DNA from: Oscillospiraceae bacterium
GTDB taxonomy: Bacteria; Bacillota; Clostridia; Oscillospirales; Ruminococcaceae
Length of the DNA: 33,412 bases
Reading direction: 5' to 3'
Assembly (NCBI GenBank): GCA_017847995.1
Contig: JAGAPB010000077.1
Location: forward strand, 1 to 33,412
The position numbers and the translations under genes are program-made. Positions 1 through 33,412 of the stretch are shown in pieces. The notes under the pieces are model-generated. The model was not told where the DNA came from. It saw only the letters and a list, made by a program, of their open reading frames with translations, and did not search any database. Within the stretch, counting starts at the first letter, position 1. Each line of letters opens with the position of its first letter.

Positions 1-1
1 C

Positions 2-235
2 ATCAACGCTGCTATGAAGGCTGCTGCTTCTGCTTCCTACGGCTACAACGAAGAACAGATCGTTTCTTCCGACGTTATCGGTATGACATACGGTTCTCTC
101 TTCGATGCAACACAGACAATGGTTGCTAAGATCGCTGATGATCTTTACGAAGTACAGGTTGTTTCCTGGTATGACAACGAAAACTCTTACACATCCCAGA
201 TGGTAAGAACAATCAAGTACTTTGCAGAACTTTAA
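2..235 (+). CDS. gap: Glyceraldehyde-3-phosphate dehydrogenase, C-terminal fragment
   Basis: This is the last 77 residues of the glycolytic enzyme that oxidises glyceraldehyde-3-phosphate to 1,3-bisphosphoglycerate with NAD in the cytoplasm. The frame is open from position 2, so the gene starts outside the window. Seen in the sequence: the conserved C-terminal segment [15 protein letters not shown], followed by [16 protein letters not shown] close to the stop, which is typical of class I GAPDH. The catalytic cysteine region lies upstream and is not visible. A strong hairpin terminator follows the stop codon within about 20 bases, so this is the last gene of its transcript. Assignment to the family is secure; the isoform cannot be decided. 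Confidence 0.95.
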
Positions 236-252
236 TCTGTAAAAATAAAGAG

Positions 253-283
253 AGCGGACAACTTCGGTTGTCCGCTTTTCTTA
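253..283 (+). terminator. Rho-independent terminator of gap
   Basis: A perfect 10-bp stem (AGCGGACAAC paired with GTTGTCCGCT) closes a TTCG tetraloop and is followed by TTTCTTATT. It lies 17 bases after the gap stop codon. Confidence 0.93.
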
Positions 284-682
284 TTATTCGTTTATAATCT
301 CCATCACCTGTGTATTAGGTGTTGCTTCAAATCCATTTTTATTATAAAACTGAATTAAAGGCTTATTCTCAGCTACAAGAATTACGTAAAGATAATTTTT
401 ATACTTCTCTTTTACCATCTTAAGTAATTCAGATGCTATTCCCTGTCCTTGATACTTAGGATTTACAAGTAGATAATGAACATAAGCTGTAAGCTCACCG
501 TCATCAATTGCATTTATCAATCCTACTAACTTATCGTTATCCCAGGCTGTAAATACAGTTTCACAGTTTTTCATAGCCTTAACTAAACGTTTAGGATAAT
601 TTGCGGATAACCAATTGACAGATTTAAATAACTCTTGAAGTTGCTCTTCATTGAAATCTCTTGTTTCAAGATATTTTATCAT
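284..682 (-). CDS. GNAT-family N-acetyltransferase
   Basis: This 132-residue protein is a predicted acetyl-CoA-dependent N-acetyltransferase of the GNAT superfamily; the substrate is unknown. Seen: LVNPKYQGQGIASELLKMV, with the Q/RxxGxG/A acetyl-CoA pyrophosphate-binding loop (motif A), followed by a beta strand YLYVILVAEN and the motif B segment PLIQFYNKNGFE. The frame could start further upstream at 742, but the ATG at 682 has an AAAGGA ribosome site at normal distance and the usual GNAT length. The longer version would run through the hairpin at 706-739. It lies downstream of hisE on the same strand, separated by that hairpin, so it probably is not part of histidine synthesis. Its stop codon is only a few bases from the gap terminator, in convergent orientation. 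Confidence 0.85.
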   Translation of the reverse strand: MIKYLETRDFNEEQLQELFKSVNWLSANYPKRLVKAMKNCETVFTAWDNDKLVGLINAIDDGELTAYVHYLLVNPKYQGQGIASELLKMVKEKYKNYLYVILVAENKPLIQFYNKNGFEATPNTQVMEIINE

Positions 683-705
683 ATTAATCCTTTCTATTAA
701 TTTGC

Positions 706-739
706 AAATCCGCCTTTTCAACACAGAAAAGACGGATTT
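706..739 (-). terminator. Hairpin at the end of the his operon, before the GNAT gene
   Basis: A 14-bp stem (AAATCCGTCTTTTC with GAAAAGGCGGATTT on the minus strand, one G-U pair) with a 6-base loop sits 6 bases after the hisE stop. No long T run follows, so termination may be partial and some read-through into the GNAT gene is possible. Confidence 0.6.
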
Positions 740-745
740 CACATT

Positions 746-1075
746 TTATGTATTCTTATCAACAGTATGGAACTGCTTTAAATTGCCTGTCTTATTGCTT
801 CTTTCAGCAAGAATGGCTTCAACCTCTGTCCAATCGAGGCCCCTGTCAACACACATAACCATAATATGATAAATAAGGTCAGCTATCTCATTCTTAAGCT
901 CATCATTATCCTTATTCTTTGCAGCAATTACCATTTCAGTACATTCTTCGCCGCACTTCTTTAAAATTTTATCAATACCCTTTTCAAAAAGATAGCAGGT
1001 GTATGAACCTTCCTGTTTGTTATCCTTACGTTCTACGACTGTTTCGTATAAATCCATTAAAACATTTCTTTCCAT
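746..1075 (-). CDS. hisE: Phosphoribosyl-ATP pyrophosphatase HisE
   Basis: HisE removes pyrophosphate from phosphoribosyl-ATP, the second step of histidine synthesis. The product is 109 residues, normal for stand-alone HisE. Seen: the all-alpha MazG-like motif with GEECTEMVIAAKNKD (EExxE type metal ligands) and the partner ELKNEIADLIYHIMVM (ExxD), which together bind the magnesium ions. The upstream in-frame start at 1096 would overlap hisI; the ATG at 1075 lies 4 bases after the hisI stop and has an AAGGA site, so I prefer it. It is the last his gene of the operon and is separate from hisI, whereas many bacteria carry a fused HisIE. Confidence 0.95.
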   Translation of the reverse strand: MERNVLMDLYETVVERKDNKQEGSYTCYLFEKGIDKILKKCGEECTEMVIAAKNKDNDELKNEIADLIYHIMVMCVDRGLDWTEVEAILAERSNKTGNLKQFHTVDKNT

Positions 1076-1079
1076 TTTA

Positions 1080-1493
1080 TTATTCCTTTCTTTCATTAAG
1101 ATTTATAAGCTTCATTGTTTCCATATCAAGTTCGCGGTAATAGCAATTATTTGCTACACCGTTATAGCTTGTATGACATATATTGCCTTTATCGGGAGTA
1201 GCTTGAAATACAAGGCTGTTCTGTTCACAGTTTACAAAAATGTGGTGTAAAGTGAATGTATTACCGGATTCGAGGCCTTTAAACCATAATTTATTGCGTG
1301 AAGTGCTCCAAAGGACTACTTTACGCTGCTTGATAGATTCTCTTAAAGATTCCTCATTAACATAAGCAACAAGAATAACTTCCTTAGTGTTCATATTCTG
1401 AACAGCTACAGGTATTACTTTATTCTCCGGAGAAATCTTTGAAAGCTTATCGAAATCCAGCATAAGATCATTAGTTTCTTCAATAAGTCCCAT
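1080..1493 (-). CDS. hisI: Phosphoribosyl-AMP cyclohydrolase HisI, divergent form
   Basis: HisI opens the adenine ring of phosphoribosyl-AMP, the third step of the pathway. The protein is 137 residues. Seen: SRNKLWFKGLESGNTF, matching the family's SRxxLWxKGexSG signature, then the metal-binding region. In ordinary HisI that region reads DCDxD...ACHTG...SCF. Here the three cysteines and the CHT are kept (NCEQN, GNICHTS, NNCYY), but the three magnesium aspartates are replaced by N, E and N, and about four residues are inserted before the last cysteine. The ATG overlaps the hisF stop by one base, so translation is probably coupled. Position between hisF and hisE supports the function despite the divergence. 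The family is secure; whether it uses the usual metal set is unknown. Confidence 0.9.
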   Translation of the reverse strand: MGLIEETNDLMLDFDKLSKISPENKVIPVAVQNMNTKEVILVAYVNEESLRESIKQRKVVLWSTSRNKLWFKGLESGNTFTLHHIFVNCEQNSLVFQATPDKGNICHTSYNGVANNCYYRELDMETMKLINLNERKE

Positions 1494-2254
1494 TACACAC
1501 CTCGTACAGCAATATTCTTGCCCTTAAGATAATCCTTTACCTCGCCTACTGTAAGCTCACCAAAGTGGAAAAGCGAAGCTGCAAGTGCAGCACTTGAATT
1601 AGTCTTTTCAAATACTTCAGAAAAGTGATTGATCGCTCCGCATCCGCCGCTTGCTATAACAGGAATTTTTACTCTGCTGCAAACAAAATTCAGCATTTCA
1701 ATATCAAATCCGCCTCGTACACCATCAGTATCGATAGAATTAAGACAGATTTCACCTGCTCCTCTTTCTTCAATCTCCTTGACCCAGTCTCCAAGGTCAA
1801 GGTTCATATCAAGTCGGCCACCGTTTATAAAAACACTATAACCGCCTTTATCATTGCGTTTTGCATCAATGCCAATTACAACACACTGACTGCCGAAAAC
1901 CTCTGCAGCATCACTTATAAGCTTAGGATTCTTTACAGCCTGTGAATTTATTGAAACCTTATCCGCACCAGCACGAAGAGTATCACGGAAATCATCAATT
2001 GTAGCGATACCACCGCCTACACAAAGCGGAACAAAAACCTGCTTTGCAGTCTCACGTACTACATCGAGCATAACACCTCTGCCCTCGTGGGAAGCAGTGA
2101 TATCATAGAATACTATCTCATCGGCTCCCTGTTTGTTATACTGAATAGCAAGCTCCACAGGATCGCCTACATCTTTAACACCTTCAAAATTTACGCCCTT
2201 TACAACCTTACCGTTTCTTACATCAAGGCAAGGGATAATTCTTTTTGCCAGCAT
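1493..2254 (-). CDS. hisF: Imidazole glycerol phosphate synthase, cyclase subunit HisF
   Basis: HisF is the TIM-barrel half of the HisH-HisF enzyme. It uses ammonia delivered from HisH to convert PRFAR into imidazole glycerol phosphate and AICAR. Length is 253 residues, the family norm. Seen: [12 protein letters not shown] with the catalytic aspartate at residue 11, the second catalytic aspartate in VVIGIDAKR, and the phosphate-binding loops [17 protein letters not shown] and VIASGGCG. An in-frame start at 2269 adds five residues, but ATG 2254 has an AAAGGA site and yields the conserved N terminus. The stop codon overlaps the hisI start by one base. Its partner hisH lies further upstream in the same operon. 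Confidence 0.97.
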
Positions 2255-2272
2255 ATTTAATCCTTTCAAAAA

Positions 2273-2986
2273 TTATACGCTTTTTTCAATTGCTTCTCTA
2301 AGATCAAGAGTACCACTGTAAATAGACTTGCCACAGATTGTACCATAAAGATCAAGATTTTTACAAGTAATAATATCTTTTATGGTATGAACACCACCGC
2401 TTGCAATAATATTAGCAGAGCAAGCCTCGTTGATCTGTTTCAGCTGTACGTCATTTACACCGGATAACGTACCGTCTTTCGATATATCAGTAAAAATAAT
2501 ATATTTTACGCCAATATCTGACATTGCCTTTGCTAAATCGGTAAAATGAACATCGGAAGTCTCAAGCCAGCCTTCAGTTGCTACATAACCGTTTTTAGCA
2601 TCGATACCAACAGCAATTCTATCACCGTATTCCTTTACTGCATCCTTTACAAGCTGAGGATTCTTTACAGCGGCAGAACCAATAATTACCCTGGAAATAC
2701 CAGCAGAAATATACATTTCAACAGTATCAAGAGTTCTTATACCGCCTCCGACTTCAACCTTAAGCTTTGTATTTTTTGCAACATCAATAAATATATCCTT
2801 ATTCTGTTGTGTCGCATCCTTTGCACCGTCAAGGTCAACCATATGAATCCATTCTGCACCACAATTTTCAAAACTTCTTGCTGTATCCATATAGCTCTCG
2901 GCAACTTTTTCAACTGTACCGTAATCTCCTTTAAAGAGACGGACACAATTTCCGTCCTTTATATCAATAGCAGGTAAAATAATCAT
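2273..2986 (-). CDS. hisA: ProFAR isomerase HisA
   Basis: HisA isomerises ProFAR to PRFAR, a sugar Amadori rearrangement. The 237-residue product is a TIM barrel with the internal half-barrel duplication shared with HisF. Seen: MIILPAIDIKDGNCVRL with the catalytic aspartate at residue 8, EVGGGIRTL, GVKYIIFTDISKDGTLSG containing the second catalytic aspartate, and the phosphate loop IIASGGVH. The start chosen is the ATG at 2984-2986. It lies inside an ATGA overlap with the stop of the upstream zinc-ribbon gene, so translation is probably coupled. The longer in-frame start at 3013 lacks family support. Confidence 0.97.
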   Translation of the reverse strand: MIILPAIDIKDGNCVRLFKGDYGTVEKVAESYMDTARSFENCGAEWIHMVDLDGAKDATQQNKDIFIDVAKNTKLKVEVGGGIRTLDTVEMYISAGISRVIIGSAAVKNPQLVKDAVKEYGDRIAVGIDAKNGYVATEGWLETSDVHFTDLAKAMSDIGVKYIIFTDISKDGTLSGVNDVQLKQINEACSANIIASGGVHTIKDIITCKNLDLYGTICGKSIYSGTLDLREAIEKSV

Positions 2987-3195
2987 CCTATTATTATTCC
3001 TCCAAACATACAATTACCGTCTTTTCTATTATCTGAAGCGTAAAATTCTATTTTACCGCATTTATCACATACAAACGGAATAATTAAATAATCCTTCGGG
3101 TAATTATATCCGTTGGGAACCCTGACAGAACCACCACCAAAGGACATAAACTCACCCTTAGTCATATTGCCGCCACACTGACACTTCTTTTCCAT
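2983..3195 (-). CDS. Small zinc-ribbon protein inside the his operon
   Basis: This is a 70-residue protein of unknown function. Two pairs of cysteines are seen, CQCGG near residue 5 and CDKCG near residue 43, which is the pattern of a treble-clef or zinc-ribbon fold. Between them is a Gly/Tyr-rich stretch (GGGSVRVPNGYNYPKDY). It resembles short zinc-ribbon proteins of the DUF6487 kind, but I am not certain of that assignment. The gene is real: it has a GGAGG site 9 bases before its ATG, lies 14 bases after hisH, and its TGA overlaps the hisA ATG as ATGA. Co-translation with hisA is therefore likely. A role in histidine synthesis is not established; it may be a passenger or a zinc-responsive accessory. 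Confidence 0.85.
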   Translation of the reverse strand: MEKKCQCGGNMTKGEFMSFGGGSVRVPNGYNYPKDYLIIPFVCDKCGKIEFYASDNRKDGNCMFGGIIIG

Positions 3196-3209
3196 AAACT
3201 GAAGCCTCC

Positions 3210-3806
3210 TTACATTTCAGCAAAGTTTCTTAATATCCTAAGTCCTGTTTCACCGCTCTTTTCAGGGTGGAACTGGCAACCACAGACATTACCACTGAAT
3301 ACACAAGCGGGAACCTTTCCGCCGTAATCTGTATAAGAAGCAACGTTTTTACTGTCACATACAGCCATATAGGAATGAACAAAATAAACGTATGAATCTT
3401 CATCAAGACCATCCATAAGCTTATGCTTTTCATTCATTTCGAGTTTGTTCCAACCTATCTGAGGAATCGCCAGATCCGGCGGAGTCATTAGCTCTACTGT
3501 ACCGGGTATAAAACCAAGACCATCTGTTTCACCGAATTCAAATCCCTTTTCAAAGAGCATCTGCATTCCAAGACAGATTCCCATAAGAGGTTTTTTCTCC
3601 GCTTCTTCCTTTATAACATCAATGAGACCGGTTTCACCGAGCATCCTCATCGCATCCGGAAAAGCACCTACTCCGGGAAGAATAATTCTTTCAGCCTTTC
3701 GTAAATCATCGGCCTTATTCGTAACAATATTAGGAAGGTTCAGATAATTCAAAGCATTCTGAACGCTAAAAAGATTACCTGCACCATAGTCAATTACAGC
3801 TATCAT
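3210..3806 (-). CDS. hisH: Imidazole glycerol phosphate synthase, glutaminase subunit HisH
   Basis: HisH hydrolyses glutamine and channels ammonia to HisF. The 198-residue product is a class I glutamine amidotransferase. Seen: MIAVIDYGAGNLFSV at the N terminus, the oxyanion/nucleophile region PLMGICLGMQ with the catalytic cysteine, and CQFHPEKSG holding the catalytic histidine and glutamate, so the triad is complete. The ATG at 3806 has a GGGAG site at 9 bases. It begins one base after the hisB stop. In-frame codons upstream to 3848 lie within hisB and can be ignored. Its partner HisF is encoded three genes downstream. Confidence 0.97.
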   Translation of the reverse strand: MIAVIDYGAGNLFSVQNALNYLNLPNIVTNKADDLRKAERIILPGVGAFPDAMRMLGETGLIDVIKEEAEKKPLMGICLGMQMLFEKGFEFGETDGLGFIPGTVELMTPPDLAIPQIGWNKLEMNEKHKLMDGLDEDSYVYFVHSYMAVCDSKNVASYTDYGGKVPACVFSGNVCGCQFHPEKSGETGLRILRNFAEM

Positions 3807-3807
3807 A

Positions 3808-4389
3808 TTATAAAACTCCCTTTGAAGATAATGCCGAACCGTCAGCATTAGGACGGACAGCCTGTTTCAATGCGTAAGCCATAGCTTTAAATAAAGCTTC
3901 TGTAACGTGGTGATCATTGCTTCCATATTCTTTTCTTAAATGGAGTGTAATTCCTGCATTGAATGCAAATGCACGCATAAACTCCTCTGTTAAGCAAGTT
4001 TCATAGTAACCGATTCTTTCATTTTTAAAATCAGCATTAAAAACAAGAAAAGGTCTTGCACTTATATCAAGAGAACAAAAGCCAAGCGATTCATCCATAG
4101 GAATAAACGCTGTTCCGTAACGCATAATTCCACTCTTATCACCAAGAGCTTCAGCAAAAGCCTTTCCAAGGCAAATACCGACATCTTCAGCACTGTGATG
4201 TCCATCAACCTCGAGGTCGCCGTTACACTTTATTGTTAAATCAAATCCTCCGTGTACAGTAAGTGCAGTGAGCATATGATTCAGAAAACCTAATCCTGTA
4301 TCAATATCTGCTTTACCGCTTCCATCAAGATTAAGAGCAAGCTTGATTTTTGTTTCCTTAGTATTACGTTCGATAGCTGCAGTTCTCAT
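3808..4389 (-). CDS. hisB: Imidazoleglycerol-phosphate dehydratase HisB (monofunctional)
   Basis: HisB dehydrates imidazole glycerol phosphate to imidazole acetol phosphate, a manganese-dependent step. Length is 193 residues, so it lacks the N-terminal histidinol-phosphatase domain found in enteric HisB. Seen: the two metal-binding motifs DGHHSAED in the first half and NDHHVTEALFKA in the second half, and the closing AVRPNADGSALSSKG. The usual FLDHML segment reads FLNHML here. The start is supported by an AAAGGA site. It lies 4 bases after hisC. No phosphatase (HisJ or HisN type) is seen in the window, so that step must be encoded elsewhere. Confidence 0.97.
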   Translation of the reverse strand: MRTAAIERNTKETKIKLALNLDGSGKADIDTGLGFLNHMLTALTVHGGFDLTIKCNGDLEVDGHHSAEDVGICLGKAFAEALGDKSGIMRYGTAFIPMDESLGFCSLDISARPFLVFNADFKNERIGYYETCLTEEFMRAFAFNAGITLHLRKEYGSNDHHVTEALFKAMAYALKQAVRPNADGSALSSKGVL

Positions 4390-4393
4390 ACTT

Positions 4394-5458
4394 TTATCCT
4401 TTCATCTGAAGTATTTCTTCAAGTGCAGAGAAAAGCTTTTCCATCTCTTCTCTTGTTCCGATTGTTATTCTGAGGTGATTATTGATACGGGGTTTATTCC
4501 AGTAACGAACAAATATTTTACGTTTTTTAAGTTCCTCAAATATAAATCCTGCATCAATACTGTTATGACTTGCAAATATAAAATTACTCATTGAATCCGG
4601 GAAGCTGAATCCGAGTTCAGAAAGTCTTTTCTTAGAATACTCACGCGTTTCAATAATTATGCCGGTTGTTTCTTTGAAATACTCCTCATCATATACTGCT
4701 TCAGCACCGCAAATCTGTGAAAGAGGATTCATTGTATATGAATTGATGGAAAACTTTACATCATTCATAAACTTTATAAGCTTCTCGTTTCCAACAGCAA
4801 AACCAATTCTCATACCTGCCATCGAACGAGATTTAGAAAAAGTCTGTACAACAAGAAGATTCTCATATTTATCGACAAGAGGAATACAACTTTCTCCTCC
4901 GAAATCAATATATGCTTCATCAATAATAACAACAGAATCCGGATTAGCCTTTATGATTTTTTCAATCATATCAAGACTTTCAAAAACACCCGTAGGTGCA
5001 TTCGGATTAGGGAAAATAATTCCTCCGTTTTCACATATATAGTCATCGGGATTAATTCTAAAATCATTATCAAGAGGCCTTACAGCATAAGGAATGCGAT
5101 AAACATCTGCCCAGACATCATAGAAAGAGTATGTAACATCAGGAAACAATACCGTTTTATCGGAGTTGAAGAAAGTCATAAATGCCATAGAAATAACATC
5201 ATCAGAACCAACTCCTACAAACACCTGTGACGGCTTTACATTATAACGTTTAGCAAGCGCATCAACCAGAACAGTAGAATTTGTATCAGGATAAAGACGC
5301 ATTTTTGCATTGTCAAAGCTTTCAATTACTGTTTTTACACGTGATGACGGCGGATATGGATTTTCATTAGTATTAAGTTTAATTATTCCGCTGTCTTTCG
5401 GCTGTTCACCGGGAGTATAAGGAACAACCTTACGTACGTTACTTTCCCAATTGCTCAT
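4394..5458 (-). CDS. hisC: Histidinol-phosphate aminotransferase HisC
   Basis: HisC transfers the amino group of glutamate to imidazole acetol phosphate to give histidinol phosphate. It is a fold-type I PLP enzyme of 354 residues. Seen: KLNTNENPYPPS near the N terminus, PNAPTG (substrate and PLP contact), VVIIDEAYIDF with the PLP-pyridine aspartate, the PLP lysine in TFSKSRSMAGMRIG, and a C-terminal HLRITIGT with the carboxylate-binding arginine. An in-frame TTG lies nine bases upstream, but the ATG at 5458 has AAGGA at 9 bases. It lies between hisD and hisB, as in many clostridia. Confidence 0.96.
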   Translation of the reverse strand: MSNWESNVRKVVPYTPGEQPKDSGIIKLNTNENPYPPSSRVKTVIESFDNAKMRLYPDTNSTVLVDALAKRYNVKPSQVFVGVGSDDVISMAFMTFFNSDKTVLFPDVTYSFYDVWADVYRIPYAVRPLDNDFRINPDDYICENGGIIFPNPNAPTGVFESLDMIEKIIKANPDSVVIIDEAYIDFGGESCIPLVDKYENLLVVQTFSKSRSMAGMRIGFAVGNEKLIKFMNDVKFSINSYTMNPLSQICGAEAVYDEEYFKETTGIIIETREYSKKRLSELGFSFPDSMSNFIFASHNSIDAGFIFEELKKRKIFVRYWNKPRINNHLRITIGTREEMEKLFSALEEILQMKG

Positions 5459-5476
5459 ATATTTCAATCCTTTTTA

Positions 5477-6763
5477 TTAGTCTTCAAATCTTACCTTTAT
5501 AGCATTTGCGTGTGCTGTAAGCTGTTCACGTTCAGCAACAAGTATAATATCGTCCTTAGCTTCACGAAGAGCCTGTTCTGTATAATAAATATAGCTTGAT
5601 TTTTTTATAAAGCTGTCAACAGAAAGCGGCGAGAAAAATCTAGCTGTTCCGCTTGTAGGAAGAACGTGATTAGGTCCGGCATAATAATCGCCAAGAGGTT
5701 CGGGTGAATACTGACCAAGGAACAAGGAACCTACATTGTCAAGCTTTCCAATATATTCAAGCGGATTTTCAGCAACTACCTCAAGGTGTTCAGGAGCAAG
5801 ACTGTCTGCAATTTCACAAGCCTGTTCCATAGACTTTGCGATAATGATTTTTCCGTAATTTTCGAGGGAATAACGAATTATCTCTTCACGAGAAAGAGTT
5901 TTAACCTGTCTCTCGAGTTCTTCGGTTGTTTCTTTAGCTACTCGTTCACTTGTTGTAATAAGAATAGAACTTGCAAGCTTATCGTGTTCAGCCTGTGACA
6001 TAAGGTCAGCGGCAAGATATTTAGGATTTGCCGAGTCATCAGCAACAATAAGAATCTCACTGGGACCAGCTATCATATCAATATCAACTGTTCCGTAAAG
6101 GAGCTTTTTAGCGGTTGCAACAAAAATATTTCCGGGGCCTACAATCTTTGATACCTTCGGAATTTCATCAGTACCATAAGCAAGAGCGGCAACAGCCTGT
6201 GCACCGCCGCACATAAATACTTTGTCAACACCGCAAAGTGCGGCAGCAACTAAAATATCCTTATTGGGCGTTCCGTCCTTTAAAGGCGGAGTCACCATTA
6301 TTATTTCTCCAACACCAGCAATCTTTGCAGGAATAGCATTCATAAGAACTGAAGATGGATAAGCAGCTGTACCACCAGGTACATAAAGACCTACCTTATC
6401 AAGACCTCTTACCCTTCTTCCTAAAATAACGCCCTTGTCATCAGTCATCATATAACCATTCTGCTTCTGTCTCTCGTGGAATTTTGTAATATTCTCCACA
6501 CAGTTGAGCATAGCATTGACAAATTCGGGATCAGCTTCTGTAAGTGCGTCATTTATAACATCATCAGGCACTCTGTAATACTCAACATCAGCACAATCAA
6601 ATTTCGCTGTATAAGCCTTTACAGCCTTATCGCCGTTCTCTTTTACATCAGCAATAATCTCTTTTACAATCTTCTCAACATCATTATTGATTTCACTGCT
6701 TCTTTTTTCAACTTCCTTTAAGAAGGCTTTTTCGCTTCCATCAGCGTATATTGTTCCTATCAT
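5477..6763 (-). CDS. hisD: Histidinol dehydrogenase HisD
   Basis: HisD carries out the last two oxidations, histidinol to histidine, with two NAD and a bound zinc. The protein is 428 residues, the normal size. Seen: GLYVPGGTAAYPSSVLMNAIPAKIAG (interrupted here by the strand and loop of the NAD fold), KIVGPGN, the IAGPSE segment, LMSQAEHD and DSLAPEHLE, which supply zinc ligands and the catalytic glutamate-histidine pair, and DYYAGPNHVLPT. The ATG at 6763 has a GGAG site; it starts one base after hisG, so coupling is likely. The 18 bases to hisC hold only the next ribosome site. Confidence 0.97.
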   Translation of the reverse strand: MIGTIYADGSEKAFLKEVEKRSSEINNDVEKIVKEIIADVKENGDKAVKAYTAKFDCADVEYYRVPDDVINDALTEADPEFVNAMLNCVENITKFHERQKQNGYMMTDDKGVILGRRVRGLDKVGLYVPGGTAAYPSSVLMNAIPAKIAGVGEIIMVTPPLKDGTPNKDILVAAALCGVDKVFMCGGAQAVAALAYGTDEIPKVSKIVGPGNIFVATAKKLLYGTVDIDMIAGPSEILIVADDSANPKYLAADLMSQAEHDKLASSILITTSERVAKETTEELERQVKTLSREEIIRYSLENYGKIIIAKSMEQACEIADSLAPEHLEVVAENPLEYIGKLDNVGSLFLGQYSPEPLGDYYAGPNHVLPTSGTARFFSPLSVDSFIKKSSYIYYTEQALREAKDDIILVAEREQLTAHANAIKVRFED

Positions 6764-6764
6764 T

Positions 6765-7415
6765 TTAGTTTTCTCCTTTTTCAAGTGCTTCGACCATTTT
6801 CTCTACAAGATTGTCAATAGCATCTTTTTTAAGTTTCATACTTACGGTATTTACGATGAGACGAGCCGAAATCGGAACTACATCCTCGAAAACCTCAAGA
6901 CCGTTTTCTTTTAACGTGGTACCTGTTTCAACAATATCTACGATTCCGTCTGCTATTCCGAGCAGAGGTGCGAGTTCAACAGAACCCTCAATTTTAACTA
7001 TATCAACGTCCATTTTCTTATGTTCAAAGAAATTACGTGTAACATTCGTATATTTTGTAGCAACAGTCTTAACACCATAACCACTGTAAAAATCTGTACC
7101 TTTTTTAACTGCAAGAGCAAACTTACATCTTCCGAAACCTAAATCGGCAATTTCAAAATACTTACCACCGTATTCGAGTATTGTGTCCTTACCAACAACA
7201 CCAATATCACAAGCACCGTGTTCAACATAAGTTATAACATCAGCTGCTTTTGCGAGTACAACTTCGATATTCTGACCGGGAACGGAAAGAATAAGCTTTC
7301 TGCCCTTATCCTTGAGCTGTGAAACGTCGAAACCTATTTTTTCGAAAAGTCCGACCGTATCTTTCTCAAGTCTGCCCTTTGTAAGAGCAATTCTTAAATT
7401 TTTACTTTCACTCAT
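6765..7415 (-). CDS. hisG: ATP phosphoribosyltransferase catalytic subunit HisG (short form)
   Basis: HisG joins ATP and PRPP, the committed and feedback-controlled step. At 216 residues it is the short form, which lacks the C-terminal regulatory domain and works as a hetero-octamer with HisZ, encoded just upstream. Seen: LRIALTKGRLE at the N terminus, VVGKDTILEYGG, and the PRPP-binding signature GIADGIVDIVETGTTLKENGL. The ATG at 7415 has a strong GGAGG site at 7 bases. Spacing of 12 bases to hisZ and one base to hisD shows a tightly packed operon. Confidence 0.97.
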   Translation of the reverse strand: MSESKNLRIALTKGRLEKDTVGLFEKIGFDVSQLKDKGRKLILSVPGQNIEVVLAKAADVITYVEHGACDIGVVGKDTILEYGGKYFEIADLGFGRCKFALAVKKGTDFYSGYGVKTVATKYTNVTRNFFEHKKMDVDIVKIEGSVELAPLLGIADGIVDIVETGTTLKENGLEVFEDVVPISARLIVNTVSMKLKKDAIDNLVEKMVEALEKGEN

Positions 7416-7427
7416 TTTCCCGCCTCC

Positions 7428-8630
7428 TTATAAATTTTCTGTTGTGAAACCGTCTGATGTTACAATATCAAGACGAAGAATGCCTCTTTTACGTGCATTC
7501 TCTCTTGCATCTTCAACACACTTGAAGTCAGCAAAATCTGCTGTATAACCCTTTGAAATAATGTCACGTAAATGTCGTATTCCTTTAACGATATCAGTTT
7601 CATCGGCATAAACAAGCACATCAGGACGTTTAGCAAGCGGTTCCTTCGCTTTTCTCATAACTGTTGCTGCTGCGGCATTAAGGTTTACAGCAAAACCTGT
7701 CGCTGGAACATCAACACCAAAATCACGGATAAGTTTATCATATCGACCGCCTGTAAGAACTGGCATACCATAACCTTCAACATATCCCATAAATACTACG
7801 CCTGTGTAGTAATTTTCTGTTTTACTTACAAGACCTAAATCAACTGTAATCTTATCCTGGACGCCGAGAGCGGTAAGATTATTATATAAAGTCTTAAGCT
7901 TTTCAAGTACAAATCTCGTGTCATCGTCGGGAAGAACTTTTTCAGCTCGCTCAAATACTTCACTACCTCCAAAAAGTGAAGGAAGTTGAATAAGAGTTTT
8001 GGCGTAAACACTGTCGCCAAACTTTTCAAGTAATGATTTAAGACCAGGGTAATTCTTATTCTGAACAAGTATTCTGATTTCTGAGAGTTCATCTTCAGAA
8101 AGATCGAGTTTGGATGAAATTAAATTGAAAAACGCACTGTCACCTATTTCAAAACGGAAATCATCAGCCTCTAAAGATTGCATAACTTCAATTGCAATCG
8201 AAAGTGCTTCTATATCAGCATGTGCTACATCACCGCCGATAATTTCTATTCCGCTCTGAGAGAATTCATCATCCCTGCCGCTGTTTTTTGGATTTGCACG
8301 ATAGATAGACTGGTTATAAAACAGCTTAAGAGGAAAAGTTTCATCACGAAGTCTTGTTCCTACAAGGCGTGCAATTGGCATTGTAGAATCAGGACGAAGA
8401 ACCATAAGTCTTCCCTTTCCATCTGTAAGTTTATACATAGACTCCTGTGCAAAATAACGCGATTTAAGACTGAATACATCAAAAAATTCAAGTCCGGGAG
8501 TTACTACTTCTGTGTAGCCGTAACTTAAAAACATATTTCTTAATTTTTCTTCAACCATTCTGAGTGCAACGCACTCATCAAAAAGTAAATCACGTGTTCC
8601 CTCAGGAGTAAGGAGATCATAACGTTTCAT
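7428..8630 (-). CDS. hisZ: ATP phosphoribosyltransferase regulatory subunit HisZ
   Basis: HisZ is a catalytically inactive relative of histidyl-tRNA synthetase that activates short HisG and mediates histidine feedback inhibition. Length is 400 residues. Seen: LLTPEGTRDLLFDE at the start, the class II synthetase motif 2-like VLRPDSTMPIARLVGTRL, and the second-half MPVLTGGRYDKLIRDFG. The C-terminal anticodon-binding domain of a true HisRS is replaced by a short unrelated tail, in keeping with HisZ. The ATG at 8630 has an AAAGGA site; an in-frame start at 8648 is less well placed. It is the first gene of the operon, about 64 bases from the predicted transcription start. Confidence 0.93.
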   Translation of the reverse strand: MKRYDLLTPEGTRDLLFDECVALRMVEEKLRNMFLSYGYTEVVTPGLEFFDVFSLKSRYFAQESMYKLTDGKGRLMVLRPDSTMPIARLVGTRLRDETFPLKLFYNQSIYRANPKNSGRDDEFSQSGIEIIGGDVAHADIEALSIAIEVMQSLEADDFRFEIGDSAFFNLISSKLDLSEDELSEIRILVQNKNYPGLKSLLEKFGDSVYAKTLIQLPSLFGGSEVFERAEKVLPDDDTRFVLEKLKTLYNNLTALGVQDKITVDLGLVSKTENYYTGVVFMGYVEGYGMPVLTGGRYDKLIRDFGVDVPATGFAVNLNAAAATVMRKAKEPLAKRPDVLVYADETDIVKGIRHLRDIISKGYTADFADFKCVEDARENARKRGILRLDIVTSDGFTTENL

Positions 8631-8688
8631 TATAGGTATTCCTTTCATTCGTCCACAAATACTTTAGTCTGCTACCATATTAGCATAT

Positions 8689-8729
8689 TATCACACTATC
8701 ATAGTATCATATTTTATCCTATATGTCAA
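8689..8729 (-). promoter_or_regulatory. his operon promoter with tandem TATCA repeats
   Basis: On the minus strand TTGACA (8724-8729) is followed after 17 bases by TACTAT (8701-8706), pointing into hisZ, with a start near 8694. On the plus strand TATCA occurs at 8689, 8697 and 8705, exactly 8 bases apart, with a related TATCC at 8715. The middle unit forms an 11-base palindrome ACTAT-C-ATAGT over the -10 box. Such overlap suits a repressor. A TrpR-like regulator such as YerC/HisR, which controls his genes in some clostridia, is a guess. The leader is too short for a T-box. Confidence 0.7.
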
Positions 8730-8776
8730 GTGAGACTGTTAAATTCGGGTATTTAAACAAAAGCACTTGACATATA
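8720..8776. repeat. 13-bp perfect inverted repeat between polC and hisZ
   Basis: TATATGTCAAGTG at 8720-8732 and its exact reverse complement CACTTGACATATA at 8764-8776 flank a 31-base spacer. Each arm contains a TTGACA. The left arm carries the -35 box of the his promoter. The right arm points into the 3' end of polC, where no convincing -10 follows. It could be a paired operator or an RNA hairpin in the polC 3' region. Confidence 0.75.
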
Positions 8777-8790
8777 GCTATATTTTTATA

Positions 8791-11700
8791 TTAAAAATCA
8801 AAAAGAGAAATCTGTGCTGTTTTCGGTAAATCACCAAAAACACCCATTTCTTCAAGCTTATCCATAACAGTACCATTTATAGAAGCCTTGCTTCTTATAT
8901 CTTCAATACTGATAAAATCACCATTCTGGATAGCTTCATATAAGCTGTTGGCAGCATTTTCACCGCAACCTTCAATAGCAAGGAAAGGCAGTCTTAAATT
9001 TCCGTCTTCAATAACATACTTAGTTGCGTGTGATTTTTTATAATCGACAGGTAAAAATTTAATACCTCTGCACAACATTTCATGAACAAGAAGAAATGCT
9101 TCATAAGTAGATTTTTCTTTTGGTGTTGCATCAGGATTGGATTGAATCTGCTGCATACGTGCTTTTACAGCGTCTCTACCCTGTAATGCTACCTTTGTTT
9201 CAATGTTTTCTGTATGCTTTGTAAGTATAGCAGCATAAAACTCTGAAGGATAGTATATTTTATACCATCCGAGCTTTACTGCACCGGTAACATAAGCAGC
9301 AGCGTGAGCCTTAGGGAACATATACTTAATCTTTTTACAGCTTTCAACATACCATTCAGGGATGTTATTATCCTTAAACGCCTGATAAATTTCATCGTTG
9401 AAAAGCTTTGTTGCGTTACCCTTACGTGTTATTTCCATAATCTTGAACGCGAGACTCGGATCAACACCCTTATGCATCAGATAAACCATGATGTTATCAC
9501 GAGTACCTATAACCTCACTGATTGTACAGGTTTTATTCGCAATAAGCTCCTGTGCATTGCCAAGCCAAACATCAGTACCGTGTGAAAGACCGGAAATCTG
9601 GAGAAGATCCGAGAAATTCTTCGGTCTTGATTCAAGAAGCATTCCGATTACAAAACTCGTGCCAAATTCAGGAAGACCGTAGGTACCAACTTTTATACCT
9701 GTTTCGGCTTCTGTAATACCAAGAGCTTCAGGAGATGTAAAGAGACTATAAACCTTTTCATCCGAAGTTGATACATCGGCAATCTTTATGCCTGTCATAT
9801 CTTCGAGATGTTTATAAAGCGTAGGCACATCGTGTCCGAGTTCGTCAAGCTTAAGAATCGTATCGTGAAGTGCATGGAAGTCAAAGTGCGTAGTAATAAT
9901 ATCCTTTGTCGGATCATCAGCAGGTCTCTGCACTGCTGAAAAATCGTAAATCTCATAGTCATTAGGAACAACTACCATTCCTCCTGGATGCTGTGAGGTT
10001 GTACGCTTTACGCCTGTACAACCAAGCGAGAGACGCTTAAGCTCGGCGGCATTTACCGACATCCCGCGTTCCTGGAGATATTTTTTAACGAAACCTTCTG
10101 CTGTTTTATCCTGAATAGCTGAAATTGTTCCCGCCTTAAATACGTGATCGGAACCGAACAGGTCTTCGGTATATTTATGTACCTTACCCTGAACTTCGCC
10201 GGAGAAGTTTAAATCGATATCGGGGGCCTTATCACCCTTAAATCCAAGGAATGTTTCAAAAGGTATATCGTGTCCATCTCTGAACATATCTGTTCCGCAT
10301 TTGGGACAAGCTTTAGGAGGCAAATCGAAGCCCGAACCAACTGAACCGTCATTAATAAATTCATTGTATCTGCATTTTGTACAGCGATAATGAGGAGGAA
10401 GAGGGTTAACCTCCGAAATACCTGACATAATCGCAACAAATGATGAGCCTACCGAACCTCTTGAACCAACAAGATATCCGTTTGCTTCAGAAAACGCAAC
10501 AAGCTTTTGAGCAATCATATAAAGCACCGAGAATCCGTATTTAATAATTGCATCGAGCTCAAGATTTAATCTATTTTTTACAATTTCCGGAATTTCATCA
10601 TTGTAGCCATACCAGTCCATCGCCCTATCCCAGCAAAGACGCTGCAAATCTTCCTCTGCTCCTTCAATAAAAGGAGTAAATGTTCCTTTTGGAATAGGAC
10701 GGATACATTCAACCATATCAGCAATCTTGTTTGTGTTCTCAACAACAACCTCGTAAGCCTTTTCTTCTCCGAGATATGCAAATTCTTCAAGCATCTCTTC
10801 AGTAGTACGGAAATAAAGAGGAGGCTGATTCGAAGCATCCTGGTAACCTTGACCTGCCTGGAGAATTTCACGAAAAATACTATCCTCAGCACGCATAAAA
10901 TGAACGTCACAAGTTGCTACTACAGGGATTCCAAGCTTATCACCAAGTTCAACGATACGGCGGTTTATAGCCTGAAGTTCAAGTTCAGACTTCACTCGTC
11001 CGTTACGCAACATAAATGCATTGTTTCCAATAGGCTGTATTTCAAGGTAATCATAGAAATTAGCAATTTCTTCAATTTTTTCTTCAGGAAGACCATCCAT
11101 TATCGCACGATAAAGTTCACCTGCTTCACAGGCACTACCAAGGATAAGACCTTCACGGTAGTTTTTAAGCTCCGACATAGGAATTCTCGGTTTTCTATGG
11201 TAGTAGCTAAGGTTGGATAAACTTATAAGGCGATAAAGATTTTTAAGGCCTGTATTATTCTTAACTAGAATAATCTGATGATAACTAGGCATTTTCTTGA
11301 CATCAGCATTACCCGCAATAGAATTGAGGTCACCTAATTTCTCTACTATTCTTCCCTTTCTTATTTCATCCACTATGTTCACAAAAATAGATGCAAGCAT
11401 CTTTGCGTCATCAACAGCCCTATGGTGATTAAAATCGCCAAGCTTGAAATATTCTGCCATAGCATCAAGAGAATATGATTTCCTATTAGGAATAGCAGCT
11501 TTGCAGAGTGCAAGTGTATCTATACTATCCGGCTTATACGGTATTCTGCATCTTCCTGATGCTGCACGGATAAACGACATATCGAATTTTGCATTGTGTG
11601 CAACAAGCGGAGCATCGCCACAGAACTCAATAAACTTAGTCAAAGCTTCACGTTCAGAAGGTGCATCTTTAACCATTGAATCATCGATTCCTGTAATTTC

Positions 11701-12987
11701 AGTAATTTTCTCGGGAATAGGTTTTTCCGGATTAACGAATGAATGAAATTCTTCAACTACTTCAAGGCCAACAAGCTTTACTGCCCCAATTTCCGTTATA
11801 CGTTCTTCGTCTGCTCCAAATCCTGTTGTTTCAAGATCAAATATAATTATCTCATCGTCAACAGGACGGCTTGTACAGCCTTCAATAAGTGTGCTGTTAT
11901 CATTCACGAAATACGCTTCCATACCGTAAATAACCTTAAATGGTGATTCAGGATCATTCTTTTTAATTTTATCCCATGTTCCCATTATTTCAGGATAAGC
12001 CTGTACATTGCCGTGGTCTGTAATAGCGACCGCTTTATGACCCCATTTATATGCCTGGTTAATAAGATCAGCAGGCGGTGTAACTGCATCCATATCAGAC
12101 ATATTACTGTGTATATGGAGTTCAACACGCTTCACTTCAGCTGTATCTGCTTTAGAAATCGTCTTAACAATCATTATTGATTTGGGTTCAAGAAGCAAAG
12201 ACTTTTCAAATGTATCATACTTAGCATTACCGTTCACAAGAATGGATGTACCGGATTTAAAGAACCCATAGCTCTTCGCTTTTTCTGTCTTTGTGAAAAT
12301 CTTTAAAATCTGTGAAGAGGTACGGTCCGTGATGCTAACCATAATTATAGTATATAGGCCATCTTTAATCTGCTTTTCGCTTCTATCAAATATTTCGCCC
12401 CAGATGGTTACATCGTTTGCATCACCAGCAAGAGATGATATCGGTACAGGCGGATCATTAATCGGTTTACCAAGAACAAGATCTGCCTCATCTCTAAAGG
12501 AACTATGAGTAAACATAAGTTTCATACTCTGTGGCGGTTCATGAATAACTGATTCACGTGAAAAGGATTGTTTACGGGGTTTTTCCTGAGGTACAAAAGA
12601 ATTAGATTTTGTATTGGAATTCTGTACTTCTTCAATAGGCGGCGGAGCTAATGGAGGTTCGGGAAGCGAAGCTAATTCTTCTGCAAGCTTTTCTTCATAC
12701 TCCGCCAAATTAAAATCCGTTTTACCATGTAAGCTTATATTGATGCTGCGATTGAAGAAGCCCTTTGCAAATTTAATAATCTTTCTATCAATACAATCTG
12801 CTAAGAGCATCTGTGCACAACCGTGTTTAAGCTCGATTTCAACATTATTTCCATCAACACGAATTTCCGCATCATCAAAATAACCATTTATATTCTCGCC
12901 TTCATTTTTTAGAACAGCAAGAATATCTCTGAGTCCATCCTCATTAAAGAGACCCTCATCATATTTAGGATAAATACTTACAGGTGG
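8791..12987 (-). CDS. polC: DNA polymerase III PolC, truncated at its N terminus by the junction
   Basis: PolC is the main replicative DNA polymerase of low-GC Gram-positives, with proofreading built in. About 1,397 residues are visible; PolC of B. subtilis is near 1,440, so roughly 40-70 N-terminal residues are missing. Domains in order: the end of the N-terminal domain (YPKYDEGLFNEDGL), an OB fold (VTIWGEIFDRSEK), the first part of the PHP domain (ELHIHSNMSDMDAVTP, ITDHGN), an inserted DEDDh exonuclease (IIFDLETTGFG, VAHNAKFDMSF, HHRAVDDAKM), then the polymerase core with SRGSVGSSFVAIMSG, a CxxC-CxxC zinc finger (CTKCRYN, CPKCGTD) and the catalytic APDIDLNFSG. The in-frame ATG at 12810 is internal: the frame stays open to the junction and the codons between encode authentic PolC sequence. 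Transcribed towards the his operon. Confidence 0.96.
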   Translation of the reverse strand, partial: PPVSIYPKYDEGLFNEDGLRDILAVLKNEGENINGYFDDAEIRVDGNNVEIELKHGCAQMLLADCIDRKIIKFAKGFFNRSINISLHGKTDFNLAEYEEKLAEELASLPEPPLAPPPIEEVQNSNTKSNSFVPQEKPRKQSFSRESVIHEPPQSMKLMFTHSSFRDEADLVLGKPINDPPVPISSLAGDANDVTIWGEIFDRSEKQIKDGLYTIIMVSITDRTSSQILKIFTKTEKAKSYGFFKSGTSILVNGNAKYDTFEKSLLLEPKSIMIVKTISKADTAEVKRVELHIHSNMSDMDAVTPPADLINQAYKWGHKAVAITDHGNVQAYPEIMGTWDKIKKNDPESPFKVIYGMEAYFVNDNSTLIEGCTSRPVDDEIIIFDLETTGFGADEERITEIGAVKLVGLEVVEEFHSFVNPEKPIPEKITEITGIDDSMVKDAPSEREALTKFIEFCGDAPLVAHNAKFDMSFIRAASGRCRIPYKPDSIDTLALCKAAIPNRKSYSLDAMAEYFKLGDFNHHRAVDDAKMLASIFVNIVDEIRKGRIVEKLGDLNSIAGNADVKKMPSYHQIILVKNNTGLKNLYRLISLSNLSYYHRKPRIPMSELKNYREGLILGSACEAGELYRAIMDGLPEEKIEEIANFYDYLEIQPIGNNAFMLRNGRVKSELELQAINRRIVELGDKLGIPVVATCDVHFMRAEDSIFREILQAGQGYQDASNQPPLYFRTTEEMLEEFAYLGEEKAYEVVVENTNKIADMVECIRPIPKGTFTPFIEGAEEDLQRLCWDRAMDWYGYNDEIPEIVKNRLNLELDAIIKYGFSVLYMIAQKLVAFSEANGYLVGSRGSVGSSFVAIMSGISEVNPLPPHYRCTKCRYNEFINDGSVGSGFDLPPKACPKCGTDMFRDGHDIPFETFLGFKGDKAPDIDLNFSGEVQGKVHKYTEDLFGSDHVFKAGTISAIQDKTAEGFVKKYLQERGMSVNAAELKRLSLGCTGVKRTTSQHPGGMVVVPNDYEIYDFSAVQRPADDPTKDIITTHFDFHALHDTILKLDELGHDVPTLYKHLEDMTGIKIADVSTSDEKVYSLFTSPEALGITEAETGIKVGTYGLPEFGTSFVIGMLLESRPKNFSDLLQISGLSHGTDVWLGNAQELIANKTCTISEVIGTRDNIMVYLMHKGVDPSLAFKIMEITRKGNATKLFNDEIYQAFKDNNIPEWYVESCKKIKYMFPKAHAAAYVTGAVKLGWYKIYYPSEFYAAILTKHTENIETKVALQGRDAVKARMQQIQSNPDATPKEKSTYEAFLLVHEMLCRGIKFLPVDYKKSHATKYVIEDGNLRLPFLAIEGCGENAANSLYEAIQNGDFISIEDIRSKASINGTVMDKLEEMGVFGDLPKTAQISLFDF

Positions 12988-12990
12988 AGC
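12975..12990. other. Composition break: probable chimeric junction
   Basis: Left of here the DNA is AT-rich; right of here it is GC-rich, with no gradient. The 5' ends of polC (minus) and hemW (plus) are both lost at this point. The bases ACAGGTGGA at 12980-12988 can be read as part of either gene (PPV of PolC on one strand, QVE of HemW on the other), so a short shared sequence probably caused the join. Confidence 0.88.
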
Positions 12991-13526
12991 CGGGCACCCC
13001 CTATGGCAAAAACCACATGGAGGAGCGCATCCCCGACGATGACGGCATGGCCGACCTGTATTTGCAGGTGAGCGAACACCTGGAACAGCAGGGGTACAAG
13101 CAATACGAAATTTCCAATTATGCCCGGGAGGGGCATATCAGCCGCCACAACACCGGCTATTGGCTGGGCAAAGAGTACATCGGCCTTGGCCCGGCGGCCC
13201 ATTCCCTGTGGCAGGGCGGGCGGTATTCCTTCCCCCGCGACCTGCAGGGCTTTGTGGAAGCCGAAAACCCCTTTGCCCTGTGGCAGCAGGACGGCGAAGG
13301 GGACACCCGTGAAGAGTTCATCATGCTGCGGCTGCGGCTGGCCGAAGGGTTTGACCTGGAGGAACTGGAAGTCCGCTGGCCCGAAGCGGCGGAAGAAAAC
13401 CAACACCTGAAACGCCAACTGCCCGCCCTGGAAAAAGCGGGGCTGGTAAAGGTGGAAGGAAACCGCCTGCGTTTGACACGTCAGGGTTTTTTGGTTTCCA
13501 ACGGTATCATTGCCCGACTGATTTGA
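12978..13526 (+). CDS. hemW: HemW / radical SAM heme chaperone, C-terminal fragment
   Basis: This is the last ~180 residues of a HemW-type protein (formerly annotated as oxygen-independent coproporphyrinogen III oxidase-like), a radical SAM protein that handles heme. Seen: QVEPGTPYGK, the family's LxxEPGTP segment, followed by YEISNYAREGHISRHNTGYWLGKEYIGLGPAAHS, a very characteristic HemW stretch, and a C-terminal winged-helix region (EEFIMLRLRLAEGFDLEEL). The N-terminal radical SAM CxxxCxxC half is absent because of the junction, and the frame has a stop just upstream in the AT-rich DNA (12966-12968). It is therefore a broken gene in this sequence, not a functional short one. Codon use matches the GC-rich side. 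Confidence 0.92.
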   Translation, partial: LQVEPGTPYGKNHMEERIPDDDGMADLYLQVSEHLEQQGYKQYEISNYAREGHISRHNTGYWLGKEYIGLGPAAHSLWQGGRYSFPRDLQGFVEAENPFALWQQDGEGDTREEFIMLRLRLAEGFDLEELEVRWPEAAEENQHLKRQLPALEKAGLVKVEGNRLRLTRQGFLVSNGIIARLI

Positions 13527-13539
13527 AGGAGGAAAGTTT

Positions 13540-13716
13540 ATGGCATCCGGCCCCTGCGAAAACTGCACCAACTATGTTTATGACGACGAATGCGAATGCT
13601 ATGTTTGCCAGGTGAACCTGGACGAGGACGAGTTGTACCGCTTTTTGAGCGGCAGCAACCGGGACTGCCCCTATTTCCGCCTGGAGGATGAATACAAGCT
13701 GGCCCGCCGCCAGTAA
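13540..13716 (+). CDS. Small Cys-rich DUF6472-type protein
   Basis: This is a 58-residue protein. Seen: four cysteines in the first half (CENC near residue 6, then CEC and C about twelve residues later), an acidic segment NLDEDELYRFLSG, and a fifth cysteine in RDCPYFR, ending DEYKLARRQ. This matches the small DUF6472 family found widely in clostridia, whose function is unknown; the cysteine pattern suggests metal binding. A strong AGGAGG site lies 7 bases before the ATG, and the gene begins 13 bases after hemW, so they are probably co-transcribed. A terminator follows at once. Confidence 0.88.
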   Translation: MASGPCENCTNYVYDDECECYVCQVNLDEDELYRFLSGSNRDCPYFRLEDEYKLARRQ

Positions 13717-13724
13717 AATGAAAA

Positions 13725-13758
13725 CACCCCTGTCTTTGCGGCGGGGGTGCCTTTTTTT
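13725..13758 (+). terminator. Terminator after the DUF6472 gene
   Basis: CACCCC at 13725-13730 pairs with GGGGTG at 13744-13749, with extra partial pairing inside, and is followed by a run of seven T. It closes the hemW transcript. Confidence 0.8.
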
Positions 13759-13790
13759 GCAGAGAAAAAGGGGAAAAAACGGGCCTAATA

Positions 13791-13819
13791 TTGCGTGTTT
13801 TTTTCTTTCGTGATACAAT
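13791..13819 (+). promoter_or_regulatory. Promoter of asnA-glnN
   Basis: TTGCGT (13791-13796) and TACAAT (13814-13819) are 17 bases apart in an AT-rich gap, with the start expected near 13826, about 50 bases before the asnA ATG. Confidence 0.6.
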
Positions 13820-13876
13820 AAATTGTTATAAAATGGCTTAATAGGTCATTCAGCGCTTTTTCCGGAGGAATCTGTT

Positions 13877-14887
13877 ATGAGTGAACATCGTTTGCTGCTG
13901 CCCGAAGGCTATAAAACCAAGCTGGACCTGCAAGAGACCCAGTTTGCCATCAAGGCGGCCAAGGATAGTTTTGAACGCGCCCTGGGCGCATATTTGGACC
14001 TGCTGCGTGTTTCGGCCCCGCTGTTTGTGCGGCCCGAAAGCGGCCTCAACGACGACCTGAACGGCGTGGAACGCCCCGTGCAGTTTGACCTGCTGGCGGG
14101 GGGCGAGGTGCAGGTGGTGCAGTCGCTGGCCAAGTGGAAGCGCATGGCCCTGAAGGAATATGGCTTCAAGCCCGGCAGCGGCCTGTATACCGACATGAAC
14201 GCCATCCGTCGTGATGAGGAACTGGATAACCTGCATTCGATCTATGTGGACCAGTGGGACTGGGAAAAGGTCATCCTGCCCGAACAGCGCAACCTGAACA
14301 CCCTGAAGGACACGGTGCGCACCATCTACAAGGCGCTGCAGTCCACCCAATATAAATTGACCCTGGCCTTCCCCAGCCTGGTGGGCCGCTGGCCCAAGGA
14401 GATCAAATTTGTGACCACCCAGGAGCTGGAGGACCGCTGGCCCGACCTGACCCCCAAGGAACGGGAGGATGCCATCTGCCGGGAACACGGCGCCGTTTGC
14501 CTGATGCAGATCGGCGGTGCGCTGAAAAGCGGCAAGCCCCACGACGGCCGCGCCCCCGACTATGACGACTGGGACATGAACTGCGACATTCTGGTGTGGT
14601 ACCCCGTGTTGGAACGCTCCATCGAACTTTCCTCCATGGGCATCCGTGTCAGCCCCGAAAGCCTGGCCCGCCAGCTTAAGATCAGCGGCAAGGAGGACCG
14701 CGCCGCGCTGCCCTTCCACAAGGCCCTGCTGAACGGCGAACTGCCCTACACCATCGGCGGCGGCATCGGCCAAAGCCGCATTTGCATGGTGCTGCTGGAA
14801 AAGGCCCACATCGGCGAGGTTCAGGCCTCGGTTTGGCCCCAGGAAATGAGAGACACCTGCCGTGCACACGGCATTCACCTGCTGTAA
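13877..14887 (+). CDS. asnA: Aspartate-ammonia ligase AsnA
   Basis: AsnA makes asparagine from aspartate, ammonia and ATP (releasing AMP), using free ammonia rather than glutamine. Length is 336 residues, close to the 330 of E. coli AsnA. It has a class II aminoacyl-tRNA synthetase fold. Seen: YKTKLDLQETQFAIK at the N terminus, VSAPLFVRPESGLNDDLNG, AVQ-like substrate contacts in VQSLAKWKR, DMNAIRRDE, the SIYVDQWDWEKV segment, and the motif 3-like GGGIGQSRICMVLLEK near the C terminus. GGAGGAA precedes the ATG. Glutamine synthetase follows after 48 bases on the same strand, so the two ammonia-fixing amide synthetases are likely made together. Regulation is not evident beyond the promoter. Confidence 0.96.
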   Translation: MSEHRLLLPEGYKTKLDLQETQFAIKAAKDSFERALGAYLDLLRVSAPLFVRPESGLNDDLNGVERPVQFDLLAGGEVQVVQSLAKWKRMALKEYGFKPGSGLYTDMNAIRRDEELDNLHSIYVDQWDWEKVILPEQRNLNTLKDTVRTIYKALQSTQYKLTLAFPSLVGRWPKEIKFVTTQELEDRWPDLTPKEREDAICREHGAVCLMQIGGALKSGKPHDGRAPDYDDWDMNCDILVWYPVLERSIELSSMGIRVSPESLARQLKISGKEDRAALPFHKALLNGELPYTIGGGIGQSRICMVLLEKAHIGEVQASVWPQEMRDTCRAHGIHLL

Positions 14888-14935
14888 GCAACACAAACAC
14901 GAACAAGGCCGCCCCGCGGCCGGGAGGAGTGCTTT

Positions 14936-17020
14936 ATGGATTTTACCAATCGATTTGGCTGCCGGGTCTTTGGCGACGCTGTGATGAAAGAGCGTCTGCC
15001 CGAAGAGATCTATAACGAACTGAAAAAGGCCGGAGAGCAGGGCACCCGTCTGCCCCTGGAGGCCGCCCGTGTGGTTGCCCAGGCCATGAAGGATTGGGCC
15101 ATCGAGCAGGGGGCTACCCACTACTCCCACTGGTTCCAGCCCATGAACAGCATGACCGCCGGCAAGCTGGATTCCTTTTTGGACATCACCGCCGACGGAA
15201 GCGCCGTTGCCGACCTTTCCTTCGACGCCCTGGTGATGAGCGAGCCGGATGCTTCGTCCTTCCCCTCGGGCGGGCTGCGCACCACCTTTGAGGCCCGCGG
15301 CTATACCGCCTGGGACCCCACTTCGCCCGCATTTGTCAAGGACGATACCCTTTACATACCCACCGCCTTCTGCACCTACACCGGTTTGGCCATGGACGAA
15401 AAGACCCCCCTGCTGCGTTCCATGCAGGCTGTTTCCGCCCAGGCCCTGCGGCTGATGAAGGTGATGGGCTACGACGATGTCACCCACGTGGAACCCACCG
15501 TGGGGGCCGAACAGGAATACTTTTTGGTTTCCCGCGAAAACTACGAAAGCCGTTTGGACCTGAAGATCTGCGGCCGTACCCTGCTTGGCGCAAAGCCCAG
15601 CAAGGGCCAGGAGCTGGAGGACCACTACTGCGGGCGTATCCGCACCAAGGTGGCCGAATTTATGAAGGAAGTGGACCACGAGCTGTGGGAACTGGGCGTG
15701 CCCAGCAAGACCAAACACAACGAGGCCGCCCCCAGCCAGCACGAACTGGCCCCCATCTTTACCTCGGTAAACATTGCCGCCGACAACAACCAACTGATTA
15801 TGGAGACCCTGCGCACCGTGGCCAAGCGCAACGGCATGACCTGCCTGCTGCACGAAAAGCCCTTTGAGGGCATCAACGGCTCGGGCAAGCACAACAACTA
15901 TTCCCTGAGCGCCAACAACGGCATCAATCTGCTGAAGCCCGGCGCCGCCCCGGCCGAAAACGACCTCTTCCTGGTGACCATGTGCGCCTTTTTGCAGGCG
16001 GTTGACCAGCACGCCGACCTGCTGCGCATGTCGGCAAGCTGCCCCGGCAACGACTACCGCCTGGGCGGATACGAGGCCCCTCCCGCCATCATCTCGGTCT
16101 TTTTGGGCGACGCCCTTACCGGCACCCTGAAGGGTGTTGCCGCCGGCGCCCTGGCCCATGCCCCCAACCGCAGCACCCTGGATACCGGGGTAAGCGTTCT
16201 GCCCGAGCTGGTGAAGGATGACAGTGACCGCAACCGCACCTCGCCCGTGGCCTTTACCGGCAACAAATTCGAGTTCCGCATGCTGGGGTCCTCCCAGTCC
16301 ATTTCGCTGTGCAATGTGGTGCTGAACACCGCTGTGGCCGACGCCCTGCAGAGCTTTACCGCCCGGCTGGAAAAGGCTGCCGACCGGAAGGCCGAGGTAC
16401 ACGCCATTGTGGCCGACACCATGGAAAACCACGGCCGCATCATCTTTAACGGCAACAACTATTCGGCTGAATGGCAGGAAGAGGCCAAGCGCCGCGGTCT
16501 GCCCATTCTGGAAAACTCGGTGGAAGCCTACAAGGCCATGGTCAAGCCCGAAAACATCGAACTCTTCCAGCGGCACAAGGTGCTTTCGGCCGAAGAATGC
16601 ACCGCCCGCTATGAAATTATGGTGGAACACTATGCCAAGGTGATGGCCATTGAGGCCAAGACCCTGCTGGAAATGGTGCGCCGCCAGGTACAGCCCGCCG
16701 TTATTGCCTATGCCGGCAAGATCGCTGACGCCTGCAACGCCATGGCCAAGGCCGCCGGTGTATCCAGTGCCGCCGCACAGGACCACCTGCGCGCCCTGAT
16801 GGAAATGATCGACTGCATTGCCGCCGGGCTGGAGAGCCTGGACCGTGCCGTGCAGGGTGCCGAGGAGCTGAACTGCGAGACCAGACGTGCTGAGGCCTAT
16901 TGCTATGAGGTGCGTGCCGCCATGGAAAACCTGCGCCGCTGCTGCGACACCGCCGAAACGGTGGTGGACTGCTACGACTGGCCCATGCCCACCTACACCG
17001 ACCTGCTGCACCGCATCTGA
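14936..17020 (+). CDS. glnN: Glutamine synthetase type III
   Basis: This enzyme makes glutamine from glutamate, ammonia and ATP. At 694 residues it is the large type III form, unlike the ~450-residue GlnA. Seen: NRFGCRVFGDAVMKERLP at the N terminus, the catalytic segment PTVGAEQEYFLV, the TKHNEAAPSQHELAPIF region with metal and glutamate ligands, HEKPFEGINGSGKHNNYSLS for nucleotide and ammonia binding, and NKFEFRMLGSS near residue 440. The remaining ~200 residues are the helical C-terminal extension of the type III group. GGAGG lies before the ATG. It sits downstream of asnA and 35 bases before a peptide-binding protein gene. Confidence 0.97.
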   Translation: MDFTNRFGCRVFGDAVMKERLPEEIYNELKKAGEQGTRLPLEAARVVAQAMKDWAIEQGATHYSHWFQPMNSMTAGKLDSFLDITADGSAVADLSFDALVMSEPDASSFPSGGLRTTFEARGYTAWDPTSPAFVKDDTLYIPTAFCTYTGLAMDEKTPLLRSMQAVSAQALRLMKVMGYDDVTHVEPTVGAEQEYFLVSRENYESRLDLKICGRTLLGAKPSKGQELEDHYCGRIRTKVAEFMKEVDHELWELGVPSKTKHNEAAPSQHELAPIFTSVNIAADNNQLIMETLRTVAKRNGMTCLLHEKPFEGINGSGKHNNYSLSANNGINLLKPGAAPAENDLFLVTMCAFLQAVDQHADLLRMSASCPGNDYRLGGYEAPPAIISVFLGDALTGTLKGVAAGALAHAPNRSTLDTGVSVLPELVKDDSDRNRTSPVAFTGNKFEFRMLGSSQSISLCNVVLNTAVADALQSFTARLEKAADRKAEVHAIVADTMENHGRIIFNGNNYSAEWQEEAKRRGLPILENSVEAYKAMVKPENIELFQRHKVLSAEECTARYEIMVEHYAKVMAIEAKTLLEMVRRQVQPAVIAYAGKIADACNAMAKAAGVSSAAAQDHLRALMEMIDCIAAGLESLDRAVQGAEELNCETRRAEAYCYEVRAAMENLRRCCDTAETVVDCYDWPMPTYTDLLHRI

Positions 17021-17055
17021 ATTTCAAACCGGATGGCTTAGGGGAGAAATTTGCT

Positions 17056-18627
17056 ATGAAAAGACGAATTGCCGCCCTGCTGCTTGCGGTGGCTGTGCTG
17101 CTGAATATGACCGCCTGCGCAAACAAGGGCGGGGATACCTTCCGGTATGATTTTGGGGCCCAGGTGACCAACCTGGACCCCCAATTTGCCACCCAGGAAG
17201 AGGCCAAAACCGTGTTGGCCAACTGCATGGAGGGCCTGCTGCGCCAAAGCGGCGGCGGTGAGATAGAGCTTGCCGCGGCCCAAAGCATGGAGGTAAGCGA
17301 AGACGGAAAGGTTTATACCTTTACCCTGCGGCCCGATGCCCTGTGGTCGGATGGCACCCCTGTTACCGCCCACGATTTTGTGTTTGGTCTGCGCCGCCTG
17401 TTTGACCGGTCGGTGCTGTCCCCCTATACCGAGGACTTTTTGTGCCTGCGCAACGGCCAGGCTGTGCTGGAAGGAATGCTGCCCGCTGACCTGCTGGGAA
17501 TAAAGGCCGAGGATGACCACACCCTGGTGATCACCCTGGAGCAGGCCAATCCCTTTTTTGAGATCGTGCTGGCCACCCCGGCGGCCATGCCCTGCAACGA
17601 GGAATTTTTCCGTTCCACCCGCGGGCGCTATGGTCTGGACAAGGGCGCTATGCTTTACAACGGGCCCTTTTCCATCACCACCTGGAACGAGGAAAAGGTG
17701 ACCCTTTATTGCCGCGAAGGCTACACCGGACACCCGGTGCTGCCCGAGGCGGTGGTTTTTTACATCGGGCGTGACGACCCCCAGCAGCTGCTGATCGAAG
17801 GCAAGGCCGACGCCGGGGCCATCGATGAGGAACGCCTGGCCGAAGCGGTGAAGGAGGGCCTTAACTACACCGCCTATGACAACGCCGTGTGGGGGCTGGT
17901 GTTCAACCAGCAGCGCCGGCCATTGGATGACCTTTCGGTCCGTCAGGCGCTGCAGATGACCCTGGACCGCGGCTACATCACCGGGACCCTGCCCGAAAAC
18001 CGCCCCGCCACCGCGGCGGTCATCCCGCCGGCCATCACCCTGGAGGGTGGGCGCTCCTACCGCGAGGCAGCGGGGGAGGTGCTGGAGCCTGTGTATACCC
18101 CCGAGGCGGGCCGTGCCCTTTATCAAACGGCTATGGAAAATCTGGGGATGGACAGCCTGAGCGTCACCCTGCTGATGCCCGAAGGGGAGGAATATATGGC
18201 CTGCGCCGGGCTGATACAGCAGCAGTGGCAGCAGAACCTTTCCTTCTACCTCAACCTGGAGGCCCTGCCCCAGGAGGAATATTACCAGCGGCTGAGCAGC
18301 TATGACTACGACATCGCCCTGGTGCAGATACGTTCCTCGGTGGATTCCCCCGCAGGGGTGCTGGGCAAGTTCCTTTCCAGCGCTTCAGAAAATGTAGCAC
18401 GCTACCGCAGTCCGGGCTACGACGAGCTGGTTTCAAAGATGGCCGAGGCCCCCACCATGGAAGAGGTGGTGCGGTACGCCGGCCGAGCCGAGGATATGCT
18501 CATCAACGACGCGGTGGTGGTGCCCCTGTTTCTTTCCACTTCCTATTTCGCCACCGGGCCTTCGGTGCGGGATCTGGAATATTCGCCCTATTCGGGCCGG
18601 GTCATGTTCCACAGTGCAACCAAATAA
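17056..18627 (+). CDS. Oligopeptide ABC transporter substrate-binding lipoprotein
   Basis: This is a 523-residue extracellular solute-binding protein of family 5 (OppA/DppA type), which delivers peptides or similar solutes to an ABC permease. Seen: a lysine/arginine start and hydrophobic signal segment (ALLLAVAVLL) ending in a lipobox NMTAC with the lipidated cysteine at residue 21; LDPQFATQEEA; KVYTFTLRPDALWSDGTPVTAHDFVFGLRR, the classic family 5 signature; and YNGPFSITTWNEEKVTL. No permease or ATPase gene is adjacent, so its partners are elsewhere or shared. GGGGAG precedes the start. The short gap to glnN without a terminator suggests co-transcription, and peptide nitrogen uptake would fit that setting; this is inference. 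Confidence 0.93.
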   Translation: MKRRIAALLLAVAVLLNMTACANKGGDTFRYDFGAQVTNLDPQFATQEEAKTVLANCMEGLLRQSGGGEIELAAAQSMEVSEDGKVYTFTLRPDALWSDGTPVTAHDFVFGLRRLFDRSVLSPYTEDFLCLRNGQAVLEGMLPADLLGIKAEDDHTLVITLEQANPFFEIVLATPAAMPCNEEFFRSTRGRYGLDKGAMLYNGPFSITTWNEEKVTLYCREGYTGHPVLPEAVVFYIGRDDPQQLLIEGKADAGAIDEERLAEAVKEGLNYTAYDNAVWGLVFNQQRRPLDDLSVRQALQMTLDRGYITGTLPENRPATAAVIPPAITLEGGRSYREAAGEVLEPVYTPEAGRALYQTAMENLGMDSLSVTLLMPEGEEYMACAGLIQQQWQQNLSFYLNLEALPQEEYYQRLSSYDYDIALVQIRSSVDSPAGVLGKFLSSASENVARYRSPGYDELVSKMAEAPTMEEVVRYAGRAEDMLINDAVVVPLFLSTSYFATGPSVRDLEYSPYSGRVMFHSATK

Positions 18628-18633
18628 AAAAAT

Positions 18634-18667
18634 CACCCCGAACCTTAGGGATCGGGGCGTTTTTTTA
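18634..18667 (+). terminator. Terminator after the peptide-binding protein gene
   Basis: CCCCGA at 18636-18641 pairs with TCGGGG at 18652-18657, loop of ten bases, followed by a run of seven T. It closes the asnA-glnN-lipoprotein transcript. Confidence 0.87.
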
Positions 18668-18717
18668 TCTTATTACTTTACTTTTGGTATAATAGTGTAA
18701 ATAAATGACGAATTGTG

Positions 18718-19299
18718 TTACAGCAGGCCCAGCTTTTCGGCCATGGGTGTGCGTCGGATGGCGGTGCGGATCATGGGCCACAGCACCATGGAAAGGATCA
18801 CGGCGATGGCGGCATTGACCAGCGAGGTAACACACTTCTGGCCGGCATCGATGAGGGCGGTTTCCAGCTCGGTTTGCAGGAAGAGGGTGTCCTCCAAAAA
18901 GTTTTTGCCCACATACAGGGCAGCGTAGGTCAGCGAACCGCAGATGGCAGCCACCAGGTTGCGGCTGCGGCTTTCGGCCCTGTGGCCCGCGCCGTGGCTG
19001 ATGGTGCCGGCCACAAAGGCCAGCAGGAACTTAAACACCAGGGTGAAGGGGGCCGAACTGATGTAGAGGGGGTTGGTCAGGTCGAAAAAGCAGGAGCCGA
19101 TGCCGGCAGCCAGACCGCCCGGAACTCCCCCCAGCAGAAAGCCGGAAAGCAGGCAGAAGGCGTTGCCGAAGTGGATGCGGCTGACCCCAAGGATGGTGGG
19201 GATGTTGATGCTGATGTAGGACGAGGCGAACACCAGCGCGGCCATCAGGCCGACGGCGGTCATCAGATGGATGGAAACGGGCTTTTTGGTTTGACTCAT
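18718..19299 (-). CDS. ECF transporter S component, probably for vitamin B6
   Basis: This is a 193-residue integral membrane protein, the substrate-binding S subunit of an energy-coupling factor vitamin transporter. Seen: about six hydrophobic segments, including AVGLMAALVFASSYI and AFCLLSGFLLGGVPGGLAAGIGSCFFDL (read in parts), and the short polar loops typical of S proteins. Upstream in-frame codons to 19443 run into the kinase gene; the ATG at 19299 has GGAGG 7 bases before it and gives a proper N terminus (MSQTKKPVSIH). It lies 46 bases after a pyridoxal/pyridoxamine kinase gene on the same strand. That pairing suggests uptake of a B6 vitamer (as for PdxU-type S components), but specificity cannot be read from the sequence. 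The shared EcfA/EcfT module is not in the window. Confidence 0.85.
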   Translation of the reverse strand: MSQTKKPVSIHLMTAVGLMAALVFASSYISINIPTILGVSRIHFGNAFCLLSGFLLGGVPGGLAAGIGSCFFDLTNPLYISSAPFTLVFKFLLAFVAGTISHGAGHRAESRSRNLVAAICGSLTYAALYVGKNFLEDTLFLQTELETALIDAGQKCVTSLVNAAIAVILSMVLWPMIRTAIRRTPMAEKLGLL

Positions 19300-19345
19300 G
19301 GGGATACCTCCTTGGGATATGGATGGGAGGTATCCGGGCTCCGCC

Positions 19346-20209
19346 TTACAGGGGGCGGTAGCGCTGGGGTACTTCCCGGTGGGTGAGCCACTCCAGGGTG
19401 CGTTCCAGCATAACACCCTCGCGGGAGTCGGTGGAGAACCCAAAAGTGGTTTTGATGGTAAGTTCGGTGTAGCGTGTGGCTCGGTCCAGGGCCATGGGCA
19501 GGCTGTCGCCCATCATAAAGGAGCCGGTGAGCACGCTGGCAAAAATGTCGCCGGTGCCGGGATAGGAGGCCGGAACGTAGTCGCCCGAGGCCTTCCAGTA
19601 GGCGTTGTGTTCCCGGTCATAGCCGATGTTGGCATATTCGCCGGTGGCCAAAGTGACCCCAGTGATGACCACCCGGCCGGGGCCCTGCTCGCTCAGGCGG
19701 GCCAGCATGCTTTTGGCGGCGCCGGAGGTGAGGGGGGTGTGGTCGTAATCTTTGCCCAGCAGCAGGAAAGCCTCGGTGAGGTTGGGGGTGATGACCTGTG
19801 CCATGGAAACCAAACGGCCCATGCCCCGGCGGATGTCGGCGGTGCAGGTGCGGTAAAGCTTGCCGTGGTCGCCCATCACCGGGTCGACCATTGCCAAGGC
19901 CTGGGGATAGGCCTGGATGAAGGAGATGCAGTGGTCGATCTGTTCGGCCGAGCTGAGGAAGCCGCTGTAAACACATTCAAAATCCAGCCCCAGCCGTTTG
20001 TAGTGGTCCAGGGCGGGCAGGGTGTAGTCGGTGAGGTCGCGCAGCTCCACCTCGCCAAAGCCGCCGGTGTGGGTGGAAAGGATGGCGGTGGGAACGGGGC
20101 AAACCTGTACCCCCATGGCCGAAAGCACCGGCAGGATGACCGACAGGGAACAGCGGCCAAAACCGGAAAGGTCATGGATGGCAACAACACGGGGTGGACG
20201 GTTCAGCAT
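19346..20209 (-). CDS. Pyridoxal/pyridoxamine kinase
   Basis: This 287-residue kinase belongs to the ribokinase-like family and phosphorylates B6 vitamers with ATP, salvaging them to PLP. Seen: RVVAIHDLSGFGRCSLSVILPVLSAMG, the N-terminal substrate-loop region (given here in part), STHTGGFG, MVDPVMGDHGKLY with the metal and ATP contacts, ITPNLTEAFLLLG, and the catalytic GTGDIFASVLTGS with the anion-hole GTGD aspartate. This is the clostridial pyridoxamine kinase type rather than the ThiD type, though the two families are related. GGAGGAA precedes the ATG. It is followed by an ECF S component in the same transcript. Confidence 0.9.
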   Translation of the reverse strand: MLNRPPRVVAIHDLSGFGRCSLSVILPVLSAMGVQVCPVPTAILSTHTGGFGEVELRDLTDYTLPALDHYKRLGLDFECVYSGFLSSAEQIDHCISFIQAYPQALAMVDPVMGDHGKLYRTCTADIRRGMGRLVSMAQVITPNLTEAFLLLGKDYDHTPLTSGAAKSMLARLSEQGPGRVVITGVTLATGEYANIGYDREHNAYWKASGDYVPASYPGTGDIFASVLTGSFMMGDSLPMALDRATRYTELTIKTTFGFSTDSREGVMLERTLEWLTHREVPQRYRPL

Positions 20210-20539
20210 AGAAATTCCTCCGTAAAAAAGTATATTCCGCCCGGAGGTGCTTTCGCAACCTGCACAAAAAAACGGAAAAATTTATGGTTTTTATATGAAA
20301 TGTGAATTATGTCGGTTAATTTAACCGATAATATAGTATAATATCACAAAGAAAAAGTAAAGAGCAAAACGAGCGCTGGGAAGGATAATGTCAAATTATA
20401 TAAATTTAAAAGATTAAAATAGATGATTGGTGTTTAAAAGGTAGAAGAAGATGGCGCAGGAAGAAAGATACAGGGGTAACGCCGAGGCGGCGGGATACAA
20501 TACTATTGCCCGAAAACATTGGTCGAAGGGGGAATTTGT
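20210..20539. other. Intergenic region, AT-rich
   Basis: These 330 bases separate divergent genes. Apart from the palindrome and -10 box listed separately, they hold a 35-codon reading frame (20451-20555) that overlaps the next gene start; it has only a weak ribosome site and no recognisable product. No riboswitch motif was found. Confidence 0.5.
20312..20342. promoter_or_regulatory. Operator-like palindrome and -10 box between the B6 kinase and a small membrane protein
   Basis: TCGGTTAA-T-TTAACCGA (20312-20328) has perfect 8-bp arms around one base. A TATAAT at 20337-20342 on the plus strand follows, but no good -35 box precedes it because the palindrome occupies that place. On the minus strand TTAACC with TATAAA 18 bases on could serve the kinase gene. 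The regulator is unknown. Confidence 0.5.
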
Positions 20540-20740
20540 ATGCAGCATAAAATGAACGCTTCCTCGTTGACGGGTATTGCCGCGGTGGTTGCCATGGGTG
20601 CCGCAGCCGCCTATGTGATGAGTGGGCACAGCGATGCCGCCCGGCGCAAGGCCATCAAACGCAGCACAGCCAAAGCCGCCCGCGCGGTGGGCACCATGGT
20701 GGGGGACGTTGTGGATAACGTTTCCGGCATGATGAAGTGA
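20540..20740 (+). CDS. Small membrane-anchored protein of unknown function
   Basis: This is a 66-residue protein. Seen: a short polar start (MQHKMNASS), one hydrophobic segment (LTGIAAVVAMGAAAAYVM) and then a basic, alanine-rich amphipathic helix (ARRKAIKRSTAKAARAVG) with a C-terminal DVVDNVSGMMK. This layout resembles the small YtxH-like or sporulation-associated membrane proteins of clostridia, but I do not recognise a family. An in-frame TTG upstream is possible; the ATG at 20540 has an AAGGGGG site at 7 bases and is preferred. Confidence 0.75.
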   Translation: MQHKMNASSLTGIAAVVAMGAAAAYVMSGHSDAARRKAIKRSTAKAARAVGTMVGDVVDNVSGMMK

Positions 20741-20761
20741 GAAAACCACCCCAAAGCGCAG

Positions 20762-20794
20762 AAAAAGCCCCGGCCGCACTGGTGCGGTCGGGGC
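20762..20794 (-). terminator. Terminator of the NUDIX gene, possibly bidirectional
   Basis: A 13-bp stem (GCCCCGACCGCAC with GTGCGGCCGGGGC on the minus strand, one G-U pair) with a two-base loop is followed on the minus strand by TTTTTC. It lies between two convergent genes and could serve both, though the plus side has no strong T run. Confidence 0.85.
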
Positions 20795-20810
20795 GCTGTG
20801 TTTTGGGGGC

Positions 20811-21230
20811 TTATTCGGGGCCGTTGGCCTTCAGGTATTCGCGGCTGCGGCTGATAAGGTTTTTGTCATTGGCAAAGGACACCATGCGTTCGGCGTCGTC
20901 AATGGGGACCCAGCGCAGTTCGCTGATCTCTTCTTCCTGACGCTTGGCGGTGTCGCCCAGCGAAAGGCCCAGGAAGTAGACCACCTGCTTTTTGATGTAG
21001 GGCTTGGGGAAATACTCCACACTTTCACGGAAGCCTTCCCGCAGGCGGATGGAAAGGTTGGTTTCTTCCTTTACCTCGCGCAGTGCGGTTTGGAACTCAT
21101 TTTCGCCCTCTTCCACATGGCCTTTGGGGAAAGACCAGTGACCGCCGAAACGGTGGCGGATCAGCAGAACCTCCAGTACATCGTTGTTGTAACGATATAC
21201 CACGGCTCCGCAGGATTTTTCGCGTTTCAT
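20811..21230 (-). CDS. NUDIX hydrolase, Ap4A-hydrolase type
   Basis: This 139-residue protein cleaves a nucleoside diphosphate linked to another moiety. Seen: the NUDIX box GHVEEGENEFQTALREVKEE (residues about 37-56, continuing TNL), matching GX5EX7REUXEEXGU, preceded by HWSFPKGH. The strand KSCGAVVYRYNN at the N terminus and the WSFPKG motif are typical of the asymmetrical bis(5'-nucleosyl)-tetraphosphatase group, so Ap4A is the likely substrate; this is family inference. The start could be GTG at 21236 or ATG at 21230. AGGAG lies 10 bases before the ATG and only 4 before the GTG, so the ATG is chosen. A single-gene transcript. Confidence 0.9.
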   Translation of the reverse strand: MKREKSCGAVVYRYNNDVLEVLLIRHRFGGHWSFPKGHVEEGENEFQTALREVKEETNLSIRLREGFRESVEYFPKPYIKKQVVYFLGLSLGDTAKRQEEEISELRWVPIDDAERMVSFANDKNLISRSREYLKANGPE

Positions 21231-21407
21231 AGGCACAGTTCTCCTGCATATTCAAAATATAAGGTCTGCCCGCCGGGGCAGTGCAGCCGCGCAGGCTGCG
21301 TCTCTGCTATCTAATATATCACTTTTTGCCCCAGGATAAAAGAGGGAAAACAAGGTTTTTTTGATTTGCCGAAAAGTTGGCCCCGCAAAAGGCAGCGATT
21401 GCCGTTG

Positions 21408-21437
21408 TTGACAAAGCCCGGAAAGGCATTGTACAAT
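21408..21437 (+). promoter_or_regulatory. Promoter of the tRNA-Arg gene
   Basis: TTGACA (21408-21413) and TACAAT (21432-21437) are 18 bases apart. Start is expected about 78 bases before the tRNA. No coding sequence lies between. Confidence 0.7.
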
Positions 21438-21521
21438 ATGTAAGCCAAAACACGGCCCCGGAGGAAGGGTTACACCTGACCATTTGTGCTGTTCCGGTTT
21501 GCGACGTAAAAGTTTTTATTG

Positions 21522-21598
21522 GCCCCCGTAGCTCAGCAGGATAGAGCGTTCGCCTCCTAAGCGAAAGGCCACGCGTTCGAATCGCGTCGGGGGTGCCA
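21522..21598 (+). tRNA. tRNA-Arg (anticodon CCT)
   Basis: The cloverleaf is complete: acceptor GCCCCCG with CGGGGGT (a G-U first pair), D arm GCTCAGCAGGATAGAGC, anticodon stem TTCGC/GCGAA around CTCCTAA giving anticodon CCT, and a T arm with GTTCGAATC. CCA is encoded in the DNA. It reads the rare AGG codon. A terminator follows directly. Confidence 0.96.
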
Positions 21599-21600
21599 AA

Positions 21601-21637
21601 AATCCTGAATGCGGCAGCGTTCAGGATTTTTGTTTTT
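21601..21637 (+). terminator. Terminator after tRNA-Arg
   Basis: AATCCTGAATGC (21601-21612) pairs with GCGTTCAGGATT over 12 bp with one wobble around a GGCA loop, then TTTTGTTTTTT. Confidence 0.9.
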
Positions 21638-22020
21638 TGCTTTTTCACGCGTCGCTTTTTCCTAAAATCTGCGCTTTGTTTTTGGAAAAAACCGGTGATG
21701 GTGAATGGGAAAAAGCAAGAGCTGAACTGATTTGCACATCTTCCTTTTTGTCAATTTGCAGCTTTGTACTATGGCCCCGAAATCGACAAGCTTCGGCAGA
21801 GGTTTGTCGGTTTTTCCTTATGCGCGGAGGGGCGTTTTTGCAACAACCGGAACTTTTTGAAAGAGGGAAAAAACGGAAGGGGTATTTAGCGATAAAAGTG
21901 CATAAAGATTTGGTTTTACAAGCAAAACTTTCGGTAGGTATTACGCTTGAGAAGGCAGACAAAAAGGTGTATGATACGTCAGGATTAAATCATTGTTTGA
22001 GGTAAGAAGAGGAATTTGTT
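21638..22020 (+). other. Intergenic region before the antiporter gene
   Basis: These ~380 bases are less GC-rich than their surroundings. The open frames here lack ribosome sites and family features, so I see no gene. A hairpin AATCGACAA/TTGTCGGTT at 21781-21812 followed by a T run looks like a terminator without a gene. A good promoter lies at 21947-21975. Confidence 0.55.
21947..21975 (+). promoter_or_regulatory. Promoter of the antiporter gene
   Basis: TTGAGA (21947-21952) and TATGAT (21970-21975) are separated by 17 bases. The start is expected near 21982, about 40 bases before the ATG. Confidence 0.72.
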
Positions 22021-23298
22021 ATGGAAACTTATCTGATTTGTTTGGCGGTAGCCATGGTGGGGGGGCTGATGCTTTCCCGTTTGACCAAGCTGATCCATCT
22101 GCCTGCCGTAACGGCCTATCTGGTGGCCGGCCTGCTGCTGGGGCCCTTTTTTATGGGTGCCATCGGTCTGCCCGGTTTGGGCTTCAACAGCCTGGAACAG
22201 GTGGGGGGCTTCGACATTGTGACCCAGACCGCCCTGGGCTTCATCGCCTTCACCATCGGCAACGAGTTCCGGCTTAGCCAGTTGAAGGCCATGGGCAAGG
22301 CAGCCATCGTTATCGGTATTCTGCAGGCAGTATTTACCACTGTTATGGTGGATATCGTTCTTATTGCCATGCATTTTTTGTTCCCCAATGTCATTTCCAT
22401 CCCCTGCGCCATCGTGTTGGGTGCCATTGCATCGGCCACTGCCCCTGCCGCCACCTTGATGGTAGTGCGCCAGTATAAAGCCGACGGCCCCCTGACCCGG
22501 CTGCTGCTGTTGGTGGTTGCCATTGACGACGCCGTGGGCCTGCTGCTGTTTTCGGTCTCCTTTGGCGTAGCCACCGCCCTTTCGGCCGGACAGGTGAGCG
22601 TGATGGCCGTTGTGGTGGAACCCATCGTGGAGATCCTTCTTTCGCTGGTGCTGGGCTCGCTGATGGGCTGGCTGCTCAACTGGGTGGAACAGTTCTTCCA
22701 CAGCCGCAGCAAGCGTATGACCATCTCGGTTTCTTTTGTGATGCTGACCGTCGGCCTTTCCACCCTCAAGTTCCAGTTGGGGCCGGTGCACTGCGGATTT
22801 TCGCTGCTGCTGGTCTGCATGATGACCGGCACCGTTTTCTGCAACATCTGCTCCACCAGTGAAGAACTGATGAGCCGTGTGGAGGGCTGGACCACCCCCC
22901 TGAACGTACTGTTCTTTGTCATTTCCGGCGCAGAGCTGGACCTGCAGGTGCTGGCACAGCCTGTTACCCTGCTGGTGGGTGTGATCTATATCATTGCCCG
23001 TTCGGCCGGCAAGTACTTCGGCGCCGATGTTAGCTGCCATCTGACCAAGCAGCCCAAGCCCATTGCCGACAACCTGGGCATCACCCTGCTGCCCCAGGCC
23101 GGTGTTGCGTTGGGCATGGCCATCACCGCGGCAACCCTGCCCGGCGGCGGTTTGACCCGCAATGTGGTGTTGTTTGCCGTGCTGATCTACGAACTGATCG
23201 GCCCCACCCTGACCAAGCGGTCGCTGATCGCGGTTGGCGAAATTCGCCCCGAGGGCCGCACCAGTGCCCGTCAGCACAACCAGCCCCGCGCTGTCTGA
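22021..23298 (+). CDS. Cation:proton antiporter, CPA2 family
   Basis: This 425-residue inner-membrane protein probably exchanges sodium or potassium for protons and helps control pH and ion balance. Seen: about twelve hydrophobic segments; HLPAVTAYLVAGLLLGP in the second, the CPA2 family hallmark; ALGFIAFTIGNEF; the ion-binding pair in VVAIDDAVGLLLF (ID-D in the fifth/sixth core helix); and AGVALGMAI near the end. There is no C-terminal TrkA-N/RCK domain, which separates it from KefB/KefC. The C-terminal tail is short and polar. AAGAGGAA precedes the ATG. It has its own promoter and terminator, so it is a single-gene unit. The transported ion is not decidable from sequence alone. Confidence 0.92.
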   Translation: METYLICLAVAMVGGLMLSRLTKLIHLPAVTAYLVAGLLLGPFFMGAIGLPGLGFNSLEQVGGFDIVTQTALGFIAFTIGNEFRLSQLKAMGKAAIVIGILQAVFTTVMVDIVLIAMHFLFPNVISIPCAIVLGAIASATAPAATLMVVRQYKADGPLTRLLLLVVAIDDAVGLLLFSVSFGVATALSAGQVSVMAVVVEPIVEILLSLVLGSLMGWLLNWVEQFFHSRSKRMTISVSFVMLTVGLSTLKFQLGPVHCGFSLLLVCMMTGTVFCNICSTSEELMSRVEGWTTPLNVLFFVISGAELDLQVLAQPVTLLVGVIYIIARSAGKYFGADVSCHLTKQPKPIADNLGITLLPQAGVALGMAITAATLPGGGLTRNVVLFAVLIYELIGPTLTKRSLIAVGEIRPEGRTSARQHNQPRAV

Positions 23299-23310
23299 TG
23301 CGAATCAAAA

Positions 23311-23345
23311 AACGCCCCCTCCGCAGTGGAGAGGGCGTTATTTTT
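23311..23345 (+). terminator. Terminator of the antiporter gene
   Basis: AACGCCC pairs with GGGCGTT, with four more pairs inside after one mismatch, and a run of five T follows. It lies between convergent genes. Confidence 0.87.
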
Positions 23346-23359
23346 ATGCTGTTGAAAAA

Positions 23360-23947
23360 TCAGTCCTGGTCGCGCAGATTAATGGTGCTGGTTTGATCGT
23401 CCATAGAATCGACAATGGCCAAAGATTCCAGATGATACCCCATATTGCGGATGACCTTGCCGCCGATCTGGAAACCCTTTTCCACGGCGATGCCAATGCC
23501 TTCCACCTTTGCGCCGGCCGATTCGGCAATGGAGATGAGCCCCTGCAGGGCGCAGCCGTTGGCCAGAAAGTCGTCGATGATGAGAACATGGTCCCCCTCG
23601 TTCAGATAGCGCTTGGAAACCACCACCTGGTTTACATTTTTGTGGGTGAAGGATTCCACCGTGGCAACGTACATGTCGCCGTCGATGTTGATGCTCTTGG
23701 ACTTTTTGGCAAACACCACGGGAACATTGTTAAAATAGCGGGCAGCCGAGCAGGCGATGGCGATGCCCGAAGCTTCGATGGTCAAAATTTTGGTGATGGT
23801 TTTGTCGGCAAAGCGTCTTTTAAATTCCTTGCCCATTTCGTCCAGCAGGGCAACGTCCATCTGGTGGTTCAAAAAGCTGTCCACCTTGAGCACATTGCCG
23901 GGCTTGACCACGCCGTCTTTCAGAATTCTTTCTTCCAAACAATTCAT
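23360..23947 (-). CDS. xpt: Xanthine phosphoribosyltransferase
   Basis: Xpt converts xanthine and PRPP to XMP in purine salvage. Length is 195 residues, matching the B. subtilis enzyme (194). Seen: [29 protein letters not shown]-type N terminus (NHQMD), [15 protein letters not shown], and the PRPP-binding motif [17 protein letters not shown] with its paired aspartates. GGAGG is 7 bases before the ATG. In many Bacillota xpt sits behind a purine riboswitch with pbuX; here the leader is only about 20 bases and no pbuX follows, so it must be controlled otherwise. Confidence 0.95.
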
Positions 23948-23971
23948 CTCAACACCTCCAGAATATGTTTC

Positions 23972-24000
23972 ATTTTAGCATAATTCTGTCGGATTGTCAG
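23972..24000 (-). promoter_or_regulatory. Promoter of xpt
   Basis: On the minus strand CTGACA (23995-24000) and TAAAAT (23972-23977) are 17 bases apart; the predicted start leaves a leader of about 20 bases. Confidence 0.7.
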
Positions 24001-24020
24001 TTGATATGCAAAAAAATGCA

Positions 24021-24060
24021 GAAAAAAGGCTCCCTTCTTTCTTGAGGAAGAGGGGAGCCT
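24021..24060 (-). terminator. Terminator of the ECF S / DUF4430 transcript
   Basis: AGGCTCCC at 24027-24034 pairs with GGGAGCCT at 24053-24060; the stem continues inward for seven more pairs around a TTGA loop. On the minus strand it is followed by TTTTTT. Confidence 0.92.
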
Positions 24061-24065
24061 GATTT

Positions 24066-24584
24066 TTAGGCGGTGGCGTGGGCATTTTCGGCCAGGCGGA
24101 TGATGCGTGCCAGAGGCAGGATCAGCGCACCGGCGAAAAAATTGCTGACCCCGTGGATGAGGTCAAAGGGCAGACCGGCGGCGATCCAGGCGAGCGTGGC
24201 GGTAAAATTGAACCCAAACAGCAGTGCCTGAGCCGGGGCGTACAAAACGCCGTACAAAAAGCCATGGGCGGCACAGACTGCCATGTAAACGATGGGCTGA
24301 AACTTTGCAGGGATGCTGCGTGGCAGCAGCATGACGGCCGCCCAAAGCACGGTCCAGATGTAAAGATAGGGGACCCACCAGGTGGCAAAGCCGCCGAACA
24401 GCCCGGTGATGAGGACAAAGGTGTAGATGGGATAGAGGGCTTTTTTGCGGTAGACCAGGGTGAGGGCGATGATGAAGGTGCCCAGCAGATGGATGTTGGG
24501 GAAAAGCTCCATCAGCATTTTGGAGGCGTACATCAAAGCGCCCAGCATACCAAAAACGGCCATCTCTTTGATGGTAAGTTTCAT
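24066..24584 (-). CDS. ECF transporter S component, probable corrinoid uptake
   Basis: This is a 172-residue membrane protein. Seen: five to six hydrophobic segments (AVFGMLGALMYASKMLMEL, LLGTFIIALTLVY, PIYTFVLITGLFGGF, YLYIWTVLWAAVMLL, and a C-terminal GALILPLARII), short loops, and a WW pair in the middle; this is the build of an ECF S component. The ORF is open upstream to 24845, but the ATG at 24584 overlaps nothing, starts one base after the upstream stop and gives MKLTIKEMAVFG, typical of S proteins. It follows the DUF4430 lipoprotein gene in a transcript headed by a cobalamin riboswitch. That context, not the protein itself, points to cobalamin or a precursor as the cargo. Confidence 0.83.
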   Translation of the reverse strand: MKLTIKEMAVFGMLGALMYASKMLMELFPNIHLLGTFIIALTLVYRKKALYPIYTFVLITGLFGGFATWWVPYLYIWTVLWAAVMLLPRSIPAKFQPIVYMAVCAAHGFLYGVLYAPAQALLFGFNFTATLAWIAAGLPFDLIHGVSNFFAGALILPLARIIRLAENAHATA

Positions 24585-24585
24585 G

Positions 24586-25023
24586 TTATTTTTCCACCCG
24601 CAGGGCGTAGGCGGCGCCTTCCTCAATTTCGGTGACATCCACGCCCGACATGGCGTATTCGCCGTTGATGTAGAAGGCCCAGTAGGTACCGTTGAGGTCA
24701 TAGTCGGCAATGATGCCGTTGACCGATTTGACATACAGGCCATAGTCACCCTCTTCCCCTTCGATGAGTTCCAGTTCCTGCAGGGCGGCGCCCACGGTGG
24801 TTTGGTCGGTGCTGATGTCAAAGACGACCTCGCTGCCTTCGGCATCGGCTACGGTCAGTTCAAATTGGGTGGCCCCTTGGCCCAGGGCGCAATCTTCGGC
24901 ATAAAGAAGGGGGCGGGGGGTGTCATGAGATTTGCCGCATCCGGTTGCGCAAAGTGCCATGGCCGCAACAAGCACCAAACAAAGGATGAGCGACAACGGT
25001 TTTTGGATTCGTGTCATCTTCAT
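24586..25023 (-). CDS. DUF4430 lipoprotein, putative extracellular corrinoid-binding protein
   Basis: This 145-residue protein is predicted to be anchored outside the cell membrane. Seen: a signal segment with LSLILCLVLVAAMALC and lipobox ATGC with the lipid-bearing cysteine near residue 29; then a domain with TVGAALQELELIEGEEGDYGLYVKSVNG (in part), a YWAFYINGEYAMSGVD stretch and a closing YALRVEK. The xYWxFYINGExaxxGvd pattern is the DUF4430 signature. This fold is related to the cobalamin-covering C-terminal domain of transcobalamin and intrinsic factor. The ATG at 25023 has a GGAGA site. It is the first gene after a cobalamin riboswitch and overlaps almost onto an ECF S gene, so it may capture corrinoid and hand it to that transporter. 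Direct binding is inference. Confidence 0.87.
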   Translation of the reverse strand: MKMTRIQKPLSLILCLVLVAAMALCATGCGKSHDTPRPLLYAEDCALGQGATQFELTVADAEGSEVVFDISTDQTTVGAALQELELIEGEEGDYGLYVKSVNGIIADYDLNGTYWAFYINGEYAMSGVDVTEIEEGAAYALRVEK

Positions 25024-25093
25024 ACAAGATTCTCCTTTAAGATATTTTCCCCGGCACCGGCACTCGCGGTGGTTTGAGTAAGAGGGGTTGTGG

Positions 25094-25251
25094 CTGTACG
25101 GATATTTCGGCTTGGCAGGCTGGCAAACGGCCTTCTCAGGGCAATGCCCCAATGACCTTTCCCCGAATTGCGGCTTCGGGTAAGCTTGTCAGACAAAGTC
25201 TGCCTTACGGCGACGGGCTCGCGCAGGAATTGCACCTGCTTCCCCATACAG
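25094..25251 (-). promoter_or_regulatory. Cobalamin riboswitch
   Basis: On the minus strand the RNA begins with CTGTATGG, which pairs with CCGTACAG at its other end as an 8-bp P1 (one wobble; 25244-25251 with 25094-25101). Next comes GGGGAAGCAGGTGCAATTCC, then GCGCGAGCCCGTCGCCGTAA, the B12-box core found in this class. Near the 3' side GAAGGCCGTTTGCCAGCCTGCC resembles the conserved end region. The aptamer is ~158 bases, starts at the predicted transcription start and ends ~70 bases before the lipoprotein gene. No clear terminator follows it, so control may act on translation. Confidence 0.9.
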
Positions 25252-25256
25252 TAAAA

Positions 25257-25285
25257 ATTATAGTACGTTTTGCCCTGTGTTTCAA
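25257..25285 (-). promoter_or_regulatory. Promoter of the riboswitch transcript
   Basis: On the minus strand TTGAAA (25280-25285) and TATAAT (25257-25262) are 17 bases apart, placing the start at the first base of riboswitch helix P1. Confidence 0.8.
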
Positions 25286-25350
25286 TTAACCGAAACCATT
25301 TGGAGCGAAAAAGACCAAACAAAAAGATGATTTTACTAATTGTCGTTTGG

Positions 25351-25379
25351 TTGACTTTGCCTCTTGGTTATGCCAGAAT
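25351..25379 (+). promoter_or_regulatory. Possible promoter of the BtpA-family gene
   Basis: TTGACT (25351-25356) and CAGAAT (25374-25379) are 17 bases apart, about 45 bases before the gene start. The -10 box is a modest match. Confidence 0.45.
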
Positions 25380-25422
25380 GAAGAAAAGCAGATTCAACCC
25401 AACAGAAACAGGAGGCATCCCT

Positions 25423-26226
25423 ATGAATCACTTTCCCAAGGTAAGAAAGCCCATCATTGCACTGCTGCACCTCAATTCGCTGCCCGGCGACCCCTTTTAT
25501 AACGGGTGGAGCATGAAGGAGATCGTGGCACAGGCTGCCAAAGATCTGGACGCCCTGCAGAAGGGCGGGGTGGATGCCGTTTTGTTCACCAACGAATTCA
25601 GCATCCCCTATCAGAACAATGTGGACCATATTGCCACCGCCGCCATTGCCCGCATCATCGGCGAGCTGAAGCACGACATGTCGGTTTCTTACGGTGTGGG
25701 GCTGCTGCAGGACCCGGTGCACATCATCGACCTGGCCGTTGCCGTTGAAGCCGACTTTATCCGCGAACAGCTGACCGGCGCCTTTGTGGGCGAGGGGGGC
25801 ATCTTCCAGACCGACATTGCCGCCACCCTGCGGCGCAAGCAGGCCCTGGGCGCCCACGACCTGAAGATGTTCTACTTCCTGTTCAACGAAGCCGACAGCT
25901 ACCTTAACGACCGCGACTATAAAACCGTGGTGCGTTCCATGATCTTTAAGTGCAAGCCCGACGGCATCTGCGTGCCCGGCCTGCATGCCGGTGACGTGCC
26001 CGACACCCAGTTCCTGGCCGACATGAAGGCCGCCGCCAGGGGCGACACCGACATCTATTGCAACACCGGCTGCACCAAGGAAAACATTGTGCAGAAGCTG
26101 AATGCATCGGACGGCGCCTTTGTGGGCACCACCTTCAAGGTGGACGGCAGGTTTGAAAACTTCATTGACCCCGACCGTGTAAAGGAATTTATGGATGTGG
26201 TGCGGGACTACCGCAAAAACCTGTAA
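25423..26226 (+). CDS. BtpA/SgcQ family protein
   Basis: This is a 267-residue TIM-barrel protein of the BtpA/SgcQ family. BtpA was described as a photosystem I biogenesis factor in cyanobacteria; SgcQ is a putative sugar-metabolism enzyme. Function in non-photosynthetic clostridia is not known. Seen: KPIIALLHLNSLPGDP at the N terminus, GGVDAVLFTNEFSIPY, GVGLLQDP, FIREQLTGAFVGEGGIFQ, and the closing DGAFVGTTFKVDGRFENFIDPDRV, all typical of the family. The ORF is open to 25270, but the ATG at 25423 has GGAGG at 7 bases and gives the family N terminus. Divergent from the riboswitch transcript and ended by its own terminator, so a single-gene unit. Confidence 0.9.
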   Translation: MNHFPKVRKPIIALLHLNSLPGDPFYNGWSMKEIVAQAAKDLDALQKGGVDAVLFTNEFSIPYQNNVDHIATAAIARIIGELKHDMSVSYGVGLLQDPVHIIDLAVAVEADFIREQLTGAFVGEGGIFQTDIAATLRRKQALGAHDLKMFYFLFNEADSYLNDRDYKTVVRSMIFKCKPDGICVPGLHAGDVPDTQFLADMKAAARGDTDIYCNTGCTKENIVQKLNASDGAFVGTTFKVDGRFENFIDPDRVKEFMDVVRDYRKNL

Positions 26227-26238
26227 AGCAAAATAAAA

Positions 26239-26276
26239 AATCCCCTGCTTTTTGGCGGGGGATTCTTGTTTTTTTA
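26239..26276 (+). terminator. Terminator after the BtpA-family gene
   Basis: AATCCCC (26239-26245) pairs with GGGGATT (26258-26264), with extra pairing inside; TTGTTTTTTT follows. Confidence 0.87.
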
Positions 26277-26279
26277 TGC

Positions 26280-26538
26280 CAAAATCCCCGCCTTCCGGAG
26301 CTAACGGAGGGCGGGGACGCTTTGGCTTGAAGAAAAGGAAACATGGAAGGAAACCGAGGGATGCGGTTTCTTTCCGATAGAGGTTTCGCTTTGCAGAAAA
26401 CAGGGGTGGCGGGGAAAGCTCCACGGCCGCAGGAGATGGCCTTTGCAGGGAGCGTTCCACCAACCTTTTGGAGGTGGAATGTCAATGGTGCCACACAGAC
26501 ACCAAAACATTCGGGAGGTAGTTAGCTGTATCTAACTT
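26280..26538 (-). ncRNA. Candidate small RNA upstream of the copper operon
   Basis: No gene explains this segment. On the minus strand a promoter fires into it and the segment ends in a hairpin (CCCCGCC with GGCGGGG) followed by ATTTT near 26287-26315. Inside are strong stems: GGAAAGAAACCG with CGGTTTCCTTCC (12 bp, one wobble, near 26342-26373) and CATTCCACC with GGTGGAACG (9 bp, near 26452-26479). Frames of 69 and 101 codons on this strand look like translated structure rather than protein. I do not recognise an RNA family; strand and ends are inferred. Confidence 0.4.
26520..26537. promoter_or_regulatory. Palindrome GTTAG-N6-CTAAC, copy 1
   Basis: AGTTAG and CTAACT face each other across six bases, lying on the expected start site of the minus-strand promoter. 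A second copy with the same spacing lies 81 bases to the right. The binding protein is unknown. Confidence 0.5.
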
Positions 26539-26544
26539 GATTAC

Positions 26545-26573
26545 AGTTTACCCGAACGGGCGGCGATTGTCAA
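26545..26573 (-). promoter_or_regulatory. Minus-strand promoter for the candidate small RNA
   Basis: TTGACA (26568-26573) and TAAACT (26545-26550) are 17 bases apart on the minus strand, pointing into the structured segment. Confidence 0.55.
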
Positions 26574-26600
26574 TAGATACTGGACAAATTTTGTTTATTT

Positions 26601-26618
26601 GGTTAGATTGCTCTAACC
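26601..26618. promoter_or_regulatory. Palindrome GTTAG-N6-CTAAC, copy 2
   Basis: GGTTAGA and TCTAACC form a perfect 7-bp inverted repeat around TTGC, sharing GTTAG-N6-CTAAC with copy 1. It lies upstream of the minus-strand -35 box and about 50 bases before the copper promoter, so it may act on either. Confidence 0.5.
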
Positions 26619-26668
26619 GATGGGTGAATTTTCTGCTATTTTGGTGTAATTGAAACACGATTTTTGCA

Positions 26669-26698
26669 TTGACACAGGGCAAAGGCGGGGTGTATCAT
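26669..26698 (+). promoter_or_regulatory. Copper operon promoter
   Basis: TTGACA (26669-26674) and TATCAT (26693-26698) are 18 bases apart. A CsoR-like operator overlaps the expected start just downstream. Confidence 0.78.
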
Positions 26699-26707
26699 AA
26701 AAACAGA

Positions 26708-26731
26708 ACACCCCCCGGGGGAGGGGGTATA
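26708..26731 (+). promoter_or_regulatory. CsoR operator
   Basis: ACACCCCCC, a G-rich centre and GGGGGTAT form the pseudo-palindrome of C and G runs flanked by A/T typical of CsoR sites. It sits immediately after the -10 box, where bound CsoR would block transcription until copper releases it. csoR itself is in the operon, giving negative feedback. Confidence 0.8.
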
Positions 26732-26806
26732 TTTCCCCCGATAGAGCAAACGATAACCTCAGCCGCTTTGCATGGGGCAAAGCCTTTGGATAAAAGGAGA
26801 CAAGGT

Positions 26807-29374
26807 ATGAAAAAAGAGCGATACCAAGTGACAGGCATGAGCTGTGCCGCCTGTTCCGCCGCGGTGGAACGGGGGGTGAACAAGCTGGAAGGCCTGCAAA
26901 GAGTGCAGGTGAACCTGCTGCGCAATGTGATGGACGTGGAATATGACCCCGAAAAGCTGGATAGCGCCGCCATCATTGCCGCGGTGGAAAAGGCCGGCTA
27001 TGGCGCCAGCCTGCAGGGGGCCGAAGCCGCCCCCGCCGCCAAACAGGCCGCAGCCAACGATTCCGCCGAAAAGCAGAAGGCCATCCGCACCCGCCTGTGG
27101 GTGTCCTTTGGCTTTTTGCTGCCTCTGTTTTACATCAGCATGGGCCACATGATGGGCTGGCCGCTGCCCCACTTTTTCCACGGCACCGAAAACGCCCTCA
27201 TTTTGGCCTTTACCCAAATGCTGCTCTGCCTGCCTATTTTGTATGTGAACCGCAAGTTTTTTGTCAACGGCTTCGGCTCATTGTTCCGGGGCAATCCCAA
27301 CATGGATTCGCTGATCGCCCTGGGCAGCAGCGCCGCCATGGTTTACGGCATTTTTGCCATCTACCACATTGGCTGGGGCCTGGGCCACGGCGACCTGGCC
27401 ATGGTGGACCAGTACCGCATGGACCTCTATTTTGAGGCCGCCGGCATGATTTTGACCCTGATCACGGTGGGCAAGCTGATGGAAGAACGCAGCAAGGGCC
27501 GCACCAGCGACGCCCTTTCCCGCCTGATGGACCTGGCACCCCCCACCGCAAACGTCATCCGCGGCGGCGCAGAGCAGACCATCCCCGCCGAACAGGTGGT
27601 GGTGGGCGACACCGTTGTGGTGCGCCCCGGCCAGAGCATTCCGGTGGATGGCATCATCCTGAAGGGCAGCAGTTGGGTGGATGAATCGGCCATCACCGGC
27701 GAAAGCGTACCCGCCGAAAAGACCGAGGGCGACACCGTTACCTCGGCCACCCTGAACACCGCCGGATACCTTGAGATCCGGGCCACCCGTGTGGGCAGCG
27801 ACACCACCCTTTCCCAGATCATCCATTTGGTGGAGGAGGCCGGCGCCACCAAGGCCCCCATCGCCCGCCTGGCTGATAAAATCAGCGGCGTGTTTGTTCC
27901 CATCGTGCTTTGCATCGCCCTTGCCGCCACCCTCATCTGGCTGCTGGTGGGCAAGGACCTGGGCTTTGCCGTAAGCTGCGGCATCGCCGTGCTGGTGGTA
28001 AGCTGCCCCTGTGCTTTGGGCCTGGCCACCCCCACCGCCATCATGGTGGGCACCGGGCGGGGCGCGGAACAGGGCATTCTGTTCCGCAGCGCCGAAGTGC
28101 TGGAAAACACCCGCAATGTGGATACTGTTGTGCTGGACAAAACCGGCACCATCACCGAAGGAAAACCCAAAGTGACCGACGTGGTTCCCGCCGCCGGTGT
28201 TTCGGCCGGAGAGCTGGTGCGCCTGGCCGCCGCGCTGGAACTGCCCTCGGAGCATCCCCTGGGCAAGGCGGTGTGCGAATATGCCGCCGCCCGGCAGGCG
28301 GAGGCCCCTGTGGTGCAAAACTTTGAAGCCCTGCCCGGCCGTGGCGTTACCGCTCTGCTGGAGGGTGTGACCCTCCGCTCCGGAAAGCCGGAACTGCTGG
28401 AGGGCTTTGGGGTGAACACCGGGGAACTGGCTGAGCGCGCCGCACAACTTGCCAGCCAGGGCAAGACCCCCCTGTGGTTTGCCAAAAACGGGGAACTGCT
28501 GGGCATCATTGCCGTGGCCGACACCCCCCGCCAAAGCAGCGCTGAGGCCATCAAGCGCATGGAAGAGATGGGCCTTGAGGTCATTATGCTGACCGGAGAC
28601 AACCGGCGCACCGCCGAGGCCATCGGCAAACAGCTTGGCCTAAACGGCGTCATCGCCGGGGTGCTGCCCCAGGATAAGGAGGCCGAGATCCGCAAGCTGC
28701 AGGAGCAGGGCCGCCATGTTGCCATGGTGGGCGACGGCATCAACGACGCCCCCGCCCTGGCCCGTGCCGACGTGGGCTTTGCCATCGGCGCCGGCAGCGA
28801 CATTGCCATCAGCAGCGCCGACGTTATCCTGCTGAAAAACGACCTGCGGGATGTGACCGGGGCGCTGAGCCTCAGCCGTGCGGTCATGCGCAACATCAAG
28901 CAGAACCTGTTCTGGGCGTTGTTTTACAACAGTCTGGGCATCCCCCTGGCGGCAGGGGCGCTGTTCCCCCTGTTTGCCGTCAAGCTTAATCCCATGTTTG
29001 GCGCCGCCGCCATGAGCCTCAGCTCCTTCTGCGTTGTTACCAACGCGCTGCGGCTGCGTTTCTTCCGCTTTGAACGGGATAACACCCCGTCTGAGAATAC
29101 ACAGGCCCCCGTGGCCCACGAACCGGCAGGTTCCAACAATACCGTAAGGAGTGAAAATAAAATGGAAAAAGTAATGAAGATCGAAGGTATGATGTGCATG
29201 CACTGCAGCGGCCGTGTGGAAAAGGTGCTCAACGACCTGGAAGGCGTAGAAGCCAAGGTTGACCTGGAAGCCGCCACCGCCACCGTACAGATCGCCGAAG
29301 GCAGCCCTGTGGACGAGCAGAAGCTGATCGACACCGTTACCGAAGCCGGCTACAAGGTGCTGGAAGTTCGCTGA
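26807..29374 (+). CDS. copA: Copper-exporting P1B-type ATPase CopA with C-terminal CopZ-like domain
   Basis: CopA pumps Cu(I) out of the cytoplasm using ATP. The protein is 855 residues. Domains in order: an N-terminal heavy-metal domain with GMSCAACS (residues 10-17), membrane helices, actuator TGES (297-300), the ion-path motif CPC in helix 6 (400-402), phosphorylation site DKTGT (aspartate 444), GDGIND (642-647), then helices 7 and 8 with YN and MxxSS, the copper-specific P1B-1 signature. After a linker a second heavy-metal domain follows with GMMCMHC (794-800), looking like an attached CopZ chaperone. The ORF is open to 26669, but those codons cover the promoter; the ATG at 26807 has AGGAG at 7 bases. 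csoR follows after 17 bases. Confidence 0.96.
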   Translation: MKKERYQVTGMSCAACSAAVERGVNKLEGLQRVQVNLLRNVMDVEYDPEKLDSAAIIAAVEKAGYGASLQGAEAAPAAKQAAANDSAEKQKAIRTRLWVSFGFLLPLFYISMGHMMGWPLPHFFHGTENALILAFTQMLLCLPILYVNRKFFVNGFGSLFRGNPNMDSLIALGSSAAMVYGIFAIYHIGWGLGHGDLAMVDQYRMDLYFEAAGMILTLITVGKLMEERSKGRTSDALSRLMDLAPPTANVIRGGAEQTIPAEQVVVGDTVVVRPGQSIPVDGIILKGSSWVDESAITGESVPAEKTEGDTVTSATLNTAGYLEIRATRVGSDTTLSQIIHLVEEAGATKAPIARLADKISGVFVPIVLCIALAATLIWLLVGKDLGFAVSCGIAVLVVSCPCALGLATPTAIMVGTGRGAEQGILFRSAEVLENTRNVDTVVLDKTGTITEGKPKVTDVVPAAGVSAGELVRLAAALELPSEHPLGKAVCEYAAARQAEAPVVQNFEALPGRGVTALLEGVTLRSGKPELLEGFGVNTGELAERAAQLASQGKTPLWFAKNGELLGIIAVADTPRQSSAEAIKRMEEMGLEVIMLTGDNRRTAEAIGKQLGLNGVIAGVLPQDKEAEIRKLQEQGRHVAMVGDGINDAPALARADVGFAIGAGSDIAISSADVILLKNDLRDVTGALSLSRAVMRNIKQNLFWALFYNSLGIPLAAGALFPLFAVKLNPMFGAAAMSLSSFCVVTNALRLRFFRFERDNTPSENTQAPVAHEPAGSNNTVRSENKMEKVMKIEGMMCMHCSGRVEKVLNDLEGVEAKVDLEAATATVQIAEGSPVDEQKLIDTVTEAGYKVLEVR
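29162..29374 (+). CDS. copZ: CopZ-like copper chaperone, internal start within copA
   Basis: An ATG in the copA frame (codon 786) is preceded by TAAGGAG ten bases upstream, a good ribosome site rarely expected inside a coding sequence. Translation from it would make a 70-residue protein, MEKVMKIEGMMCMHC and onward, the normal size and layout of stand-alone CopZ, a cytosolic Cu(I) carrier with the MxCxxC metal site. This suggests that a copZ gene has lost its separation from copA by loss of the copA stop codon, yet may still be made on its own. That the short form is produced is inference; the site is seen. Confidence 0.6.
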   Translation: MEKVMKIEGMMCMHCSGRVEKVLNDLEGVEAKVDLEAATATVQIAEGSPVDEQKLIDTVTEAGYKVLEVR

Positions 29375-29391
29375 AAAGGAGGGAACCGGCT

Positions 29392-29655
29392 GTGCAGGCT
29401 GATTCCAACGCTGTAACAAGTTTGCTGAAAACCGCCCGCGGCCAGATCGACGGCATCCTGAAGATGGTGGAAGAGGACCGCTATTGCATCGATATCTCCA
29501 CCCAGTTGACCGCCACCGAGGCGGTGCTGCGCCGGGCCAACCGCGAGGTGCTGAAAGCTCACCTGGAAGGCTGCCTGAAAACAGCCGCCCACGACGGCAA
29601 CGCCGACGACAAGATCGACGAGCTGGCCGCAGTTTTGGAACGTTTGATGAAATAA
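29392..29655 (+). CDS. csoR: Copper-sensing repressor CsoR
   Basis: CsoR is a small all-helical DNA-binding protein that leaves its operator when it binds Cu(I). The product is 87 residues. Seen: LLKTARGQIDGILKMVEED at the start, typical of the family, and the copper ligands C-H-C: the cysteine in YCIDIS, the histidine in LKAHLEGC and the cysteine of the same segment. This full set marks a copper sensor rather than the nickel (RcnR) or formaldehyde (FrmR) branches. The start is GTG, with an AAGGAGGG site 8 bases before it. It lies directly after copA, and a matching operator lies ahead of copA. Confidence 0.94.
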   Translation: MQADSNAVTSLLKTARGQIDGILKMVEEDRYCIDISTQLTATEAVLRRANREVLKAHLEGCLKTAAHDGNADDKIDELAAVLERLMK

Positions 29656-29667
29656 GGAGGTTTTGTG

Positions 29668-29985
29668 ATGCTGGTATCAACTACCCCCACCCTGGAGGGC
29701 CACCCCATCCGTGAATACAAAGGCGTTGTATTCGGCGAGGTGGTTGCCGGTGTGGATTTTATCAAGGACTTTACCGCAGGGCTGACCAACTTCTTCGGCG
29801 GGCGCTCCGGCTCCTATGAAGATGAGGTGCTGCAGGCCCGCAGCGCCGCCCTGAACGAGATGATGAGCCGCGCCGCCGCCCTGGGCGCCAACGCCGTGGT
29901 GGGCGTGGATGTGGACTATGAGACCCTGGGCCAGGGCAATATGCTGATGGTGACTGCCGCAGGCACCGCAGTGGTCTGCGACTGA
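29668..29985 (+). CDS. UPF0145 / YbjQ-family protein
   Basis: This is a 105-residue protein of the YbjQ (UPF0145) family, annotated as heavy-metal-binding from structure but without a proven role. Seen: [31 protein letters not shown] at the N terminus (shown in parts: [20 protein letters not shown]), [16 protein letters not shown], and [15 protein letters not shown], all family hallmarks. The ATG at 29668 follows AGGAGG by 7 bases; a GTG one codon upstream is too close to it. It lies 12 bases after csoR, so it is in the copper operon, which supports a link with metal handling. Confidence 0.92.
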
Positions 29986-30025
29986 CGCCATTTTGGATGC
30001 ATTGACCCCGCAAGGAGGATTTATT

Positions 30026-30403
30026 ATGCTGGAAAAAGTATCTACCGCCGATGCCCCGGCTGCCATCGGCCCCTATTCCCAGGCCATCAAGGCCGGCGGA
30101 TTTGTGTTCACATCGGGCCAGATCGCCCTTGACCCCGCCACCGGAAATCTGGTAGGACAGGATATTACCGAACAGGCCGAACAGGTGATGAAGAACCTGG
30201 CCGCTGTTCTGAAAGCTGCCGGAAGCTCCTTTGAGAATGTGGTCAAGACCACCTGCTTTTTGAACGATATGGCCGATTTTGCCGCCTTTAACCAGGTGTA
30301 CAGCAAATATATCACCACCGCCCCCGCCCGCAGCTGCGTTGCTGTAAGGGAACTGCCCAAGGGCGCCCTGGTGGAAGTTGAGGCCGTGGCCCTTCTGGGC
30401 TGA
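30026..30403 (+). CDS. ridA: RidA family reactive imine/enamine deaminase
   Basis: RidA hydrolyses reactive 2-aminoacrylate and related imines made by PLP enzymes, protecting the cell. Length is 125 residues. Seen: APAAIGPYSQAIKAGGFVFTSGQ (shown in parts: GPYSQAIKAG, FTSGQIALDP), VKTTCFLNDMADFAAFNQVY, and PARSCVAVRELPKGALVEVEAVA with the conserved catalytic arginine in PARS and glutamate near the end. An in-frame start upstream at 29993 is less likely; ATG 30026 has AAGGAGGA. It follows the UPF0145 gene by 40 bases with no terminator between. Confidence 0.95.
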   Translation: MLEKVSTADAPAAIGPYSQAIKAGGFVFTSGQIALDPATGNLVGQDITEQAEQVMKNLAAVLKAAGSSFENVVKTTCFLNDMADFAAFNQVYSKYITTAPARSCVAVRELPKGALVEVEAVALLG

Positions 30404-30431
30404 GCAAAGCAAAAGAAACGAGGAAAAGAAT

Positions 30432-32090
30432 ATGGCAAAAAAAGTTTTGATCGTGGGCGGTGTTGCAGGGGGCGCCTCTGCGGCCTGCCGTTTGCGCCGG
30501 TTGGATGAATCGGCCGAAATCATCATGTTTGAACGGGACGGATACATCTCCTTTGCCAACTGCGGTCTGCCCTATCACATCGGCGAGACCATTGCGGAAC
30601 GCAGCAAGCTGATCATCCAGACCCCCCAGTCCATGTACAACCGCTTCCGCATTGATGTGCGCAACTTCAGCTATGTTTCGGCTATCCACCCCGAAACCAA
30701 GACTGTGACCGTGCAAAGCGCCGAAAAGGGCGAGTATGAGGAAAGCTACGATGTGCTGGTGCTTTCGCCCGGCGCCGCACCCCTGAAGCCCAGCCTGCCC
30801 GGCCTGGACGGCTCCCGGGTGTATACCCTGCGCAGCATCATGGACACCGACCGCATCAAGGCCGAGGTGGACGCCAAAAACGCCAAGACCGCCGTTGTGG
30901 TGGGCGGCGGCTTTATCGGCATGGAAATGGCCGAAAATCTGCGGGACCGCGGCCTGGAAGTGACCCTGGTGGAAGCCATGGACCAGGTGATGCCCCCCTT
31001 TGACAAGGATATGGCCATCCTGCTGGCCAAGGAACTGCACGACCACGGGGTAAAGCTCCGCCTGGGCGATGCCCTGGCCGGCATTGAAGAAAAGGACGAC
31101 CAAGCCGTGGTCTCTCTTGCCTCGGGCAAGCAGCTTTCGGCCGATATGGTGGTGTTGGCCATCGGCGTGCGTCCCGACACCGGATTTTTGCAGGGCAGCG
31201 GCATCCAGCTTGGCCCCAAGGGCCACATCGTGGTGGATGAACAACTGCGCACCAACCTGCCCGATGTTTATGCTGTGGGCGACGCCATCCAGGTAAAGGA
31301 CTTTGTGACCGGAGAGGACACTGCCATCCCCCTGGCCGGGCCTGCCAACAAGCAGGGCCGTATCGTGGCCGATGTGATCGCCGGGCTGCCCGGCAGCTAT
31401 AAGGCCACCCAGGGCAGCAGTGTGGTAAAGGTGTTTGACCTGACCTCCGCCTGCACCGGCGCCAACGAAAAGACCCTGGACCGTTTGGGCATTCCCTACC
31501 AGGTGATCATGTCCCACCCCTTCAGCCACGCCAGCTATTACCCCGGCGCCACCCAGCTTTACTGCAAGATGCTGTTTGGCCCCGAGGGTCAGATCTACGG
31601 CGGCCAGATCATTGGCCGGGAAGGCGTGGAAAAGCGTGTGGATGTGCTGGCAACGGTGATGCGTCTGGGCGGCAAGGTGACCGACCTGACCGAGCTGGAG
31701 CTGTGCTACGCGCCGCCCTATTCCTCGGCCAAGGACCCGGTAAACTTTTTGGGTTACATTGCCGAAAATGTGCTGACCGGAAAGAGCCGTCTGGCCACCT
31801 GGCAGCAGACCTTCCGGCGTGACCCCGAAACCTCCATCCTGCTGGATGTGCGCACCGTGGCGGAATATGAACGCGACCATGTGGAGGGCGCGGTCAACAT
31901 CCCTGTGGATGAGCTGCGGGAACGTCTGGATGAGCTGGATAAGAGCAAGACCATTTATGAATACTGCATGGTGGGTATCCGTGCCCATGTAGCCTACCGC
32001 ATTCTGGCCCAAAACGGCTTTGATGTATACAACATCACCGGCGGCTGGAAGACCTACACCTCCCTGCGGTTTGACCCCAACCAGGACTAA
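30432..32090 (+). CDS. CoA-disulfide reductase with C-terminal rhodanese domain
   Basis: This is a 552-residue FAD-dependent disulfide reductase of the CoADR-rhodanese type, which reduces CoA disulfide or CoA persulfide with NAD(P)H. Seen: the FAD-binding VLIVGGVAGGASAACRLRR, the active cysteine in FANCGLPYHIGE (near residue 43), the NAD-binding VVVGGGFIGMEMAE, a second FAD segment VYAVGDAIQ, and, after the dimerisation domain, a rhodanese domain with LLDVRTVAEYERDHVEGA and the loop YCMVGIRAHVAYRI carrying its own cysteine. Related proteins are annotated as NADH-dependent persulfide reductases or NADH oxidases. It is 28 bases after ridA and ends at a strong terminator, so it is the last gene of the copper operon. 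Thiol repair or persulfide use during copper stress would fit; that is inference. Confidence 0.93.
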   Translation: MAKKVLIVGGVAGGASAACRLRRLDESAEIIMFERDGYISFANCGLPYHIGETIAERSKLIIQTPQSMYNRFRIDVRNFSYVSAIHPETKTVTVQSAEKGEYEESYDVLVLSPGAAPLKPSLPGLDGSRVYTLRSIMDTDRIKAEVDAKNAKTAVVVGGGFIGMEMAENLRDRGLEVTLVEAMDQVMPPFDKDMAILLAKELHDHGVKLRLGDALAGIEEKDDQAVVSLASGKQLSADMVVLAIGVRPDTGFLQGSGIQLGPKGHIVVDEQLRTNLPDVYAVGDAIQVKDFVTGEDTAIPLAGPANKQGRIVADVIAGLPGSYKATQGSSVVKVFDLTSACTGANEKTLDRLGIPYQVIMSHPFSHASYYPGATQLYCKMLFGPEGQIYGGQIIGREGVEKRVDVLATVMRLGGKVTDLTELELCYAPPYSSAKDPVNFLGYIAENVLTGKSRLATWQQTFRRDPETSILLDVRTVAEYERDHVEGAVNIPVDELRERLDELDKSKTIYEYCMVGIRAHVAYRILAQNGFDVYNITGGWKTYTSLRFDPNQD

Positions 32091-32101
32091 AAAACAAACA
32101 G

Positions 32102-32140
32102 AAAGACCGTTCGCTCCAAACGGGGCGAACGGTCTTTTTT
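32102..32140. terminator. Strong bidirectional terminator between the copper operon and sbcC
   Basis: A perfect 13-bp stem (AAAGACCGTTCGC with GCGAACGGTCTTT) with a ten-base loop is followed by T on the plus strand and preceded by A in a form that also gives T on the minus strand. It serves two convergent genes. Confidence 0.92.
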
Positions 32141-32145
32141 GATGC

Positions 32146-33411
32146 TTAAACGATGATTTCGATCCTGCTGCCGCCGGTTTTGGCCTTGGTGACCAGGATC
32201 TGGCGGTCAATGCGCTCCTTGAGGCTGCCCACATGGCTGATGATGCCCACCAGGCGGTTGCCCTCGGTCAGGCTGACCAGGGCCTGCATGGCCTGCTGCA
32301 GGCTTTCGTCGTCCAGCGAGCCAAAGCCCTCGTCCACAAACATGCAGTCCAGGCGGATGCCCCCCGCCGAGGACTGGATCTCGTCGCTGAGGCCCAGGGC
32401 CAGCGCCAGAGATGCCTTGAAGCTTTCGCCGCCGGAAAGGGTTTTTACGCTGCGTCGGCTGCCGTTGTAGTGGTCCAGCACATCCAGTTCCAGGCCGGTT
32501 TGGCTGCGGTTGTTTTCGGCCCGGGTGCGGCGGCACAGCTCGTACTGGCCCCCGGTCATGGTCATCAGCCGGGTGTTGGCCCGGTGGAGGATGTGGTCAA
32601 AATAGGTGGCCTGAATGTAGGCCTCCAGCATGATTTTTTCTTTGCCCGTGATGTTGCCGTTGGCGGTGTTGGAAAGGCTGCGCACCCAGGTGTAGCGTTT
32701 TTCCAGCTCGGCCAGGCTGCCGCTTTGGCGGTGGATGTTTTGGCGGGCCAGGGTGTTGGTGGTGATGCGGGTGGCCAGGGCGGTAAGCAGCCCGTTGACC
32801 TTGGCCTTTTGCTGCAAAAGCTGGGCCTGGCGTTGCTGCTCGGCTTCACGGTCCACCGGCTGGGCGGCGGCAAGCTGCTGCTCCAGCGCCTTTTGCTGCC
32901 CACGCAGGCTGTCCATGGCCGAACGGTGGGCGGTCAAGGCCTGCTGTGCCTGGTCGGCGGCCTGTTTCAGCCCGGCGGCGTCGCTGCGTTTTTGGGCGAT
33001 ATTTTGCTGCACCTCGGCTTTGGAGGCAAAGGTCAGCTCCTGCCGCAGCAAAGAAAGAGCATTTTGCTGTTCCTGCTGGCGGGTGTGCAGGGCAGCCAGA
33101 GCTTTTTCGGTTTCGGCCGCCGCCTGTTCGGCCTGCTTGGCGGCCTCTTCCCGGGTGGGGTGTTGGCCTTCCAGCAGATTTTGACGTTCCACTGCCTGTT
33201 TGGTCTGCGCCAGTTGCTGCTGCAGGGTGGCCATATACTGGGCGGCGGTATCCAGACGGGCTTTCAGTTGTGCTTCGGCTTCGGCAATGGGGCACCCCTC
33301 CAGCAATTGGGAGGTTTGCTGCTGCAAAGCGTTGCGGCTGCCCTCCACCTTGCCGGAAAGTTCCCCGGCGGCGTGGCTGGCGTCGGCGGCGGCATCGGCG
33401 GCCCGCTGGGC
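32146..33411 (-). CDS. sbcC: Exonuclease subunit SbcC, C-terminal part
   Basis: SbcC is the SMC-like ATPase of the SbcCD (Mre11-Rad50-like) nuclease, which cuts hairpins and broken ends during DNA repair. About 420 C-terminal residues are visible and the frame is open to the window edge. Seen: a long Gln/Ala/Glu-rich coiled coil (for example LQQQLAQTKQAVERQ), then the ATPase C-lobe with the ABC signature KTLSGGESFKASLALALGLSD and Walker B with the catalytic glutamate in CMFVDEGFGSLDDESL, followed by the H-loop in GIISHVGSLKERI. The zinc-hook CxxC and Walker A lie beyond the window. The codon at 33348 is not the start. The sbcD gene would be expected just upstream. Confidence 0.92.
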   Translation of the reverse strand, partial: AQRAADAAADASHAAGELSGKVEGSRNALQQQTSQLLEGCPIAEAEAQLKARLDTAAQYMATLQQQLAQTKQAVERQNLLEGQHPTREEAAKQAEQAAAETEKALAALHTRQQEQQNALSLLRQELTFASKAEVQQNIAQKRSDAAGLKQAADQAQQALTAHRSAMDSLRGQQKALEQQLAAAQPVDREAEQQRQAQLLQQKAKVNGLLTALATRITTNTLARQNIHRQSGSLAELEKRYTWVRSLSNTANGNITGKEKIMLEAYIQATYFDHILHRANTRLMTMTGGQYELCRRTRAENNRSQTGLELDVLDHYNGSRRSVKTLSGGESFKASLALALGLSDEIQSSAGGIRLDCMFVDEGFGSLDDESLQQAMQALVSLTEGNRLVGIISHVGSLKERIDRQILVTKAKTGGSRIEIIV

Positions 33412-33412
33412 C

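Follow-up and report, generated by a model that had tools for sequence, protein, structure and literature searches.

A cobalamin riboswitch-controlled gene pair for a DUF4430 lipoprotein and a CbrT-type ECF S component in an Oscillospiraceae bacterium: a probable corrinoid uptake operon

Introduction

In ECF transporters, the task of binding the substrate normally falls to the membrane S component. One such component, CbrT, is said to have been named in the 2009 work of Rodionov. CbrT of Lactobacillus delbrueckii carries both cobalamin and cobinamide and binds and transports cobalamin without CbrS (PMC5997447). The cluster order in that organism is nrdJ-cbrS-cbrT-pduO, and cbrS is mentioned once in the CbrT paper, without description (PMC5997447). 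Since CbrT transports without it, this partner is an accessory, at least in vitro. For human transcobalamin, both CNCbl and cobinamide are bound by the beta domain in isolation, and the alpha and beta domains assemble in a Cbl-dependent manner (PMC5599065). In many gut bacteria, the B12 transport systems have not been identified (PMC6593275).

Here we describe a locus in a contig of an Oscillospiraceae bacterium. The window, which is the whole stretch of DNA that was analysed, is 33,412 nucleotides long. An earlier note, made from the sequence alone, had read this locus as a corrinoid capture and uptake system.

Results

The unit lies on the minus strand and runs from a promoter through a cobalamin riboswitch, a DUF4430 lipoprotein gene and an ECF S component gene to a terminator. 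The earlier note had placed all of these parts in one tight unit, and its coordinates proved right. A single base separates the lipoprotein stop codon from the start of the S component. The features are as follows:

25257 to 25285, minus strand: sigma-70-type promoter, TTGAAA-17-TATAAT (11 of 12 consensus matches)
25094 to 25251, minus strand: cobalamin riboswitch aptamer core, P1 to P1' (RF00174 and P1/P3 covariation)
25055 to 25071, minus strand: P13 hairpin CACCG-CGAGTGC-CGGTG, probable expression platform (loop conserved and stem covarying in relatives)
25031 to 25038, minus strand: ribosome binding site AAAGGAGA (from the sequence)
24586 to 25023, minus strand: DUF4430 lipoprotein, 145 aa, transcobalamin beta-domain-like and very probably CbrS by synteny (PF14478, haptocorrin profile match and fold)
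24066 to 24584, minus strand: ECF transporter S component, CbrT type by its profile match to 6fnp, 172 aa
24020 to 24060, minus strand: intrinsic terminator, 15-bp stem and T6 tract (from the sequence)

Directly past the terminator is a xanthine phosphoribosyltransferase gene (23360-23947, minus strand; TIGR01744) that gives no sign of belonging to the B12 unit. On the other side, a divergent gene (25424-26226, plus strand) resembles the BtpA/SgcQ family, as judged by reading.

The leader was accepted as a cobalamin riboswitch by a covariance search, in keeping with the complete aptamer proposed before. RF00174 matched at 25304-25080 on the minus strand and scored 40.8 bits, where the gathering score is 31.5 (E 3.7e-7). 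This envelope extends upstream of the -10 box and, thus, its 5' part is probably untranscribed. The 8-bp P1 (CTGTATGG/CCGTACAG, 25251-25244 paired with 25101-25094) begins 6 nt past the -10 box, which agrees with its expected place at the predicted transcript start. Across 15 homologous leaders, the pairing of P1, P3 and P13 is kept in 93.1% of cells and includes 49 double changes; in a control where the pairs were slid by 1-3 columns, 32-44% of cells paired. This covariation supports all three pairings. A -10-like box also occupies the same position in the 15 aligned leaders. In single-sequence folding, the folding energy of the leader was not better than that of shuffles (z 0.72). No terminator was found within the leader and, given this and the riboswitch class, control is likely at translation. 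On the same two grounds, cobalamin would be expected to lower expression.

The first gene encodes a signal peptide with the lipobox ATGC, and its product matches PF14478 (DUF4430) with E 8.5e-10 and 39.4 bits against a cut-off of 23.8, as expected for the DUF4430 lipoprotein named earlier. A profile built from 19 paired proteins was searched against the PDB. It matched 3u7z of R. gnavus (E 1e-29) and, weakly, the C-terminal part of haptocorrin 4kki (E 0.0012). Chains of TIP-alpha also came up in this search and were dismissed, as the matches were short and weak. The AlphaFold model of the lipoprotein (pLDDT 86.6) gave 19 PDB matches at E<0.001. Apart from 3u7z, all of them were beta domains of transcobalamin, haptocorrin and intrinsic factor, among them the human beta domain in isolation, both apo and with CNCbl. 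DUF4430 is the sole Pfam domain in the 145 residues and the N-terminal alpha/alpha barrel is absent. The suggested kinship to the cobalamin-covering domain of transcobalamin therefore stands for the beta domain, in both sequence and fold, and does not extend to the alpha barrel. With the beta domain only, the lipoprotein is a relative of that domain and not a transcobalamin itself. No paper was found on 3u7z, and a literature search of papers available without subscription found none that ties a bacterial DUF4430 protein to B12.

The S component has no family match in Pfam or NCBIfam. A single-sequence search of the PDB found 6fnp (ECF-CbrT) at E 9.5e-4, and a profile of 13 homologues matched 6fnp_A, the CbrT chain, at E 9.8e-19. 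This was the only PDB sequence up to E 10; RibU, ThiT, BioY, FolT and BtuM were all absent from the matches. Thus, the ECF S-type membrane protein recognised before groups with CbrT only, and of CbrT and BtuM, both proposed for comparison, just the former was matched. The AlphaFold model has six helices (pLDDT 83.9). Its fold search returned weak S-component matches (TM 0.56-0.67, E>1), the best being TmRibU with a TM of about 0.63. Since no fold match was significant, the assignment of this protein to the CbrT family is drawn from the sequence profile.

The pairing of the two genes was then surveyed in relatives and was found to be tight. Of 198 genomes of the family, 48 have the S component. 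Of the 30 family loci examined, 28 have DUF4430 directly upstream of the S gene, as do 78 of 80 loci from named genomes (Lachnospiraceae, Oscillospiraceae and others), where the two genes usually overlap or are a few bases apart. The same holds for 9 of the 10 best-scoring loci in the phylum. The 19 lower-scoring phylum loci, in which S is mostly longer or fused, have no DUF4430 within about 1.5 kb. The pair also occurs on plasmids of Lactobacillus, Enterococcus and Subdoligranulum. Among the B12-related neighbours of related pairs are nrdJ, an adenosyltransferase gene, a B12-dependent ribonucleotide reductase gene and queG; metH is a neighbour in one locus (L024, by reading).

A cobalamin or AdoCbl riboswitch exceeded the Rfam threshold at 16 of 29 related loci in one set and 8 of 16 in another, which leaves about half of them without one at this threshold. 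The aptamer core motif was present in 52 of 74 upstream regions, compared to 1 of 139 control windows and none of the 74 reverse complements. Every riboswitch that could be assigned to a DUF4430-S unit was of the cobalamin class. Riboswitches for FMN, TPP or other vitamins were found with none of the related DUF4430-S units, so that co-occurrence pointed to no rival regulon. One yjdF RNA was seen, beside a separate yjdF gene. At four loci, a cobalamin riboswitch follows a longer S gene that has no adjacent DUF4430, on the same strand (L158:3245-3430, L153:2970-3237, L159:2087-2360 and L144:3294-3495), suggesting that other CbrT-like variants also sit among B12-regulated genes.

The plasmid clusters were recovered with the CbrT sequence as query; a tblastn search of the plasmids with the DUF4430 query gave no match. 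A Lactobacillus intestinalis plasmid has the order nrdJ, DUF4430, S, adenosyltransferase. The match of this order to that of L. delbrueckii makes the DUF4430 protein very probably CbrS. Plasmids of L. plantarum and L. reuteri carry the same gene set, reordered or broken by an insertion sequence. Plasmid cargo for B12 import and use was thus seen in Lactobacillus, Lactiplantibacillus and Limosilactobacillus (L162, L163 and L167), and a transposase interrupts one of these clusters.

The genome that contains the window is a 1.66 Mb draft in 125 contigs that is 94.65% complete, and absences from it are provisional. It has three cobalamin riboswitches and BtuR. MetF and MetH were recognised by reading, and the B12-binding domain of MetH and a corrinoid protein were found. 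The metH frame has an in-frame TAG ahead of the B12-binding part (C82:15147-15149; L011:6148-6150, minus strand), which is a mutation or an assembly error. In this draft, CbiC was not found and PF01923 had no match. Neither did the FecCD/BtuC permease family (PF01032), consistent with the view that a BtuFCD route is missing. An EcfA-EcfA'-EcfT module is available to the S component: EcfT is encoded on contig C81 with two adjacent ABC ATPase reading frames, the EcfA genes.

A second DUF4430 lipoprotein is encoded on contig C34 in a cluster (L009:3991-14813) together with EcfT, an 881-aa EcfA-EcfA'-S fusion, a cohesin-domain protein, a URO-D methyltransferase, a corrinoid protein, PocR and RACo. 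The last part of the fusion matches a CbrT-like profile (7.9e-7), and its best Pfam label is the riboflavin S component family (5e-9). With this second corrinoid-linked ECF system, the genome has two DUF4430/ECF pairs tied to corrinoids, a strong contextual sign for the reading of the unit. Altogether, the organism looks like a B12 salvager whose recognised uptake routes are all of the ECF type. Elsewhere in the genome, tandem cobalamin riboswitches (89.5 and 48.3 bits; C60:654-1079, L004, minus strand) precede the gene for a secreted protein, which is truncated where the contig ends; this protein had no Pfam match and no convincing full-length homologue.

Discussion

The covariance search, the CbrT profile, the beta-domain kinship and the missing FecCD match agree with one another and support the original reading of the locus. 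That the unit transports B12 is very likely. We also consider it likely, with somewhat less assurance, that it is a riboswitch-controlled operon of the CbrS-CbrT kind for the uptake of B12 or other corrinoids, in which the lipoprotein captures and the S component imports. By analogy with the isolated human beta domain, the lipoprotein itself probably binds the corrinoid directly.

From the computed leader, protein families, pairing and genome context, we infer the following route. With little cobalamin in the cell, the leader would permit expression of the lipoprotein and the S component. The lipoprotein, tethered to the membrane, would bind the corrinoid outside it and then dock on the S component of CbrT type, similar to the way in which, in transcobalamin, the beta domain covers a B12 molecule already bound by the alpha domain. 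Next, the S component would join the shared EcfA-EcfA'-EcfT module, and ATP hydrolysis would power import. The most specific form of this proposal is that a stand-alone, transcobalamin-beta-like lipoprotein serves as a lid and handover subunit that assembles on the S component in a B12-dependent manner. We put this forward tentatively, with slightly more doubt than belief.

Another possible explanation, though an unlikely one, is that the pair prefers a corrinoid precursor or analogue, such as cobinamide or another cobamide, over cobalamin. This overlaps with the uptake operon favored here and differs in the preferred substrate. Cobinamide is accepted both by CbrT (PMC5997447) and by the transcobalamin beta domain (PMC5599065), which would suit such a preference, but the genome encodes cobalamin-using enzymes and BtuR.

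A little less probable still is that B12 enters through the S component acting as an ordinary CbrT and that the lipoprotein is a chaperone, scaffold or metal-binding protein of the transporter that does not bind corrinoids. CbrT of L. delbrueckii is functional without CbrS (PMC5997447) and, therefore, the lipoprotein is not strictly needed there, which counts against a role for it in uptake. The DUF4430 structure 3u7z was also deposited as a putative metal-binding protein. However, the only significant fold relatives of the lipoprotein outside DUF4430 are cobalamin-binding beta domains, one of which binds Cbl in isolation (PMC5599065), and the pairing of DUF4430 with B12 genes is very tight. 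For these reasons, we prefer a corrinoid-capturing lipoprotein that probably assists the S component, as a capture protein or as a lid. It is very improbable that the S component serves another vitamin's ECF system and is merely coupled to B12 status by the riboswitch: it lacks a Pfam S-component family and its model is closest to TmRibU, but its profile matches CbrT alone in the PDB up to E 10, and the riboswitches assigned to related units are cobalamin ones only.

The importer family, CbrT, was already known, and so, probably, was the name of the partner gene, cbrS. As a gene pair, the lipoprotein and S component are thus probably not new, given the synteny with cbrS-cbrT. What appears undescribed in the literature searched is the kinship of this partner to the transcobalamin beta domain, together with its conservation and riboswitch control across gut Clostridia. 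In Lachnospiraceae, Oscillospiraceae and related gut lineages, the pair occurs commonly and is a direct candidate for a B12 transporter. If the lipoprotein binds corrinoids, the widespread domain DUF4430 would have a function, ECF transporters would gain an extracellular capture subunit, and the human transcobalamin beta domain would be tied to bacterial B12 capture. If it acts as a lid, vertebrate B12 binders and bacterial uptake systems would have a corrinoid-covering domain in common.

Compared to known systems, the unit would resemble BtuFCD and BtuG/BtuB in function only, in that an extracytoplasmic protein binds B12 and supplies it to an importer in the membrane. The proteins are unrelated, and no BtuC-type permease turned up in this draft genome. 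RUMGNA_00854 (3U7Z) belongs to the same DUF4430 family (profile E 1e-29; TM 0.92 over the target), but was solved as an orphan with a putative metal-binding label. The beta domains of transcobalamin, haptocorrin and intrinsic factor (5NO0, 5NP4, 4KKI and 2PMV) share the fold and a detectable sequence similarity with the lipoprotein. In contrast to them, it is a stand-alone, membrane-tethered bacterial protein without the alpha/alpha barrel, and its partner would be an S component. The closest system is ECF-CbrT of L. delbrueckii (6FNP; PMC5997447). The pair in the window differs from it in being headed by a cobalamin riboswitch and lying outside any nrdJ cluster, and the single-sequence similarity of the two S components is low (E 9.5e-4). 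On the other hand, both belong to the same S family by profile (E 9.8e-19) and are solitary S components that use a general ECF module, and a DUF4430 gene takes the cbrS position on a related Lactobacillus plasmid and lies beside the S gene on two others.
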